DNA from: Pseudovibrio japonicus
Lineage (GTDB): Bacteria; Pseudomonadota; Alphaproteobacteria; Rhizobiales; Stappiaceae
Reading direction: 5' to 3'
Assembly (NCBI RefSeq): GCF_014651595.1
Contig: NZ_BMXE01000003.1
Location: forward strand, 434,001 to 498,000
DNA length: 64,000 nucleotides
Position numbers and translations under genes: made by a program. A model generated the notes under the pieces. It did not search any database. It saw only the letters and a list, made by a program, of their open reading frames with translations, and was not told where the DNA came from. Position 1 is the stretch's first letter, and every line of letters starts with the position of its first letter. Positions 1 to 64,000 of the stretch are shown in pieces.

Positions 1-259
1 GTATCTGGGCATTGTGCCTTATTCCTTCCTTGCACAACTGCAGGCTGCTGTTACTGTTGACACCGCGCTGGTTGGCATTGTGAAAGCGCCGTTCATGGCT
101 CTGATCATCGGGCTAATTGCATGCATGGAAGGCATGAAGGTTGAGGGCTCTTCGGAGTCTTTGGGACGCCATACGACTGTTTCTGTTGTGAAATCTATAT
201 TCATGGTCATCGTGGTGGATGGAGTTTTTGCTATCTTCTTCGCATCTATCGGGTTTTAA
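1..259 (+). CDS. mlaE: MlaE-type ABC transporter permease, C-terminal fragment
   Basis: The reading frame is already open at the first base of the window, so this is the 3' part of a gene that begins upstream. The visible ~85 residues contain the hydrophobic MlaE-family C-terminus: a segment with KAPFMALIIGLIACMEGMKV, then a hydrophilic stretch (GSSESLGRHTT) and a final membrane segment ending FFASIGF. MlaE is the inner membrane permease of the phospholipid transporter that maintains outer membrane asymmetry. The stop lies 5 bp before the ATPase gene, and the MCE protein follows, giving the usual permease-ATPase-MCE order. The internal GTG at 14 is not taken as the start because homology to the family continues upstream of it. 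Confidence 0.85.
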   Translation, partial: YLGIVPYSFLAQLQAAVTVDTALVGIVKAPFMALIIGLIACMEGMKVEGSSESLGRHTTVSVVKSIFMVIVVDGVFAIFFASIGF

Positions 260-264
260 CCGGC

Positions 265-1080
265 ATGGGACACGAGCAAACAGGACAGATGAACGGATCA
301 GGCACCGGTCCTCACACGCCCAATGGCCGGGAAGTTTTGCTACGGGTGCGGGATGTTACGGTTGGTTTTGGCCAGAAAATCATTCTAGAACACCTTGATA
401 TGGATGTTTATCGCGGTGAAGTGCTTGGCTTTGTGGGCGCGTCGGGCATGGGGAAATCCGTTCTCATGCGTACCGTTCTTGGCCTCACGCCGCGGCGCTC
501 CGGCTCGATTGAAGTGTTTGGTCAGGATTATGATGAAGCCACGGACACCATGCGCCGCGAAATTGAGCAGCGTTGGGGCGTCCTGTTTCAGCAGGGGGCT
601 TTGTTCTCCTCCCTGACTGTTCGGCAGAATATCCAGGTTCCAATGCGCGAGCATCTTACGCTGTCGTCCAGATTGCGTGATGAGCTGGCGCTGTTGAAGA
701 TCGAGATGGTCGGGTTGCCGCTGGATGCGGCGGACAAGCTGCCCTCTGAGCTTTCTGGTGGTATGATCAAGCGAGCGGCGCTGGCTCGTTCCTTGGCGTT
801 GGACCCGGATCTGTTGTTCCTGGATGAGCCGACCTCGGGTCTGGATCCGATCGGGGCGGCTTCTTTTGATGAGCTTATCGTGAAGCTTAAAGAAACGCTT
901 GGACTTACGGTCTATATGGTGACACATGATCTGGATAGTCTTCACAGTATCTGTGATCGCATTGCCGTCCTGGGTGAACGCAGGGTGTTGGTTGAAGGAA
1001 CCATTGAAGATATGATGCAGGTCGAGCACCCTTGGGTTAAGTCCTATTTTCGCGGGGCACGTGCCCTCAAACGAGTGTAA
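265..1080 (+). CDS. mlaF: ABC transporter ATP-binding protein, MlaF type
   Basis: A 271-residue ATPase of a lipid (Mla/Ttg2-type) ABC transporter. All nucleotide-binding motifs are present: Walker A GASGMGKS at residues 58-65, Q-loop at about 109-110, signature LSGGM at 163-167, Walker B LLFLDEP at 183-189 followed by SGLDP, and the switch histidine H221 in VTHDLDS. The signature continuing with IKRAALARSLALDP is typical of MlaF. The first ~20 residues (rich in G, N, T) precede the conserved domain, so a slightly later start cannot be excluded, but the ATG at 265 sits 5 bp after the permease stop as expected in an operon. It would energise transport by the MlaE/MlaD complex. Confidence 0.93.
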   Translation: MGHEQTGQMNGSGTGPHTPNGREVLLRVRDVTVGFGQKIILEHLDMDVYRGEVLGFVGASGMGKSVLMRTVLGLTPRRSGSIEVFGQDYDEATDTMRREIEQRWGVLFQQGALFSSLTVRQNIQVPMREHLTLSSRLRDELALLKIEMVGLPLDAADKLPSELSGGMIKRAALARSLALDPDLLFLDEPTSGLDPIGAASFDELIVKLKETLGLTVYMVTHDLDSLHSICDRIAVLGERRVLVEGTIEDMMQVEHPWVKSYFRGARALKRV

Positions 1081-1089
1081 GGAGGATGC

Positions 1090-3027
1090 ATGGAAACCCG
1101 CGCAAATAACATCGCTATCGGTGCATTCGTTCTTGCAGTGGTCGCCATTGCCTTTCTGTTTACGTTCTGGTTGCTGAGCGCTGGTGATCGGTCCAGCCGT
1201 CGCGATATCAGGATTATCTTCCCCGGTGCCGTTACTGGTTTGCCGGTTGGCGGTCAGGTGCTGTTTAACGGCATTCGGATCGGTGATGTGAGCACGCTGA
1301 CTTATGATCCTCAAAACCCACGCCTTGTGGTGGCGATTGTGCGCGTTGATGCTAATGCTCCGCTGCGCCGCGACACTGTAGCTTCTCTCGGGTTCACCGG
1401 TCTGACGGGTGTGGCTTATGTGGACCTTTCGGGCGGGTCTTCGGAAGCGCCGCCGCTGTTCTCGCAATCAACGGACACTGTTCCGGTGATGTATGCCCGC
1501 AGGTCCCAGTTTGAGGATTTGCTGCAAGGGGCAGGGGACATCATGCGTAAGGCAGACTCCACCCTGACGCATATTGATGAATTGGTGGTCAATGCCCGGC
1601 CTGAGGTGGAGCAGACCGTTCAAAACATTGAGGTCTTTACGCGCGCGCTGGCTGACAACGCGGATGGCGTGAATGATTTTCTTGCTGGCATAACCGAAAC
1701 AAGCAGGGCGCTGACCGGGCTTTCCGGCAGGATCGGCAATCTGGTTGATCGCGGTGAGGAACTGCTTGCCAATGTGCCGCCGGACAAGCTGGGTGATATC
1801 GTTAATAACGTTGAGACGATGACCAATAAGCTGGCGAACTCTGCAGATGGCGTTGGTGATATCATTGATAACGGCAGGTTGGCTTCTGAGCAGCTGGTCG
1901 ACTTTACAACTCAGCTTACTGATCAGCTGGGGCAGATTGAAGCTGTGATCTCAGCAGTCAGGCCCGAGGATGTGGAGCGCATCCTGAAAGGTGCTTCTGA
2001 CCTTGGTGGCATACTGACAGAGCGTAGCGGCGACATCAATTCAATGCTCGCTGCTGCTTCCGTTATTGCGGAAAATGCGCGTGAGTTGAGCGTTGAGCTT
2101 GCCGAGAACAAAGATGCGATTGATCGCATTGTGGCAAATGCGGAAACTGCTTCTGACGAAATTGTTCTTACGACACAGAATATCAACAGGATACTGGATT
2201 CAGTCGGGTCCGAGCAGATTGGCAACATTGTCACCTCTGTCGAGACCGTGACGTCGATGCTTGCTGAAAAGGATGAGGTGCTTTCAAAAGCCATTGATGA
2301 TGCGGGTGCAGCCACAGCCAACATTCGCGAAGTGAGCAACACGATTGCAGGTCGCAATAACGAGATCGATAATGTGATTATTTCTGCTCAGGAGATTGGA
2401 AATAATCTGAGCGATGCCTCCGATCAATTGAGCGAGACCATGGACAACGCAAATAATCTGATGTCGAACGCCAACGAGATTGTGGAGGCGATTGATCCTG
2501 CAGCCGTGTCCAATATTGTTTCGTCCGCTGATACAGTGGCATCGACACTTGCAGAAAAAGCGCCTGATCTTGCCACTGCGGTTGACGAAATCCAGAATGC
2601 TGCGCAATCGGTCAATAACATTGCTACGGAGCTGCAGCAAAAGGTTCCTGACATCAATAACGTGATTGATCAGGCGCAGACCATTGCAACCAACCTGACT
2701 GCTGCCTCAGAGCGTGTGAACACAATTTTGGGGAACGTGGACAGCATGGTTTCGGCTGACGGGCAGGGCTTTATTCAGGAAGCAACGGAAGCGGCAGCCT
2801 CAATCCGCAAGGTTGCAGATGCGTTTGCTGCACGTGCAGAGCCAATCTCGGCGGCCCTGTTGAAACTTAGCCAGCAAGGCGGACAGGACTTTACCGCAGC
2901 AATGCAGCAGTTAAACCAAACACTTATAGAAATTCGCCGTGCCGTGAGCAATTTTGATCGTAATCCGAACCGTGTGATTTTTGGCGGATCGGACACACCT
3001 GTCTTTAATGGTGGGCAGCGGCGTTGA
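1090..3027 (+). CDS. mlaD: MlaD-family MCE protein with long helical tail
   Basis: A 645-residue substrate-binding component of the lipid transporter. It has an N-terminal membrane anchor (residues about 8-30) and one MCE domain (about 38-116; contains FPGAVTGLPVGGQVLFNGI and the GFTGLTGVAYVDL loop). About 530 residues follow that are almost entirely polar helix, with recurring blocks at 231 (DKLGDIVNNVETMTNKLA), 374 (SEQIGNIVTSVETVTSMLA) and 470 (AAVSNIVSSADTVASTLA). It ends NPNRVIFGG, a C-terminal signature common in this family. E. coli MlaD is only about 180 residues, so the tail is unusually long; it is predicted to lie in the periplasm and may form a needle or channel of helices. The gene follows mlaF by 9 bp with a GGAGG-like ribosome site. 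Confidence 0.9.
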   Translation: METRANNIAIGAFVLAVVAIAFLFTFWLLSAGDRSSRRDIRIIFPGAVTGLPVGGQVLFNGIRIGDVSTLTYDPQNPRLVVAIVRVDANAPLRRDTVASLGFTGLTGVAYVDLSGGSSEAPPLFSQSTDTVPVMYARRSQFEDLLQGAGDIMRKADSTLTHIDELVVNARPEVEQTVQNIEVFTRALADNADGVNDFLAGITETSRALTGLSGRIGNLVDRGEELLANVPPDKLGDIVNNVETMTNKLANSADGVGDIIDNGRLASEQLVDFTTQLTDQLGQIEAVISAVRPEDVERILKGASDLGGILTERSGDINSMLAAASVIAENARELSVELAENKDAIDRIVANAETASDEIVLTTQNINRILDSVGSEQIGNIVTSVETVTSMLAEKDEVLSKAIDDAGAATANIREVSNTIAGRNNEIDNVIISAQEIGNNLSDASDQLSETMDNANNLMSNANEIVEAIDPAAVSNIVSSADTVASTLAEKAPDLATAVDEIQNAAQSVNNIATELQQKVPDINNVIDQAQTIATNLTAASERVNTILGNVDSMVSADGQGFIQEATEAAASIRKVADAFAARAEPISAALLKLSQQGGQDFTAAMQQLNQTLIEIRRAVSNFDRNPNRVIFGGSDTPVFNGGQRR

Positions 3028-3073
3028 GTTTTTTGTAATGATTGTCAAAGATGTAGATAAGCGACTCGAAATC

Positions 3074-3832
3074 ATGCGGGTGGCTAATGGCGGTAAGCTG
3101 GAGCACGTGTTGTTCGGTTCAACAATAAAAAATCTGGGTTTTACTGCCGTTCTTTTGAGTGGTTTGGCAGGGTGTGGGGCAAGTGGCCCTGAGGCCCTGT
3201 ATGGGTTGACTGCGCCAAGCACTGTTCCTGTTTCCGCGAGAGCTCCAGAGTATCAGGTGCTGGTTGCCAATCCGGCTGCTCTTCAGGCGCTGGATACGAA
3301 CAATATCGCCGTGACACAGGGCGGTGGCCCGATTTATTCCTATTACCCGAGGGTGGCGTGGACCGATACGCTGCCTCGAGTCTTCCAAGCCAAGCTGATT
3401 GAAACGCTGGAGAATTCCGGCAGCTTGCGCGGCGTTGCCCAACCGGGGCAGGGGCTCTTGATTGACTATCAGCTGCAGACCACACTGCGGGCTTTTGAGC
3501 TGCAGGTGGACGGTGGTGATATGGCCTATGTGGAAGTGGCTGCGCGGCTTGTTGATGATCATGATGGTCGCTCTGTCGGGATGCGGGTGTTTTCCGCGAC
3601 TGTTCCTACGACCGGCGATAGTTTGACTGATGCGATCCCGGCGCTCAATGCTGCCTCGGATAGCGTGCTGTCCCAGATTGCCAGCTGGTCAATCACCACG
3701 TTGTCCAGAATTACGCCTAGTCAGAGATCGGCTCAACAGGCTCAGCTGAACCGCCAACAGGGCGTAGCCAAGCGGCAGGTGGCGGTCGCCACCACGCCGG
3801 TGGTGCTTGAGTTGAACGGGACGGCGAACTAG
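3074..3832 (+). CDS. ABC-type transport auxiliary lipoprotein (PqiC/MlaD-associated)
   Basis: About 252 residues. A short hydrophobic segment ends in the lipobox LAGC, so the protein is a lipoprotein anchored by that cysteine. The mature part resembles the auxiliary lipoproteins of MCE transporters: it has YQVLVANPAALQALDTNNIAV, the tyrosine-rich YSYYPRVAWTDTLPRVFQAK and LLIDYQLQTTLRAFEL. The start is uncertain. The open frame extends back to 2981, inside mlaD; ATG 3074 is chosen because it leaves a normal-length signal peptide, but ATG 3038 or GTG 3107 are possible. It is the last gene of the mla operon and may link the MCE tail to the outer membrane. Confidence 0.8.
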   Translation: MRVANGGKLEHVLFGSTIKNLGFTAVLLSGLAGCGASGPEALYGLTAPSTVPVSARAPEYQVLVANPAALQALDTNNIAVTQGGGPIYSYYPRVAWTDTLPRVFQAKLIETLENSGSLRGVAQPGQGLLIDYQLQTTLRAFELQVDGGDMAYVEVAARLVDDHDGRSVGMRVFSATVPTTGDSLTDAIPALNAASDSVLSQIASWSITTLSRITPSQRSAQQAQLNRQQGVAKRQVAVATTPVVLELNGTAN

Positions 3833-3897
3833 CTTTAACCAGAAAGTGCGGAGGCTGCCTGCGGTGTTGCGGTTGCATGGCGCAGGCAATGCACTTC

Positions 3898-5199
3898 TTA
3901 TCCTGTTGTTTCTTTGTACAAGTATTCCCGTGTCAGTGGCATGCCGGAGAGGGTTCTGGTTTTTCGGGTTGTGATTGTCTGGTAAATTAGCGCGCCGCCT
4001 CGCTCGAAGGTTATGGTTACACCAGCCAGATACAACACCCACGTGCGGTAGGTTTCTTCCCCCACAAGAGCGATTGCCTCCTCCTTGCGTGCCATAAGAC
4101 GCCGTGCCCAGTGGCCGGTGGTCCGGTAGTAATGTTCCCGCCAGGCTTCCACGTCGTGCACTTCGAAGCCCGTGGATTCCAGATTGCGCAGGCTCATGCC
4201 GATATGGTCGACCTCTCCGCCGGGAAAGATATAGCGGATCAATGCCTTGTATACGGCAGTCTTTTTCATGAATAATTTGTCGGTGCGCTTGCCCGGCCTT
4301 GTTATTGCATGGTGCAGGTATATTCCGCGTGGCTCCAGCAGCTGTTTTACGGTTTTAAAGTAGGTCTGGTGATTGGCAATGCCGACGTGCTCGAACATGC
4401 CGATGGATGAGATCTTGTTGAACGTTCCTGTCAGCGTGGAAAAGTCCTGAAGCTCGATTGAGACCCGGTCCTCCAGTCCTCGTTCAGCGATGTTCTGGCG
4501 CCCGAGGATCACTTGCTGTTCGGAGAGCGTGACACCTATCGCTGTCACGCCGTAATGTTCTGCGGCGTGGCAAATAAGAGCGCCCCAACCACAGCCAATG
4601 TCCAGCAGTTTGTCGCCCGGTTTGAGCTGGAGCTTGCGGCAGATCATATCCAGCTTGTCGTATTGGGCCTGATCCAAAGAATTTTCTGCGTTGGTGAAGT
4701 AGCCGCAGGTGTAGACCATCCGTTTATCAAGGAATAACGCATAGAACTCATTGGAGACATCATAGTGGTGGGAGATGTTGCGTTTGTTGGAAGCCTCACT
4801 GCCGTCCCGAGCACCCTCGCCTGCTATCTTGACGCTTGAGCGCTGCTTCGAGGGAGCGAAGAGAAACGGCAGCGCTGCTTTGGCGAGCATCCACCGGTTC
4901 AATTCCTTCGCTATCGTGCTCAGTTTTCCAGTGGGCCGCAGTTGGGCCATTTCAAACAGGTCTGTATCTTCTATGTCGATCCGTTTTTGTACCCATGCGT
5001 CGATGAGCGTTTCTACATTGGGCCGTCGTATAAGAGCGGATATCACACCGGGATCGTTGATCACGAGCTTGGGTTTTGGAGAGACCTCGGGAATGGTGGA
5101 ACCATCCCACAAGCGGAACCCGAATTTCAGCTGCATCTTTGCATGAATATGCTCCAATGCTTGTTTCAAAGACTTTAGCCGCCATGTCGCTTCTTGCAT
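3898..5199 (-). CDS. cfa: Cyclopropane-fatty-acyl-phospholipid synthase
   Basis: A 433-residue SAM-dependent methyltransferase that converts double bonds of membrane phospholipid acyl chains into cyclopropane rings. It has the family block SHHYDVSNEFYALFLDKRM with CGYF, then the SAM-binding motif LLDIGCGWG (about residues 198-206), and later the SSIGMFEHVG and YLHHAITRPG blocks. The chosen ATG at 5199 has GGGGAA five bases upstream; the in-frame ATG at 5232 is an alternative, and the open frame to 5331 is not supported by family alignment. It converges with the mla operon. A terminator separates it from the next minus-strand gene, so it has its own promoter. Confidence 0.92.
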   Translation of the reverse strand: MQEATWRLKSLKQALEHIHAKMQLKFGFRLWDGSTIPEVSPKPKLVINDPGVISALIRRPNVETLIDAWVQKRIDIEDTDLFEMAQLRPTGKLSTIAKELNRWMLAKAALPFLFAPSKQRSSVKIAGEGARDGSEASNKRNISHHYDVSNEFYALFLDKRMVYTCGYFTNAENSLDQAQYDKLDMICRKLQLKPGDKLLDIGCGWGALICHAAEHYGVTAIGVTLSEQQVILGRQNIAERGLEDRVSIELQDFSTLTGTFNKISSIGMFEHVGIANHQTYFKTVKQLLEPRGIYLHHAITRPGKRTDKLFMKKTAVYKALIRYIFPGGEVDHIGMSLRNLESTGFEVHDVEAWREHYYRTTGHWARRLMARKEEAIALVGEETYRTWVLYLAGVTITFERGGALIYQTITTRKTRTLSGMPLTREYLYKETTG

Positions 5200-5332
5200 C
5201 ACTGTTCCCCGACTGCTTCTTGTGAAATTCATCCTATCCGTTCCCTTGTTCCGCAAACATCCCTGAGTTGTTGGATGTTTTGGGGGTAGATGAGTTTGAA
5301 AAGGCCAGTGCGGGTATGATCGGGGCAACATT

Positions 5333-5359
5333 AAGGCTCCTGACTGGATCAGGAGCCTT
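5333..5359 (-). terminator. Hairpin terminator after the FMN reductase-like gene
   Basis: A perfect 11-bp inverted repeat (AAGGCTCCTGA / TCAGGAGCCTT) with a 5-base loop lies 19 bp downstream of the stop of the 5378-5914 gene and upstream of cfa. The run of T is short, so termination strength is uncertain. Confidence 0.7.
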
Positions 5360-5377
5360 AATGTTTCTTATGGTTGA

Positions 5378-5914
5378 TCAGGCCGTAACGAGGGTGAGGT
5401 GTTGCACGGCGCTGTGGAGCTCGTTGATAGCTGCGGTATCTCGCAGCGCGTTGGCGTCCAAATCGAATTTGTCATAGAAGCTGGCAATCGACAGGGAGGC
5501 CTTCAGGTCCGCGCCGGTGAATGGAGCGGAGGTGACTGCGGCGTTCAGCACGCTGGAGGCGCCGCCTGGTCCTGGTGAGGTAGAGAGAAACACCGCTGGG
5601 GTGTTCTGGTAGACCTTCTGTTCGATGCGGCTAGCCCAGTCGTAAAGGTTCTTGTAGGCGGCGGTGTAAGAGCCGTTGTGCTCGGCAAAGGAGATCACCA
5701 GCGCATCTGCCTCTGCGATTTTTGCGAGGAAGTCTTTTGCCGCTTGTGGGTGGCCGAGCTCTTGCTCCTTGTCTTCACTGAAGAGGGGCAGGTCGAAGTC
5801 GTTGATGTCGAGCACTTCGACCTCGGCATCTTCGACGAGGGAAGCTGCATAGGTCGCGAGCTTCTTGTTGATTGAGCGTTTGCTGTTGCTTGCTGCAAGG
5901 GCGATCAGTTTCAT
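5378..5914 (-). CDS. NAD(P)H-dependent FMN reductase family protein
   Basis: A 178-residue flavodoxin-fold protein. It opens with a beta strand and phosphate-binding loop (KLIALAASNSKRSINKKLA), followed by EVEVLDINDFDLPLF and a second FMN-binding element, ALVISFAEHNGSYTAAYKNLYDW; the STSPGPGGAS loop follows. These are the hallmarks of the NADPH-dependent FMN reductase/ArsH-YieF superfamily, which reduces flavins, quinones or azo compounds. The substrate cannot be told from sequence. The ATG at 5914 has GGAG at a good distance. It lies 32 bp downstream of the pirin gene in the same direction, so the two are probably cotranscribed. Confidence 0.85.
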   Translation of the reverse strand: MKLIALAASNSKRSINKKLATYAASLVEDAEVEVLDINDFDLPLFSEDKEQELGHPQAAKDFLAKIAEADALVISFAEHNGSYTAAYKNLYDWASRIEQKVYQNTPAVFLSTSPGPGGASSVLNAAVTSAPFTGADLKASLSIASFYDKFDLDANALRDTAAINELHSAVQHLTLVTA

Positions 5915-5946
5915 GGGGTTTCTCCGGAATTGAACTGTCTGATTTC

Positions 5947-6639
5947 CTAAAATGTTTCGGTGTGTTGGATCAGCACGAGGCTGCTTGGGGTGTGGGCGAC
6001 GAATTCCAGTGTGTCGCCTTCAATCAGGTCGCCTGATTTGACGGGGATCCCGTTTGCTGTTGCCTCACCTTCGTTTAGGAATGCGATGAAGGGATGATCG
6101 CTGGTTGCTTTATCGCCTTCGTTTAGCAAACCGATCTGCACGGTCATGGTGTTGTGGAATGTGTGCTGGTCGTTGCCGCCCAATACTGTTGTCAGCTTGC
6201 CCGGCTCCAGCTTGTAGTCCTGATAGCCTGGCTCAAGGCCTTTTTGGGGTGGTGCGAACCAGAGCTGGACCAGATCAGCTTTTTCGCCGTTGAGGCTGAA
6301 CTCGGCATGTTCGATGCCGGTGCCAGCACGTTGAACTTGAATGCCAGGTCCTTCGATTTTGGTGCCGTGACCCATGGATCCTTCATGTCCGACTGCGCCG
6401 TTCGGGATGAAGCTAACGATGTCTACGTCGCGGTGTGGGTGCAGAGGGGCGCCGTCGTTAGGTTTGAAGTGGCCGGTTGCCAGGTACAGGAAGTCGCCGA
6501 GGCCATGGCTAATGTCAGTGCGGTTTGCCGCGTCCTTCCAGAGCTTAGGGTTCTGGACCATGCGGGTTTCGATAATTCCGGCAAAGCCGCCGAGTGGAAG
6601 GTCGTCGCGGTGAATGATGCGTGTGTTGTTCGTCTGCAT
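5947..6639 (-). CDS. Pirin family bicupin protein
   Basis: 230 residues, the normal length for bacterial pirins (YhhW/YhaK type). The N-terminal cupin carries the metal-site region PLHPHRDVDIVSFIPNGAVG followed by HEGSMGHG; the IQVQRAGTGIEHAEF segment is the second conserved block. The C-terminal cupin is more divergent. Some pirins oxidise quercetin; others have no known reaction. The start at 6639 is chosen for its AAGGAG site eight bases upstream; the open frame to 6711 lacks conserved residues. It is divergent from a LysR regulator, the same arrangement as yhaK-yhaJ of E. coli, and it sits upstream of a reductase gene in the same direction. Confidence 0.88.
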   Translation of the reverse strand: MQTNNTRIIHRDDLPLGGFAGIIETRMVQNPKLWKDAANRTDISHGLGDFLYLATGHFKPNDGAPLHPHRDVDIVSFIPNGAVGHEGSMGHGTKIEGPGIQVQRAGTGIEHAEFSLNGEKADLVQLWFAPPQKGLEPGYQDYKLEPGKLTTVLGGNDQHTFHNTMTVQIGLLNEGDKATSDHPFIAFLNEGEATANGIPVKSGDLIEGDTLEFVAHTPSSLVLIQHTETF

Positions 6640-6715
6640 TTGCTTGGCTCCTTGTTCCGTTAAAAAGAACCTAGCGGTGATTATGATATATTGATAATAT
6701 TGAGTTCTCACTTAG

Positions 6716-6736
6716 ATGATCTGATTTTTAGATCAT
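6716..6736. promoter_or_regulatory. Inverted repeat, candidate LysR operator
   Basis: ATGATCT and AGATCAT arms separated by 7 bases lie just upstream of the LysR gene's AAGGAG site, in the 116-bp intergenic region shared with the pirin gene. LysR proteins commonly bind interrupted palindromes with a T-N11-A core between divergent genes. That this is the operator is inferred from position and symmetry only. Confidence 0.45.
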
Positions 6737-6755
6737 TGAAAAAGGAGCTGATTTT

Positions 6756-7628
6756 ATGACGTTTGAACAGCTGGTTGTGCTCGAGGCGATTGTGAGTCAG
6801 GGGACGTTTCGAGGGGCCGCGGAGCATCTTCACAAGGCGCAATCTGCGGTCAGTCATATGCTGAAGAAGCTTGAGGACGAGCTCGGATTTGAGCTGCTTT
6901 CGCGGGAAGAATACCGACCTAAGCTGACACCGTCGGGTGAGATTTTTTATCGGCATGCGACGCGTGTTCTCAGGGGTATGCGAGAACTGAAGTCGATTGC
7001 GCAGAACCTTAATTCACATCACGAGGCGGAAGTGCTGCTCTCGGTGTCTTCGACTTATCCGTTGCCGCCCTTGCTGAAGTTGATTGGGACGATGACACCT
7101 GAGTTTCCAGCAACCCACATTCGTCTTGCTCGAGACAACATGGGAGGGCCGTTGGAACGGCTGCTTTCTGGCGAGGCGCAGATCATTATCAGCACGCTGC
7201 ATGACGTGCCTATGGAGCGTGTGGAGGCCGCGCCGGTTGCTCCTATTGTGATGTTACCCGTAGCTCATAGGGACTTTCCAGCGGCGCAGGGGAACCACTT
7301 GAGAACCACCGCCGAGATGCAAGGGTATGTGCAGGTGGTGGTTTCTGACAGCAGTCAGTCTAATGAGCAAAGTCGTGGTTTGTTGCCAGGTGGTTTGCGA
7401 TGGACTGTTTCTGATTTTGCCACCAAGAAGGAGATCCTGATGGAGAACATGGGTTGGGGTGGCATGCCGGATTATCTGATCCGCAAGGAGCTGGAGGAAG
7501 GGACACTGGTACCCTTGAATGTGGAAGGTTATGCGGCAACGCCTGTACAGCAGTACGTGATGCGTCGGCGCGACAAACCCGCTGGTATTGTCGCGCAAGC
7601 CATATGGAACCGGATCACTGCTCAGTGA
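6756..7628 (+). CDS. LysR family transcriptional regulator
   Basis: 290 residues. The N-terminal winged helix-turn-helix spans about residues 3-60 (FEQLVVLEAIVSQGTFRGAA, then HLHKAQSAVSHMLKKLEDEL and ELLSREEYRPKLTPSGEIFY), the standard LysR pattern. The rest is a type 2 periplasmic binding-like co-inducer domain. ATG 6756 is preceded by AAAGGAG. It is transcribed away from the pirin and FMN reductase genes, which makes those the likely targets. The pairing resembles E. coli yhaJ-yhaK, where the regulator responds to aromatic compounds, but the ligand here is unknown. Confidence 0.92.
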   Translation: MTFEQLVVLEAIVSQGTFRGAAEHLHKAQSAVSHMLKKLEDELGFELLSREEYRPKLTPSGEIFYRHATRVLRGMRELKSIAQNLNSHHEAEVLLSVSSTYPLPPLLKLIGTMTPEFPATHIRLARDNMGGPLERLLSGEAQIIISTLHDVPMERVEAAPVAPIVMLPVAHRDFPAAQGNHLRTTAEMQGYVQVVVSDSSQSNEQSRGLLPGGLRWTVSDFATKKEILMENMGWGGMPDYLIRKELEEGTLVPLNVEGYAATPVQQYVMRRRDKPAGIVAQAIWNRITAQ

Positions 7629-7687
7629 TGTGCTGTAGCGATTAAGTGCGAGGATCGCGCTATCGCCTCAGCGGCTGCGTTGTTTTG

Positions 7688-7725
7688 TGCTGGAACTCGC
7701 TTCTTCGTATTGCTGAGTTCCAGCA
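7688..7725. terminator. Bidirectional stem-loop between convergent genes
   Basis: A perfect 11-bp inverted repeat (TGCTGGAACTC / GAGTTCCAGCA) with a 16-base loop lies between the stop of the LysR gene and the stop of the DUF5671 gene. There is no clear U-tract on either strand, so it could also stabilise 3' ends rather than terminate. Confidence 0.5.
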
Positions 7726-7743
7726 GGTGTGGCTTTCCGCTGA

Positions 7744-8760
7744 TTATTTGATGCTATCCGTGATGCAATACAGGTTGCCTCTTATGTCGGCGTTGTATCC
7801 GCGCAACCGCTCAGGGGCTTCGACCGTGGTGCAGAGCTGGAATTGCGTGGCTGAGAGTTTCTTGTAGGTGACCTGTGAGGCAAAACCAGTGAGGCGCTGT
7901 GGGCTACGTGCGCAGCTCATTGGGTCCAGTTCATCTGGAAGGTCTTTGTCGCGGGTGGCTTCGCAGTTTCTGATGCCCTCTGAAAGCCTGTGCATGTCGG
8001 AGACACGCAAGCTATCCCGGTGTTCCATTTGCCCCTGGGCTGGGCCGCCGACGGTCCAGAATGAGAAGGCCAACACAAATACCGCCAATCCGGTTGCCAA
8101 CCATCGTGCGAACAGCTTGTCCAGCTTACTCACACTTTCGTGGTCCTGTCGGTCCTGACGGAAATACTGGATCACGACCAATGATAGAAGAGCGACTGCG
8201 CCGGACTTGGTGATAAAGCGGGTTGTCAGATCGCCATCCAGAAAACAATAGATCAGGTAGATGGCATCGCAGAGCAGTGTCATTGCGGCTGCGAAAATGG
8301 CAATGGCAGTCAGCCAGCGCCTTACGCCACCGTACTTGCTTGCCGGGTTTGCTGCACAGTTGTGCGCATCTTTGTGATGGAGCCAGACGAAAACAGGCGT
8401 AAAGATAATCAGGGCTGCCATTGACCAGCGCAGGCCACGCAGTCCGCTGCTGGAGAACCTATCTCCAGCCTCCGGCATCCACAGAGTGATCAAGCCCAGC
8501 AGTAGTGTCAGGGTGTTGGCGATCACCATGCCAAAAGCCGCGAACAACAGTGCATAGAAGACTGCATCCCACGCGGCTGTGGACCGCAGTGGTTGAGGGA
8601 CGGCACCAACCAACTTGTCGTAGGACCAGCTGTTCAGAGCTGTGTCTATCTCCAGAGCCGTCCAGCTGGAAGGGGTTAAGCATGTGCGGATGTCATCTTT
8701 GGAAAGGCCCTTGTTCAGTGCATCACGTACGAACACGGAGAGAGCAGCGGGGATCTGCAT
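7744..8760 (-). CDS. DUF5671-type membrane protein
   Basis: 338 residues. The N-terminus (FVRDALNKGLSKDDIRTCL, then LDTALNSW-like residues to about 46) resembles the short helical hairpin found at the start of DUF5671 and SHOCT-like membrane proteins. Four or five predicted membrane segments follow at about 66-94, 108-125, 148-172, 184-200 and 220-240. The last ~100 residues are soluble, contain three cysteines (NCEATRDKDL, PMSCARSP, QLCTTV, YCITD) and are probably extracytoplasmic. No catalytic motif is seen and the function is unknown. Confidence 0.75.
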   Translation of the reverse strand: MQIPAALSVFVRDALNKGLSKDDIRTCLTPSSWTALEIDTALNSWSYDKLVGAVPQPLRSTAAWDAVFYALLFAAFGMVIANTLTLLLGLITLWMPEAGDRFSSSGLRGLRWSMAALIIFTPVFVWLHHKDAHNCAANPASKYGGVRRWLTAIAIFAAAMTLLCDAIYLIYCFLDGDLTTRFITKSGAVALLSLVVIQYFRQDRQDHESVSKLDKLFARWLATGLAVFVLAFSFWTVGGPAQGQMEHRDSLRVSDMHRLSEGIRNCEATRDKDLPDELDPMSCARSPQRLTGFASQVTYKKLSATQFQLCTTVEAPERLRGYNADIRGNLYCITDSIK

Positions 8761-8958
8761 ATGAAAATCCTTTAAATGCCAATCAATTAAGTAGAGGTAC
8801 GCCCAAGTTTGGAGGCTTCAATTTTGCCCGTATTAAAAGCCTTCCAATATTACATGAGCATGTCTTTTTGAACTGATCAAGGTTCTTCGGAGTGGCGCAT
8901 CGTGAAAAGGCTTATCTTGTGCAAACGAAACTGCATCGATCATCGTGCTTTGCCCAAC

Positions 8959-8993
8959 AAAAAAGGCTCCCGAACATCTCGGGAGCCTTTTTT
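8959..8993 (-). terminator. Strong intrinsic terminator of the GPR-like gene
   Basis: A perfect 15-bp stem (arms starting AAAAAAGGCTCCCGA and ending TCGGGAGCCTTTTTT) with a 5-base loop and T-runs on both strands lies 22 bp beyond the stop of the giant gene. The remaining sequence from 8761 to 8958 shows no gene. Confidence 0.92.
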
Positions 8994-9015
8994 GTTTTCA
9001 GTGTTTGCCGTCAGC

Positions 9016-12000
9016 TTAGTCGAAGCGGCCACTTGCGTGTGCGAGCATGGTATAGACCTTGCCGGTATCAGAGGTCAGGTAAGTTTGACCGAGCTGATTG
9101 TCGCTGTCGCTTCTGGAGACCTGTGAGAGAAGCTGCTCGAAGTCCTGAATGTAACGCTCTACAGCGCTGCGGAATTCGGGGTCACGGCCGTACTTCTGAC
9201 GGATCTCGTCGAAGGTCTGCTGACCTTGCAGGGTGTACAGGCGGCGGGTGAAGACATCACGTTCGCCGCGCTTGTAGCGCTCCCACAGATCCACAAAGGT
9301 CTCATGGTCAACTGCACGAGCAATGTCCATGCTCAGGGAGTTGAGTGATTCAACCATGTGCTGCGGGGTGCGTGCGTTTGCTGTGTCACGCGCCGCATGG
9401 GCGGCACCGCCTTCATCATCTGATGCGCGGCGAAGCAGATCGCTGATCCAGCCCTTGGATGTGCCGTTCCCTTGTGGAGCCGAGGCTGAAGATGCCTGTT
9501 GGCGGGATGGGCGCGGAGCTGGTGCTTCCATGCGGCGTGGGGCAGGGGACATGCGAGCTGGCTTTGCGCCAGTTGCCGCAACCTGCTGCAGGGTTGGTGC
9601 TTCAGCTGCATAGCGTGCGTCAGCTTGTGCTGCTGCTGGCGCAGCGTTGAGTGCACGTGCAGGCTCCGCTGGTGTTGATACATCAAATTGAGAGGACTGG
9701 CGGGACACGATGGTGGAGAGTTCCTCCAGTGCCTTTACCTGTTCACTCACGATACGGCGCAGTGCAGAGGTTGAGGCTTCCGCCTCATCCGGCAGAGCCA
9801 GAATGCCCTTATTAAGCTCGGTGCGGGTTGCTTCCAGTTCCTGATGAACGGAGCGTGCCACATCGCGCATGCGTGCTGTTGCGTCTGTAAAGCGCTCAGA
9901 TGCCTCTGTGACGGTGGACTTCATGTCATGGAGGATTTCGTCATGGGCAGCGCGAACAGCGTCACGTGCCTTCTGACCTTCCATGCCAGCCGTCATGCGC
10001 ATGCTTTCGAACTGTTCGGTCACAGACTTGGTTGCCGCTTCTGCTGCTGCACGGAGCATGCCGGAAACTTCGCGGGCCTTATCGTCTGCAACTTCAAGGG
10101 TATCACCAAGGGTGGTGGTGTAGTTACCCATGAGCACTTCGACATCCTGCGTCTTCTTGATCAGGGTGTCTGCAACCATCTCGATTGCCATGCGGCGGTC
10201 GGTGAAGCGGTTGTCAACGTGGTTGTTGGTTGCTTCCAGATCAGCAATTGCCTGACCGAGAAGCTGGTTCTGGTCTTCCATGCGGGTTGCGATCTTCGCA
10301 GCGTCTGCAAGCACGGTATGTGTTGTGTTGCGGAGCTGGCCGACCTGAGCCTCGATGGTGGCGTTTGCTGCCTCTGTCTCGGTTACAGCGCGGTCAATCG
10401 TGGTTCTGAACTCGCCTGCGCGGTTTGCCAGGTTGGTTTCAACTTCAGACAGGTTCTCGCTTGCAGATGCAAGGATCTGACGAAGACTACCATTGGAGGC
10501 GTTCAGGCGTGTCAGGATCTCGGAGACGTCTGTTTCAAGACGCTCTTTGGTGCCTGTCATTACGTTCACGGCCATCCGGGTGCGATCTTCGATGGTGTTG
10601 CCGATGCCGTCGATGGTCTGTGTCAATGCGTCGGCTGCAACCGCGCCCTGACGGGTAACGGTTTCTGCAACTTCCTGTCCCTTTGTGGAGACTGCATTCA
10701 GCAGGATGTTCATGTCAGACTGCATGCGCTCGCGGCTGTCGTCCAGACGGATTGTTGCAATGTTGCTGCGTTCATCGATGGCGGTGACGATCTTGTCGCC
10801 AGCCTCCACCAGATCACGTGTTGCCTGCAGACCGTTTTGAGCAAAGCGGTCGGAAACTTCACGGCCCTTCACAGTCACTGCATCCAGAATTGCGTTCTGG
10901 ACTTCGTTGACGCGTGTGGTGAGGTCATGGGCGCGGTTTTCGATCGCCATGATCAGTTCGCTGCCGTCCTTGCCGATGATCTCGGAGAGCTCAGCGGAGC
11001 GGCTGCCGAAGGCATGATTGAGGTTCTCGGCTTTGACCAACAGTTCGTCTGCCACGGACTTGACGCGGGTAGACAAGGTGCCTGCAGCTTCTTCGATGGT
11101 GGAGAAGACGCGGGCCCGAACTTCGTCGGTTTCACCTGCCAGCATCTGGCGAACATCTTCTGCAGATTCTGCAAGGATCGCCTTGGAGCGCTGACTTTCC
11201 GCAGAGAGGCGACCAGTAACCAGCTCGATCGTCTGGGAGAGATCGCCGCGTACCTTGTCGCTTTCGCCGGTGAGGGCACCAGACATTTCAGCAAGGGTTG
11301 CGGTGTACATGGCGCGGGCGTTCTCGCTTTCGACGGCCAGAGCGTTTGCTGCCTGTGCCACGGTAGTCAGAACACGCTGTGCGACTTCGTCACCTTCTCT
11401 GGTAAGCGTTCCACGGACGGTTGCCATGGCATCAGAGACAGCTGCTGCTGCCTTCTCGCCTTCGCCTTCCAGAGAGTTGCGGGCTTCGCCGATGGAGCTG
11501 GAAACGATCTCCTGCAGACGTTCGCCTTCCTTGCTCAAGGTGCCGGAGAGCTGCTCTACGCTGCTGACAACCTTCTCGGTTGTGAGGTCGCGTTCCTGAG
11601 CCAGACGATCGGATGCCTGACCGACAACTTCGAGGATAAGGTCGCGAACACGGGTGCTTTCGGAACCAAGGGAAGAGGTTGCCTCTGCCATTGCGCTTGT
11701 AAGCGTGGTCGCTGCCTTCTCGCTCTCGTCGCCCATTGTGGTGGAGATGGCTTCGAGGCGATCGTTGAGGATCGTTTCGAGAGCCTTGGAGCGGGTATCG
11801 AGTGTTTCCGCAACTTCGAAGACCTTGGAACCGAGAGACACGTTGATCTCTGCGACTTGCTCGGACAGAGCGTCGGTGAGGTTCTTGGACTGCTTGACGA
11901 TGATGCTGCCAGCTTCTTCCAGACGGCTGTCGAGCGCTTCGTTGATCTCGGTCTGACCGTCGTGGAATGTCTTGGCAATCTCACGGGTCCGGTTGACCAG

Positions 12001-15000
12001 AGTTTCAGAGATCTGCTTGGCACGCGCATCCAGAGCCTGATCAATGCGTTCTGTTCCGGTGGACAGGGATTCAGCAAGGTGTTCTGCACGGTCAGAGATG
12101 ACAGTGGCAGCTGCTTCAACCTTGTCGCCCACAGCCTGATCGAAGGTGGACAAGCTAGTGGAGATTGTCTCTTCGATAGCTTCGCTGCGCTGTGCGAGGA
12201 TTTCGCCGATCTTCTCTGCACGGTTGGACAGAGAAACGCCAACCTGCTCCACACGATCGGAGAGGTTGACCGCGATGATGTCGGTACGGTCCTCGAGGAT
12301 CTTGGAGATGGACTGGGTTTTCTCTTCCAGAGTGCTTGCGATGATGCCAGTACCGGTTTCCACCGCATCGGCCAGCTTGGTGGTGCGGGTCTCGATGGTT
12401 TCGGTAAGGGCTGCAGCGCGGGTATCGAAGCTCTGCTCGAAGGTGTTGGTGCGTTCTTCGAGTTTAGCGTCCAGAGACTGGATGCGGGTGTCGAAGGATT
12501 CACCGATGTTCTGGCTGCGCAGGTCGAGAGACTGAACGAGATCGGACCCGTTTTCGGTCACAACCTGTTCCAGTTCTGCCAGCTTGCTTGCCAGACCGTC
12601 GTTCAGGGCACGGCCACGGATGTCGAGGGTCTCGGTAATGCGATCGCCGATTTCGGTCAGATCTGCGGTTACACGTTCACCACGGGAGCCGATGAGGTAT
12701 GCCAGCTGTGTACCGGTGTCAGCCAGTTTGTCAGCCAATTCCTCAGTGCGCAGGCCAAGTGCGCCGGTGATGTCAGCTGTTGTGCTTTCAAGAGTGGCCT
12801 TGAGGGCGGAGGTCTGCTTGCCGATGGTGTCAGCCACTTCAGCGCCGCGTTCTGCCAGACGCTGATCCAGCTCGGCACCGTTGACGGTGATGCTTTCGTA
12901 GATCTGGGTGCTGACGTTGCCAAGGCGGTCAGCCAGCTCGCCGCCGCTGACGGTGATTGTGGTGCCGAGGGTGTTGGCAGTTTCGTCCAGACGGGTTGCG
13001 ATGTCGCCGCCACGCAGGGACAGGTCGGCAATGATGCTTTCGCCGGCACCGCGCAGCACCTCGGAAACCTCGGTTGAGCGGGTGGACAGAGTGTCGATGA
13101 AGTGGGTGCACTGTACGGCGATTGCCTGGTTGATCTCGCGACCACGGTTTGCAATGCCGTCTGCGGCCTGTTCGCCGGTTGCGCGCAGGGCAGTGTCCAG
13201 GTTGGTGACGCGTTCGTCGACCACACCCATCATCTCTTCGGTGCGGCCTGTGATCGTATCGATCAGGCGGCCACTGGTAAGAGACAGGTTGGCGTTGATT
13301 TCTTCGCCGCGGGTGAGGATCTCGGTGGAAAGAGCCGAGCTTGCAGAAGAGAAGTGCTCGGTGATGCCGGAGATGGATGTTTCGAGCGTTTCATGCAGCT
13401 GTGCGTTCGCACCGGTGAACTGATCGGCCACGGTTGTTACGGTTAGGTTCAGTGTATCTGTCAGCTGTGCATTGGCGGTGTTGACGGTGTCTGTCAGGTT
13501 GCCGATGCCGCCGTCCATGATCGTGGAGATCTGGGAGCTTGCTGCATTGACAGTCTCGTTCAGGCTGCCAACGCCAGAGTACAATGTCTCCGAGATGATT
13601 GTGTTCGTGGTTTTGACGGAGTCCGTCAGGCTGCCCACACCGCTGTCCATGATCGTGGAGATCTGGGAGCTTACGGAATTGACAGTCTCATTCAGGCTGC
13701 CAACGCCGGTGTTCAGCGTTTCGGTGATGATTGTGTTTGCTGTTGTGACAGAGTCTGTCAGGGTACCGACGCTGCTGTCCATGATCGTGGAGATCTGGAG
13801 GCTTGCGGAGCTGACGCTCTCGTTGAGGCTACCGATACCGGTGTTCAGCGTCTCGGTGATGATTGTGTTTGCTGTTGTTACAGAGTCTGTCAGGCTGCCG
13901 ACGCCGCTGTTCATGATCGTAGAGATCTGAGAGCCCGCAGCATTGACTGTTTCGCTGAGCGTAACAACACCGCCGTCCAGAGCTTCGGAGATGTGTTCTT
14001 TTGCGCCAGAAACAGTGGTGGTGAGGTTGGTCACGCCGTATTCCAGCGCATCTGTGATGTTGGCGGTTGCGCCGGATACAGATGTGGTGAAGTTGGCCGC
14101 GCTTGTGTCCAGCGTTTCTGTTAGCTGTGCGGTTGCGCCATAAACGCTCTCGTTGATGTTGGTGACGCCGCTTTCCATGGTCTCTGCAATGGCAGAGGTG
14201 GAGTTGGCGACCGTTTGCGAGAGGAGTTCAACGCCGCTGTCCAGAGACTGGGAAAGCTCGCCGCTGACGCCATCCACGGTACGTGTGATGGTGTCGACGC
14301 CACCCTTCAGGGTCTCGGTTAGGTTGTCGTTTGCTGTGGTGATCTTCTCGGTGACGTCGTTGGACGTGGTGAGAAGTGTTGTTGTCAGCTCAGACCCGGC
14401 TGCTTCGACGCTCTGATTGATGGAAACAACGCCAAGGTTCATTGTTTCTGTCAGGGTGTCGTTTGCGCTGGTGATCTGCTCGGTCACCGTAGAGGTTGTT
14501 GTTGTCAGAGCCTCGGTCAGCTCAGCGCTTGCAGTGGTGACGCTTGTGCTCAGTTCTGCGACGCCAGTAGAGAGGATGTCGCCAATCTGAGTGCTTGCAC
14601 CTTCTGCGGAAGAGCTGATGGACTGAACGGAAACGTTGAGCGTGTCGGTGAGGGACGCGTTTGCTTCGGTCAGCTGCTCTGTAACAGTCGAGGTGGTGAT
14701 GACCAGTGTCTGTGCCAGCTCGGAGCTGGTTTCGGAAACGCTGGTGGTGAACTCGGAAAGGCCATTGACCAGTGTGGAGTTCAGCTCGGTGTTTGCAGCA
14801 GAAATCTGCCCAACAACGTCGCCGGAGGTGGTTACCAGCGTTTCTGTCAGCTCGGAACTTACTCCGACAAACTGTGCAGTCACAGAAGAGACGGTCTCTT
14901 CGATGGAGGCTGTCAGTTCGGTGCCCTGTGCCTGCAGAACGCCTTTCATGGCTTCTGTCTGGTCGGTGATGGTTGCGGAAAGTTCTTCGCCAGCTGCGCC

Positions 15001-16413
15001 CAGTGTTGCGTTCAGAGCGTCGCCGCGTTGTGCCAGCAGGTCACTGATTTCGTTGCCGCGTGCAGATAGGCCGTCAACAATCTCGGTGCCAGTGGTGGAC
15101 AGGGTGGTTGTGATCTCTTCACTGCGGCTTGCCAGGTTATCAACGAGCGCCTCTGAGGTTTCAGAGAGGCGTGCGTTGAGGTCGGTGCCGCGCTCGGTGA
15201 GGTTATCAATGAAGGAGTTCGCGGTGGAGGAGAACTCTTCATTGATGGAAGCCCCGCGATCATGCAGTGTTTCGGAGAGCTTGGAACCGGTTTCAGAGAG
15301 TGTTTCCACCAGCTCAGAGCCAGTGGATGTGAGACGCTCGACATAATCGTCGGAGCGGATGGTTAGCGAGGAGACCATGTCGCTGCCAGCTTCGGTGAAG
15401 CTGTCGGTGACTTCGGAGACGCGGCCTTCAAGCTTGCTTGTCATCTGCTCAAGAACAGAGTCGATCGAACCGGTGAGGCGTTCCCGGGCGCGATCAACAG
15501 AGGAGGCGAATTCCTCTGATGTGTTGGCGAGCTGTGAGGCAAGGTTTTCGTGGGAGCCGGAGATGGTTTCGCGCACCAGCTCTGCGTTGGCCTGAATGGC
15601 CTCGCGCTGGCTGACGAGTTCTTCCACCAGGCGGCGAATTTTCAGTTCATTGTCATTATAGGAGTTCTCAAGCGAGGACACTTCCTTATGAATGAGAACT
15701 TCCAGCTCGCTGGCGCGGGCAATCGCGCGTTCAATACCGTCGCCCATGGCGGCGGCTTCGCGGCGGATGGCCTGGCCAACGTTGAGGATGCTTTCTTTTG
15801 CAACGTCTTCCGGCTCAGCCAGACGAAGGGCAACCTCTGTCATGCCTCGGGCGACATTGCGCATCTCTTGCGCGCGCCAGAACATGAGGGCCATGACCCA
15901 GACAAAAGCAATTGGGACGACAATAAAGACGGAGATGAGAACCAGCGTCGGGTTTTCAAATACGCCTGAGAAAGATGCAGATTGTTCGAGCTGCGTTGCA
16001 AACGTGTCCCATGACATTGCAAGGCCGAGGCTGGCCCAGACAACGGAGACTGCAAACGCAAACCAGAAAGGAGCTGCGGAGGGCTTGCGTTGCAATGCGA
16101 ACATTAGAGAGCCAATGGACTGGCGGTCATCGTTGCTTGCTGTGGGGGGGCGGCCACCACGGCCATTTCTGCGAACCTGTCTCGAAGCTTGATTTTCTTC
16201 TACAAGCTGAGCCAGTTTTTTGTCAGAGGAGGGTGCTGTTGTGCCAGCCTCCTTTGCAGGGTTGGCAGACATTTGCGGGGTGTCCGCAGTCGTGCTTTCC
16301 TGTTCGCTGGATGAATTGGGCTCTAGTGTCGCGCCAAAATCCGCCTCAAGGGCTTCTTCTACCGCTGACAGAGCCACTTCCGATGGAGCTTTCGCCTTCG
16401 GGGTGTTCGCCAT
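9016..16413 (-). CDS. Giant apolipoprotein-like repeat protein, GPR/RgsE-like polar growth factor
   Basis: About 2465 residues. In order: an acidic cytoplasmic N-terminus of ~110 residues; two close membrane helices (about 113-135, PFWFAFAVSVVWASLGLAMSW; and 155-179, LVLISVFIVVPIAFVWVMAL); ~2000 residues of amphipathic helix in 11/22-residue periods; an A/P-rich linker; and a globular C-terminal segment (MVESLNSLSMDIARAVDHET, ending VYTMLAHASGRFD). This architecture matches the growth pole ring protein GPR of Agrobacterium and RgsE of Sinorhizobium, which organise unipolar growth; the assignment is by architecture, not alignment. ATG 16413 has a GAGG site; the frame stays open to 16491. The middle third is rich in S, T and G and contains near-identical DNA repeats. 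A CtrA box lies in its upstream region. Confidence 0.85.
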   Translation of the reverse strand: MANTPKAKAPSEVALSAVEEALEADFGATLEPNSSSEQESTTADTPQMSANPAKEAGTTAPSSDKKLAQLVEENQASRQVRRNGRGGRPPTASNDDRQSIGSLMFALQRKPSAAPFWFAFAVSVVWASLGLAMSWDTFATQLEQSASFSGVFENPTLVLISVFIVVPIAFVWVMALMFWRAQEMRNVARGMTEVALRLAEPEDVAKESILNVGQAIRREAAAMGDGIERAIARASELEVLIHKEVSSLENSYNDNELKIRRLVEELVSQREAIQANAELVRETISGSHENLASQLANTSEEFASSVDRARERLTGSIDSVLEQMTSKLEGRVSEVTDSFTEAGSDMVSSLTIRSDDYVERLTSTGSELVETLSETGSKLSETLHDRGASINEEFSSTANSFIDNLTERGTDLNARLSETSEALVDNLASRSEEITTTLSTTGTEIVDGLSARGNEISDLLAQRGDALNATLGAAGEELSATITDQTEAMKGVLQAQGTELTASIEETVSSVTAQFVGVSSELTETLVTTSGDVVGQISAANTELNSTLVNGLSEFTTSVSETSSELAQTLVITTSTVTEQLTEANASLTDTLNVSVQSISSSAEGASTQIGDILSTGVAELSTSVTTASAELTEALTTTTSTVTEQITSANDTLTETMNLGVVSINQSVEAAGSELTTTLLTTSNDVTEKITTANDNLTETLKGGVDTITRTVDGVSGELSQSLDSGVELLSQTVANSTSAIAETMESGVTNINESVYGATAQLTETLDTSAANFTTSVSGATANITDALEYGVTNLTTTVSGAKEHISEALDGGVVTLSETVNAAGSQISTIMNSGVGSLTDSVTTANTIITETLNTGIGSLNESVSSASLQISTIMDSSVGTLTDSVTTANTIITETLNTGVGSLNETVNSVSSQISTIMDSGVGSLTDSVKTTNTIISETLYSGVGSLNETVNAASSQISTIMDGGIGNLTDTVNTANAQLTDTLNLTVTTVADQFTGANAQLHETLETSISGITEHFSSASSALSTEILTRGEEINANLSLTSGRLIDTITGRTEEMMGVVDERVTNLDTALRATGEQAADGIANRGREINQAIAVQCTHFIDTLSTRSTEVSEVLRGAGESIIADLSLRGGDIATRLDETANTLGTTITVSGGELADRLGNVSTQIYESITVNGAELDQRLAERGAEVADTIGKQTSALKATLESTTADITGALGLRTEELADKLADTGTQLAYLIGSRGERVTADLTEIGDRITETLDIRGRALNDGLASKLAELEQVVTENGSDLVQSLDLRSQNIGESFDTRIQSLDAKLEERTNTFEQSFDTRAAALTETIETRTTKLADAVETGTGIIASTLEEKTQSISKILEDRTDIIAVNLSDRVEQVGVSLSNRAEKIGEILAQRSEAIEETISTSLSTFDQAVGDKVEAAATVISDRAEHLAESLSTGTERIDQALDARAKQISETLVNRTREIAKTFHDGQTEINEALDSRLEEAGSIIVKQSKNLTDALSEQVAEINVSLGSKVFEVAETLDTRSKALETILNDRLEAISTTMGDESEKAATTLTSAMAEATSSLGSESTRVRDLILEVVGQASDRLAQERDLTTEKVVSSVEQLSGTLSKEGERLQEIVSSSIGEARNSLEGEGEKAAAAVSDAMATVRGTLTREGDEVAQRVLTTVAQAANALAVESENARAMYTATLAEMSGALTGESDKVRGDLSQTIELVTGRLSAESQRSKAILAESAEDVRQMLAGETDEVRARVFSTIEEAAGTLSTRVKSVADELLVKAENLNHAFGSRSAELSEIIGKDGSELIMAIENRAHDLTTRVNEVQNAILDAVTVKGREVSDRFAQNGLQATRDLVEAGDKIVTAIDERSNIATIRLDDSRERMQSDMNILLNAVSTKGQEVAETVTRQGAVAADALTQTIDGIGNTIEDRTRMAVNVMTGTKERLETDVSEILTRLNASNGSLRQILASASENLSEVETNLANRAGEFRTTIDRAVTETEAANATIEAQVGQLRNTTHTVLADAAKIATRMEDQNQLLGQAIADLEATNNHVDNRFTDRRMAIEMVADTLIKKTQDVEVLMGNYTTTLGDTLEVADDKAREVSGMLRAAAEAATKSVTEQFESMRMTAGMEGQKARDAVRAAHDEILHDMKSTVTEASERFTDATARMRDVARSVHQELEATRTELNKGILALPDEAEASTSALRRIVSEQVKALEELSTIVSRQSSQFDVSTPAEPARALNAAPAAAQADARYAAEAPTLQQVAATGAKPARMSPAPRRMEAPAPRPSRQQASSASAPQGNGTSKGWISDLLRRASDDEGGAAHAARDTANARTPQHMVESLNSLSMDIARAVDHETFVDLWERYKRGERDVFTRRLYTLQGQQTFDEIRQKYGRDPEFRSAVERYIQDFEQLLSQVSRSDSDNQLGQTYLTSDTGKVYTMLAHASGRFD
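13450..13960 (-). repeat. 132-bp tandem repeats inside the GPR-like gene
   Basis: The motif ATGATCGTGGAGATCTGG (plus strand; last copy with one change) recurs at 13517, 13649, 13781 and 13913, exactly 132 bp apart. Each unit codes 44 residues made of two 22-residue helices, one with ISTIMDSGVGSLTDSV and one with ITETLNTGVGSLNESV. Copies differ at a few positions. High DNA identity here contrasts with the more diverged repeats elsewhere in the gene, suggesting recent duplication or gene conversion. Confidence 0.92.
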
Positions 16414-16802
16414 ATCTCGCCTCGCGTCCGTACTCTCTACTTGTCGGTCGTCAGCACAATGTTTCGCCTTTTGTGCCGGCGCCGTTACCACAAGGCGTGC
16501 GTCATATCGGGGAGAACGGTCTGCCCAAACGAGACCGATTTCCAGACAACAGCGGGTTTGATCCCCTGCAATCCGACAGCTCTAAATTGAGAGCACCGTC
16601 GAACTTCCGGGACCAAAAAACCGGGAGTTTTCAGAATCAATGCGAGCCGTTAAGATTAACGGAACATTAAGATTTAGATTTCCCCACCTTGCAGCTACCC
16701 TTAACCTAATGGCACAATCCGGTGGACTGTACAACAGAAGTGGCCCGGATTTTTAGGTGCTCTACGAGAAGTTACAGGCAGCATTTTTGGGGGGAACTCA
16801 CT
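16414..16802. other. 389-bp intergenic region between divergent genes
   Basis: Separates the GPR-like gene (leftward) from the small conserved gene at 16803 (rightward). It contains one CtrA box (16656-16670) and an AT-rich patch around 16650-16710 suited to promoters in both directions. No open frame here looks coding. Confidence 0.7.
16656..16670. promoter_or_regulatory. CtrA box TTAACGGAACATTAA
   Basis: A perfect TTAA-N7-TTAA match, the binding site of the cell-cycle regulator CtrA. It lies 243 bp from the start of the GPR-like gene and 133 bp from the start of the small gene at 16803, so it could serve either. Further TTAA/TTAAC half-sites lie on each side. Confidence 0.65.
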
Positions 16803-17099
16803 ATGGCTGATCGCGAAAATTCTCCAATTGGTTCTAAGGGCTTCCATAGGCCAAGCCCCACACAACTCAAATGGTTAAGGCGAGGTCTTAACGAAGCGGG
16901 TGGAAAGTTACCGCTGTTCGATGAGAGCGGTCGCCAAGTGTCTCCTGCAACTGTGCGCGCTTGTGTTGATGCAGGGTGGGCAGAGCCTTGGTTTTCCAAC
17001 CCGTTGAAGCCTGATTGGCTTATCTGCAAGCTGACCGCCAGAGGTCGTGAGGTGGCAGAGCAGGACGGAGATTCAAAAAAACTTGTTAACCAACTTTAA
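16803..17099 (+). CDS. Small conserved protein of unknown function
   Basis: 98 residues. ATG 16803 follows a GGGGGGAA ribosome site; the frame is open from 16722 but the added part is unlike protein. The central part (TQLKWLRRGLNEAGGKLPLF, then VRACVDAGWAEPWF and LICKLTARGREVAE) has the look of a small winged-helix fold: helices followed by a C-terminal K/R-rich hairpin as in PadR/MarR-like domains. I recognise no named family. It is divergent from the GPR-like gene and could share the CtrA box at 16656. The 281 bp after it contain nothing I can support. Confidence 0.75.
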   Translation: MADRENSPIGSKGFHRPSPTQLKWLRRGLNEAGGKLPLFDESGRQVSPATVRACVDAGWAEPWFSNPLKPDWLICKLTARGREVAEQDGDSKKLVNQL

Positions 17100-17380
17100 C
17101 GGAGCGCCTTGTCAATTTTAACGTGTGCTGGCAGGGATTGCCTGTGACGGGGCCGCGAGTCTGGATTTGAATCTGGACGGTAGGATATTGTTAACCATAA
17201 AATTAAAACCTGTGTTTTCTTTTGGGGAACAGATTCCGTGGTTCACGGGAAATGAGGGGAGAGTCTCTGCTGAGTCTTGGCAGCGGTGTGTTTTGAGACT
17301 TCGAAACGAATCAACTTTCCGATTGTCGCGATAACTTTGAGTCATCTTGCTGTGTTGGGAGGCGTGGCGTCAGCTTGGCT

Positions 17381-17716
17381 ATGGAACTACATAAAACTAC
17401 AGTAGCTATATGCAGGGATCATTTTTCAGCAATGACGTTTGATGATCCGGATCTGCAAGGTCAGATCCTAGAGGCGTTCGCGCAGCAGATCGAAGAGTTT
17501 CGTCGCGGCTTGCAGGAAAATTCTTCTCCCGAAGCTTTCGCAAGATTGCTGCATCGCTTCAAAGGCTCTGCGCGCGGTGTTGGAGCGTTTGCTCTCGGTG
17601 ATGCGCTTGAGCGCGCAGAACATGAGATCGGGAGCGGACAGAAGGCGGTACTCGCAGATGTTGAAACCTGCCTTGAGGCCGTTTCATCAGATCTTCTGGT
17701 GCTGCGAAAATCATGA
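17381..17716 (+). CDS. Stand-alone Hpt domain phosphotransfer protein
   Basis: 111 residues, a single histidine phosphotransfer domain. The motif LLHRFKGSARGVGAFALGDA contains the phospho-accepting histidine in H-x2-KGSA (residue 58 of this start), followed by the LERAEHEIG helix. Hpt proteins carry phosphate between hybrid kinases and response regulators. No kinase or regulator is adjacent, so its partners must be elsewhere; the hybrid kinase CckA in this window normally uses the different protein ChpT. A TTG at 17375 is an alternative start. It lies upstream of the ferredoxin gene but 121 bp apart. Confidence 0.85.
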   Translation: MELHKTTVAICRDHFSAMTFDDPDLQGQILEAFAQQIEEFRRGLQENSSPEAFARLLHRFKGSARGVGAFALGDALERAEHEIGSGQKAVLADVETCLEAVSSDLLVLRKS

Positions 17717-17795
17717 TTTGGTATTGACTGGTCGGGTTTGACCCAAATATCTGGTCGGGAAGTTCTTGAATAGCTGGGCGGCTACATGTATCTGA

Positions 17796-18158
<363 letters not shown>

Positions 18159-18180
18159 GCAGCTGCTGCATGAAACGACA

Positions 18181-18211
18181 AAAGGCTGGTCCGATTGGGC
18201 CAGCCTTTTTT
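18181..18211 (+). terminator. Terminator between ferredoxin and MFS genes
   Basis: AAAGGCTGG and CCAGCCTTT arms with inner pairing and a TTTTTT tail on the plus strand. It lies between the convergent ferredoxin and MFS genes and may act in both directions. Confidence 0.85.
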
Positions 18212-18228
18212 GTTGATTTGTGAGGTGC

Positions 18229-19446
18229 TTACTCAGCTCCGACCGCTTGAGGTTGGCGTGTTGGGACCCAAACCGTTTCCATGCCAGGTTCCGGATTGCG
18301 TGGGATCATGCGGCTGAGGACCAGACTGATGGCAGCCATTGATGCGCCTGCAATGAACACCAGTGCGGGTGAGAAGAGCCAGATGGTGCCGAAGACCACC
18401 GGGATGACCACTGCTGCGATGTGGTTGATGGTGAAGTCAAGGGCGGAGGTTGGGGCGATGTCAGCTGGATCAGCGATTTTCTGGAAGTAGGTTTTCATGG
18501 CGATGGCCATGGCGAAGAAAGCATGGTCGATCACGTAAAGGGCGCCAGCCACATACACGTTGGTGACGAAGGCGTAGGACAGGAAGACGATGATCAGGCC
18601 GATGTATTCGCAGGTTAGGGCAGTTCGTTCGCCAACGCGGCCAATAAAGGCGCCGATTTTGGGAGCGAGGAACATGTTGATTGCACCGTTGAGCAGGAAC
18701 AGCGCAGCAACTTCGTGCACCTCGTAGCCAAATCGCTCAACCATCAGGAAGCCTGCGAAGACGGTGAAGATTTGACGGCGAGCACCGCTCATGAAGGTGA
18801 GGGCGTAGTACAACCAATAGCGTTTGCGCAGGATCAGCTTCTTATGCTGCTCGACGTGTGCTTTGTATTTCGGGAAGGCCACGGCAGCGAAGACGGTTAG
18901 CGCCATGCCAGCGACACCCGCCCAAAGGAAGACCTGCTCATAGGAGAGGTCGAACGTCTTCCAGCTGAGCATGATCGCGCCGTAGATGAGCAATGAGACC
19001 AGTGATGAGACGGCGATGATCTTACCAAGCAGCGCCGGTGCGTCTTTCTTCGGCAGCCACTGAAGGGACAAAGATTGCTTGAGGGTCTCGTAGTAGTGGA
19101 AGCCGAAGGACATGATGAGCGTGGTGGCGTAAAAGCCGATTGCGGAGGGGAAGTACCCGGTAATTGCAATGCCGAAGCCCATGAGCCCCAAAGAGATGAG
19201 CGTGAAGGTCTGCTCTTTGAAGATCAGCAGCATAAAAATGACGGTGAAGGCCAGCAGACCCGGAATCTCGCGGATGGACTGCTGAATACCGATTTCCTGC
19301 CCTGTAAAGTCGAGTGTGTTAACGGCAAAGTTATTGACGAGGTTCCACCACACAGAGAACGAAAGCTGTGAGGCGACAGTGAGAACCAATAGGAAGACAA
19401 AGGGTGAGCGCCAATCGGCTCTGATGTCTTTTATAATATTCAACAT
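18229..19446 (-). CDS. MFS transporter
   Basis: 405 residues with about 11-12 predicted membrane helices in two halves, beginning FVFLLVLTVASQLSFSVWW. The loop after the second segment (TGQEIGIQQSIREIPGLLAF) and the central cytoplasmic loop (KYKAHVEQHKKLILRKRYWL) fit a major facilitator with a two-times-six layout. The substrate is unknown. It is divergent from an AraC-family regulator with a cupin sensor, the layout of E. coli nimT-nimR (2-nitroimidazole efflux) and similar exporter-regulator pairs. Confidence 0.85.
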   Translation of the reverse strand: MLNIIKDIRADWRSPFVFLLVLTVASQLSFSVWWNLVNNFAVNTLDFTGQEIGIQQSIREIPGLLAFTVIFMLLIFKEQTFTLISLGLMGFGIAITGYFPSAIGFYATTLIMSFGFHYYETLKQSLSLQWLPKKDAPALLGKIIAVSSLVSLLIYGAIMLSWKTFDLSYEQVFLWAGVAGMALTVFAAVAFPKYKAHVEQHKKLILRKRYWLYYALTFMSGARRQIFTVFAGFLMVERFGYEVHEVAALFLLNGAINMFLAPKIGAFIGRVGERTALTCEYIGLIIVFLSYAFVTNVYVAGALYVIDHAFFAMAIAMKTYFQKIADPADIAPTSALDFTINHIAAVVIPVVFGTIWLFSPALVFIAGASMAAISLVLSRMIPRNPEPGMETVWVPTRQPQAVGAE

Positions 19447-19461
19447 GGGGCTTCCGTCTTA

Positions 19462-19501
19462 TAAATAAGCTTTGCAATTTAATAAGCGAAAAGTTTATTT
19501 A
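19462..19501. promoter_or_regulatory. Inverted repeat between MFS and AraC genes
   Basis: TAAATAAGCTTT and AAAGTTTATTTA (11 of 12 positions pair) flank a 16-base centre in the 108-bp divergent intergenic region. A candidate operator for the AraC regulator, by position only. Confidence 0.4.
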
Positions 19502-19554
19502 CGTGATAGCACTAGTTTGCCAAAAAATGTTCTGGAGTCGCCAAGAGGTGTCTG

Positions 19555-20343
19555 ATGCCCATTCACACTGACGTTTTCAGGGATCCACATGAGGTTGATC
19601 GCCCACAACCCATTGTTGCTTTCGCGGAAGATAAGCCCAAGGATCAGCATAGCGAACCGCATTCACATGCACGGGGGCAGCTGGTTCACATCCTGCAGGG
19701 GTCGACGACAGTGTTCACCGAAATGGGGACGTTTATTGTTCCGCCAGAGCGAGCCGTGTGGATTCCGGGGGGCATGGTGCACAGACCGGTGTATCCAGCT
19801 AAAACGCAGTTTCGCAGTTTGTATCTGCGTGAGGATTGGTCGGCTCGGCTCTCCGATAAGCCGGTTGTTGTGCAGGTGACGCCTTTGCTCAGAGAACTGA
19901 TACAGGAGATTATGGCTGCGCCCCGGGACTATGCGCTTGATGGGCCGACGGCACGAGTCGCGCAGGTGATTGTGGATCAGCTGAAGAGTTTGCCCGATGC
20001 ACCGCTGCAATTGCCCATGCCAATCAATCACGCGCTGCTGAAAGAGCTTTGCCAGTCGATCCTGCGGTGTCCTGCTCATTTGCCAAGCCTTGCGGATGCC
20101 GCGGAACGCACGCTTATGTCGCAACGCACGTTTGAGCGTCGGTTCTTTGCTGAAACGGGCGGTTGGAGCTATCGCAAGTGGTGTGGGCAAGCCAAGCTGT
20201 TTCGTGCGCTCGAACTGCTCTCGGCGGGCAGGAGTGTGGGGGATGTGGCCTTTAAGCTTGGCTACGAGGGGCCGAGCCCGTTTATCTCGCAGTTCCGCAA
20301 AGCGTTTGGAACAACGCCGGGGAAGTACTTCAAGGTGAAGTAG
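19555..20343 (+). CDS. AraC family regulator with N-terminal cupin
   Basis: 262 residues. The N-terminal cupin holds HSEPHSHARGQLVHILQGST, with metal-site-like histidines, and WIPGGMVHRPVYP. The C-terminal double helix-turn-helix (about 160-262) contains LADAAERTLMSQRTFERRF and VGDVAFKLGYEGPSPFISQF, ending FGTTPGKYF, all standard for AraC. The GAGGTG site precedes ATG 19555. This cupin-AraC type regulates a divergent MFS exporter in several bacteria (NimR/YeaM), so the transporter at 18229 is the likely target. Confidence 0.92.
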   Translation: MPIHTDVFRDPHEVDRPQPIVAFAEDKPKDQHSEPHSHARGQLVHILQGSTTVFTEMGTFIVPPERAVWIPGGMVHRPVYPAKTQFRSLYLREDWSARLSDKPVVVQVTPLLRELIQEIMAAPRDYALDGPTARVAQVIVDQLKSLPDAPLQLPMPINHALLKELCQSILRCPAHLPSLADAAERTLMSQRTFERRFFAETGGWSYRKWCGQAKLFRALELLSAGRSVGDVAFKLGYEGPSPFISQFRKAFGTTPGKYFKVK

Positions 20344-20350
20344 GTAAGAG

Positions 20351-22057
20351 TTACCTGGTGCCGCTGCAGGCGCGGATGAACTGGCGTACAGGCTTGGCGC
20401 TGCCCTTAAGGCTGACGTTGTAGGTGGCATAACCACCCAGATTGACCTCGAGTTCATGATCTCTGGCCATGCGGACCCATAGGGATGAGCCGTTGCTGAG
20501 GGTGAGAAGCGGTAGTGGAACGCCAGATTCAGGATCCAGCGCGCTGCCAACACCCACGAAACTTTCTGTGAAGCGGCGTGCGGCAAGAGAGATCAGCAGG
20601 CTGTCGCCTTGCTGCAAACTGGGTACGGGGCGCTGGAACATGATCTCTATGTCACCGCTGCCAGCCAAGCAACGGGCGTAGAAGTCAATGTCGTCGGTCT
20701 CCGGCACACCATGTACCAAAACCGCTCCTTGGTCCTCGCCATCGCCAACAGGGAGGCCAGCGGCCCAGACATAAGGTCCGTCATAGCCATTTTGCGGTGC
20801 TCTTTCCCGTGAGAAGGTGTCGGGATTTGGCAGGAGGTCTTGCGTGATCAGGTCGCTGTTTTGCTCATGAAACACAAAGTGCTGTGCGGTGTTGCCTCGG
20901 CGATTGAGAGCGCAGGAGAAGTTGAAGGGGACGTAGAGCCCCTGATTTTGGTAGACACCGCGGCCAGCCAGTTTGTCGCCTGTGCGGGCGAGCACGGGCT
21001 TCTGATTCATCTGTTGGCTGTTGAAGGTGCCAAGGCCCAGATAGACTTGTGGTAGTTCAGAAAGGGAGTTCTTGGATGCGATGACCTTGCTGCCAAGTTT
21101 GGCGCAGGCGCGGCGGGCGTTCCAAAGAGGCTCGGCAGTATTGAACGCCAGATCATCTTCCGGCGCTATCTGGCTGTTTTCCAGTGGTGGCAGGTCCTGA
21201 GTGACTACGTGCACCGGAGGGGCTGCTGGCGGGGAAGTGCTATCCTGCTTCAGCTTGTAATAACAAGCTTTTCTGGAGGAGGGGGCTGGGTCGCCAAATA
21301 CATCTGTACGGCAGTGAACTTCGTCCTCTGCGGTCTTTTCGTAAAACGCGCCGGGTTTGCCGAAGCGTACAGTTGTTGCATAGGGTAGCTCGCAGACCTG
21401 AAACTCCAACGCGCATTTACGCCAGCCGTCCTGCGTGAATTCAGGCAGTTGGGGGATCGGGGTGATTACACCGGCGGCGCTTGCGGATTTGACTTGCTGC
21501 TGGACAGAGGAGGAGCTGGCGCTGACTGTGTCTACCGTCTTGCGGGCATAGGGCTTGTTGCCAACGTAAAAGATGCCTGCGCAGCCTTTGTCTGTCCAAA
21601 GATACGATGGGACAACGCCCCAGCTCTCGTTGAGCTTGCACAGTGCGTTGGAGGTTTGACGCAGCAGCTGCACATAGTTGCGGTTGGCGTTTGAGACCTT
21701 ACACTTGGTGTAGCTTGCGTTTTGTGAAGCGCAGATAAGAACGTTGGTGCCGTCCAGGCGATCAGGTGTGTTGGCCACATGGTTTGCGGTTGAGGGCCGG
21801 TGGGTTGCACCACTGCGCTGAACGTAGTCGTCTTCGGGCTCGCTGGTAAGGGTGCTCGTCAGGCAGTCGATGAACTCAGGACTGTCCAGAGCTGCGCTGG
21901 TTTTGTCGAGGCAGCTTTCAATCACCAGAGCTGGAATAAGCGCGTTGATTGGTGGAATGGACGTTGCGTTGGCAGTGGCAGCAAGGAACGGTGCAATGAA
22001 GGCAAGGGTGCCTGCAGATGTCCTTGTAAACAGTTGCCACAAAAAAGTTTTGCTCAC
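20351..22057 (-). CDS. Secreted cysteine-rich protein with a DUF3011-like domain
   Basis: 568 residues with a signal peptide (residues 1 to about 31, ending ATANA). Residues about 105-167 resemble DUF3011: LICASQNASYTKCKV, LLRQTSNALC, then SWG, LWTDKGCAGIF, with C109, C119, C140 and C159 in the expected order. The remaining ~400 residues contain further paired cysteines (KCALEFQVCELPYATTV, CRTDVFGDP, CYYKL) and a C-terminal domain (GDSLLISLAARRFTESFVG, ending FIRACSGTR) that I do not recognise. It is predicted periplasmic or exported and disulphide-bonded. It converges with the AraC gene with only 7 bp between stops. No partner gene is adjacent and the function is unknown. Confidence 0.75.
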   Translation of the reverse strand: MSKTFLWQLFTRTSAGTLAFIAPFLAATANATSIPPINALIPALVIESCLDKTSAALDSPEFIDCLTSTLTSEPEDDYVQRSGATHRPSTANHVANTPDRLDGTNVLICASQNASYTKCKVSNANRNYVQLLRQTSNALCKLNESWGVVPSYLWTDKGCAGIFYVGNKPYARKTVDTVSASSSSVQQQVKSASAAGVITPIPQLPEFTQDGWRKCALEFQVCELPYATTVRFGKPGAFYEKTAEDEVHCRTDVFGDPAPSSRKACYYKLKQDSTSPPAAPPVHVVTQDLPPLENSQIAPEDDLAFNTAEPLWNARRACAKLGSKVIASKNSLSELPQVYLGLGTFNSQQMNQKPVLARTGDKLAGRGVYQNQGLYVPFNFSCALNRRGNTAQHFVFHEQNSDLITQDLLPNPDTFSRERAPQNGYDGPYVWAAGLPVGDGEDQGAVLVHGVPETDDIDFYARCLAGSGDIEIMFQRPVPSLQQGDSLLISLAARRFTESFVGVGSALDPESGVPLPLLTLSNGSSLWVRMARDHELEVNLGGYATYNVSLKGSAKPVRQFIRACSGTR

Positions 22058-22254
22058 TGCATAGCCTCTCTTAGATCGTCTGGTGCCTTATTGCCTAACG
22101 CAATCAGCTTGCGCCCAGCTGAAACTTACTTGCCCCGCTCCTTATAAGTGGGTCGCAAGCACTCTCTAGCGGGCGCATTTGCTCTCTAAAACTTAATGCT
22201 ATTTGCAGTCTAGTTGGAAAATTCCCCAAAGGGGAAGATAAATCCGATGTGTTG

Positions 22255-23430
22255 CTAGCGGACAAGTTCCTTCATGGCTGAATCCAGACCTTCCAGCGTA
22301 AGCGGATACATGCGTTCGTCAAACAGCTCTTTCATCATGCGGATGGAATGAGTGTAATCCCAGTGCTGCTCGCGCACCGGATTGAGCCAGACCGCGCGTT
22401 GGTAAAGATCGGTGACGCGTTTGATCCAGACGTTTCCGGCTTCTTCGTTCCAATGCTCAACAGAGCCGCCCGGATACGTGATCTCATAGGGGCTCATGGA
22501 GGCATCTCCGATGAAGATCACTTTGTAATCGCTTGGGTATTTATGGAGAACATCCATTGTGTTGATGCGCTCTTTGTGACGGCGGCTGTTGTCCTTCCAG
22601 ACAAATTCATAAAGGCAATTGTGGAAGTAGAAGTACTCCATGACCTTAAATTCGGTCTTGGCTGCTGAGAACAGTTCCTCGCAGACGCGGATATGGTCAT
22701 CCATGGAGCCGCCGATGTCGAAGAACAGCAGCACTTTGACTGCGTTGCGCCGTTCCGGGCGCATGTGGATGTCGAGCAGGCCTTTGTGGGCAGTGGATTT
22801 GATGGTGTTGTCCAGATCAAGCTCGTCGGCCGCACCGGTTCTGGCAAACTTACGCAGGCGCTTCAGCGCGACCTTGATGTTGCGGGTGCCCAGTTCGACA
22901 GTGTCGTCTAGGTCCTTGAACTCGCGTTTGTCCCAGACTTTAACCGCACGGCGATGTCGGCTGCCCTCCTGCCCGATGCGAATGCCTTCGGGGTTATAGC
23001 CATAGGCTCCGAACGGAGAGGTACCGCCGGTGCCGATCCACTTGTTGCCGCCCTGATGACGTTCCTTTTGTTCTTCCAGCCGCTTTTGCAGCGTTTCCAT
23101 GAGCTTTTCAAAACCGCCCATGGATTCGATGAGTTTCTTTTCTTCTTCCGACAGGTGTTTTTCGGTGAGCTTGCGCAGCCATTCCTCTGGAATGTCCGTA
23201 GTTGGCACTTCGCTCATAAGATCAAGGCCGTTGAATGTGTGTCCAAAGACGCGGTCGAACTTGTCCAGATTGGCTTCGTCTTTGACCAGTGTTGTGCGGG
23301 CAAGGAAGTAGAAGTCTTCTACACGCTTGTAGGCCAGGTCAGCATCCAGGGCTTCCATAAGCGTCAGGTATTCGCGTACGGATACAGGTAAGCCAGCGGA
23401 TTTTAGCTCTTCGAAAAACTGAATAAACAT
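22255..23430 (-). CDS. VWA domain protein, CoxE family
   Basis: 391 residues. An N-terminal helical region (FFEELKSAGLPVSVREYLTL and YFLARTTLVKDEANLDKFDR) and a glycine-rich linker (NKWIGTGGTSPFGAYGYNPEG) lead into a von Willebrand A domain. Its metal site reads FDIGGSMDD (238-245) instead of the usual D-x-S-x-S, and a second conserved block is FIGDASMSPYEI (306-317). CoxE proteins work with MoxR AAA+ ATPases to load cofactors or remodel membrane complexes. The matching MoxR gene lies at 28337, five genes away on the same strand. The 197 bp upstream of the neighbouring 20351 gene contain no gene. Confidence 0.9.
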   Translation of the reverse strand: MFIQFFEELKSAGLPVSVREYLTLMEALDADLAYKRVEDFYFLARTTLVKDEANLDKFDRVFGHTFNGLDLMSEVPTTDIPEEWLRKLTEKHLSEEEKKLIESMGGFEKLMETLQKRLEEQKERHQGGNKWIGTGGTSPFGAYGYNPEGIRIGQEGSRHRRAVKVWDKREFKDLDDTVELGTRNIKVALKRLRKFARTGAADELDLDNTIKSTAHKGLLDIHMRPERRNAVKVLLFFDIGGSMDDHIRVCEELFSAAKTEFKVMEYFYFHNCLYEFVWKDNSRRHKERINTMDVLHKYPSDYKVIFIGDASMSPYEITYPGGSVEHWNEEAGNVWIKRVTDLYQRAVWLNPVREQHWDYTHSIRMMKELFDERMYPLTLEGLDSAMKELVR

Positions 23431-23504
23431 GGGGCCACACTATGCGAAAGGGTTGTGCGGTGTCGAGAGTGCATTTGACACCTTAGGCAAAAGCATAGGG
23501 GTTC

Positions 23505-24026
23505 TTAAGAGGCTCCTGCCCAGTCAACTGCCTTGGCCACATGTTGCTCGACAAAGTCATTCTTGCCTGCGCAATAGTCTGCAACATCCCCGTTGACGTC
23601 TTTTGCGATCTGTTTCTTCAGCTGCGCGTATTGCTCGCGGACTTCAGGGTGGGCTTTCAGGTAGTTGCGGAAGGCAAGATGGCGATGGGCATGTGGATCG
23701 CCAGTTATGAAAGCATGGAGATGGTGTGTGCGGTCATCGCCTCCCTTTTTAAAGTAGCGGCGCCCCTCAATGCCGTACTCGCCTTTGGCGACGTATCCGA
23801 TATTGATGAGTTTCTCGGATTGATCATCAAGTGCCTGAAGGTCTGAGACTTCCAGCAGGATGTCGATGATCGGTTTTGCAGCAAGGTTTGGCACGGACGT
23901 GCTGCCGATGTGGTGAATGTCTGTGACAATGTTCCCGAGCAGATCGTGCAAGGTCTTAGCTTCCTGCCGGAATTTCTCCGGCCAATGGTTTCTTGCTTCT
24001 ACCACTTTGACTTTTCGCATGATCAT
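23505..24026 (-). CDS. GrpB family nucleotidyltransferase-fold protein
   Basis: 173 residues. It has the GrpB signature IHHIGSTSVPNLAAKPIIDI, containing the GS...D-x-D nucleotidyltransferase-like motif (DILLEV), and DRTHHLHAFITGDPHAHRHL. Length matches the family (UPF0157). ATG 24026 has AGGA six bases upstream. The biochemical role of GrpB proteins is not established. It is separated by 74-84 bp from its neighbours. Confidence 0.9.
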   Translation of the reverse strand: MIMRKVKVVEARNHWPEKFRQEAKTLHDLLGNIVTDIHHIGSTSVPNLAAKPIIDILLEVSDLQALDDQSEKLINIGYVAKGEYGIEGRRYFKKGGDDRTHHLHAFITGDPHAHRHLAFRNYLKAHPEVREQYAQLKKQIAKDVNGDVADYCAGKNDFVEQHVAKAVDWAGAS

Positions 24027-24110
24027 GGCTCTTCCTGTTGCCGCCTCTCATCAGAACCTTGAGCCTATCAAGGTGCGGAGCGGATGTGCAGGGCTGGTAT
24101 CAGAATTTCA

Positions 24111-25169
24111 TCAATCCTGATCGGCAACCTCATCCGGTGCAGATTTTGTGATCTCGCTCATCAACTCTGAGAGTGATGGGCCTTTGGTGGCTATGAACGG
24201 GGCGGGGCGGCAGGTCTGTATGGCGGCAACGCCGATACGAGCGGTGAGGAAGCCGTTGACCAATCCTTCGCCAAGGCGGGCGGAAAGTTTTGCTGCCAAG
24301 CCCTGACCGATGAACTGTTCCACCAAACTATCACCAGCTGCCATGCCACCTGTTACAGCCAGATGGGCGGCAACGTCGCGCGCCAGACGCCAGAAACCAA
24401 GTGTGCCGGGACGAGCGCCATAGAGGCGAGAGACACGGCGGACGATGCGCAGGTTCTCATAGAGTACGATCAGGATATCGACGAGCGCGCGGGGGGACAG
24501 CGCCGTGATAACGGAAACCCGCTTGGCGCTTTCCATAACAATAAGGCGTGCGCGGGCATCAAGCGGTGCCAACAGGTCACGCTCCGCCAACTTGACCAAG
24601 TCCCTGCCATCAATGATTTCTTGCGTATGCCCTATGAGCAAGGTGCGGCCATGGGCCGTTTCTGGACGGTCTGCGTAAAGTGCCATCAGCTTTTGGAGTG
24701 CGGCGCGGGCTTCCTTATCGCTATCATTGTCGGCGGCGGTCTGCAGGTCATCACGGATATGGTCGATTTGCTCCAGCCGTGACAGGGAGCGCCATTCTTT
24801 GATGAACAGTCCGATCAGGCCAAGGAAGGCCAGGACAGTGAGGCCTACGGCTGTCCAGCCGAGCCAGTCATAGCGGGCAAAGAGATCTCTGATGAGGCTG
24901 TCGACTGCCAGACCAATCGCAAGCGAGAGTAGACCACCACCACCAATGGCAATGATCTTGCTCCAGCGGCTTACTGCTGGCTTTGGTTCTGGTGCGATGT
25001 TGTTTTGCGGCAGAGCGAGTGCGCTTTCGTCCTCTTCTGAGACGACAGCTTCGGAGGATAAAGGTTCCTGAGCGAACTCTCCTTCCAGCCGGACGGAACT
25101 GTCATCCAGTTTGAATGCCTTTGGCGCACGGCGTGTCTGAGGCTTATGCTGCGTTTTCTTGTTGGTCAT
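24111..25169 (-). CDS. ycjF: YcjF-family membrane protein (TIGR01620/DUF697)
   Basis: 352 residues. A variable charged N-terminus of ~70 residues precedes two membrane helices (about 73-92 and 104-124). The C-terminal DUF697 helical domain contains LYENLRIVRRVSRLYGARPG and VTGGMAAGDSLVEQFIGQGL, then ARLGEGLVNGFLTARIGVAA. Its ATG overlaps the stop of ycjX by the sequence ATGA, so the two are translationally coupled. In enterobacteria ycjX-ycjF follow the phage shock genes; no psp genes are seen here. The molecular role is not known. Confidence 0.92.
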   Translation of the reverse strand: MTNKKTQHKPQTRRAPKAFKLDDSSVRLEGEFAQEPLSSEAVVSEEDESALALPQNNIAPEPKPAVSRWSKIIAIGGGGLLSLAIGLAVDSLIRDLFARYDWLGWTAVGLTVLAFLGLIGLFIKEWRSLSRLEQIDHIRDDLQTAADNDSDKEARAALQKLMALYADRPETAHGRTLLIGHTQEIIDGRDLVKLAERDLLAPLDARARLIVMESAKRVSVITALSPRALVDILIVLYENLRIVRRVSRLYGARPGTLGFWRLARDVAAHLAVTGGMAAGDSLVEQFIGQGLAAKLSARLGEGLVNGFLTARIGVAAIQTCRPAPFIATKGPSLSELMSEITKSAPDEVADQD

Positions 25170-26662
25170 GCGAGTTTGTCTCCCAGCAAGAATTCCATTG
25201 CTCTGTCCAGCCGGATGTGCGGGAGGGACAAGGTGAGCCCTTCTGCGGTGCGTTCCAATTTTGGCGGGCGGAAGCGGACATATTTGAGTGCGGTTTGATC
25301 CTCTGCTTCCGTGCGGTCTTGCTCTTCGGCAAACAGGTCACTGAGGTCCTCGGGTAAGTCTCCGGGGAAGATGGCCGCTTCTTCTTCGCCATCAAACTGT
25401 ATGTCGCCGATGGTCTCTGCGGGCATTGGAGTGCCGAGCAGGGCAGGGGTTTCCACGCCGTCATGGTGAACCGTGGCTTGCCGTGTAGATCTAACGGAGG
25501 CAAGGGCGAGTGTTTCGACTGACGCTCCGGAGAACTCTGCGCGGTTGATTGCCTGTTGGACCAGCTGCTGCAAAAGCTTTTCGAGATGCTCGTGATCCTC
25601 TCGGCGCAGATGGTCTGCCTTTGTTGCGGCAAACAGAATGCGGTTGATCTTACGGGAGAGGATTGAAGACAGCCAGCTGGATTTGCCGGGTCGGAAGGCT
25701 CCCATAATCTCTGTCAGGGCCTGACTGAGGTCGTCCAGTGCTGCTGGTCCGGCATTGATGGCGGTGAGCGCGTCCACGAGCACGATTTGCCTGTCGAGCT
25801 TTGCGAAGTGGTTCTTGAAGAACGGTCTGACAACGTGCTTGCGATAGGCCTCGTAGCGGCGCTCCATAATGGCAAGGAGGGTGCCTGCCTTCGGTTTGAC
25901 CTGCGTGCTGCCAAGATCTAGCGGCGCGAACGTTAGGGCGGGGGTTCCCTTCATATCCCCGGGCATGAGGAAGCGTCCAGGAGGCAGCATTGATAGAGCG
26001 TTTTCATCATCCCGGCAGCGGCTCAGATACGTTGTGAAGGTGTTCGCCAGATCGCGGGCAACGTCCTCTGAAAATTCTTCGTGCAACTTGTCCTGATGGC
26101 GGGCCAGCGTGGACAGGAATTCGGCGGACAGGTCCGGCCTTGCTTTGGCGCGCTTAAGGGCTTCCTTCGAGAATTGGCGAAAGTCCTGACGCAGCAGAAC
26201 CAGATCAAGAAGCCATTCACCGGGATAGTCCACGATGTCAAGGTGAAGCTTGCCACCACCCAGCTGGCGGCTCAGGAAGGTGGCCGATTCATATTCAATG
26301 GTCAGGCGCAGCTGAGAAATCTGATGGGTGGAGTCTGGCCAGAGGCGTTCCTTTGTCAGCGTTTCAACATGCTGCTCATAGTTGAAACGTGGTACATCAT
26401 CATCCGGTTGTGGTTGAAGATAAGCGCGGGCGAGCCGTCCTGTGCCTGCTGCATCAAGCAGCGGCAGACGGCCACCAGCGATGAGGTTGTGAACGAGGGC
26501 CGAAATAAAGACCGTTTTGCCGGACCGGGCCAAACCGGTCACGCCCAGACGCACGGTCGGAACCGTCAGGTCGACCGCTGACTCAGCGAAATTATCGAGC
26601 GCTGTCTGCGCGTCGGTCAGCGCAAGTCTTGCGTTTTTAAATAATGAATTCAGTGGGCTCAC
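25166..26662 (-). CDS. ycjX: YcjX family P-loop GTPase-like protein (DUF463)
   Basis: 498 residues. The P-loop is GLARSGKT at residues 43-50. The rest has the DUF463 pattern, including LHLDIVDYPGEWLLDLVLL (a DxxG-like switch region), RFLMPGDMKGTPALTFAPLD and KINRILFAATKADHLRRED, where TKAD is the G4 motif. It is predicted to be cytosolic or peripheral and to act with YcjF, whose start codon overlaps its stop. E. coli YcjX is stress-induced with the psp genes; the substrate is unknown. The gene starts with a GGAGGAT site 8 bp upstream. Confidence 0.93.
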   Translation of the reverse strand: MSPLNSLFKNARLALTDAQTALDNFAESAVDLTVPTVRLGVTGLARSGKTVFISALVHNLIAGGRLPLLDAAGTGRLARAYLQPQPDDDVPRFNYEQHVETLTKERLWPDSTHQISQLRLTIEYESATFLSRQLGGGKLHLDIVDYPGEWLLDLVLLRQDFRQFSKEALKRAKARPDLSAEFLSTLARHQDKLHEEFSEDVARDLANTFTTYLSRCRDDENALSMLPPGRFLMPGDMKGTPALTFAPLDLGSTQVKPKAGTLLAIMERRYEAYRKHVVRPFFKNHFAKLDRQIVLVDALTAINAGPAALDDLSQALTEIMGAFRPGKSSWLSSILSRKINRILFAATKADHLRREDHEHLEKLLQQLVQQAINRAEFSGASVETLALASVRSTRQATVHHDGVETPALLGTPMPAETIGDIQFDGEEEAAIFPGDLPEDLSDLFAEEQDRTEAEDQTALKYVRFRPPKLERTAEGLTLSLPHIRLDRAMEFLLGDKLA

Positions 26663-26754
26663 AGATCATCCTCCAAAGAACGATGTGGGCGTTCTTTAGA
26701 GGAATACAATCGCAAAATACTTGAAAATTGTTAGGTGGTGCAAAATTTTCCTAG

Positions 26755-27285
26755 TCAGGAACCGGAGACAGCCTGCAGATGCCGTGGTTGATAGTAGGAG
26801 ACGATTGTACCCTTCTGGCGTTCAATTTCTGACCAGCGGTGCTCTTCAAAGTCGATGGCTGTCAGGGTTCCAGTGGGATATTTGGATTGGATCTGGGCGA
26901 TATACTCAGGGTTGCCTTTGCCGGCGAGCTCAAGTGCAGTGTCCTGAATGGCCGTGTTGTGTCCGATCACGAGGACAGTATCAAAGCCGCCGCCATATGC
27001 GCGGATCGCGTCGATGTAGTCGCCTTCGCTGGAATTGTAGAGGTCTCTGAGAAGCTGGATGCGGGTGTCACAACGCAGGTATGGCATAATTTCCATAAGT
27101 GTCTGACGTGTGCGCAATGCAGTGGAGCATAAGATCAGTTTTGGATGAAGATGATGCTCGTGGATGTGTGCGCCGAGCTTTGCTGCAGCTTTCCAGCCGC
27201 TGGTATTGAGTGCACGATCGTGGTCATGGACACCTTCGTCACCCCAGTCGGATTTTGCGTGGCGTACCAGCATCAGGTGAAGCAT
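26755..27285 (-). CDS. SixA-type histidine phosphatase
   Basis: 176 residues. The catalytic start is MLHLMLVRHAKSDWGDEG with the RHG-type motif RHAKS (histidine at 9). The second conserved block is LILCSTALRTRQTLMEI, and the late histidine is in VLVIGHNTAIQD. SixA proteins remove phosphate from phosphohistidine, including on Hpt domains and the nitrogen PTS protein NPr. An orphan Hpt protein is encoded at 17381, but a link is only speculation. It stands alone, with an AT-rich stretch upstream. Confidence 0.9.
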   Translation of the reverse strand: MLHLMLVRHAKSDWGDEGVHDHDRALNTSGWKAAAKLGAHIHEHHLHPKLILCSTALRTRQTLMEIMPYLRCDTRIQLLRDLYNSSEGDYIDAIRAYGGGFDTVLVIGHNTAIQDTALELAGKGNPEYIAQIQSKYPTGTLTAIDFEEHRWSEIERQKGTIVSYYQPRHLQAVSGS

Positions 27286-27684
27286 GTGTGATCCTCCATT
27301 TATACGTTATTACTTAAGCTTCCCAATAGGAAGAAATCATATAAATTGTATTTGTACTGTACTTCTATATTGCATTGCAGCATTTATTGCTGTCTTGGTT
27401 TGTTGTTACTTGCTTTATTTCTGTTTGAAACCTACATGCTTTTCTATTGATTTGGAAGTCGATAGTATTCCCCTAATAGTATGGGGTTTATGTTTTGTAA
27501 TTACTGAAATATTTATTTGTGCTTCATGCATTAACAATGAGCTCAATTCACCCATATTTTCATAGCTCTGAGCATGCAAAAGGGTTAAGGCCGCGGCTTC
27601 GGCTGCTCTTAATGAAATCTACTTTGGTATGAATGCTGCATTGATTGCGCTGAGCTGTTCGGTCGAGCTGCGTTCGTCGCGGCC
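27286..27684. other. AT-rich intergenic region with a doubtful small ORF
   Basis: From about 27296 to 27560 the sequence is markedly richer in A+T than its surroundings. On the plus strand an uninterrupted frame from ATG 27284 to 27565 would encode 93 residues, very hydrophobic and cysteine-rich, with two membrane-like segments (CTVLLYCIAAFIAVLVCCYL and IVWGLCFVITEIF). It has no ribosome site and begins inside the SixA start codon region, so I do not call it a gene. The rest of the stretch holds nothing I can recognise. Confidence 0.5.
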
Positions 27685-28314
27685 TTACTTGTCTTGCTGA
27701 TGCTGCTCGATGCGGATGGTGAGTTTCTTGAAACGAGAGTTGATTTTTTGCAGTGCACTCTCCGGCAGGTCATCGGAAAGCGATGTCCAGACGGTGTAAT
27801 CAGCACTGGGGGCAGTGTAGGCGGTGAAGCTCTCGATGCGTCCAAACCGCGCCATTGTTTCTGTTTTAAAGGCAACTTCGTTTTGTGGTGTCTTCAGGTC
27901 GAGTAGTTTGAATTTGCTTTGTTGGTACCCGCTCTTGAAATCGTTGATGAGTGCGGTTGCCGTTCCTTTTTTGTGACGTCGGAAGACGACTTTGATTTCG
28001 CCGTCTTCCATCTCGTATATGCATCCGATGCCCAGCTCTTTGAGATCCGGAACCACTGCTGATCTGGAGAGCTGCCCCATGTAGTCGGGGCAAAACATGC
28101 CAGTGAAGTGTGTCAGGGCATCCACGTCCTTGCGCCAGCCGTTGTGCAGAGTATGCGGTTGGTAAAGGAGGTCTTCTGAAACTTTAGGATGTGCTTGTGC
28201 TGGTTGGACGAGATGATGACCGTTGATGAAAAGCAGGCAGCCCGTCAGGACTGCCTTGCACGCATTGGCAAGCGTACGCTGGCTTGAAAATCCGGTCTTG
28301 TTGTTTTGTTTCAT
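27685..28314 (-). CDS. Secreted protein of unknown function
   Basis: 209 residues. ATG 28314 is chosen because it gives a signal peptide (positive start, hydrophobic CKAVLTGCLLFINGH, cleavage near PAQA-HPKVS); the longer open frame to 28470 would lie inside moxR. The mature part has two cysteines (MFCPDYMG and IGCIYEM) and mixed strand-helix character; I do not recognise the family. It begins 22 bp after the moxR stop, so the two are probably cotranscribed. Confidence 0.7.
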   Translation of the reverse strand: MKQNNKTGFSSQRTLANACKAVLTGCLLFINGHHLVQPAQAHPKVSEDLLYQPHTLHNGWRKDVDALTHFTGMFCPDYMGQLSRSAVVPDLKELGIGCIYEMEDGEIKVVFRRHKKGTATALINDFKSGYQQSKFKLLDLKTPQNEVAFKTETMARFGRIESFTAYTAPSADYTVWTSLSDDLPESALQKINSRFKKLTIRIEQHQQDK

Positions 28315-28336
28315 TTTCAAGCCAAGCGGTGAGGCA

Positions 28337-29173
28337 TTATCGGCGGTTGATGAATGCGAGGCGTTCAAACAGGTGGACATCCTGCTCATTCTTAAGCAGC
28401 GCCCCGTGCAGCGGCGGGATGATCTTCCGGCTCTCGGTTTCGCGCAGGGTTTCTGGGTCGATGTCTTCATTCAGGAGCAGTTTGATCCAGTCCAGCAGCT
28501 CGGAGGTTGACGGCTTCTTCTTCAGGCCCGGAAGATCGCGGAGATTATAGAAGGCGTTCAGTGCTTCCTTGAGCAGGCGGTCTTTAATCTCGCCGAAGTG
28601 AACATCGACGATTTCACTCATTGTTTCGGCGTCAGGGAATTTGATGAAGTGGAAGAAGCAGCGGCGCAAGAAGGCGTCCGGCAGATCCTTCTCATTATTT
28701 GAGGTGATGATGACGATTGGGCGTTGTTTGGCTTTTACGGTTTCGCCAGTCTCGTAGACGAAAAACTCCATACGATCCAGCTCCTGAAGCAGGTCGTTCG
28801 GAAATTCGATGTCCGCCTTGTCGATCTCATCGATCAGCAGAACCGGACGCTCGTCCATTTCAAACGCTGTCCAGAGTTTGCCTTTGCGAATGTAGTTGCG
28901 GATGTCTTTTACGCGCTCATCGCCGAGCTGGCTGTCGCGTAGGCGGGACACCGCGTCATATTCGTAGAGGCCTTGCTGGGCCTTAGTGGTGGATTTGATG
29001 TTCCATTCAAGAAAGGGGACGCCGAGGCTCTGGGCAATTTCCTGTGCCAGGACAGTTTTGCCGGTTCCCGGTTCGCCTTTGATCAGCAGGGGGCGTTCGA
29101 GGGCAATTGCAGCGTTGACTGCGATCCGGAGATCTTCTGTGGCAACGTATTGGGAGGTCCCTTCAAATTTCAT
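28337..29173 (-). CDS. moxR: MoxR family AAA+ ATPase
   Basis: 279 residues. Walker A is GEPGTGKT at 33-40, Walker B is VLLIDEIDKAD, sensor 1 is IVIITSNNEKDLPDAFLRRC, and the C-terminal lid follows. ATG 29173 has AGGA eight bases upstream; the open frame to 29257 is not conserved. MoxR ATPases act with VWA proteins in chaperone-like insertion of cofactors. The CoxE-type VWA protein at 22255 is the natural partner, but the two are not adjacent here. Confidence 0.93.
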   Translation of the reverse strand: MKFEGTSQYVATEDLRIAVNAAIALERPLLIKGEPGTGKTVLAQEIAQSLGVPFLEWNIKSTTKAQQGLYEYDAVSRLRDSQLGDERVKDIRNYIRKGKLWTAFEMDERPVLLIDEIDKADIEFPNDLLQELDRMEFFVYETGETVKAKQRPIVIITSNNEKDLPDAFLRRCFFHFIKFPDAETMSEIVDVHFGEIKDRLLKEALNAFYNLRDLPGLKKKPSTSELLDWIKLLLNEDIDPETLRETESRKIIPPLHGALLKNEQDVHLFERLAFINRR

Positions 29174-29366
29174 CGCTAAATCCTGCTTGATACCGTAATT
29201 TTGCGAAAACACTAGTCTCTCGATAAGCAATGGGCAATCCCTGTAGCGTTGCGCCATTGGGCTTATCTAGTGATTTTGCCGCAAGAGGCGGTCTTGTCTT
29301 TCGTGCTGGGAACTTTCTGCCGAGTAAGGCGAGTTTATTGCCGGGTTGAGGAGGTAAATGCTATGG

Positions 29367-29381
29367 TTAACAATAGTTTAA
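29367..29381. promoter_or_regulatory. CtrA box upstream of flgE (TTAACAATAGTTTAA)
   Basis: A perfect TTAA-N7-TTAA site 118 bp upstream of the flgE start and 46 bp upstream of a sigma-54 type promoter. The 325-bp region 29174-29498 between moxR and flgE holds no gene. Confidence 0.65.
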
Positions 29382-29426
29382 AATTCTAAATTACTGAAAT
29401 GGTTGAGTAAATTAAGCTTTCTGAGT

Positions 29427-29442
29427 TGGCATACAAGTTGCA
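29427..29442 (+). promoter_or_regulatory. Sigma-54 type promoter of flgE
   Basis: TGGCATACAAGTTGCA matches the -24/-12 consensus TGGCAC-N5-TTGCA, with the invariant GG and GC at the required spacing. It lies 57 bp upstream of the flgE start. In Caulobacter the hook gene is sigma-54 and FlbD dependent, which supports the reading. Confidence 0.65.
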
Positions 29443-29498
29443 TCGTTTGTCCAAAAATCTGCGCAAGTTTGAGCGAATTTGAATTTTAGGTGGGCTCG

Positions 29499-31178
29499 AT
29501 GAGTATTTATGGTGCAATTAACGCTGCAACGACCGGTCTGGATGCACAGTCCAAGGCGTTGGAGAACATTTCCGGTAACGTGGCGAACTCTTCGACCACT
29601 GGCTATAAGCGTCTGGACACAAGTTTTTCTGATCTTGTTTCCAGCGGTGGTAGCCGACAGTCTGAGCAGGTTTCAGGCACCGTCATGGCAACTTCGCGTG
29701 CTACCAACTATCTCTCTGGTGATATTGCTTCTGCCGACTCTGATACCTACATGGCGATCAACGGGCCTGGGTATTTCCTTGTAACGAACAGGGATGGGCT
29801 TGGTCAGCAGTCGCCGCAGAATTTCTATACTCGCGCAGGTGATTTTAACCTAGATATAGAGCGAAACCTTGTGAACTCTGCTGGCTATTTCTTGCAAGGT
29901 TACCCGATCAATCCTGCTACAGGGGCGGTCAGTGATCGTCCTGAGCCGATTCAGGTGCCTGATACGCCTATGCCTGCCAAATCGACTACGGAGATAAGTT
30001 ATCAAGCGAACGTGCCGGCGACACCAAACACGAATAACTATGAGGACGGAGTTCCTAACTCTCAGTACATTGATCCGAGTGTGTTTTCAAACCCCCACGA
30101 ACTTTCTACAGATACATTTGTTGATGCTGGTGCAACCGCGCTAACTTCCGACAGTCTGCTGGTGGCTTCAGAGCAATTTCACGAAGACAATACTTTGACG
30201 TTTAAAGTAGGGCAGCATGATGCAGTAGTGTTTGACGTTGATGCTACCACCACTGTTCAGGATTTGCTTGATGAGCTGAACGGATTGCATGGCGTTACGG
30301 CGCGGCTTGATGGAGCTGGGAAGCTTGTAATTTCCTCCTTTCAGAAAATGGAGCTTGATCAGACAGGAACAGTGCCTTCAGGTGATCCACTTCTCGACAT
30401 GGACTTTACTCCGCAAGCTTTGCCTTCAGGTGCTCCTTATAACCCAGAGGTTGTCACCGGAGATAAAGCACAGGACTTTATCGACTCGTCTATCGCGGGT
30501 GGGCAGGAAACCATCTATGACGAAAATGGGACAGCCGTTACTGTTGAGTTTCGTTGGGCGCTCAATGCTGAGGATAAGTGGTCACTTTTCTACAACACGA
30601 ATAACGAGGCAACTGGGGATGAGGTTGCCTGGAAGAAGGTCAGTGACATGTCCTTCGATTCTTCAGGTACTCTGACTTCGCCAGCTTCAGGTTTTGCTGA
30701 GATTTCGGACCTCGAAGTGAACGGCGTGAATATGGGGGATATTACCTTCAAATTCGGTCAGGGCAATCTAACTCAGTATGAAGAAGTTGTTGGTGGTGCG
30801 AAAGAAGTTGGTTTCTCTCAGGATGGTTACGCATCCGGTGCATTTCAGTCGATTTCCATTGATGATGGCGGTAATGTAGTTGCCAGGTATACAAACGGCA
30901 AAACCCAGCAGCTCTTCAAAATTCCTGTAGCGACGTTTTCGGCTGAACATGAGCTTCAGCGTGCTGACGGTGCCGCGTTCCTGGAGACCTCCACATCCGG
31001 AGGGCCTGATTTCCGGAATGGTGGTTCTATCCGCGCAAAAGCGCTGGAGAGTTCCAATGCGGATATTGCAAAAGAGTTTTCGAAACTCATCATCACGCAG
31101 CAGGCTTATTCGGCAAACTCCAAAGTGCTGACGACGGCGAACCAGATGCTGGATTCGGTTCTTAATATCGTACGATAA
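29499..31178 (+). CDS. flgE: Flagellar hook protein FlgE
   Basis: 559 residues, which polymerise to form the hook. The N-terminal rod/hook domain is SIYGAINAATTGLDAQSKAL then ENISGNVANSSTTGYKR; the variable centre forms the outer domains; the C-terminal helix is SNADIAKEFSKLIITQQAYS with ANQMLDSVLNIVR. ATG 29499 follows AGGTG; an in-frame GTG at 29490 is unlikely. It is first in an operon with flgK (54-bp gap) and flgL, behind a CtrA box and a sigma-54 type promoter. The hook-cap gene flgD is not adjacent. Confidence 0.95.
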   Translation: MSIYGAINAATTGLDAQSKALENISGNVANSSTTGYKRLDTSFSDLVSSGGSRQSEQVSGTVMATSRATNYLSGDIASADSDTYMAINGPGYFLVTNRDGLGQQSPQNFYTRAGDFNLDIERNLVNSAGYFLQGYPINPATGAVSDRPEPIQVPDTPMPAKSTTEISYQANVPATPNTNNYEDGVPNSQYIDPSVFSNPHELSTDTFVDAGATALTSDSLLVASEQFHEDNTLTFKVGQHDAVVFDVDATTTVQDLLDELNGLHGVTARLDGAGKLVISSFQKMELDQTGTVPSGDPLLDMDFTPQALPSGAPYNPEVVTGDKAQDFIDSSIAGGQETIYDENGTAVTVEFRWALNAEDKWSLFYNTNNEATGDEVAWKKVSDMSFDSSGTLTSPASGFAEISDLEVNGVNMGDITFKFGQGNLTQYEEVVGGAKEVGFSQDGYASGAFQSISIDDGGNVVARYTNGKTQQLFKIPVATFSAEHELQRADGAAFLETSTSGGPDFRNGGSIRAKALESSNADIAKEFSKLIITQQAYSANSKVLTTANQMLDSVLNIVR

Positions 31179-31231
31179 TGTGTTGTCGGGGTAGGCAGCT
31201 GTCTACCCCAATGCTTTGGGGAGATTAGGGT

Positions 31232-33073
31232 ATGGGTCTCGGAGCAGCTCTGAATGCGGCGATGTCGGGATTGTCGCTTACGAAGGCGCAGCTTGCGGTT
31301 TCATCCAGAAACATTGCGAACGCGAATGTTGATGGATATACGCTGAAAACGATTGTGGGTAGCGAAGTTCACAACAGTTCGACGTCTTCCTCTTCGGTAC
31401 TGACCAATCAGGTCATGCGGCAAATTGATACCGAACTCCAGGCTTCCTATTGGGAAAGCATGAGCGACTCTGCCTATGCCACGCAATATAACGATTTCAT
31501 CAAACGCTTGGACCAGATGTTCGGGAAGGTGGGGGACGCAAGTTCTATCCCTAGCCTGATGAATGACTTTACGAATGCCCTGACATCTCTCGCGACTGAT
31601 CCAAGCTCTCAAAGCGCACAGAACGTTGCGGTTACCGCAGCTGAGGAGCTGGCTCGGAGTATCAATGGTACTGCGAACCAAGTGCAGAGCATGCGCCGTG
31701 ATACAGACGCTGCGATTGCCGATGAAGTGACGCAGGTCAACTCCATCCTGAAAGAGATCGAAGGTCTGGAGGCCAGCATCTTAACAGAGCGCTCTGCAGG
31801 CCGTGAAACGGCTCATCTGCAAGACCAGATGGATCGCCAGCTGGAAGCGCTGACAGAGAAGATGGATGTGGAGATCAGGCAGGATGATGAAGGAACGCTG
31901 CGGATCTCAACTAAGTCTGGAGCTACGCTTTACAATCATCAGGCCTCTGAGCTGCAATTTACGCGTAGTCCGACGATTGGGTATGGCGTTGAAGGGAATC
32001 CTATAGAGGTGCGGTCAGCGTCCGGTTCTGTGATGGAACTTACGCCCTCTGATATGAAGAGTGGCAGTCTTGGTGCCTTGATGGAATTGCGGGACAATAC
32101 GCTTCCTGAAACGCAGGCGCGGCTGGATGAGCTGGCGAGCCAGATGGCGCTTGCGCTGTCCCAACAGACATCGGAGGGCAGTGAAGCTGACAATGGCGCA
32201 AATCTGCCGGCAGCAACGGGTCTAGGCGTTGATACATCAAATTTGAATTCCTCCGGCGATACGATCGAGCTTGAATTTGACGTTAATGGTGAAAGTCGGA
32301 AGGTTACATTTGTTGCTGTGACCGATCCGAGCCTGTTGCCGCTCTCTTCCAATGTCACTGCTGATGCAAATGATATTGTGCATGGGATTGTCATCCCAGC
32401 GGATTCGGCTTCTTTGCAGAGCCAGATTTCCAACGCTCTTGGTACCGGATTTGAGGTCTCGGTTGATGCGGCCGGAGATTTGAAGGTGCTTGCGCCAACT
32501 AGCCCTGGTACGATTGAAATCACTCGGCTTACGGCAAAAAATACCCGCACGGTGACCGCTGCGGATGGTTCTGAAATTCCTCTTTTTGTGGATTCAAAAG
32601 ACGGGGGGATTCCTTATACTGGTGCTCTTGAAGAGGGTGGACAGAAGACTGGATTTGCGCAGCGTATCGTCGTGAATAAGGCTGTGGTTGATGATCCCAG
32701 CCTGCTGGCGGGCGAGGCGGATGCGCAGAGTTCTGAGCGGGCTAATCTACTGAAGGATCGGCTGACACAAACCGAGTTTACATTTGCGCCAAGCTCGGGA
32801 ATTGGCGCAAAGAACGCGCCTTATGTGGGGACGATCTCGGACTTTGGTATTGAGACAATCGTCAAGCAGAGCCAGATTGCGAGTGCTGCTAACTCGGCAG
32901 AAACCAACACCGGTGCTGTGACAAGTATGGCAAAAAATGCCTATGAAAACAGTTATAAGGTCGATGTGGATGAGGAGCTTGTGAAGCTCACCGAACTGCA
33001 GAATGCTTATGCCGCCAATGCGCGGGTTCTCTCTGTTATTGACGAGATGTACGATACGCTGTTCAATATATAA
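31232..33073 (+). CDS. flgK: Flagellar hook-associated protein 1, FlgK
   Basis: 613 residues; the first hook-filament junction protein. The N-terminus is LGAALNAAMSGLSLTKAQLA with SRNIANANVDGYTLK, and the C-terminus is VDEELVKLTELQNAYAANAR then VLSVIDEMYDTLFNI, both diagnostic. The central portion carries variable domains. A GGGGAGATTAGGGT ribosome region precedes ATG 31232. Second gene of the flgE operon. Confidence 0.95.
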   Translation: MGLGAALNAAMSGLSLTKAQLAVSSRNIANANVDGYTLKTIVGSEVHNSSTSSSSVLTNQVMRQIDTELQASYWESMSDSAYATQYNDFIKRLDQMFGKVGDASSIPSLMNDFTNALTSLATDPSSQSAQNVAVTAAEELARSINGTANQVQSMRRDTDAAIADEVTQVNSILKEIEGLEASILTERSAGRETAHLQDQMDRQLEALTEKMDVEIRQDDEGTLRISTKSGATLYNHQASELQFTRSPTIGYGVEGNPIEVRSASGSVMELTPSDMKSGSLGALMELRDNTLPETQARLDELASQMALALSQQTSEGSEADNGANLPAATGLGVDTSNLNSSGDTIELEFDVNGESRKVTFVAVTDPSLLPLSSNVTADANDIVHGIVIPADSASLQSQISNALGTGFEVSVDAAGDLKVLAPTSPGTIEITRLTAKNTRTVTAADGSEIPLFVDSKDGGIPYTGALEEGGQKTGFAQRIVVNKAVVDDPSLLAGEADAQSSERANLLKDRLTQTEFTFAPSSGIGAKNAPYVGTISDFGIETIVKQSQIASAANSAETNTGAVTSMAKNAYENSYKVDVDEELVKLTELQNAYAANARVLSVIDEMYDTLFNI

Positions 33074-33102
33074 GAATATTGCATTAGGGGTTGTTTCTTT
33101 AA

Positions 33103-34653
33103 ATGAATACAATTGGTTATTCAAAATCACATAGTTATATGCTCGATCTCCTGATGCAGCAGAAGGCGCAGTTGGAGAACAAGTCGATCCAGCTGACCTC
33201 TGGCCTAAAGTCGCAGACTTATGGTGGTATCAGCTCTGACGCTCGTATGGCATTGGAACTGCGCCGTGAGATTTCGAATATTGAGGTCTACAAAGACTCC
33301 AACGATATTGCCAGTATCCAGCTTGAGCTCATGGGAAAGTCTCTTGAGCACATGGAGGAAATGCGCGCCGAGAGTGTTAGCGCCATCGATGACAACAACT
33401 ACACTCTGACGACAGGTGGACAGACCACCAGCCAACAAGCCACCGAGATAATGCTGCATGAAACCATCTCGCAGCTGAATTCTGAGGTGAATGGGTACTA
33501 CCTGTTTGGCGGTAAGGATGCGGCCGAACCTCCTGTTGCGTCTTTGGATGTGATTATGGAGGGGCAGGACCCTAAGCTTGGTCTGAAAGACATCATGGAG
33601 CGCTATGAGTATGCTCATGTAGGCTCTTCTGAAGACGGGCGGATTGGTTCGACTTTGACGCCGCTTGGTGCCGGTGATCCAATACTCACGATTGAGAAGG
33701 ATAACGTGGAAGGGTTCGGGTTTACTATTCAATCTGTCTCTGCCTCTTCTACTGATGTTAAGGCGACTGATGTTGAGGAAGATCTTACCGATCCAGCGAA
33801 CCCTAAGAGCAATAAAGGTTCGTTTGAGTTTACTGCGACGCCTCAGGTTGGCGATACACTTGAGATTGTGCTGGAGCTTCCTGATGGAAGCACATCTGTT
33901 GTCAGGTTGACAGCGACAGACGATCCGGAAGGTGGTGAAGGGACATTTCTGATCGGAACCGGCAGTAATCCAACCCATGAAAGCGCCCAGAATGCCCAGG
34001 CTGCTTTTAAAGAGGCGATTGAAGATCTTGCCAAGACGAAGCTGCGTGCGGTGGCAGATGTTAAGGCTGGTGAGGCATTCTTTGGTGATCGCTCTGCGCT
34101 AGAAATACCAACGGCGGATGGATCTGCTCTTGAAGCCGCGGGCGATCAGCTGGTGGACTGGTACACGGGTACCGATAACGACGACGACCCACGTGCTGAC
34201 AAGAGCGTGCAGATTGATGACAATGTGCGTGTTGAATATGGTGCGCGAGCAAATGAGACTGCGTTTGCAGATCAGTTGAGGAATCTGGCTGTATTTGTCG
34301 CGGCGGGTTTTGAGGCAGATGATCCTGATAATGAAGGCCAAGTCGCTACCGCAAAGTCCTATTATTCCGAGCTGGCAAAGATGAGTGAGGATGCGCTTTC
34401 GTTTGCTGGGGACCGGAACTCAGGTATCCAGAGTGTCGCTGCTGAAATGTCTGTGGTGAATACAACCGTGAAACGTACGGTAGAGCGGCAGCAGCAAGCG
34501 TCTTTGAGCTATCATAATACGTTGACGGGGCTCGAAAGAGTCGACAAGACCGAAGTGGGCACTGAGATAGCCGTCTTGAGAACTGATCTGGATGCATCGT
34601 TTCAGGCGACGTCGATCCTGCTCAATCTAAGTATTGCGAATTTCCTGAGATAG
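33103..34653 (+). CDS. flgL: Flagellar hook-associated protein 3, FlgL
   Basis: 516 residues; the second junction protein. It has flagellin-like helical ends: LMQQKAQLENKSIQLTSGLK at the N-terminus and TEVGTEIAVLRTDLDASFQA with LLNLSIANFLR at the C-terminus. Most FlgL proteins are about 300-350 residues; the extra length is an expanded acidic central domain (about 200-330). It ends the operon 30 bp after flgK and is followed at once by a terminator. Confidence 0.92.
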   Translation: MNTIGYSKSHSYMLDLLMQQKAQLENKSIQLTSGLKSQTYGGISSDARMALELRREISNIEVYKDSNDIASIQLELMGKSLEHMEEMRAESVSAIDDNNYTLTTGGQTTSQQATEIMLHETISQLNSEVNGYYLFGGKDAAEPPVASLDVIMEGQDPKLGLKDIMERYEYAHVGSSEDGRIGSTLTPLGAGDPILTIEKDNVEGFGFTIQSVSASSTDVKATDVEEDLTDPANPKSNKGSFEFTATPQVGDTLEIVLELPDGSTSVVRLTATDDPEGGEGTFLIGTGSNPTHESAQNAQAAFKEAIEDLAKTKLRAVADVKAGEAFFGDRSALEIPTADGSALEAAGDQLVDWYTGTDNDDDPRADKSVQIDDNVRVEYGARANETAFADQLRNLAVFVAAGFEADDPDNEGQVATAKSYYSELAKMSEDALSFAGDRNSGIQSVAAEMSVVNTTVKRTVERQQQASLSYHNTLTGLERVDKTEVGTEIAVLRTDLDASFQATSILLNLSIANFLR

Positions 34654-34654
34654 C

Positions 34655-34682
34655 AAAAAGCCTCCTTAACGGAGGCTTTTTT
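34655..34682. terminator. Terminator between flgL and flaF
   Basis: AAAAAGCCTCC / GGAGGCTTTTT hairpin with a TTAAC loop and T-runs on both strands, between the convergent flgL and flaF ends; probably bidirectional. Confidence 0.9.
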
Positions 34683-34685
34683 ACT

Positions 34686-35072
34686 TTACGGGTTTGCTTT
34701 TTGGCCTCTTAGGCCGGCTGCAAGAGACTTGTTGATGTTGATCATTGTCTCCAAAGCTTCTGGTTCCGCACCGCCCATCATTTCCAACGTTCTGTTGAAC
34801 GTAAACAGTGCCAGATTGGCGATGTTGTTTTGCAGGTCCAGTGGCAGTTCGCTGTAGTCTGCGGTTGCTTCTGTTACAAAGATGGTCCAGAGCGTGCGAT
34901 TGAATATGAGGGTTTCGTTGCGTTCTTCGCGTGAAACTGTTTCCCACTCACGTTGCAGCACAGAAAGGCGTGCGGCTGCTTTCATCAGGGCTTCAGCTTC
35001 CAGCGCCCTTGGATCCGTCGAGGCCGAGATGTTCGCGGACTGCTGATATGCCTGAGTTGCTTGTTGATACAT
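34686..35072 (-). CDS. flaF: Flagellar biosynthesis regulator FlaF
   Basis: 128 residues, alphaproteobacterial FlaF. It is helical, starting MYQQATQAYQQSANISA, with the conserved LIFNRTLWTIFVTEATADYS and LPLDLQNNIANLALFTFNRT. In Caulobacter FlaF is needed for flagellin secretion or assembly and opposes FlbT. Its start codon lies inside flbT: the two genes overlap by 80 bp in different frames. Confidence 0.93.
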   Translation of the reverse strand: MYQQATQAYQQSANISASTDPRALEAEALMKAAARLSVLQREWETVSREERNETLIFNRTLWTIFVTEATADYSELPLDLQNNIANLALFTFNRTLEMMGGAEPEALETMININKSLAAGLRGQKANP

Positions 35073-35448
35073 GACTTATCAAAGTCCTTTCATATTCAAT
35101 CAGTTTTTTGGCGAGCTTTAGAGCGCGGTAGAGCTCTTCGCGCAAAATTGCTGTGCTGATTTCGCTGATAAGGTCGCGCGTGCTTGGGGCGGCCTGCAGG
35201 ATTTTGCCGATCACGTCGAAATACTCTTTCTGAGTGACCGTAATATCCTGTTTTAAATACATGACCTGCACTGCAAGGTAGACCTGCTGTGCCATGGTGC
35301 TGGCGTCTTCCGGTAGGAGGATATCCTTTTCCCGCAGGATAGGGGCATCCCCTTGAATGAAGAAACGTGCACGTTGCTTATCGTTGGTGATAAGCGTTTC
35401 ACCGACAATCAGTTTTTCACCGGGTTTTAGTTCGACCTTTAGCGCCAT
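34993..35448 (-). CDS. flbT: Flagellin translation repressor FlbT
   Basis: 151 residues. Conserved FlbT features include LKVELKPGEKLIVGETLITN, ARFFIQGDAPILREKDIL and VYLAVQVMYLKQD. In Caulobacter FlbT binds the leader of flagellin mRNA and lowers its translation and stability until the hook is complete. The gene begins with AGGAGG six bases before ATG. Its last ~26 codons overlap flaF. The flagellin gene lies divergently 423 bp away. Confidence 0.95.
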   Translation of the reverse strand: MALKVELKPGEKLIVGETLITNDKQRARFFIQGDAPILREKDILLPEDASTMAQQVYLAVQVMYLKQDITVTQKEYFDVIGKILQAAPSTRDLISEISTAILREELYRALKLAKKLIEYERTLISHVSTSNSGISAVREHLGLDGSKGAGS

Positions 35449-35743
35449 GCAGCCTCCTTCAGAGCAGTCTTAACTATGATGGCAACTAAATGGTTAATCT
35501 AGTTAATTTTGACGAGTTATGCAGCGAATTGTTTAAAATTTTTATCGATTTCTGAGCGGGGTTCTGTCTGGCTAAGTGAGTCGGGTTGTAGCGTGGTTTG
35601 GGAGGTGATCGACGGGCAGAAATATGCACAGACAATATTAAGTTGGAGTGCTGAGTTGCCTCCGTCGTATCTCCCTGAATTATATGCGCTAAATCTCTTT
35701 TGGCATTATGGTGAGGCATCTGTGGGCTGCAATCCCTGATTTA

Positions 35744-35758
35744 TTAAAGGCTTGTTAA
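35744..35758. promoter_or_regulatory. CtrA box upstream of the flagellin gene
   Basis: TTAAAGGCTTGTTAA, a perfect TTAA-N7-TTAA match 113 bp upstream of the flagellin start. No sigma-54 element was found in this region. Confidence 0.6.
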
Positions 35759-35827
35759 CAGCTTCTCTCTTTACTCGCAGTACGGGTAATTGTACCCATT
35801 TAAAACTCAGTAATTTTTGCTGCGTTG

Positions 35828-35844
35828 TGACCCAGAACGGGTCA
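35828..35844 (+). promoter_or_regulatory. Stem-loop in flagellin mRNA leader, possible FlbT target
   Basis: TGACCC-AGAAC-GGGTCA forms a 6-bp stem with a 5-base loop, 28-44 bases before the flagellin start codon. FlbT acts through the flagellin 5' leader in Caulobacter, so this is a reasonable candidate site; the assignment is inference. Confidence 0.4.
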
Positions 35845-35871
35845 TAGATTTTCCTAGAAGGGACCTATAAA

Positions 35872-37452
35872 ATGGCTGATATTACACTCACCGCTGCGGT
35901 GCGTTCCAACCTGAGTACTCTCCAGTCTACAGCTGATCTGATTGGCTCTACTCAAGAGCGTCTTGCAACAGGCAAGAAAGTTAACTCTGCACTTGATAAC
36001 CCTAACTCCTTCTTCACTTCGTCTTCTCTGAATGCTCGCGCCTCTGACCTGAGTAATCTTCAGGATGATATCGGGCAATCCGTTTCTACCTTGGAAGCTG
36101 CTGATAAGGGCATCCAGGGTATTGATAAGCTCCTTGATGCTGCAAAAGGTAAAGCTAATCAGGCTCTTCAGGCTGAAGATGCCGAGACGCGTGCAAAGTA
36201 CGCTGAAGAATTCAACGAGCTGCGTACGCAGATCGAAGATATTGCCAAAGATTCCGGTTACAAAGGTAAAAACCTGCTGGGTGGTGACGGCAATGACCTT
36301 CTGGTTAAGTTTAACGAAGATGGTTCTTCTAAACTTAACATTGGTGCCGTGGACTATACGGATCTCGACTCCTCGGATTCTAGTATTCAACTTGCTGAAA
36401 TTGGCGAAACAATCGGTGAAGTTGACGAGACTGACGGCAAAGGTTTGTTCAAGCTGGGTATTTCTGCTGATGATATCCTTAGTGCAGCCGCAGGTACTGG
36501 AACTCAGACTACAGCAGATGTCTTTCAGGTAGGTGCCGGGCCCGCAACTGACCAAGACCTCACTGACCTAGTCAAAGATGGTAATAATCTCTCAGTTGGA
36601 GACACGGTCACAGTGGATGGTGAGGACCTTTTCACTATTGGCGAAGGTACCACTTTGCAAGATCTGCAGGATAAGCTTCAAGAAGAGATCAGAAAGAAGC
36701 CGGGTAACCAGGATGCGACTGTCGATCTTTCAGGTGGTGATATCACAATAGGTGGTGCAGCTGCTAACGTGACGGTTGGTGTTGGTGGCAGTTCAGTAGC
36801 TGTTACTGGTGCTGGCGGTAATACCGATATCACAGCTACAAAGCTGAAAGATATTACCGGTTTTGCTGAGGATGATACGATCACTATCACTGAAGAAGGT
36901 GGTATTACTCACGAGTTTACAATCGGTGCGAACTCTACAGTACAAGAGCTTGTAGATGATCTCAATACTGCGCTCTTTTCCAATCTAACTGTGTCATTTG
37001 ACAATACAACTCAAGAGTTGACTTTGGATAATACTTCTAAAGGGGACAATGCTATTGAGTACAAAGTTGCTTATACTGGGAGTGAGGCTGGCGGCGACTT
37101 TGGAGCTTCGTCAAAGCAGACGATTGGTGCAGATGCGGACGCTGTCGTAGGTCGCGGTTGGGGTTCTGATGAGTTGATTGAGGCGTCCCTTGATCAGATT
37201 AATAAGGCTCAGAACGATCTTCGTGCGCAGGCGTCCACTTTCGGTACGAACCTGTCTATCGTAACGAATCGTCAGGACTTTACTGCTGATCTGATCAACA
37301 CACTGGAAGTTGGTGCCGGTAAGCTGACTTTGGCTGATACCAACCTTGAAGGTGCGAACCTCGCGGCTCTGAACACTCAGAACCAGATCGCAACTTCTAC
37401 TCTGGCTCTGGCAACTCAGGCTAACGCGTCTGTTCTGAACCTTATCCGATAA
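35872..37452 (+). CDS. Flagellin
   Basis: 526 residues. The N-terminal D0/D1 domain begins ADITLTAAVRSNLSTLQSTA with ERLATGKKVNSALDNPNSFF, and the C-terminal D0 ends STLALATQANASVLNLIR. The centre (about 140-430) is a variable acidic surface domain rich in T, G and D that includes a FliC/FlgE-type fold (VTVDGEDLFTIGEGTTLQDL and FTIGANSTVQELVDDLNTAL). It is the only flagellin in the window; alphaproteobacteria often have several. AAGGGACC precedes ATG 35872. Confidence 0.96.
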   Translation: MADITLTAAVRSNLSTLQSTADLIGSTQERLATGKKVNSALDNPNSFFTSSSLNARASDLSNLQDDIGQSVSTLEAADKGIQGIDKLLDAAKGKANQALQAEDAETRAKYAEEFNELRTQIEDIAKDSGYKGKNLLGGDGNDLLVKFNEDGSSKLNIGAVDYTDLDSSDSSIQLAEIGETIGEVDETDGKGLFKLGISADDILSAAAGTGTQTTADVFQVGAGPATDQDLTDLVKDGNNLSVGDTVTVDGEDLFTIGEGTTLQDLQDKLQEEIRKKPGNQDATVDLSGGDITIGGAAANVTVGVGGSSVAVTGAGGNTDITATKLKDITGFAEDDTITITEEGGITHEFTIGANSTVQELVDDLNTALFSNLTVSFDNTTQELTLDNTSKGDNAIEYKVAYTGSEAGGDFGASSKQTIGADADAVVGRGWGSDELIEASLDQINKAQNDLRAQASTFGTNLSIVTNRQDFTADLINTLEVGAGKLTLADTNLEGANLAALNTQNQIATSTLALATQANASVLNLIR

Positions 37453-37479
37453 GCTTAAGTTCAGATTTGAGATTTGGGG

Positions 37480-37504
37480 AACGCGCTCTTCGGGGCGCGT
37501 TTTT
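37480..37504 (+). terminator. Flagellin terminator
   Basis: AACGCGC / GCGCGT arms around a TCTTCGGG loop followed by TTTTTCTTT, 28 bp after the flagellin stop. Confidence 0.85.
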
Positions 37505-37676
37505 CTTTGGCTGAGTCGATGTCCCGCCGTTTGCGTTGGTTTGTGCGTTGCTTTGCGTTTTTGTGGTGGTATGGGCGTTGTTATGTGGTCGTCGTGCTGC
37601 AGGCAAAAAAAAGAGCCGTGCTGCGGGGGCGGCATGGCTCAAGGGGGATAATTCTGATTAGCTAGGAGGATAAAGC

Positions 37677-38150
37677 CTAAGCGGCGCTCTCCTGCTTTGC
37701 TTGCGCTGGCTCGGTCTGTTTAGCCTCATAGATAACTGGCTCGATATCCTTTGCCTCTCCGCCCAGGCTGCGTTTTTCCTGCATCTGGATTACTTCATCC
37801 ACGAAGGCGCGGATGCGGCGGGCCGTTTTGGACGGCAGCTCATAAATGACTTCGCCTTCCGGCTGCTGCGTCAGAGCGTAGATCAGCTCTTCGGACTCCT
37901 CGTCATAGTTGTAACCGCGCTCAACACGGCTTTCCTCTTCCTTCGGCTTGCTCGGAATGATGCCCAGTCTTGAGTCGGAGACGTAGGACTTTTCGGAGGC
38001 CGTCGGGTTGTTCCCAGCCTCTGAGGAAGCTGTGACGGCCTGAGCGCCGGAGAGCTCGGTTTTGACCTGTACGCTCTCTGATTTTACCGGTGCCGCCTGC
38101 GTCGTTAATGACTGATGTAAGAGTGTTGGTCTTTGTGTGACTATTTCCAT
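37677..38150 (-). CDS. FlaG-like flagellar protein (tentative)
   Basis: 157 residues. The N-terminal half is low-complexity (T, S, Q, E). The later segment ALTQQPEGEVIYELPSKTAR with AFVDEVIQMQ resembles the FlaG core, in which a GEVI-x2-IP motif precedes a C-terminal helix. The tail is rich in Q, E and A. ATG 38150 has GGGGGA five bases upstream. Its place between the flagellin and flgN supports a flagellar role. Other identity cannot be excluded. Confidence 0.6.
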   Translation of the reverse strand: MEIVTQRPTLLHQSLTTQAAPVKSESVQVKTELSGAQAVTASSEAGNNPTASEKSYVSDSRLGIIPSKPKEEESRVERGYNYDEESEELIYALTQQPEGEVIYELPSKTARRIRAFVDEVIQMQEKRSLGGEAKDIEPVIYEAKQTEPAQAKQESAA

Positions 38151-38264
38151 AATGTCCCCCACGTTTTCAATTATGAACAACTTAAAAGGGAATCTTCTTA
38201 AATAAAGTTAATCTTAATGCTCAGTTTTTACTAAATATTTAGAGAAATGCGACTGAAAACCGCC

Positions 38265-38288
38265 AAAAAACCCTGATTTTTGAGGGGT
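38265..38288 (-). terminator. Probable terminator after flgN
   Basis: On the minus strand ACCCCTCAAAAATCAGGGT forms a short stem with one bulge, followed by TTTTTT. It lies 55 bp beyond the flgN stop. Confidence 0.5.
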
Positions 38289-38342
38289 GATTGGGTGAGT
38301 TTCGGCTTATTTCGTTAATATGCACGCCTAATATCGTGCAAA

Positions 38343-38843
38343 TTACAGGGTTTGGTTAACAGCGATGCCCTGCGCTGATCTTTGTGGCGAACTCATCAGA
38401 CCGTTTGCGCCATAACCTTTTGTTTTAACTTGAGAACCAACAGCTTTGGCGACAGTCTCGATGATGTTGTCTGTCACAGTACGGGCGGTTGCAACCACCT
38501 GCAGGTTGGCTTGGAGTATTGGCCGCAGGTTGTCATGCTGTTCGCGCATGCGTTGCACCGACTGCGGGACCAGATTGCCAAGTGCCACGGTGTTTGCGCT
38601 GGCAAGGCGGATTCCGGTCAGGTAGGTTTCTATTGCTGCATGTTTTTGCGGGGCGACGTTCGGCAGCTCAGAGATTTGCCCGTCGCGCAGGAGCTCGGTT
38701 TCGGCCTCAATCGCGCTGAGCAGATTGTCCATCGCCACTTCAAAGTTCTCGCAAAAGACCTCGGCCTGCATCCGTGTCTGAATTGGTTCTTCCTCAAACG
38801 ATACGGTCGTTTGAACAGTTTCAGCGTCGTGCTGGTTGGTCAT
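38343..38843 (-). CDS. flgN: FlgN-like flagellar export chaperone
   Basis: 166 residues, helical. It has an N-terminal extension, then FEVAMDNLLSAIEAETELLR with PQKHAAIETYLTGIRLASAN, and the C-terminal block VKTKGYGANGLMSSPQRSAQ followed by GIAVNQTL, typical of alphaproteobacterial FlgN. FlgN escorts FlgK and FlgL for export. The ATG overlaps the stop of the flgJ-like gene by four bases, so it belongs to the flgI operon. Confidence 0.82.
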   Translation of the reverse strand: MTNQHDAETVQTTVSFEEEPIQTRMQAEVFCENFEVAMDNLLSAIEAETELLRDGQISELPNVAPQKHAAIETYLTGIRLASANTVALGNLVPQSVQRMREQHDNLRPILQANLQVVATARTVTDNIIETVAKAVGSQVKTKGYGANGLMSSPQRSAQGIAVNQTL

Positions 38844-39169
38844 ACTGCGTTCTCTTGAAGTTGGAGGAGTTGCGAGTGGACTGAAGCTGCAATGCCAATG
38901 CCACCGGACTGAGACAGGGTGTTGGCGTATTCGTTGACCAGCATGGATCGCCAGGCATCAGAGCCTTCGCTGTTTCCGTAGGTTCCGCCTTCATCCAAAC
39001 CGGTGAACATGTTTTGCAACATCTCGTTGAGGAAAACGGATTCAAATTCCTTCGCCTTTTCCATCAGCGGGTCTTTGGCTGCTGATGGATTGTTTACTTG
39101 GGCTGCGCTTTTGGCAAGGTCTGCGGAGCTTTGTAGGGCCGGTGAGGGCAGTTGGGCTTGCGGAAGCAT
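38840..39169 (-). CDS. flgJ: Rod-binding protein, FlgJ N-terminal domain (CheL)
   Basis: 109 residues, equal to the rod-binding domain only: KAKEFESVFLNEMLQNMFTG and SMLVNEYANTLSQSGGIGIA. The muramidase domain of enterobacterial FlgJ is absent, as is usual in alphaproteobacteria. It helps rod assembly across the periplasm. It overlaps flgI by 1 bp at its start and flgN by 4 bp at its end. Confidence 0.92.
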   Translation of the reverse strand: MLPQAQLPSPALQSSADLAKSAAQVNNPSAAKDPLMEKAKEFESVFLNEMLQNMFTGLDEGGTYGNSEGSDAWRSMLVNEYANTLSQSGGIGIAASVHSQLLQLQENAV

Positions 39170-40287
39170 TAGAGGACCTCGATTTCTGCCTGAAGGGCGC
39201 CAGCGGCTTTGATGGCCTGTAGGATGGAGATCAGATCTCTTGGGCCAATGCCCAGTGCGTTCAATCCATCCACGAGCTGCTGAAGGGTGATTGTTTCGTT
39301 GACCAGAGCGAGCTGCCGGTTGTCCTCGGTGACCTGCACATTGGATCGGGGCACAGTTGCTGTCTCGCCTTGTGAGAACGGGAGCGGCTGAACGACTTCT
39401 GGCGATTCTGAGATGGTCACCGTCAGGTTGCCCTGTGCAACAGCGACGGTCGACACCTTTACCTGCTGGCCCATGACGATGATGCCTGAGCTTTCGTCGA
39501 TGACGATTTTTGCGGGCAGGTCCGGTTCAACGATCAGCTGCTCGATATCGGTGATGAGATCAACGATGTTGCCGTCAAACTGCTTTGGCAGTGTGAGGCG
39601 CACGGTGGCCGGGTCGAGTGGTTCTGCGGTTGGCAGGCCGATCAGCTCGTTGACTGCAATTGCGATACGGCGAGACGTGGTTAGATCCGGATTGCGCAGG
39701 GCGATGCGAATGGTGCTGAGTGAGGAGAGTTTGAACTCTACCTCACGCTCCACGAGGCCGCCGTTTGGAATGCGGCCAGCGGTTGGTACGCCGCGTACAA
39801 CAGAGGCTGCGTCCCCTTGCGCCGCAAAGCCAGCGATTGCCACGGGACCTTGTGCGATGGCGTAGGCTTCTCCGTCTGCGCCCATGAGCGGTGTCACAAG
39901 CAAGGTGCCGCCCTGCAGGTTCCTGGCGTCGCCCAGTGCGCTGACGGTAACGTCGATGCGTGTGCCTTGCGTTGAGAAGGCTGGCAGGTTGGCTGTCACC
40001 ATCACGGCGGCGGTGTTCTTTGTGTTCAGGTCAGCTTCATTGGTGTTGACGCCGAGGCGCTCCAGCATTGCCTGCAAAGATTGCCGGGTAAACGGTGAGG
40101 CATTGAGAGAGTCGCCTGTGCCCTGAAGGCCGACAACAAGACCGTAACCGATGAGCTGGTTGTCTCGGATCCCTTCAAAGTCAGCTATATCCTTGATCCG
40201 TGAGGCTGCATTTCCCTGAAGGGTTGCGCCCAAAAGGACAATCAAGGCCGCTGCGGCGATTCTGGTCAAGCTTGCGAGAGAGCGCAT
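39169..40287 (-). CDS. flgI: Flagellar P-ring protein FlgI
   Basis: 372 residues with a signal peptide (1 to about 28, TRIAAAALIVLLGATLQGNA). The mature start RIKDIADFEGIRDNQLIGYG then LVVGLQGTGDS is diagnostic, and GIIVMGQQVKVSTVAVAQGN and LVDGLNALGIGPRDLISILQ are later signatures. The P ring surrounds the rod at the peptidoglycan. It is first in flgI-flgJ-flgN and divergent from fliX, the same arrangement as in Caulobacter. A sigma-54 type promoter lies 38 bp upstream. Confidence 0.96.
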   Translation of the reverse strand: MRSLASLTRIAAAALIVLLGATLQGNAASRIKDIADFEGIRDNQLIGYGLVVGLQGTGDSLNASPFTRQSLQAMLERLGVNTNEADLNTKNTAAVMVTANLPAFSTQGTRIDVTVSALGDARNLQGGTLLVTPLMGADGEAYAIAQGPVAIAGFAAQGDAASVVRGVPTAGRIPNGGLVEREVEFKLSSLSTIRIALRNPDLTTSRRIAIAVNELIGLPTAEPLDPATVRLTLPKQFDGNIVDLITDIEQLIVEPDLPAKIVIDESSGIIVMGQQVKVSTVAVAQGNLTVTISESPEVVQPLPFSQGETATVPRSNVQVTEDNRQLALVNETITLQQLVDGLNALGIGPRDLISILQAIKAAGALQAEIEVL

Positions 40288-40324
40288 TGGTACCCGGTTC
40301 TACAATTCACACTTGCTGGAGTTA

Positions 40325-40340
40325 TGCGATTTTTGTGCCA
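40325..40340 (-). promoter_or_regulatory. Sigma-54 type promoter of the flgI operon
   Basis: On the minus strand TGGCACAAAAATCGCA has a perfect -24 element (TGGCAC) and GC at -12 with correct spacing, 38 bp upstream of flgI. The -12 element is CGCA instead of TTGCA. Confidence 0.6.
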
Positions 40341-40537
40341 GTTGCCGCTTTGCCCCTGTCATTTTTTAACTGCATGAATTTACTTGATATTTTTAGTAGG
40401 GGGTGGATAAAGGTTAAAGCACTGCAAATTTTAATGCGGCAATTGTTGCCTGCTTGGTAAAGTTTGGTGGTCTCAGCTCGGCAAATGCGTTCGGGTTTCT
40501 GCTTTTTGTCCAATTTCACAGCTCTGAGGGTCAGGTT

Positions 40538-40975
40538 TTGCTTGTACGCACCACTCCGGTTTCTGGTTTGAACTCCACGGGTAAGGTGGAGAAGAAGCGC
40601 CGCAAAGGTTCTGAAGGTGATCAGGCGGGTGCATTTGCTGTTGAGGAGGAAACTGTCAGCGTTGCCCAGTCGCAAACGAGTGTCCCGGCGCCTGCGCTGC
40701 AAGGGGTAGACTCGTTGCTGGCTCTCCAGCAGATGGACGTTCAGGTGGATGACAGGCGGCGGGCTGTGCAGCACGGAAACAAACTTTTAGACCAGCTGGA
40801 TGCGCTGCGGATGGATCTGCTGCAGGGGAAAGTGCAGCAGGAGCGTTTGGAGCGTTTGGTGGGCAACCTTTCCATGAGGGTGAAAAGCGGTAATCCTGGC
40901 CTCGACAAGGTTGTCGAAGATATTGAATTACGTGCCAGAATCGAGCTCGCGAAGCTTGGTCATTACGTAGAATAA
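40538..40975 (+). CDS. fliX: Flagellar assembly regulator FliX
   Basis: 145 residues from a TTG start preceded by GAGGG; the frame is open back to 40454, and no ATG exists near the conserved start. Family features: GVDSLLALQQMDVQVDDRRR then HGNKLLDQLDALRMDLLQGK and the C-terminal PGLDKVVEDIELRARIELAK. In Caulobacter FliX couples completion of the early flagellar structure to the sigma-54 activator FlbD. No flbD gene is in this window. Divergent from flgI. Confidence 0.85.
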   Translation: MLVRTTPVSGLNSTGKVEKKRRKGSEGDQAGAFAVEEETVSVAQSQTSVPAPALQGVDSLLALQQMDVQVDDRRRAVQHGNKLLDQLDALRMDLLQGKVQQERLERLVGNLSMRVKSGNPGLDKVVEDIELRARIELAKLGHYVE

Positions 40976-41153
40976 CGTATCATAATGGAAAAATGCCTGT
41001 AAAACTGGGGTGCCTGTGGAGCTTTCCAACCGCATAAGTGGCTGAATATTATGCAAATATGCATTCTTAGACAATTTCATCTTTTTAGTAGATTGTTGTT
41101 TCAGGTTCCTCTCGCTATATTCCAGCCGCCCATATAAATAGGCGGAGTTTCAG

Positions 41154-41570
41154 ATGGCAGTTGATGTCGCAATTGATTATCGTCCATCTCCGGATGAACC
41201 ATTCATGAACGACCAACAGCGCGAGTACTTTCGTAGGAAGCTGCTCGCGTGGAAGGAAGATATTCTGAAAGAGAGCAAGGAGACCCTTGCTGCGCTTCAA
41301 GAAGAAAGCACAAATCATCCAGATCTGGCTGACCGTGCTTCTTCTGAAACAGATCGGTCGATTGAATTACGTGCGCGCGATCGGCAGAGAAAGTTGATTT
41401 CCAAAATTGACGCTGCTCTTGCTCGCATTGAAGACGGATCCTATGGCTACTGTGAAGAGACTGGTGAACCAATCTCTGTACGGCGTCTGGATGCGCGACC
41501 TATCGCTACGCTTTCAATCGAGGCTCAAGAGGCACATGAGCGTCGTGAGAAAATCTATCGGGATGACTGA
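41154..41570 (+). CDS. dksA: RNA polymerase-binding protein DksA
   Basis: 138 residues. A coiled-coil region (REYFRRKLLAWKEDILKESK; tip DLADRASSETDRSIEL, with the two functional acidic residues) precedes a zinc-finger-like domain (YGYCEETGEPISVRRLDARP and ATLSIEAQEAHERREKIYRD). Only one of the four zinc cysteines of E. coli DksA is present (C100); the others are T103, S121 and A124. Cysteine-poor DksA is common in alphaproteobacteria and may be zinc-independent. It modulates transcription with ppGpp. dksA next to flgH and fliX also occurs elsewhere in the class, but the functional link is unclear. Confidence 0.93.
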   Translation: MAVDVAIDYRPSPDEPFMNDQQREYFRRKLLAWKEDILKESKETLAALQEESTNHPDLADRASSETDRSIELRARDRQRKLISKIDAALARIEDGSYGYCEETGEPISVRRLDARPIATLSIEAQEAHERREKIYRDD

Positions 41571-41649
41571 TCCTCAGGGAGACAGGATATCGCCTTTCAA
41601 GCTGTGGTCATAATTTTGTAGACTCTAATACTTGAACTATAACTTTACG

Positions 41650-41689
41650 AGGGAAGTGTGGCCTGGCTGCGCTTCCCTTGTTTTGTTTT
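41650..41689 (+). terminator. dksA terminator
   Basis: AGGGAAGTG / CGCTTCCCT (one G-T pair) around an 11-base loop, followed by TGTTTTGTTTT. Confidence 0.75.
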
Positions 41690-41737
41690 AGGCTGGCGTT
41701 ACGGGCTTTGCCGTGTTCCGGCGCATGAAGGAAAACG

Positions 41738-41770
41738 AGCCCGGCATGCTGGGGAGCATGTTGCCGGGCC
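41738..41770 (-). terminator. flgH terminator hairpin
   Basis: GCCCGGCATGCT-GGGG-AGCATG-T-TGCCGGGC forms a stem of about 14 bp with one bulged T. On the minus strand it is followed by TCGTTTTCC. It lies 62 bp past the flgH stop. Confidence 0.7.
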
Positions 41771-41780
41771 CGCTTTATGT

Positions 41781-41811
41781 GCCGCTCAAGCTGGGGAGCT
41801 TATTGAGCGGC
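41781..41811. repeat. Second hairpin with the same GCT-GGGG-AGC apex
   Basis: GCCGCTCAA... TTGAGCGGC arms around GCTGGGGAGC, 11 bp from the first hairpin and 20 bp from the flgH stop. The two hairpins share loop and apex sequence but not the outer arms. Confidence 0.6.
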
Positions 41812-41831
41812 ATCGGGTTCCTGAATTCTCG

Positions 41832-42593
41832 TTAGAACGGAAGAACGATGTCCAGCACCTGACTGCCGTAGCGCGGCTGCTGGGTGGAGGAGATTTGTCC
41901 GCGGCCACCATAACCAATACGTGCCTCAGCGATCTTGGTGCTCTCAACTGTGTTGTCGGCGGCAATGTCCTGCGGGCGAACCACACCAGCTACGATCAAC
42001 TCGCGCACCTCGTGGTTGACGCGCACCTCCTGACGGCCCTCGATGACGAGGTTGGAGTTGGGTAGGACCTGTGTCACGACAGCGGCTACGGTGGTCTTCA
42101 GGCTTTCTTCGCGGTCAATGGAGCCGCTGCCCTGAAAATTGTCGGAGCTGTTGATGGAGGCCAGTGCATCTGCCGAGGTTCCGGATGGAAGTGCGAATTT
42201 ATCGATCGCTGATCCCAGTGCGCCGCCAGCACCGGTGTTTTTTGTATCGCTACGGGAGCTTCTCGAAGTGTTCTCAAAGGCTGCCTTGTCGGAGATGGTG
42301 ACGTTGACAGTGACGATATCGCCGATACGCTTTGCGCGCTGGTCCTGAAAGAAGGCTCTGTTGCCCGTGCGCCAGAGCGAGTTGGCGTTGTACCGTTCGG
42401 TTTCCTTGACAGGCATTGGCATCTGGACTGGTCGGTACCCCGGCTGGGTGCGTGGGTCCTGAATAGCGGTCAGCGCTGGTTCCTGACCAATCTTGGAGAG
42501 CTTGTCGGCGGTGCCGCAGCCTACAAGAGCGAACAGAGCGATTGATAGAGCTGCGTACCGCTTTAGCTTGGCTGCTGAAGGTGTCTTAGGCAT
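41832..42593 (-). CDS. flgH: Flagellar L-ring lipoprotein FlgH
   Basis: 253 residues with a lipobox FALVGC (cysteine 26). The conserved core is NSLWRTGNRAFFQDQRAKRI then GDIVTVNVTISDKAAFENT, and late ITQ/VQPQDI-type residues (VVRPQDIAADNTVESTKIAE) are present. The L ring passes the rod through the outer membrane. Its start overlaps the flgA stop by 1 bp. Confidence 0.95.
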   Translation of the reverse strand: MPKTPSAAKLKRYAALSIALFALVGCGTADKLSKIGQEPALTAIQDPRTQPGYRPVQMPMPVKETERYNANSLWRTGNRAFFQDQRAKRIGDIVTVNVTISDKAAFENTSRSSRSDTKNTGAGGALGSAIDKFALPSGTSADALASINSSDNFQGSGSIDREESLKTTVAAVVTQVLPNSNLVIEGRQEVRVNHEVRELIVAGVVRPQDIAADNTVESTKIAEARIGYGGRGQISSTQQPRYGSQVLDIVLPF

Positions 42594-43561
42594 CAGCGGG
42601 TCTCCAGTACGGCTGCAACTTGCGTGCTGGTGGTGCTAACGACAGCAATGTTTTTGCCGACCACTGCTGCAAGGATTGTCTTCTTGGAGATTGGGTTCAC
42701 GATCTCGATCAAGTCGTTTTTGCCGCCTGCGGATTTGGCTTTGCCCTGTGTGGAGATGTTCATGCCCGGTATCTTGTAAAGTACAGTCACCTTGGCGCCG
42801 CGTTTGATGAGAACGGGAGCGCTTACGTCTCTTGGTGTGAGTGTGGAGCCTGAGCGCATGTTGCGGCGGACTTCCATGCCGATCAGATCAGCTGCAGCAA
42901 GAAACTCGCGTCCGGCATAACGGTTGGCAGCTTTGCGCTCCTCGCGAATGTCATTTGCAGTGATAACCGTGCCGCGCTCCAGATTGCGTGCCAGTGTTGT
43001 GATGGAGACCATCTGGGAGGCGCTGCCGATGACAGAGATCGGTTTGCTTTGACCTTCCCGTACCACGTTGAGAATTGCCTTGAAGCGGGCGGTGCGCGGG
43101 GACCAGTTGATGTGGCCGATGGTCAGCGGTGAAACGGAGTTTGCGTCTGCCTGCAGGTTGACCGGAAGCGGGGAGGTGTATGAGATCTCAATTTCTTCCG
43201 GTGGTACGCCGGCGCGCTCGGCAAATGCGTTAAGCAAGATGTCTGAGATGAGTGCTTCATCCACCGGAATAGACAGACGGTGCACGCTGACGGTGGTCAG
43301 GCCGTTGGTATCCGCGCGAATGAAACCTGCTGCTTGCGCCTGTTGTGCGATGATCAGGGCAGAGACATTGCCGGTTGTTCCAAGGTCCGGGCTGCGGAAA
43401 ATTGGGGTTTGGGCCAGATCTCCAGCTTCGGTGTAAAAGTCTCCGATTGTCACAACTGGTCCGGTTACGTTGACGACCGGACGCAGGGTTGGTGCTGCGA
43501 ATGCGCTGCCTGCTGCCAGTGCCAGTAATCCTGCAAAGAGTGCGCTTACCAACTTTCTCAT
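42593..43561 (-). CDS. flgA: Flagellar P-ring assembly chaperone FlgA
   Basis: 322 residues with a signal peptide (LVSALFAGLLALAAGSAFA). It has the C-terminal SAF domain: LARNLERGTVITANDIREER, GMEVRRNMRSGSTLTPRDV, then KRGAKVTVLYKIPGMNISTQ. FlgA is periplasmic and helps FlgI assemble. It sits 12 bp after flgG and overlaps flgH by 1 bp. Confidence 0.95.
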   Translation of the reverse strand: MRKLVSALFAGLLALAAGSAFAAPTLRPVVNVTGPVVTIGDFYTEAGDLAQTPIFRSPDLGTTGNVSALIIAQQAQAAGFIRADTNGLTTVSVHRLSIPVDEALISDILLNAFAERAGVPPEEIEISYTSPLPVNLQADANSVSPLTIGHINWSPRTARFKAILNVVREGQSKPISVIGSASQMVSITTLARNLERGTVITANDIREERKAANRYAGREFLAAADLIGMEVRRNMRSGSTLTPRDVSAPVLIKRGAKVTVLYKIPGMNISTQGKAKSAGGKNDLIEIVNPISKKTILAAVVGKNIAVVSTTSTQVAAVLETR

Positions 43562-43573
43562 GAGGTCAGCTCC

Positions 43574-44356
43574 TTAGCGAAGGTTGGTCGTCGTGGAGTA
43601 CATCTCGTCTGCGGCTTTGATGATCTTGGAGTTCATCTCATAGGCGCGCTGTGCGGCGATCAGGCTGGAGAGTTCTGTGACTGCGTCCACGTTGGAGGAT
43701 TCCAGATGACGCTGAAGGATGTTGCCGAAGCCTGCGTTGCCCGGAGTGTCGATCTGCGGCGGGCCGCTGGCTGCGGTCTCAAGGAAGAGGTTGTCGCCGA
43801 CGGCTTCCAGACCTGCCTGATTGATGAAGCGTGCAACTTCGATCTGGCCGAGGTTGAGCAGTTGATCGTTGTCGTCCATGGCCTGCACGAGGCCCTGCAC
43901 GTTGATTGTCAGATCACGTGCGTTGTCTGGAATGGTGATGCCAGGTTCGACTGTGTAGCCATCTTTGGTGACCAGCTGGCCGGTCTGGGAGCGGGCAAAG
44001 GAACCGTCGCGGGTGTAGCCGGTGGTTCCGTCCGGGCGCTGGATCTGGAAAAAGCCTTCGCCGCGGATTGTGATGTCGTATTCGTTGCCGGTCTGGGTTA
44101 CGGAACCTGCGGACATGATGCGCGTGGTTGCGGCTGTACGTACACCGGAACCGATTTGCACGCCGTTTGGAACGATCGTGCCGGCATCGGAGGTTTCGGT
44201 ACCCATGCGGCGCTGGTTCTCGTAGAGCAGGTCCTGAAAGTCTGCGCGCTGGCGCTTGTAGCCGGTGGTGCGCATGTTGGCCACGTTGTTCGAAATGACT
44301 TCGACGTTCAGTTCCTGAGCTTTCATGCCGGTAGCGGCGATGTGTAGAGCTTTCAT
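43574..44356 (-). CDS. flgG: Flagellar distal rod protein FlgG
   Basis: 260 residues, the standard length. The N-terminus is MKALHIAATGMKAQELNVEV with ISNNVANMRTTGYKRQRADF, and the C-terminus is SSNVDAVTELSSLIAAQRAY with KAADEMYSTTTNLR. Forms the distal rod. Second in the flgF operon, 11 bp after flgF. Confidence 0.97.
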   Translation of the reverse strand: MKALHIAATGMKAQELNVEVISNNVANMRTTGYKRQRADFQDLLYENQRRMGTETSDAGTIVPNGVQIGSGVRTAATTRIMSAGSVTQTGNEYDITIRGEGFFQIQRPDGTTGYTRDGSFARSQTGQLVTKDGYTVEPGITIPDNARDLTINVQGLVQAMDDNDQLLNLGQIEVARFINQAGLEAVGDNLFLETAASGPPQIDTPGNAGFGNILQRHLESSNVDAVTELSSLIAAQRAYEMNSKIIKAADEMYSTTTNLR

Positions 44357-44367
44357 TGTCCTGATCC

Positions 44368-45108
44368 TTAAGCTTCAACCGATCCAAGTTCGCGGATGGA
44401 GCGCTGACGGAGTTCGTTGCGCTGCGACATCATCTTGGACACGCTTTGATATTGGCGGGTGATTTCAATCATGCGGGAGATTTCGCGAACGCCTTCTACG
44501 TTGGAGCTCTCAAGAGCGCCCTGTACGACGGTCGGGTTGTTTGCTGGGATAGGGTCAATGCCGGAAAACAGGTTGGCGCCAACGTTTGTAAGTTGCTGGC
44601 GGTTGTCGAATGTGTAGACATCCAGACGCCCAAGCTGTGCTTGCGGGGTGGAGATGAAACCTTCTTTGGTGATGGTGATCTCGCCATCTTCAGGATTGAT
44701 CTGGATTGGAGCGCCGTCAGCCAGAACTGGCAGGCCTGCATCGGTTACAAGTGTGCCTTCCGGGTCAAGGGCAAGGCTGCCAGCGCGGGTGTAAAGCTGT
44801 TCGCCGCCTGCGCCTTGAACAGCCAGATAGCCGTCGCCGTCAATGGCAACGTCCAGCGTGTTGCCAGTCAGTTGGATTGAGCCCTGCGTCAATACTGTTG
44901 CCGTGCCCACATCCTGCGTAAAGGAGAGGGGGCGGTCCTGGCGCTGAAACTCGGAGGCCTGCGCGGTTGGCATCAGGTATTCCTCAAAGATCAGCCTTTG
45001 AGCCTTGTAGCCGGATGTATTGATGTTTGCCAGATTGTTGGCCACCACATCCAAGTTCCGACGAAGGGCACTTTGACGTGACAAGCCGATCAGCTGTGCG
45101 TTTTCCAT
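44368..45108 (-). CDS. flgF: Flagellar proximal rod protein FlgF
   Basis: 246 residues. ENAQLIGLSRQSALRRNLDV then VANNLANINTSGYKAQRL is the rod N-terminal motif, and SSNVEGVREISRMIEITRQY the C-terminal one. It is the first gene of flgF-flgG-flgA-flgH. A sigma-54 type promoter lies 55 bp upstream. Confidence 0.95.
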   Translation of the reverse strand: MENAQLIGLSRQSALRRNLDVVANNLANINTSGYKAQRLIFEEYLMPTAQASEFQRQDRPLSFTQDVGTATVLTQGSIQLTGNTLDVAIDGDGYLAVQGAGGEQLYTRAGSLALDPEGTLVTDAGLPVLADGAPIQINPEDGEITITKEGFISTPQAQLGRLDVYTFDNRQQLTNVGANLFSGIDPIPANNPTVVQGALESSNVEGVREISRMIEITRQYQSVSKMMSQRNELRQRSIRELGSVEA

Positions 45109-45163
45109 TTTATGCTCCCCAGCATTGCAGTGGATCTCCCCAGACCCGCTGCGCCAAGGTTCT

Positions 45164-45179
45164 TGCAGGAGTTGTGCCA
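45164..45179 (-). promoter_or_regulatory. Sigma-54 type promoter of the flgF operon
   Basis: On the minus strand TGGCACAACTCCTGCA: perfect TGGCAC at -24 and CTGCA at -12 with correct spacing, 55 bp upstream of the flgF start. Confidence 0.65.
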
Positions 45180-45302
45180 GTTTGAAGCTTTGGCTGAATT
45201 CTCCTGTTTTGAGGGGGTGGAGCGCAAAATATCTGTTAAGTAACTGATAAAATATGCCTACTTTAATTTCCTAGTGGGCAAAAATTGCTTAGTAATAGTG
45301 TG

Positions 45303-45317
45303 TTAACTATGTGGTAA
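45303..45317. promoter_or_regulatory. Imperfect CtrA box upstream of fliL
   Basis: TTAACTATGTGGTAA matches TTAA-N7-TTAA at 7 of 8 positions, 69 bp upstream of fliL. A second one-mismatch site (TTAAGTAACTGATAA) is at 45236-45250. In Caulobacter fliLM is a CtrA target. Confidence 0.4.
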
Positions 45318-45386
45318 TCTTTGTTAACCAATTAGATTGAATTAACAATACTTAAACCTTTGATTGCGATTCACCGGGACGCAAAA

Positions 45387-45884
45387 ATGGCAGATACGGA
45401 ACTGCAAGATACCGAGGATGAGGGTAGATCCGGCAAACGCAAGGTCGTTATCGGAACGATTGCTGGCGTCTTGTTGCTGACCCTTGGTGTGGGTGGTGCC
45501 TATGTCATGGACTGGTTCGATCTGACTAATACCACGACCGTTAAACGCGCCGACGGTACGGTTGAGCGTATCAATGCCAAGCCAGTGGTCTTTTACGACC
45601 TGCCGGAAATGACGGTGAACCTTTCTACCCAAGGGCGGACTACATACCTGAAGGTCCGGATCGCACTTGAGGTTGAGAGCGAGCATATGGTTTCTCAGGT
45701 AGAGCCGTATCTTCCGCGCATTCTTGATGCCTTCCAGATTTATCTGCGCGAGTTGCGCCCTGCTGACCTTGAAGGGTCTGCCGGGTTGTTCCGTTTGAAA
45801 GAGCAGCTGCTGCGTCGCATCAACTCTGCAATCTATCCAGCCAAAGTCGAAGGGGTTCTCTTTAAAGAGATCCTTATTCAGTAG
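45387..45884 (+). CDS. fliL: Flagellar basal body protein FliL
   Basis: 165 residues. One membrane helix (about 20-41, VVIGTIAGVLLLTLGVGGAY) and a periplasmic domain with FYDLPEMTVNLSTQGRTTYL, then VRIALEVES and the C-terminal FKEILIQ. FliL surrounds the stator and affects torque. ATG 45387 follows GGGACG; the frame extends back to 45360 without conservation. First of a fliL-fliM-DUF6468-motE operon. Confidence 0.93.
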   Translation: MADTELQDTEDEGRSGKRKVVIGTIAGVLLLTLGVGGAYVMDWFDLTNTTTVKRADGTVERINAKPVVFYDLPEMTVNLSTQGRTTYLKVRIALEVESEHMVSQVEPYLPRILDAFQIYLRELRPADLEGSAGLFRLKEQLLRRINSAIYPAKVEGVLFKEILIQ

Positions 45885-45895
45885 GGGAGCGGCAT

Positions 45896-47116
45896 ATGTC
45901 AGATACCGATGGTCTCCCTGAAAATCTGGATGAAGCCTGGGATCAAGCGCTTTCTGAAAGCGATGGTGACAGTGATGAGGACCTTGCAGCGGCCTGGGGC
46001 GCTGCGCTTCAGGAACAGGGTGTAGAAGGCGGAGAAGAGGCTGCAGCTCAATGGGCTGCGATGATCGACGACAGCGAGCCTGACCTTGAGAGCGCGTCTC
46101 GTGGTGCCGACCGTATCCTCAATCAGGAAGAAATCGACAACCTTCTGGGCTTTACGCTGGATGGCTCTCTGACAGGTGATGAAGGTGGCGTTCGCGCGCT
46201 GATCAACTCGGCCATGGTGTCTTATGAACGCCTGCCGATGCTGGAGATCATCTTTGACCGTCTCGTGCGGCTGACCACAACATCGCTGCGCAACTTTACG
46301 TCGGACAATGTTGAAGTCTCCTTAGACTCCATGACCAACGTGCGTTTTGGGGACTATCTGAACTCCATTCCTTTGCCTGCCATTCTTGGTGTCTTTAAAG
46401 CGCGGGAATGGGATGGGTTTGGACTGGTTACCGTTGAAAGTTCTCTGATTTACTCGATCATTGATGTGTTGTTGGGCGGTGGGCGCAGTACCTCGCCAAC
46501 GCGCGTTGAAGGGCGTCCTTACACCACGATAGAAACCAATCTGGTGCGGCGGATGATCGAGATTATTCTGCTGGATGCGGAGCAGGCGTTTGCGCCGTTG
46601 TCTCCGGTCAGTTTCCCGCTGGAGCGTCTGGAGACCAATCCACGCTTTGCTGCAATCTCCCGGCCTGCAAATGCTGCTATTATGGTAGAGCTGCGCATTG
46701 ATATGGAAGACCGTGGCGGCAAGGTGGAAATTGTGCTGCCGTATGCGACCCTTGAGCCAATCCGTGACCTGCTCCTGCAGATGTTCATGGGTGAGAAGTT
46801 CGGGCGTGATTCAATCTGGGAAGAGCATCTTGCCACCGAGGTTTATTCCTCGGAAGTGCAGGTTGATGCTGTCCTTTATGAAAATACCATCCCGCTTCAG
46901 CGGGTCTTAAATCTGGAAGTCGGGCAGACCCTGTTGTTTGACACCGGACCCCGCGATCCTGTTCAGGTGAAATGCGGAGGAGTGCCGTTGACCGAAGGTC
47001 TCATGGGTCATGTTGGTGACCGGATTTCGGTCGAAATCTCCAAGAAGTTGAAACCACCTAAGATGACACTCGCCGCTTTCGAAAAGTCCCTGCAAAACGA
47101 ACTGGAGACAAACTAG
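45896..47116 (+). CDS. fliM: Flagellar switch protein FliM
   Basis: 406 residues. The FliM core runs from LNQEEIDNLLGF (75-86) through MLEIIFDRLVRLTTTSLRNF and YSIIDVLLGGGR to the C-terminal SpoA domain (LNLEVGQTLLFDTGPRDPVQ). In most FliM proteins the IDxLL motif that binds CheY-P is at the extreme N-terminus. Here an acidic 75-residue extension precedes it and contains three repeats with tryptophans at 15, 34 and 53, exactly 19 apart. 11 bp after fliL. Confidence 0.94.
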   Translation: MSDTDGLPENLDEAWDQALSESDGDSDEDLAAAWGAALQEQGVEGGEEAAAQWAAMIDDSEPDLESASRGADRILNQEEIDNLLGFTLDGSLTGDEGGVRALINSAMVSYERLPMLEIIFDRLVRLTTTSLRNFTSDNVEVSLDSMTNVRFGDYLNSIPLPAILGVFKAREWDGFGLVTVESSLIYSIIDVLLGGGRSTSPTRVEGRPYTTIETNLVRRMIEIILLDAEQAFAPLSPVSFPLERLETNPRFAAISRPANAAIMVELRIDMEDRGGKVEIVLPYATLEPIRDLLLQMFMGEKFGRDSIWEEHLATEVYSSEVQVDAVLYENTIPLQRVLNLEVGQTLLFDTGPRDPVQVKCGGVPLTEGLMGHVGDRISVEISKKLKPPKMTLAAFEKSLQNELETN

Positions 47117-47118
47117 CT

Positions 47119-47712
47119 ATGTCCCTAGGTCTTATCATTGAAACTATTGTTGCCGTTCTCCTTGTCATCACCATTGGCTATTGCTGGAAGTTGAATGCTC
47201 GCCTTAGCCGGTTGCGGTCTGATGAAGAGTCTTTGCGTGCAACCATCTCCGAGCTGATCACGGCAACCGAGATTGCAGAGCGTGCCATCATGGGGCTCAA
47301 GTCCATCGCAGGAAATGCGGACCGCACTCTTGGTGCGCGTTTGGGTGAGGCTGAGGCAGTATCTCGCAAACTCACTGATCAGCTGGGCGCTGGTGAGGAT
47401 GTGCTGGATCGTGTTGGCAGCGTTGCTGATAGCGCACTTGCTGATCGTGATACTCGTGTTGCTGCACCGGTTGGCGCTACGTCCCGCACTTATGAGACTG
47501 CGGCTGAGGGGCTTGCTGCCGGGATACTTGCGGAACATGAGGTTGCGGCCCCAGTTGAAGCACACAATGCGGCGGCGCATGCAGAGCCACGCAGTGCGGC
47601 TGTTACTAAGCCTTCGACCCGCTCTGTTACTCGTGATATTCGTGAAGCTGCCAACGAGTCTGCTGCGCGCCTTGAGCGCTTTCGTAAGCAGGCGCAGGAA
47701 CGCGTGGCATGA
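47119..47712 (+). CDS. DUF6468 flagellar-operon membrane protein
   Basis: 197 residues. An N-terminal membrane helix (LIIETIVAVLLVITIGYCWK) is followed by LNARLSRLRSDEESLRATIS and ATEIAERAIMGLKSIAG, the DUF6468 pattern, then a variable A/T/R-rich tail. This protein occurs in alphaproteobacterial flagellar clusters; its role is not established. It starts 2 bp after fliM and its stop overlaps the motE ATG by 4 bp. Confidence 0.82.
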   Translation: MSLGLIIETIVAVLLVITIGYCWKLNARLSRLRSDEESLRATISELITATEIAERAIMGLKSIAGNADRTLGARLGEAEAVSRKLTDQLGAGEDVLDRVGSVADSALADRDTRVAAPVGATSRTYETAAEGLAAGILAEHEVAAPVEAHNAAAHAEPRSAAVTKPSTRSVTRDIREAANESAARLERFRKQAQERVA

Positions 47713-48407
47713 AACTCAGGCTCCTTCCAATTGTGGTCTTTGCTGGCAGTGCTCTTCTGGTTCTGAAACTGCTTGGTTTCTATCTTGGGGGCACTTTCCC
47801 AATGGGTGCCGTTCGTGTGGCAGATGCGCAGCAGTCCCAGACAGCAAGGGCCGGGGAAGTCGCTTCCTCTGATACGCAGAAAACTGCTTTGCCAGAAAGC
47901 CTGCGGACAGTTCAGATGGCGCAGGCTACGGATGGTGTTATTGAGAGTGGGGTCCCAACAAACTCTGTTTCCGAACTGGCCGTGCTGAACAGTCTGGGCA
48001 ATCGCCGTGATGCGCTCAATCAACGCGAGGAGGATCTGGAGTTGCGGGAGCAGGTGCTTGGAGCGGCTGAGGCGCGGTTGAACGAGCGTTTTCAAGAGCT
48101 TAAAGCACTTGAAGCCAAGATCAATTCAGAAGCCGAGCGTCAGGAAGAGCAGGCTGCGGAAGAGATTATGGATCTGGTGAAGATCTATGAGAGCATGAAA
48201 GCCAAGAACGCGGCGCGGATCTTCAATCGCCTGGATCTGGAGATCATGCTCAAGGTGGTCAAGCAAATGCAGCCCAGAAAGATGGCCGACGTGCTTTCCG
48301 AGATGGATCCGGAAGTTGCTGAGCAGTTGACCATTGCACTTGCTGCAGGCAAGAGCCGCAATGTGAAGACCACTTCGACAATTCTCCCGAAGATTCAGGG
48401 TAATTAA
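47709..48407 (+). CDS. motE: MotE-like protein with MgtE N-terminal-type domain
   Basis: 232 residues. A signal or anchor (LLPIVVFAGSALLVLKLLGF), a linker, a coiled coil (about 105-145, NQREEDLELREQVLGAAEAR), then an MgtE-N-like domain (IFNRLDLEIMLKVVKQMQPR with DVLSEMDPEVAEQLTIALA). In rhizobia MotE is a periplasmic chaperone for the motility protein MotC. No motC is seen, but a large exported TPR protein follows and could be the client (inference). Confidence 0.82.
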   Translation: MKLRLLPIVVFAGSALLVLKLLGFYLGGTFPMGAVRVADAQQSQTARAGEVASSDTQKTALPESLRTVQMAQATDGVIESGVPTNSVSELAVLNSLGNRRDALNQREEDLELREQVLGAAEARLNERFQELKALEAKINSEAERQEEQAAEEIMDLVKIYESMKAKNAARIFNRLDLEIMLKVVKQMQPRKMADVLSEMDPEVAEQLTIALAAGKSRNVKTTSTILPKIQGN

Positions 48408-48512
48408 CTGCGTAAGTTGGTGGCTTTTGGTTCGTGGCCCCGGATTCTGTAAGCTTGCGTTAATAGCAAATTGTTACAGATACCTAGTAAATTTTAGGAG
48501 TAAGAATCGGGC

Positions 48513-51500
48513 ATGGTCGAATCTGGGGGCGACTTTGGGGCTAAGCAGAAGCTTTCCTTTCTGCGCGCCACTTTACCGTTATTGCCGCGCCATGCATTTC
48601 ATGGGGTACGCAGTGTGAAGGTAAAGGGTAAGGCTTGGCTTGTCTCCTTTATGCTTGCGACGACCGCTCTTGGCGGCAGTGTCTTGAACGCATGGGCCGA
48701 TCCAGCGTTTGCCGTTGTTGAGGCGGAAGACACAGGCGAGTTTGCGCGGATGGTGATCACGTTTGAGGATCGTACTCTGCTGCCGCCCTTTGAGGCTTCC
48801 ATCTCCACCAGTGTGCTGCGTATCTCGTTTCCCGACGGTATTGATGCGGATATTGATGATGTCCCTGAGCAGCTGAGTGATTACATTTCCATTGCCCGTG
48901 CTGATCCAGATGGCGCTGCTTTGCGGTTTGCGTTGCGGCAAACACTGGACATTCACAGCATGGAAGCTGGCGAGAAGCTGTTTATTGATCTTCTGCCTGC
49001 CAGTTATGAGGGCCGGCCTCCGGCTTTGCCGCAGGAGGTGGTGGATGAGCTTGCGCGGCGGGCTGCCGAAGCGCTTGAGCGGGTTCGTATTCTTGAAGAA
49101 GCTAACGCGATTGAGGATCAGGAGATCAAGGTTAAGCTGCGGGTTGGCGAGCATCCAACATTTACCCGTTTGGTCTTTGACTGGAACGTGAAAGTGAACA
49201 GTGCGTTTGAGCGTTCGGGAAACAACATTCGCGTTAAGTTTGATCAGACCGCAGATTTGGATCTTTCTCGGTTTAAAGCCAGTTTGCCACTGAGCGTTCT
49301 TGATGTGGGGTCTCAGGCACGGGACGACGATCTCATCTTCAACATGATCGTTGATCCGCGCGCAGATGTTCGCTCGTTCGAGGAGGGTAAGCAGCTTATT
49401 GTTGACATCACTCCTGAAGATATAGGGCAACTTGATCCGCGTGTAGCGGAGATCCGTGAAGAGCTGTTCGGCGATGATGATGTGCCGCAGGATGTGTCGA
49501 ATGTCATCACCACGCTGGGCGATAAAACCGCTGCTGCTCCATCCGGAGATGCGCAAGCTGTGTCCAGTGCTCCGGGAAGTCTGGTTCCGCCGCCGCAAGT
49601 GAAGCAGACGCCGGCCGTGGATACGGGTGATGACTTTGAGTTGGTGCGGATGCCGTTGCCACTGGCCAAGCCCGAGCTTGAACGGATTGGCGAGCCTTCC
49701 CCGCGAATGGGTCCTGCGGACGTTCCCAAGGTGAAGCCTTCTGCGGAAGAACTCCGTGAGGAGGCGCACCAGAAGCAGGTGATAGAAGCTGCTGCTGATG
49801 ATGTTGAGGCGGATCGGGCCCCTGTTGCTGCAGTGGAGGACGCGCAGGATGATCCTGTTGCTGAGGTGATTACACCAGCTGATCTGACTGCTGAGGTGGC
49901 GAAGCCTGCTGCGCAGGCCGCTGTGCCGCTGGACGTTGCGCCATTTGATGCAGACACCGAGGATGACGTGGATTTGGCGCGCTGGGTTTCTGCTGAAACC
50001 ATTATTCAGGAAGAAAGTGATCCGGCTGACGAGGTTGTTGGCGTTGAGACCTATCGTATTGGCGATACGGTCCGTCTAGTCTTTCCGTTCAAAGGCGATG
50101 TGGGCGCTGCTGTGTTCCGCCGTAATCACAAGGTCTGGGCTGTCTTCGACAGTGCTGAACAGCTGGATGGGCGCGGAGTTCCTGCGGTCTTGAGTGATGT
50201 TGCGCGTAACGTGGAGCTTGAGAGTGTTGATGGTGCGCAGGTGCTTCGGTTTGACTTGAAGCGCACCACCTTGCTCTCCATCGAGTATCAGGATGAGGCC
50301 TGGGCGATTACGCTTGGTCCGTCGATCTCCACAAAGACCACTCCGGTCAATGTTGAGCGCAATGTGCAGGGGGATGGCTCCAATGTTCTGCGTTTGCCGT
50401 TTGGTGAAAGTGGCCGGTTGCATGTGCTGAGCGACAAGAGCGTTGGTGACCGGATTTATGTGGTCAGTGGTTCTGCTCCGGTGCGTGGTATTTTGAAGTC
50501 GCACCAGTTTCCGCAGGTGAAAATTCTGCGCAGCTCTCAGGGGCTTGCGGTGGTGCCGAGTGCGGACGGTATTGATGTCGAGCTGCTGGGCGAGGATCTG
50601 GTGATTTCCAGACCCGGCGGATTGAAGATTTCCAACCGCGGGCTTTCCAGAGGCACGACGATTAGTGACCATGTAAAAGATCCTACCCAGCCGGGTTTGA
50701 TTGAATTTTCCCAGCTTAATCAGCAAAAGCCTGAAGATTACATGCAGAACCTTCGGGCGCATGAAGAGGCAATTGTACAGGCTGAACCGGATCAGGTGAG
50801 CGGTCCACGTCTGGATATGGCGCGGTTTTTTCTCTCTAGCGGATTTGCGCAGGAGGCCATTGGCACGTTGAGTGTCATGGAGGATGACGACCCGCTTATT
50901 GGGAAGGATGCCACGTTTAATGTGATGATGGGCGCTGCGCAGATGCTGGCGGCGCGGCCGGGAGAAGCGCTTGAGTATCTGGCGGCTCCTGAGCTTGCCA
51001 GCAGTCCTGATGCAGCGGTTTGGCGGACTTTTGCCCATGCTGCGTTGGGAGACTGGCAGGGCGCGCACGCCAACCTGGGGCGTGCCCAGAGTGTCATGGC
51101 CAATTATCCGGTGATGTTGCAGGTGCGCTTTAATCTTGCTGCTGCCAAAACGCATCTGGAGCTCGGAAACTTCGGCAAGGCTCTTGGGGCTCTGTCGCAG
51201 ATTGAGCCGTCTGACGCCAGTGAAGAGCAGGCAGTTCAGTATGATTTGCTGCGCGGACGCATTGCGGATGCTTCTGGGCGCTCTCAGGAAGCGTTGGATG
51301 TGTACGATCTGGTGGTGCGCTCCAGTGAAGGGCCGGAAGCGGCGGAAGCCAAGTTTCTGAGTGTTAAGCTGCGGTATCGTGATGGACTGATTGATGCTGA
51401 TGAGGCCTTGGCAGATCTGGAAGGCCTTGCTGCATCGTGGCGTGGTGATGAAACCGAGCTCAAGACGTTGAGGCTTATGGCACAGTTGCATGCGCAGGAA

Positions 51501-52412
51501 GGTCATTACCGGCGGGCTTTTGAGGCGATGGCGCAGGCGGTTCAGTCTGATGCGGGCGCAGAGATTACCTCCGACATTCAGCATGAAATGGGATCTGTCT
51601 TCGCGACACTGTTTCTTGAAGGTAAGGCGCAAGTTCTTGAACCTGTCAAAGCACTTGCGCTGTTCTATGATTTTCGCGAGCTGGTGCCTGCGGGGCGTCA
51701 GGGAGACGAGATGGCGCGTATGCTTGCTAGTCGTCTGATTGATATGGACTTGCTGGATCAGGCAGCTGCTGTTTTGCGGCATCAGATCGACAAGCGCCTG
51801 AAAGGGTCCGCACGGGCACAGATCGCGGCTGACCTTGCTGTTGTTTATCTGCTGAACCGCAAGCCTGATGAAGCGTTGCGGGTGCTTTCGCAAACCCGTC
51901 AGGGGCAGCTGCCGGCAGCTTTGCAGCGTCAGCGCAACATTGTCGAGGCGCGGGCTTTGAGTGAGAGCGGGCGGCCTGACCTTGCTCTAGAACTGGTACG
52001 AAACATGTCCGGTCCCGATGTGGACCGGTTGCGTGCTGATACGCTGTGGTCGGCGCGTTCCTGGCGCAAGGCCGGTGAACAGCTGGAGCGAATGAACGGT
52101 AGCCGGTGGTCTGATGATGTGCCGTTAGCTGATTATGAGCGGGCAGATGTGATCCGCGCTGCCATCGCTTACACTCTTGCGGAAGATGTGCTGGGACTTG
52201 AGCGGCTGCGCCAGAAATATTCGCAGAAGATGAGCGAGTCTCCTGAGGCAAAAACCTTTGAGATCGTGACACGACCCGTTGAGAGGCGCGGTGTCGAGTT
52301 CCTGAATGTGGCTAAGACGCTTGGCGGCGGGGATAGTCTGGTCTCCTTCCTTGAGGAGTACAGGCGCCAGTATCTTTCAGCAAAGCCGTTTGTTGCGACA
52401 GAAGACGTCTAG
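48513..52412 (+). CDS. Large exported TPR protein with AMIN-like repeats
   Basis: 1299 residues. A signal sequence (LVSFMLATTALGGSVLNAWA, about 43-62) is preceded by a 35-residue basic stretch, so GTG 48615 is an alternative start; ATG 48513 has an AGGAG 12 bases upstream. Three beta-rich modules that resemble AMIN domains follow: about 68-165 (FARMVITFEDRTLLPPFEAS), 210-310 (FTRLVFDWNVKVNSAFERSG) and 510-605 (VRLVFPFKGDVGAAVFRRNH), separated by an acidic A/P-rich linker (about 330-490). Residues about 750-1290 are helical TPR-type repeats. It is found among flagellar genes; AMIN domains bind peptidoglycan or secretin-like partners, so a periplasmic motor or wall role is plausible but unproven. 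Confidence 0.75.
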   Translation: MVESGGDFGAKQKLSFLRATLPLLPRHAFHGVRSVKVKGKAWLVSFMLATTALGGSVLNAWADPAFAVVEAEDTGEFARMVITFEDRTLLPPFEASISTSVLRISFPDGIDADIDDVPEQLSDYISIARADPDGAALRFALRQTLDIHSMEAGEKLFIDLLPASYEGRPPALPQEVVDELARRAAEALERVRILEEANAIEDQEIKVKLRVGEHPTFTRLVFDWNVKVNSAFERSGNNIRVKFDQTADLDLSRFKASLPLSVLDVGSQARDDDLIFNMIVDPRADVRSFEEGKQLIVDITPEDIGQLDPRVAEIREELFGDDDVPQDVSNVITTLGDKTAAAPSGDAQAVSSAPGSLVPPPQVKQTPAVDTGDDFELVRMPLPLAKPELERIGEPSPRMGPADVPKVKPSAEELREEAHQKQVIEAAADDVEADRAPVAAVEDAQDDPVAEVITPADLTAEVAKPAAQAAVPLDVAPFDADTEDDVDLARWVSAETIIQEESDPADEVVGVETYRIGDTVRLVFPFKGDVGAAVFRRNHKVWAVFDSAEQLDGRGVPAVLSDVARNVELESVDGAQVLRFDLKRTTLLSIEYQDEAWAITLGPSISTKTTPVNVERNVQGDGSNVLRLPFGESGRLHVLSDKSVGDRIYVVSGSAPVRGILKSHQFPQVKILRSSQGLAVVPSADGIDVELLGEDLVISRPGGLKISNRGLSRGTTISDHVKDPTQPGLIEFSQLNQQKPEDYMQNLRAHEEAIVQAEPDQVSGPRLDMARFFLSSGFAQEAIGTLSVMEDDDPLIGKDATFNVMMGAAQMLAARPGEALEYLAAPELASSPDAAVWRTFAHAALGDWQGAHANLGRAQSVMANYPVMLQVRFNLAAAKTHLELGNFGKALGALSQIEPSDASEEQAVQYDLLRGRIADASGRSQEALDVYDLVVRSSEGPEAAEAKFLSVKLRYRDGLIDADEALADLEGLAASWRGDETELKTLRLMAQLHAQEGHYRRAFEAMAQAVQSDAGAEITSDIQHEMGSVFATLFLEGKAQVLEPVKALALFYDFRELVPAGRQGDEMARMLASRLIDMDLLDQAAAVLRHQIDKRLKGSARAQIAADLAVVYLLNRKPDEALRVLSQTRQGQLPAALQRQRNIVEARALSESGRPDLALELVRNMSGPDVDRLRADTLWSARSWRKAGEQLERMNGSRWSDDVPLADYERADVIRAAIAYTLAEDVLGLERLRQKYSQKMSESPEAKTFEIVTRPVERRGVEFLNVAKTLGGGDSLVSFLEEYRRQYLSAKPFVATEDV

Positions 52413-52486
52413 CTTTCTCCAACTGACATTTCTGGTGCTATAGCCTAATTGAGGGCTGAGGGTATAAGCGTTTGCTGGTTGGTGCC

Positions 52487-52516
52487 AGAGCAGGTTGCGT
52501 TAGTGCATCCTGCTCT
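52487..52516. terminator. Stem-loop between TPR gene and fliP
   Basis: AGAGCAGG / CCTGCTCT, perfect 8-bp arms with an inner TGC/GCA pair, between convergent gene ends. No U-tract on either strand. Confidence 0.45.
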
Positions 52517-52525
52517 GAGCGTGAT

Positions 52526-53323
52526 TTAAGCGCCGAAACTTCGGACCAGACTGCCTGCGATCAATTGCCAGCCATCGACCAGCACAAAGAAGATGAGCTT
52601 GAAAGGCAGGGAAATCACAATTGGTGGCAGCATCATCATACCCATGGACATGAGGACCGATGCAATCACCAGATCGATGATCAGGAAGGGCAGGTAGAGC
52701 AGGAAGCCGATTTCAAAGGCGCGGCGCAGCTCGCTGATCATGAAAGCGGGGACCAGAACGCGCAGGCTTAGCTCTTCCGGTGTTTCCGGAGCAGGGGCCT
52801 TGGCCAGCTCCTGAAAGAGCAGAAGGTCTGACTCGCGCACTTGCTCGCGCATGAACTGATGAAATGGTTCAGAGGCACGTTCAAACGCTTCCTGAGGTTC
52901 GATGGTGCCTTCGATCATTGGTCTTGCACTCAGATCCCATGCGGTTTCAAAAGCAGGGGCCATGACAAAAGCCGTCAGGAAAAGAGCGAGGGACAGCATG
53001 ACAGCGTTTGGCGGTGCGGTCTGAAGGCCGATTGCGGAGCGCAGCAAGGACAGCACCACCACGATGCGGGTGAAGCTTGTCACCATAATCAGAATGCTTG
53101 GTGCCAGAGAAAGTACCGTGAGCAGCATAACCAGCTGCACGGCCCGTTCTGTGACCGAGTTGCCTTCTCCGCCTCCAAAATCAATGGAGATGCTTTGAGC
53201 GGCAGCAGGACCGAACCAGAAAAGCAAGAGAGCGAAAACCAGAAGTCCAATTCGTCCTTTGGTTCCGCTCAGCTTGGCTTTCAACATTCCTGCTAAACTA
53301 TTTTGTGTTGGCCTCAATGTCAT
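52526..53323 (-). CDS. fliP: Flagellar export apparatus protein FliP
   Basis: 265 residues. A signal peptide (GRIGLLVFALLLFWFGPAAA) and four membrane helices; key blocks are LVMLLTVLSLAPSILIMVTS, FTRIVVVLSLLRSAIGLQ, and IGFLLYLPFLIIDLVIASVL with MGMMMLPPIVISLPFKL. Part of the FliPQR export gate. With ATG 53323 it overlaps fliO by 26 bp; ATG 53287 would give no overlap and a shorter signal region. It is encoded apart from fliQ and fliR and on the other strand. Confidence 0.93.
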   Translation of the reverse strand: MTLRPTQNSLAGMLKAKLSGTKGRIGLLVFALLLFWFGPAAAQSISIDFGGGEGNSVTERAVQLVMLLTVLSLAPSILIMVTSFTRIVVVLSLLRSAIGLQTAPPNAVMLSLALFLTAFVMAPAFETAWDLSARPMIEGTIEPQEAFERASEPFHQFMREQVRESDLLLFQELAKAPAPETPEELSLRVLVPAFMISELRRAFEIGFLLYLPFLIIDLVIASVLMSMGMMMLPPIVISLPFKLIFFVLVDGWQLIAGSLVRSFGA

Positions 53324-54692
53324 CTAGCAGGTCTGCCATTTCCTTTGCGATGCCATCCATGGCGTCGTTGGGATCTTGTTTGAGTGGTGTCTTTGCCGCT
53401 TTTTTGGGAGCAGACTTTTTCGGCGCAGCTTTTGGTTTCTCAGGCTTTTCAGCTTTGGTTTCCGGCTTTGCAGCCTTTGGTTCCTCAGCGGGCTGTTTTG
53501 GCTGAGAGGCCTTGCTTGCATCTGTCTGCGCCGGTTCCACCTTCTGTTTGGCAGCGGGCTTAGATGCAGGCTCTGTCGTCTTGGCGGGGTTTGCTGCGGG
53601 GGCTGGCGTCTTTGCTGCCGGCTTTTCTGTAGCCTTGTCTGCTTTTGCTGCGGGCTTTTTGGCGGCCTGAGGCTTTTGCTCGTCTTTCTGAGCGACTGGC
53701 GCTTTCTTTTGAGTGGGCTGTTCCTTGGCTGGTGCAGCGTTTACACGCGGGCGCATGAAGGCGCTTGCAGCTCTTGCGGCTGGGCCGTTGAGCGGCGGTG
53801 TTGTTGCCGCCATTGGAACTGGTTTGGAGGCCGCATGCGAGTCTGCCTTTGGCTCTTCCGGTTTGGCCACTGGCTTCTGGGCGGTTTTTTCAGGTGCTGA
53901 CGTGCTCTGCTCAGGCGCTGGTGCTTTTGGCGTCGGTTTGATGAAGCCGTTTGTGCGGGGCGGTGCTGGGCGTGCCGCGATCGGACGCGCCGCCAGTTTT
54001 TGCACGCCGCGCGTTCCACCGATGGTTGGCGTTTGCAGAGGTGCTGGTTTGCCGGGCTGCGCTGCTGGTGCAGGCGCCGCGGGCTTCGCACTGCGCAAAG
54101 GCGCTGGTGGCGCGATTGGAGCAGGCTTTTCTTTGGGCGCTACGCCAGCTGCGGGGATAGGTGCTGTCATCGCCGGTTGTTTGGCAGGTGCCTCGGTTTC
54201 TGGCTGCTGAGCTGGTTCCGGGCGGCTTGTCTGTGCAGGTTTCAGCTCTTCTGGTGCTGATGGGGTGTGATCGCCCCAGTGCAGGCGTGCAGAGGGTTCT
54301 GTCCCGGCTGCCGCTTGTTCGAAGGTCTGGGCAGTGACCGGTTGGCCGTTGCCTGTTCCTACCTGTCCACGAAGAGGGGCAGAGACAGGTACACCGCGGA
54401 TGATGCCCTGTTCGACAACCACATCGTTGGCACCGCCAATCATGATGAGGTGTTCAACATCGTCCCGGCGGACCAGCAATAATCTGCGCCGTGCATCCAG
54501 GTCTGTTGCATCCATTATGGCGAGGCGGGGTTGGCGACTGCGAGACCCCTTGTAACTGGTTCTGGCAAAACGCTTTAATTGCGGGATCAAGACCACCGCC
54601 AGAACGATCACAAATAGCAAAGCCAGTATGACTGTGAGGAAGAGAGCGCTTCCTTGTGTCATACCGGTTGTTTGGGCCAGCCAGTCAGGCAT
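53298..54692 (-). CDS. fliO: FliO-like flagellar export protein with long low-complexity tail
   Basis: 464 residues. Only the first ~125 look like FliO: one membrane helix (LFLTVILALLFVIVLAVVLI), a basic stretch (FARTSYKGSRSRQPRLAI), and DARRRLLLVRRDDVEHLIMI with the GGANDVVVE motif. The following ~335 residues are disordered and made mostly of A, P and K, ending in a short helix (MDGIAKEMADLLDDIEANTK). FliO normally has 90-150 residues and helps FliP assemble. The position directly before fliP supports the call. Repetitive A/P/K codons explain several long open frames on the opposite strand. Confidence 0.8.
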   Translation of the reverse strand: MPDWLAQTTGMTQGSALFLTVILALLFVIVLAVVLIPQLKRFARTSYKGSRSRQPRLAIMDATDLDARRRLLLVRRDDVEHLIMIGGANDVVVEQGIIRGVPVSAPLRGQVGTGNGQPVTAQTFEQAAAGTEPSARLHWGDHTPSAPEELKPAQTSRPEPAQQPETEAPAKQPAMTAPIPAAGVAPKEKPAPIAPPAPLRSAKPAAPAPAAQPGKPAPLQTPTIGGTRGVQKLAARPIAARPAPPRTNGFIKPTPKAPAPEQSTSAPEKTAQKPVAKPEEPKADSHAASKPVPMAATTPPLNGPAARAASAFMRPRVNAAPAKEQPTQKKAPVAQKDEQKPQAAKKPAAKADKATEKPAAKTPAPAANPAKTTEPASKPAAKQKVEPAQTDASKASQPKQPAEEPKAAKPETKAEKPEKPKAAPKKSAPKKAAKTPLKQDPNDAMDGIAKEMADLLDDIEANTK

Positions 54693-55032
54693 GCATGTTC
54701 CCCATCTACTGTCGACGGGCTGCTATTTTGATCTAACAGCCCGGAATCGGGGTACGAATCCCCTTATTAACTCATGGGCGCATTTGTACCCTATAGTTTG
54801 GGGAGAATGAACACTTCAGAGGGGCGAAGTTGATGGCGTTACCCGTGTTTTTTGTGCCAAATTCGCCAGAAGATCTATTGCGCTGCGAGAATTATGCTAG
54901 GTGGGCAAAATCTGCCAGTTTTTAAGCTGGAGTTCCGCGCAAGTGTTAACGCCTATGATTCTGTGTGAGTGGCGGGCGGAATCTGAAATTTGCTAGTGCT
55001 CTGCTTTCTAACGTTTCTTCGGTGTGCAAATA

Positions 55033-55047
55033 TTAATGTAACCTTAA
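55033..55047. promoter_or_regulatory. CtrA box 1 upstream of flgB
   Basis: TTAATGTAACCTTAA, a perfect TTAA-N7-TTAA match 83 bp upstream of the flgB start. Confidence 0.7.
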
Positions 55048-55049
55048 AA

Positions 55050-55064
55050 TTAACGCTTTGTTAA
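55050..55064. promoter_or_regulatory. CtrA box 2 upstream of flgB
   Basis: TTAACGCTTTGTTAA, a perfect match 2 bp from box 1 and 66 bp upstream of flgB. Tandem boxes suggest cooperative binding. Confidence 0.72.
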
Positions 55065-55130
55065 CCAATATCTAGGCAGCTTATTCCTAGTTTATTTTAA
55101 CAAATCTGTTCTCATAGGTTGTGCTGCCAG

Positions 55131-55538
55131 ATGGCCTTAACTGATCTTCCGATGTTCCAGGCCCTGCGCCAAAAGATGCAGTGGCACCAGGAGCGGCAGG
55201 GCGTGCTCGCTGAAAACGTGGCCAATGCGGATACGCCGGGTTATCGCAGCAAAGAGCTGAAGGAACTGAGCTTTGGGGACATGGTGGATGCAGAGGCCGG
55301 TTCAGGTGCCCTGCGTCCGGTTGTGACCAGCGCTGGTCATATCTCGACTGGTGGGATCGGCTCTAGCGTTGGTACGAAGACGGATAAGGCGTCCAGCTTT
55401 GAAAGAACGCCAAACGGCAACAGCGTGGTTCTTGAAGAGCAGATGATGAAGATCGCTCAGAACCAGATCGATTATCAGACAGCGACCAGCCTTTATACGC
55501 GCAGCCTTGGCATGTTCAAGACCGCCCTGAGACGATGA
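55131..55538 (+). CDS. flgB: Flagellar proximal rod protein FlgB
   Basis: 135 residues. The N-terminus has MFQALRQKMQWHQERQGVLA with ENVANADTPGYRSKEL, and the C-terminus has MKIAQNQIDYQTATSLYTRS. ATG 55131 is chosen; the frame extends to 55119 without conservation. First of the operon flgB-flgC-fliE-fliQ-fliR-flhB. Confidence 0.95.
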   Translation: MALTDLPMFQALRQKMQWHQERQGVLAENVANADTPGYRSKELKELSFGDMVDAEAGSGALRPVVTSAGHISTGGIGSSVGTKTDKASSFERTPNGNSVVLEEQMMKIAQNQIDYQTATSLYTRSLGMFKTALRR

Positions 55539-55592
55539 GTGAGCGTGGTTGTCTTGATGTGACATGCATCAGGGCAGATGCGGGAGGAACCC

Positions 55593-56003
55593 ATGGATTT
55601 TATGAAGTCGATGTTTATTGCGGCGTCCGGGCTGAAAGCCCAGACAGGCCGTATGCGCGTGATCGCGGAGAACATTGCCAACGCCGATTCCACCGGCCAG
55701 ACACCGGATGCGGACCCGTACCGACGCAAGGTTCCTACATTTACCAATAGCTTTGACAGCAAGGTGGAAGCGGAGCTGGTGAGGCTCGGCAAGGTGCGTG
55801 AGGACCAAAGCGAGTTCAAGCTCAGGTACGAGCCTGACCATCCGGCAGCCAATGACAAGGGCTACGTGAAGATGCCCAATGTGAACACGCTGGTCGAGAT
55901 GGCAGATATGCAGGAAGCGACGCGCTCTTATGAGGCGAACCTGAACGTGGTGAAGTCCTCCCGTTCCATGATGCAGAAAACACTAGATATTCTCAAAGGT
56001 TGA
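55593..56003 (+). CDS. flgC: Flagellar proximal rod protein FlgC
   Basis: 136 residues. MKSMFIAASGLKAQTGRMRV with AENIANADSTG is the rod motif, and VEMADMQEATRSYEANLNVV then SRSMMQKTLDILKG the C-terminal one. ATG 55593 has GGGAGG six bases upstream; the upstream in-frame ATG at 55578 is less likely. Confidence 0.95.
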   Translation: MDFMKSMFIAASGLKAQTGRMRVIAENIANADSTGQTPDADPYRRKVPTFTNSFDSKVEAELVRLGKVREDQSEFKLRYEPDHPAANDKGYVKMPNVNTLVEMADMQEATRSYEANLNVVKSSRSMMQKTLDILKG

Positions 56004-56038
56004 TAACCGGTCGTTAGATACCGGGGGGAGATACACTC

Positions 56039-56347
56039 ATGTCTAATGCTTCTATTGCTGCAAGTGCATATGCAAACACAGCAAAGCTGAGCAATCCACT
56101 TGAAGCCAGCAGCGAAATTGCTGACAAGGGCGATGCTTTTAGCTCAATGGTCCAATCGGCGATTAGTGAGGTCAACGAGGGTGGTCAGGTTGCTGATACC
56201 CAGTCGATCAATCTGCTGCAGGGCAAAGCCAATGTGGTGGATGTGGTGACTGCGGTTGCTGAGACCGAGCTGGCTCTGGAAACCGTGGTGTCGGTTCGCG
56301 ACCGCGTTATTTCTGCCTATGAAGAAATTATGCGGATGCCAATCTAA
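56039..56347 (+). CDS. fliE: Flagellar hook-basal body protein FliE
   Basis: 102 residues. The C-terminal half is conserved: QGKANVVDVVTAVAETELAL then RDRVISAYEEIMRMPI. FliE joins the MS ring to the rod and is the first rod-type substrate of the export gate. GGGGGGAG precedes the start. Confidence 0.95.
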   Translation: MSNASIAASAYANTAKLSNPLEASSEIADKGDAFSSMVQSAISEVNEGGQVADTQSINLLQGKANVVDVVTAVAETELALETVVSVRDRVISAYEEIMRMPI

Positions 56348-56403
56348 TCATCTGGCGTTATGTGTCAGTGCCAAAGGATGAGCGAAACGGTGGTTAGAGC
56401 AGG

Positions 56404-56670
56404 ATGAGCGGCGCAGAAGTACTGGATATTGCCAGTGAAGGCATATGGACGCTCATTCTGGTGTCGGCTCCCGTGATGCTCGTCGGGCTGCTTGTTGGTG
56501 TGGTTGTGGCGCTGTTTCAGGCACTGACACAAATTCAGGAGCAGACGCTGGTGTTTGTTCCCAAGATCCTGAGTATCTTTATTGCGCTGCTGGTGGCTTT
56601 GCCTTTCATGGGCGAGTTGATGAATTCATTTACAAACCGTATTGCCGGGTTGATTATTTCCGGCTTTTGA
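56404..56670 (+). CDS. fliQ: Flagellar export apparatus protein FliQ
   Basis: 88 residues with two membrane helices (LILVSAPVMLVGLLVGVVVA and ILSIFIALLVALPFMGELMN), and the conserved FQALTQIQEQTLVFVPK loop between them. Component of the FliPQR gate. Confidence 0.96.
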   Translation: MSGAEVLDIASEGIWTLILVSAPVMLVGLLVGVVVALFQALTQIQEQTLVFVPKILSIFIALLVALPFMGELMNSFTNRIAGLIISGF

Positions 56671-56713
56671 GCGACATAGCGCGCGGGACCTCTGACATTC
56701 CGGGAGCAGTTTT

Positions 56714-57487
56714 GTGACGATCAATCTGGATTTTCTACCGGTGATCGTTATGGGCTTTATGCTGATGTTTGCGCGCATTGGCACGATGATCATGCTGGTG
56801 CCCGCATTTGGCGAAACCTTTATTCCCGTTCGCGTGCGTTTGACCATCGCGCTGCTGCTGACTTACGTGCTTGCTCCCCTCAATGCTGATCTTTATCCGG
56901 CGGATGCCATGAGCAGCCTGCCGCGCCTTTTGAGCCTGCTTGGCGGAGAGTTGCTGGTCGGGTTCTTTATTGGCCTGTCCATGAAGCTCATCTCCTACGC
57001 TCTTTCCACGGCTGGTACGATCATGGCCAACCAGTCCGGCCTTGCATTTGCGATGGGCGGGGATGCGACTAACTCGGGTCAGCAGGGTGCCTTGATGGGA
57101 AACTTCCTAAACGTGCTTGGCATCTGCATGGTTTTTGTGACCAACCTGCATTACGTGATGATTGCGGCCATGCAGGACAGCTTTACGCTGTTTCCGCCCG
57201 GCAATCCGCTTCCTGTTGGGGATTTGTCAGCGCTGGCGGTTGAGACGGTGACGCACATGTTCTCTGTGGCTGTGCGTCTTGGCGCGCCGTTCATCGTGGT
57301 CGGGATCGTGTTTTACTTCAGTCTGGGCCTGCTGAACAAGCTGATGCCACAGATGCAGATTTTCTTTATCGCCATGCCGGTCAATATTATGATTGGCTTT
57401 GGTATCTTCCTGCTGCTGCTTTCAACTTTGATGGGGTACTACCTGTCGGAGTTCCGAAATGCGCTTCAACCGTTCCTGTTGAATTAG
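56714..57487 (+). CDS. fliR: Flagellar export apparatus protein FliR
   Basis: 257 residues with about six membrane helices from a GTG start. Conserved segments are FMLMFARIGTMIMLVPAFGE, RLTIALLLTYVLAP and GELLVGFFIGLSMKLISYAL. Completes the FliPQR gate; followed 11 bp later by flhB. Confidence 0.95.
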   Translation: MTINLDFLPVIVMGFMLMFARIGTMIMLVPAFGETFIPVRVRLTIALLLTYVLAPLNADLYPADAMSSLPRLLSLLGGELLVGFFIGLSMKLISYALSTAGTIMANQSGLAFAMGGDATNSGQQGALMGNFLNVLGICMVFVTNLHYVMIAAMQDSFTLFPPGNPLPVGDLSALAVETVTHMFSVAVRLGAPFIVVGIVFYFSLGLLNKLMPQMQIFFIAMPVNIMIGFGIFLLLLSTLMGYYLSEFRNALQPFLLN

Positions 57488-57498
57488 CGAGGAAGCTG

Positions 57499-58575
57499 AT
57501 GGCTGATGATTCCGACGATTCGGAGAAAACCGAGGACCCCACCCAAAAACGGCTCGATGATGCGTTCGAGAAAGGGGACATACCGAAGTCGCAGGAAGTG
57601 AGTGCGTGGTTCTCTTTGCTGGGGACTGCTCTGGTGGTCTCTTTTCTTGCGCCGACGATGGTTGGGGGTATTTCTTCCGTGTTAACGGGCTTTTTTGCCC
57701 ATGCGGACACAATTGCTGTTGATCCAGCTGCGCTTGTTTTCCTTTTAGAAATAACTGGGCCTGACATACTTGCAGTTGTGGCATTGCCGCTGCTGACACT
57801 GCTGGCGCTGGCTGTGGTGGGCAATGTGATACAACATAAACCGCTTTGGACTGCGGAGCGCCTAAAGCCGAAGCTGAACAAGATCTCGCCGCTTTCCGGG
57901 ATGAAGAGGTTGTTTTCAAAAGACAGCCTTGCCAACTTCCTCAAAGGGCTGGTGAAGATTATTGCGGTTGCTGCTGTTGTTTTTCTGGTGTTGTGGCCAG
58001 AACGGGACCGACTGGATACAGTGGTGTTTCGGGAGACGGACCTTGTGCTGGAGGAGGTTCGTGAACTTGCCATTATGGTAATTGGGGCAATTCTTGCGCT
58101 TATGACTGTTGTTGCCGGGGCCGATTTGGTCTGGCAGCGGAAAAAATGGTTTGAAAAGCAAAAGATGACACAGCAGGAAGTTAAAGAGGAATACAAGCAA
58201 TCCGAGGGTGATCCGAAGATTAAGGCCAAAATTCGAGAGTTGCGCCTGCAGCGTTCACGCAACAGAATGATGGCAAGTGTGCCGGATGCGACAGTGGTTA
58301 TTACAAACCCGACCCACTATGCGGTTGCTCTGAGTTATGAAGAGGGCATGGGAGCACCGCAATGTGTTGCGCTGGGGGTGGATGAGCTGGCGCTCCGCAT
58401 TCGTGAGGTTGCAAAAGAATCTGATGTGCCGATCGTGGAAAATCCACCACTGGCACGGGCGTTGTACGCATCGATAGAACTGAATGATTATGTGCCTGAG
58501 GAGCACTACGCCGCAGTTGCAAAGGTGATTGGTTATGTCATGCAGCTGCGTAACAAGAGGAGCTGGCGGTCTTAA
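57499..58575 (+). CDS. flhB: Flagellar export switch protein FlhB
   Basis: 358 residues. A short acidic start with KTEDPTQKRLDDAFEKGDIP, four membrane helices, and a cytoplasmic domain with the self-cleavage motif NPTH at residues 270-273 in ATVVITNPTHYAVALSYEEG. Cleavage between N and P switches export from hook to filament substrates. Last of the fliQ-fliR-flhB block. Confidence 0.96.
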   Translation: MADDSDDSEKTEDPTQKRLDDAFEKGDIPKSQEVSAWFSLLGTALVVSFLAPTMVGGISSVLTGFFAHADTIAVDPAALVFLLEITGPDILAVVALPLLTLLALAVVGNVIQHKPLWTAERLKPKLNKISPLSGMKRLFSKDSLANFLKGLVKIIAVAAVVFLVLWPERDRLDTVVFRETDLVLEEVRELAIMVIGAILALMTVVAGADLVWQRKKWFEKQKMTQQEVKEEYKQSEGDPKIKAKIRELRLQRSRNRMMASVPDATVVITNPTHYAVALSYEEGMGAPQCVALGVDELALRIREVAKESDVPIVENPPLARALYASIELNDYVPEEHYAAVAKVIGYVMQLRNKRSWRS

Positions 58576-58670
58576 CGGCACGGGAGTGCTGGAGTGTCGG
58601 TTCCGGAGCGGACTATTCTCATGGCATAATGGAGCCAAATCGTCTGCGGGACAGCCGTAGAGAGGGTAAG

Positions 58671-61235
58671 ATGACGAAGACCGAAGCGCGGCGACCTGAG
58701 CCGGTGATTGACAGGACAGACAAAGGAGGCAGCCTCGGGGCCTTGATGCTGCTTGCATTAGGCCTTGTCGCAGCGACAGCCGCTTTTGCGCTGATGCGCA
58801 GAGAGCAGGCAGAGCCTTATATTCTCGGGCTTCTTGGTGTTCTGGCCGTGGTCGGCGTTTTCTCTTTGTTTGCCCTGGCCATTGGCCTGTTGCGGTTTGT
58901 TTCCAAAACCCATCGTAATCCGCTGGCTGAATCCTTCATGAATTCGATGGATGACGGTGTTTTGCTGGCCGATCACAATGGCCGCATCATTTATGCCAAT
59001 CAGTCCTATGCGGGGTTAACCGGTGCGCGTGGGCCTGCTGATGTGCGCACGGTGGAACGGGTATTTTCGTCAGACCCGGATGCGGCTGATGCCATCTTCC
59101 GGCTTTCGCAAGCGGTGCGGGCCGGACGCTACGCAACAGAAGAAGTGCGCCTGCCAAATGCGGTTGGTGAAGTTGCCAGCGGTGCGCGCTGGTACCGTAT
59201 TAGTGTGCGCCCTCTGGGGCAGGATGCAGCGGTTGGTGCTGATAGCGGTATTACCATCTGGCAAGTCGCCGACATTACGCGGGATCGCACTGAACAGGAG
59301 AATTCCTTTCAGGAGCTGCAGCGGGTTATCAATTTCCTCGATCATGCGCCCTGTGGGTTTTTCTCTTCCGACAGCACTGGCAAGCTGGTTTATCTCAATG
59401 CGACGCTTGCCGACTGGCTTGGCTATGATCTAACCCAGTTCATCTCCGGTGAGTTGTCGCTGAAGGACATTGTGCGCGGTGAAGGCGCGGCTCTTGTGGA
59501 GGCGTTGCAGGGCTCTGAAGGGGAAGTGAAGACTGAGAGCTTTGATATTGACCTCGTTACCCGCAGTGGCACAGGGTTGCCGGTGCGGCTGGTGCATCGT
59601 GTTCCGTTCGGGGCCGATGGGCTTGCTGGTGACAGCCGCACGCTTGTGATTAACCGCTCAGCAGGCAATGATGATGAAGAAGCGTTGCGTGCTGCGGAAG
59701 TCCGGTTCTCGCGGTTCTTTAACAATACACCGGTTGCCATTGCATCCATTGACAAGAGTGGCCGCGTTGAGCGCACCAATGGTCCGTTCATGCGCTTGTT
59801 TGAAGCTGGTGAAGGGCTTGGCAAGGATGTGAAGCTGACCGAGTTTGTGGTGGAGAATGATCGTTCCGCCTTGCAGGCTGCGCTTGACGAAGCGGCGCTG
59901 GGCAAGAGTGAGATTGCTCCGCTGGATGTTCTTCTGGAAGGCAAAGGTGATCCACGTTCCGCGACCTTCTACGTTTCTGCCGTGCAAGACGGGCAGGCGG
60001 GTGAAGATGCGGCGGTGGTTTACGTGTTGGAGACTACGCAGCAGCGGGCGTTGGAAGCCCAGTTTGCGCAAAGCCAGAAGATGCAGGCTATTGGCCAGCT
60101 TGCAGGCGGTGTGGCCCATGACTTTAACAATGTTCTGACGGCGATTATCGGGTTCTCTGACCTGCTGCTGGCGAGCCATCGCCCAACCGATCCGGCGTTC
60201 CAGGACATCATGAACATCAAGCAGAATGCGAACAGGGCGGCGGGTCTTGTGCGTCAGCTGCTTGCCTTCTCCCGCCGCCAGACCTTGCGTCCGCAGGAGC
60301 TGGCTCTGGCTGATGTGCTGGCGGATGTTTCTATTCTTCTGGACCGTCTGCTTGGCGAGAAGATCGAGTTGAAACTGGTGCACGGTCGCGAATTGTGGCC
60401 GGTGATGGCGGACGTGAACCAGCTTGAGCAGGTGATCGTCAACCTTGCGGTGAACGCACGGGATGCGATGGAAGGGGGAGGCGAGGTCTCCATCCGCACG
60501 CTTAACGTGGAAGAAGCGGCTTCCAAGTCCTACGAGAACACGCGTGGCATGCCGCGGGGCGAGTATGTGCTCATCGAGGTCGCTGATAATGGCCACGGCA
60601 TGACGCAGGATGTCATGGATAAGATCTTTGAGCCTTTCTTCTCCACCAAGGATGTAGGCAAGGGAACGGGTCTGGGGCTTTCAACGGTTTACGGGATTGT
60701 GAAGCAGACCGGCGGCTATGTGTTCTGTACCAGTGAGGTTGATGTGGGTACCACGTTCCGCATCTTCCTGCCGCGCTACATTCCTTCTGAGAAGGAAGAG
60801 GTTGTTGAGGTTAAACCGGAACAGGAAGTGACTGAGGCTGATCTGACGGGTTCTGCAACTATTCTTCTTGTTGAGGATGAGGAAGCCGTGCGGGCCTTTG
60901 CAGCGCGTGCGTTGAGTGGCCGTGGCTATGAGGTCTTTGAAGCCGGGTCTGGCACGGAAGCACTTGAGGTAATGGAAGAGACCGGCGGAGCGGTTGATCT
61001 TGTGGTCTCTGACGTGGTGATGCCGGAAATGGACGGGCCGAGCTTGCTCATTGAACTGCGCAAGACGCGTCCTGATCTGAAGATTATCTTTGTGTCCGGT
61101 TATGCCGAAGATGCGTTTGAGAAGAACCTGCCGGCTGATGAGAATTTTACGTTCCTGCCGAAGCCGTTCACGCTGAAGCAGCTTGCAACAACAGTGAAGA
61201 AAACTTTGGAAGCCAAGACGCAAGAGCGCGCATAG
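58671..61235 (+). CDS. cckA: Cell-cycle hybrid histidine kinase CckA
   Basis: 854 residues. Two membrane helices (21-41, 51-76); PAS-like domains at about 85-205, 215-330 and 340-455; the HisKA H-box [20 protein letters not shown] with histidine 483; the ATPase domain ([41 protein letters not shown]); and a receiver domain with aspartate 781 in [14 protein letters not shown] and lysine 831 in LPKPF. This is the CckA layout and H-box. CckA phosphorylates CtrA through ChpT and can reverse the flow in response to cyclic-di-GMP and DivL. ATG 58671 follows GAGGGTAAG. It lies 95 bp after flhB and may share its transcript. Confidence 0.93.
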
Positions 61236-61254
61236 AGCTTTGAGCAGTTTAGCC

Positions 61255-61291
61255 AAAAGGCCGGTGATCTTGATGTTTCACCGGCCTTTTT
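61255..61291 (+). terminator. cckA terminator
   Basis: AAAAGGCCGGTGA / TCACCGGCCTTTTT arms with a 10-base loop and T-run, 20 bp after the cckA stop. Confidence 0.92.
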
Positions 61292-61304
61292 GTTGGGCTA
61301 ATCC

Positions 61305-61772
61305 TTAGCAGCGTGCGGCTGCTTCTGCGTTTGTCTTCAGACGCTGCAGGCTCTGCATGGAGCCGGGATTTCCGGGAAGACGGAAAGAGCGTTCCTGTGG
61401 GGTGTAGATGTTGTTGACCAGTGCCAGATCCTGAACAACGTTCGTGCTGCACTGGGAACCGGAGAAGCGCACGCGAATGCGGTAGGCACGCTCACCTGCA
61501 TCAGAGGGGCCAAACTCGTTATCCAGCACAGGGTTGTCACCGCGTTCATAGCTTTCCATGACGATCATGTTCGGCTCATTTTGCTGAACGATGGTGCCTC
61601 TGGCGCTGGCGCTGTTGACCAGTGTTGTGCGAACAACTTCAGGCGATGCATTGATCTGAATTGTTTGGGAATCAGCGTCTGCGCGAATAGCAGGTTGACC
61701 ACTGCGAAAGGACGGTCCGCTTTGGCAAGCCGCAAGAGCTGCAGTTAATCCGATAAAAATAAGTTTCTTCAT
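61305..61772 (-). CDS. Small lipoprotein of unknown function
   Basis: 155 residues. A signal peptide and lipobox (KKLIFIGLTAALAACQSG; cysteine 17). The mature part contains NASPEVVRTTLVNSASARGT and ERAYRIRVRFSGSQCSTNVV, with cysteines that may pair. ATG 61772 is chosen for the AGGG site eight bases upstream; the open frame to 61856 is not protein-like. I do not recognise a family. Confidence 0.8.
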   Translation of the reverse strand: MKKLIFIGLTAALAACQSGPSFRSGQPAIRADADSQTIQINASPEVVRTTLVNSASARGTIVQQNEPNMIVMESYERGDNPVLDNEFGPSDAGERAYRIRVRFSGSQCSTNVVQDLALVNNIYTPQERSFRLPGNPGSMQSLQRLKTNAEAAARC

Positions 61773-62107
61773 AGCGTAAACCCTGCGGGTGACTAAAACG
61801 AAAAACAGATGTCGCCAACCACAAAATCCGGTTTGGCGTGATTTCACTGGAACCACCCAACAGATGGGATTGGCCTTGTTCGCATATGCCCGCCAGATGG
61901 CGTTTTAATGAGCGCTGTATGCCTGCAAGATGCAGATCCACAGATCAAAACACAGCGATGTAAAGTTCTGGTACTCAAGAACACCTAAAATAATCGGGAC
62001 TGAAAAACAATGGAATCTTTCCATCAAACACGCGTGAATTCCCTCGAGTGTCATGAGTTGCTCAGACCTTAAGGGGAAAGTTGCGCAAGTTTGTGGGAGC
62101 TCAGAAT
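61773..62107. other. 335-bp intergenic region
   Basis: Lies upstream of the lipoprotein gene and downstream of psuG. No coding frame, repeat or recognised regulatory motif was seen apart from the psuG terminator that begins at its right edge. Confidence 0.6.
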
Positions 62108-62142
62108 GAAAAAATCCGGGTTGGTGTGTCCAGCCCGGATTT
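62108..62142 (-). terminator. psuG terminator
   Basis: AAATCCGGG / CCCGGATTT arms extended by TTGG/CCAG pairing, with TTTTTT on the minus strand after the stem; 26 bp beyond the psuG stop. Confidence 0.88.
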
Positions 62143-62167
62143 GTCTTTTGGGTGCTGTGATAGCTGC

Positions 62168-63082
62168 TTATGCAGTCAAACCGCAGGCGATTTTTGCAGC
62201 TAGTTTTGCGTTGTTCTTTACCAGCGCAATATTGGTTACAAGGCTGCGGCCGTTGGTGCGCTCAAAAATATCTTGCAGCACAAACGGAGTTACGGCTTTG
62301 CCAGTGATGTTCTGATCGTTTGCGGCCTGAATGGAGGCATCAATGAATACCTGCATTTCGTCGGATGGGATCTCATATTCAGCCGGAACCGGATTGGTTA
62401 CAAGCACGCCGCCGTGGTCACCAAACTTCTCGCGGAATGCGATCAGCTTTGCGATGTCGGTGGCCTCATCCAGACGGTACGGTGCTTTGATCTGGGAATC
62501 GCGGGACCAGAAGGCAGGGACGTTGTCGCAGCCAAAGCCAATAACCGGAACCCCGCGGGTTTCAAGAACTTCTAGTGTTTTTGGAATGTCGAGCAGGGCT
62601 TTTGCGCCTGCGGACACAACACAAACCGGGGTGCGGGAGAGTTCGTCGAGATCCGCTGAGATGTCAAAGGTGGTTTCTGCGCCTTTGTGTACGCCACCGA
62701 TGCCGCCAGTTGCAAACACACGGATGCCTGCAGCATGGGCAGCCATCATGGTGGCCGCCACGGTTGTGGAGCCGTTTTTGCCCAGTGCCATTGCGAAGGA
62801 CAGGTCCGCACGGGAGCACTTCATCACGTCTTTGGCGTTTGCCAGTTCTTCCAGCGTGCTGTCTTCCAAGCCAACATGAAGTTCGCCATTCAGCACAGCG
62901 ATTGTCGCAGGGACGGCGCCAGTATCGCGGATGAGCTGTTCTACTTCGCGGGCGGTCTCAACGTTTTGCGGATAGGGCATGCCATGGGTGATGATGGTGG
63001 ATTCCAGCGCAACAATGGGCGCGCGGTTGCTCAAAGCATCTGCAACTTCTTTAGAGTGATGGATTTTGATTGAACTTCCCAT
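62168..63082 (-). CDS. psuG: Pseudouridine-5'-phosphate glycosidase
   Basis: 304 residues. Splits pseudouridine 5'-phosphate into uracil and ribose 5-phosphate. Family blocks: ALSNRAPIVALESTIITHGM with PYPQNVETAREVEQLIR, FATGGIGGVHKGAETTFDIS, LDELSRTPVCVVSAGAKALL and LVTNPVPAEYEIP. It needs a divalent metal. The gene follows psuK by 32 bp on the same strand, giving the usual two-enzyme operon. Confidence 0.96.
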   Translation of the reverse strand: MGSSIKIHHSKEVADALSNRAPIVALESTIITHGMPYPQNVETAREVEQLIRDTGAVPATIAVLNGELHVGLEDSTLEELANAKDVMKCSRADLSFAMALGKNGSTTVAATMMAAHAAGIRVFATGGIGGVHKGAETTFDISADLDELSRTPVCVVSAGAKALLDIPKTLEVLETRGVPVIGFGCDNVPAFWSRDSQIKAPYRLDEATDIAKLIAFREKFGDHGGVLVTNPVPAEYEIPSDEMQVFIDASIQAANDQNITGKAVTPFVLQDIFERTNGRSLVTNIALVKNNAKLAAKIACGLTA

Positions 63083-63114
63083 GGTTTTCCCAGTCTTTCG
63101 TATGTTGTTGATGC

Positions 63115-64000
63115 TTAGGCGTGTTCTAATAAACGAGCATTAAGCGATTGGGGTGAAAGCGTTGCCGGTGCTGCGCCGGTCGCTTCCACTGTAATTGATG
63201 CTGAAGCAAGGCCGCTTTTTACTGCTGAAACCGGGTCTTCATTGAGGCAGCTTGCATAAAGGAAGCCTGCAATAAAGGCGTCACCGGCGCCAGTAACGTC
63301 CACGGGTACAACAGAAAAGGGGGTGTGCGAGCTCGTGCTGCCTGCACAGTGAAGGGCCAGCGGTTTGTTGGCATTACTGACCAGCACGGTTGCAATACCC
63401 GTTGCTGCCAGCTTCTGTGCGAGTTCTTCTGCTGTGAACTCACCTGGCTTGGACGACAACAGGGCAGCAGCTTCATCTGTGTTGGTGAAAAGTATATCGA
63501 TCTTTGACAGGAGCGGGCGCAGTTTGGGGGCCTTTGCAATTGAAACGGTGTCAGCTGCGAGCAGGCGCTGGCCCTTGGCGTTGGCGAGCGACAGAAGGGT
63601 GGCTTCTTCCAGATTGGTTTCGCAGAGCCAGATATCGCAGCCCAGCAGTGCCTGCGGGATTGGATTTTTCTCTGAGAAACTGACCTTCGAAGTGATCTCA
63701 CTATCAGAAATGGCGGAGAACAAGGTGCCATCGGGATTGTGGAGCGCAAGATAGGAGCCGGTTCGTCCACCGGCCACTGTGGTGATGCTGGATGTATCGA
63801 TCCCGCATTCCGACAGGCTACTTGTGAGGAAGGCTCCGTCTGCGTCATCTCCCAGACAGCCGTGCATTGTTGGTTTCATGCCTAGCCGCGCCATGGCTCG
63901 CGCGATGTTAGCCCCGACGCCTCCGGCCCGGGACATAATCTTTCCTGGTGTGGAGGTGTCCGGTTTAAACGGTCGATCTGCATGGGCAATTCTGTCCAGA
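63115..64000 (-). CDS. psuK: Pseudouridine kinase, PfkB family, 5' end outside window
   Basis: The frame runs off the right edge, so the start is missing; the visible part is about 295 residues. The upstream codons read RPFKPDTSTPGKIMSRAGGV then GANIARAMARLGM, the PfkB substrate-binding motif, so the ATG at 63936 is internal. The C-terminal PfkB signature VDVTGAGDAFIAGFLYASCL carries the catalytic aspartate of the GAGD motif. It phosphorylates pseudouridine for PsuG. Confidence 0.92.
   Translation of the reverse strand, partial: LDRIAHADRPFKPDTSTPGKIMSRAGGVGANIARAMARLGMKPTMHGCLGDDADGAFLTSSLSECGIDTSSITTVAGGRTGSYLALHNPDGTLFSAISDSEITSKVSFSEKNPIPQALLGCDIWLCETNLEEATLLSLANAKGQRLLAADTVSIAKAPKLRPLLSKIDILFTNTDEAAALLSSKPGEFTAEELAQKLAATGIATVLVSNANKPLALHCAGSTSSHTPFSVVPVDVTGAGDAFIAGFLYASCLNEDPVSAVKSGLASASITVEATGAAPATLSPQSLNARLLEHA

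Follow-up and report, generated by a model that had tools for sequence, protein, structure and literature searches.

A giant GPR/RgsE ortholog in Pseudovibrio japonicus, most likely a scaffold of the growing pole

Pseudovibrio japonicus encodes a giant protein that, judged by its sequence, is the GPR/RgsE ortholog of this organism and an ordinary member of the family that includes the growth pole ring protein (GPR) of Agrobacterium tumefaciens and RgsE of Sinorhizobium meliloti. Its gene lies in the window, by which we mean the whole stretch of 64,000 nucleotides that was analysed. As the ortholog of a member of the Hyphomicrobiales that lacks MreB, the protein is most likely a membrane-anchored scaffold of the growing pole. 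It extends the known family by one genome, as expected; worth following are the relation between protein length and MreB, the short forms that co-occur with MreB, and the conserved pairing of the gene with an Hpt neighbour.

Identity and architecture of the protein

The assignment is carried by the two ends of the protein. Against S. meliloti RgsE, identity is 44% across 175 aa of the N-terminal module (E 3e-43) and 63% across 152 aa of the C-terminal domain (E 2e-65), while the middle reaches only about 24%, a figure driven by its repeats. When RgsE was searched back against the genome of the window, all eight of its matches fell within the gpr gene, and the two organisms have a gene order in common, with divergent upstream genes for an Hpt protein and a 2Fe-2S protein. 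The homology to GPR/RgsE proposed in the earlier note is thus upheld by both conserved ends, by a reverse search that returns this gene alone and by the common gene order.

The reference for these comparisons came from a tblastn search of plasmid records, which gave LZK74_25975, a 2,089-aa protein annotated 'kinesin' in CP090106.1 (L033). That record is labelled S. meliloti plasmid pSymB, has a size of 3.7 Mb, more than that of pSymB, and carries rgsE as well as cytochrome bc1 genes; because of those genes and of a size above that of pSymB the label looks wrong, and the record is probably a mislabelled chromosome. LZK74_25975 was taken as RgsE (SMc00190) on the ground that its length exactly equals the published 2,089 aa (PMC7327166), and RgsE is reported to be 42% identical to GPR (PMC7327166). 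The window also holds a YcjX-like and DUF697 gene pair (24111-26662, minus strand), and a YcjF family gene lies less than 6 kb from rgsE in S. meliloti, so that wider synteny between the two regions is likely.

The features of the locus, in window coordinates, are as follows.

9016..16413, minus strand: gpr/rgsE ortholog, 2,465 aa plus stop (open frame; RgsE matches at both ends; reverse search)
15628..16152, minus strand: conserved N-module, residues 88-262, a two-helix membrane hairpin followed by a long cytoplasmic helix (44% identical to RgsE across 175 aa, E 3e-43)
9664..15636, minus strand: helical middle, residues 260-2250, with hendecad (11/3) repeats, net charge -166 and 2 prolines (periodicity; PF01442)
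13114..14793, minus strand: low-charge segment of the middle rich in S/T/G, residues 541-1100 (40% S+T+G, 14% charged)
13475..13993, minus strand: 132-bp (44-residue) tandem array, 3.5-3.9 copies (Tandem Repeats Finder, scores 568 and 598)
9379..9663, minus strand: proline/alanine-rich linker, residues 2251-2345, with conserved GWISDLLRRAS (sequence; 10 prolines in 95 residues)
9019..9378, minus strand: C-terminal all-helical domain, residues 2346-2465 (63% identity over 152 aa to RgsE, E 2e-65; matched by profile in 146 of 149 genomes of the order)
16656..16670, no strand assigned: CtrA-type box, TTAA-N7-TTAA, between the gpr and Hpt genes, some 240 bp 5' of the gpr ATG
16803..17099, plus strand: small divergent ORF (no Pfam match at E<=1e-5)
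17381..17716, plus strand: divergent stand-alone Hpt phosphotransfer protein (PF01627, 1.6e-7, over cut-off)
17838..18158, plus strand: 2Fe-2S ferredoxin, a neighbour also in S. meliloti (PF00111, 2e-11)

The frame is intact, running on the minus strand from an ATG at 16413 to a stop at 9016-9018; the coordinates and the unbroken 2,465-aa frame had been given correctly in the earlier note, and the strand, which that note did not name, is minus. If a GTG at 16491 were the start instead, the protein would be longer by 26 aa, and a Shine-Dalgarno-like GAGG, read by eye, stands immediately 5' of the ATG. Behind an N-terminal tail, roughly 110 residues long and containing eight prolines, come the two adjacent membrane helices that had been noticed before, placed by hydropathy and by a model at about residues 113-134 and 153-180. 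In the AlphaFold model of the N-module (mean pLDDT 82.4, pTM 0.43) they form a hairpin from which a single long helix continues. The conserved C-terminal end, likewise claimed beforehand, has matches in 31 of 31 genomes in addition to its 63% identity to RgsE, and the model of the final 154 residues is all-helical at moderate confidence (mean pLDDT 69.9, pTM 0.59). Nothing convincing was found for this domain among PDB sequences, where six matches at E<=1 had a best E of 0.22, and Foldseek returned none at E<=0.001 among 184 matches at E<=10 for a query model of only moderate confidence (pLDDT 69.9).

Between the ends, the roughly 2,000 residues of amphipathic repeats described earlier hold up, with periods of 11, 22 and 44 and a hendecad spectral peak. 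The autocorrelation of hydrophobicity over residues 261-2250 has peaks at lags 11, 22, 33 and 44 (0.36-0.44), for which the 95th percentile of shuffle maxima, 0.07, served as the yardstick. Over the same residues the spectrum peaks at 11/3 = 3.667 residues, with a power of 173 vs 0.7 at the heptad value of 3.5; a heptad coiled coil is ruled out by a spectrum that lacks power at 3.5 residues. In the two stretches measured, every 11-residue unit has two strongly hydrophobic positions spaced four apart.

The S/T/G-rich portion is real, at 40% S+T+G and 14% charged residues in residues 541-1100, and its description as expanded finds support in the 132-bp tandem array, because neighbouring 44-residue copies are near-identical, agreeing at up to 37 of 44 positions vs a best of 17 of 44 in S. 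meliloti RgsE. The array looks like a recent internal expansion. The gpr open frame measures 2,248-2,746 aa in 15 genomes of the same genus; three further genera of the family have frames of 1,778-2,022 aa.

Spread of the family and its relation to MreB

The last 154 residues, used as a query, matched in 31 of 31 genomes (the organism's own and 30 relatives), with a weakest E of 3e-20. A profile of the C-domain (A1, 12 rows) matched 146 of the 149 genomes of the order, each of them at least 95% complete, the three misses being G339, G366 and G418, and in a sample of 289 genomes from across the class it matched 107. RgsE homologs have been reported in all families of the Rhizobiales (Krol et al. 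2020, PMC7327166). The earlier suggestion that polar-growth machinery extends beyond the classical rhizobia therefore stands as regards the spread of RgsE; as a novelty it does not, as this has already been printed (PMC7327166).

Individually named loci are the best 80 of 578 relatives and do not amount to a census. Among the 60 of them that have a complete frame, the N-module was found at E<1e-5 in 59, the sole miss being L161, of 317 aa. Six MAGs (L111-L116, of which L111 is titled Parvibaculum sp.) contain short relatives of 751-1,030 aa. These resemble the window protein in an N-module match (E 1.5e-25 to 5e-12), the C-domain and a divergent Hpt gene, and they differ from it in reaching only about 30-42% of its length and in coming from genomes that have MreB, six of six; in L114-L116 the N-module match begins only at the second membrane helix. 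Farther afield, a 774-aa protein of Sphingomonas parapaucimobilis (L034) carries the RgsE C-domain, 42% identical over 112 aa. The same protein has a pair of membrane helices, and its gene has a divergent Hpt gene as a neighbour.

The genome of the window, rated 100% complete, has no match of MreB grade: its best, at 3.9e-16, falls in a 683-aa frame that is DnaK-like by length only, and real MreB within the order scores E below 1e-100. MreC gave no match in this genome. For PBP2 the best stretch scores 128 bits and the two stretches of that frame together about 175, against a cut-off of 455; this absence is weaker evidence than those of MreB and MreC, because the model exceeds its cut-off in just 6 of 14 control genomes. 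There is thus no detectable Rod complex in this genome, as in polar growers, and its absence supports the case for polar growth.

Within the order, MreB (E<=1e-25) is present in 18 of 149 genomes, and all 18 have the RgsE C-domain as well. What separates the genomes is length. The comparison covered 137 genomes, nine frames below 600 aa having been left out, of which two come from MreB-bearing genomes and at least three start, by their coordinates, at a contig edge. The frames in MreB-bearing genomes measure 915-1,498 aa, every one of the 16 below 1,500, whereas in MreB-less genomes the median is 1,875 aa, with 92 of 121 frames at 1,500 aa or more and 29 of 121 under it. The difference has a Mann-Whitney p of 2e-6, in genomes that are not independent of one another, and by family medians (8 vs 35 families, likewise not independent) a p of 0.005. 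Twenty-nine genomes picked from the best 80 of 578 relatives fall out in the same way: MreB occurs in six of six with short forms (751-1,030 aa) and in none of the 23 whose forms are long (at least 1,414 aa), the completeness of these genomes not being told.

Outside the order the picture is different, 96 of the 103 class genomes with the C-domain also having MreB (E below 1e-50), and because these carriers have real MreB the C-domain alone is not a mark of polar growth. A strict rule that the long form means no MreB was rejected, since frames of 1,500-2,491 aa occur together with MreB outside the order; examples are G067, G311, G136 and G131, of which G131 matches the C-domain weakly (2e-9). 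Five loci from outside the order (L075, L076, L077, L082 and L083) have C-domain frames of 2,000-2,491 aa in genomes with MreB, and these are possibly cases of independent lengthening. Krol et al. suggested mutual exclusion between Rgs proteins and MreB in the Rhizobiales and listed four MreB-bearing Rhizobiales without Rgs homologs (PMC7327166). This exclusion fails here for the RgsE C-domain and, in this order, is kept by the giant form: it is giant length, and not the presence of the C-domain, that goes with the loss of MreB.

The divergent Hpt neighbour and the CtrA-type box

A divergent upstream Hpt gene was found at 32 of the 40 named loci, among the best 80 of 578 relatives, that have at least 900 bp of upstream sequence, including all six short-form loci L111-L116; the eight negative loci are L151, L155, L157, L159, L161, L172, L183 and L186. 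The profile used consists of two sequences only, the Hpt proteins of the window and of S. meliloti, both over the Pfam cut-off. Earlier counts had given 16 of 44 loci with a narrow motif and 28 of 44 with a profile built from hits in those same loci, and because of this circularity the result is made to rest on the two-sequence profile. With equal thresholds and 3-kb stretches the upstream count was again 32 of 40, and the downstream control, 234 kb from 78 loci that include 39 of the 40, contained no Hpt. Of 42 aligned Hpt proteins, 37 retain the phospho-accepting histidine. It is replaced by K or R in L168, L171, L175, L185 and L190, all titled Phyllobacterium, and the phosphotransfer role may have been lost in these five loci, which would then form a pseudo-Hpt lineage. 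No description of an Hpt neighbour of GPR/RgsE was found in the literature searched.

Elsewhere in the window, a hybrid histidine kinase of 868 aa (58629-61235, plus strand; PAS/HisKA/HATPase/receiver) follows directly after flhB. By the order of its domains it is CckA-like, and it is a possible phosphorelay partner.

The box between gpr and the Hpt gene has the form TTAA-N7-TTAA, the CtrA-type consensus. This box occurs in 12 of 93 upstream regions, where shuffling in two-base blocks gives an expectation of 0.97, and is lacking in the other 81; none of 79 downstream regions has it. Independent support is lower than the figure of 12, because L074 and L115 are the same locus and five of the 12 come from the window's own genus. 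The whole window contains five boxes vs 0.24 expected. The other four lie at 29367, 35744, 55033 and 55050, two of them about 110 bp before a FlgE-type frame and a flagellin frame, and a large flagellar cluster extends over 29490-58575 (FlgE-type, FlgK, flagellin, FlgI, FlgA, FlgG/F-type, FliM, FliR and FlhB). Within this cluster is a 1,299-aa open frame (48513-52412, plus strand) with no Pfam match at E<=1e-8.

Proposed role, rival readings and known systems

Studies of relatives show what such a protein can do. GPR forms a 200-nm ring, its loss leads to round cells with circumferential or spread peptidoglycan synthesis, and a slight excess of it produces extra poles (PMC8262873). Branching is also associated with an excess. 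C-terminal deletions strongly block complementation, and paired GPR foci persist without the C-terminal 332 residues (Zupan 2021, PMC8262873); because such foci still form, the C-domain is not needed for the ring. RgsE was detected at the growing pole only, with RgsA, RgsS and TolQ as interaction partners (PMC7327166), and the Brucella homolog is found at the new pole (PMC9938171). By analogy, the P. japonicus protein would localise to a pole, form a ring there and recruit growth enzymes in a cell that grows from one end. We envisage that the N-terminal two-helix hairpin would anchor the protein in the inner membrane, that the hendecad helix of about 2,000 residues might pack against further copies of itself to build a ring-like scaffold, and that the C-terminal helical domain could dock or control the growth machinery. 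In this way a cell that lacks the MreB/MreC/PBP2 elongasome would keep peptidoglycan synthesis at its new pole.

A different emphasis, which we consider unlikely, would make the protein a new-pole landmark of the TipN type for polarity and chromosome segregation, with control of the growth zone secondary or absent. The similarity or analogy of GPR to TipN has already been published (PMC8546619, PMC13170164), and MreB-bearing genomes elsewhere in the class encode short relatives whose ends are related. Caulobacter TipN itself is, by description, a polytopic membrane protein with a large coiled coil that marks the new pole (PMC4460556). It differs from the window protein in having 882 aa (PMC13170164), and it reportedly regulates the dynamics of MreB. 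Yet loss of GPR or RgsE in relatives, as published, disturbs rod shape and growth. No record titled Caulobacter is among the best 80 of 578 relatives, and when eight short relatives drawn from six families were compared with NCBIfam, together with RgsE and the Sphingomonas protein, no model named for TipN matched at E<=1e-5; three of these proteins gave weak SMC matches far below cut-off.

That the helical middle might instead be an apolipoprotein- or perilipin-like coat on membrane or lipid droplets, with lipid handling as the main function, strikes us as quite improbable. PF01442 (Apolipoprotein) matches the middle at 1.6e-107 over 13 stretches, with 357.8 bits against a gathering cut-off of 90, the 11/3 periodicity with its two strongly hydrophobic positions per 11 residues would suit such a coat, and a lipid role was proposed by Zupan 2021 (PMC8262873). 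The match may, however, come from repeat geometry alone and not from descent; the hydrophobic stripe is narrow, like that of a hendecad coiled coil, the net charge of -166 in residues 261-2250 would be unfavourable at an anionic inner membrane, and it is the ends, not the middle, that hold most of the identity to RgsE. A further reading, which we regard as scarcely credible, is a ZorA-like anti-phage protein, or some other unrelated long helical protein that resembles GPR only in its repeats. The NCBIfam ZorA match (3e-14) scores 52.2 bits, far below the model's cut-off of 190, and ZorA identity was rejected on that score; RgsE itself scores higher on this model, at 69.8 bits, the stretch that best fits ZorA falls within the repeats, and the ends of the protein match RgsE.

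A pole scaffold thus remains the preferred reading, and a wider one, possible rather than probable, can be built around it. GPR/RgsE might be the enlarged, MreB-less form of an alphaproteobacterial family of pole scaffolds with old ends, whose middle ranges from a few hundred to more than 2,000 residues; polar growth in the order could have arisen by the lengthening of a pre-existing scaffold as MreB was lost, with wiring into a phosphorelay through the dedicated divergent Hpt and promoter control of the CtrA type. The relation between length and MreB makes the replacement of dispersed elongation by polar growth directly testable, and the conserved Hpt neighbour is a candidate tie between the growth pole and cell-cycle signalling.

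Among known systems, S. meliloti RgsE resembles the window protein in its N-module, hendecad middle and C-domain, in the divergent Hpt gene and in the nearby 2Fe-2S gene. It is 376 residues shorter; its middle lacks the recent 44-residue array, and in the measured parts of that middle S+T+G does not exceed 29%. The GPR of A. tumefaciens (Atu1348, 2,115 aa) is alike by description: it has a pair of membrane helices at the N-terminus, some 1,700 helical residues that match PF01442, and a C-terminus that is essential (PMC8262873).
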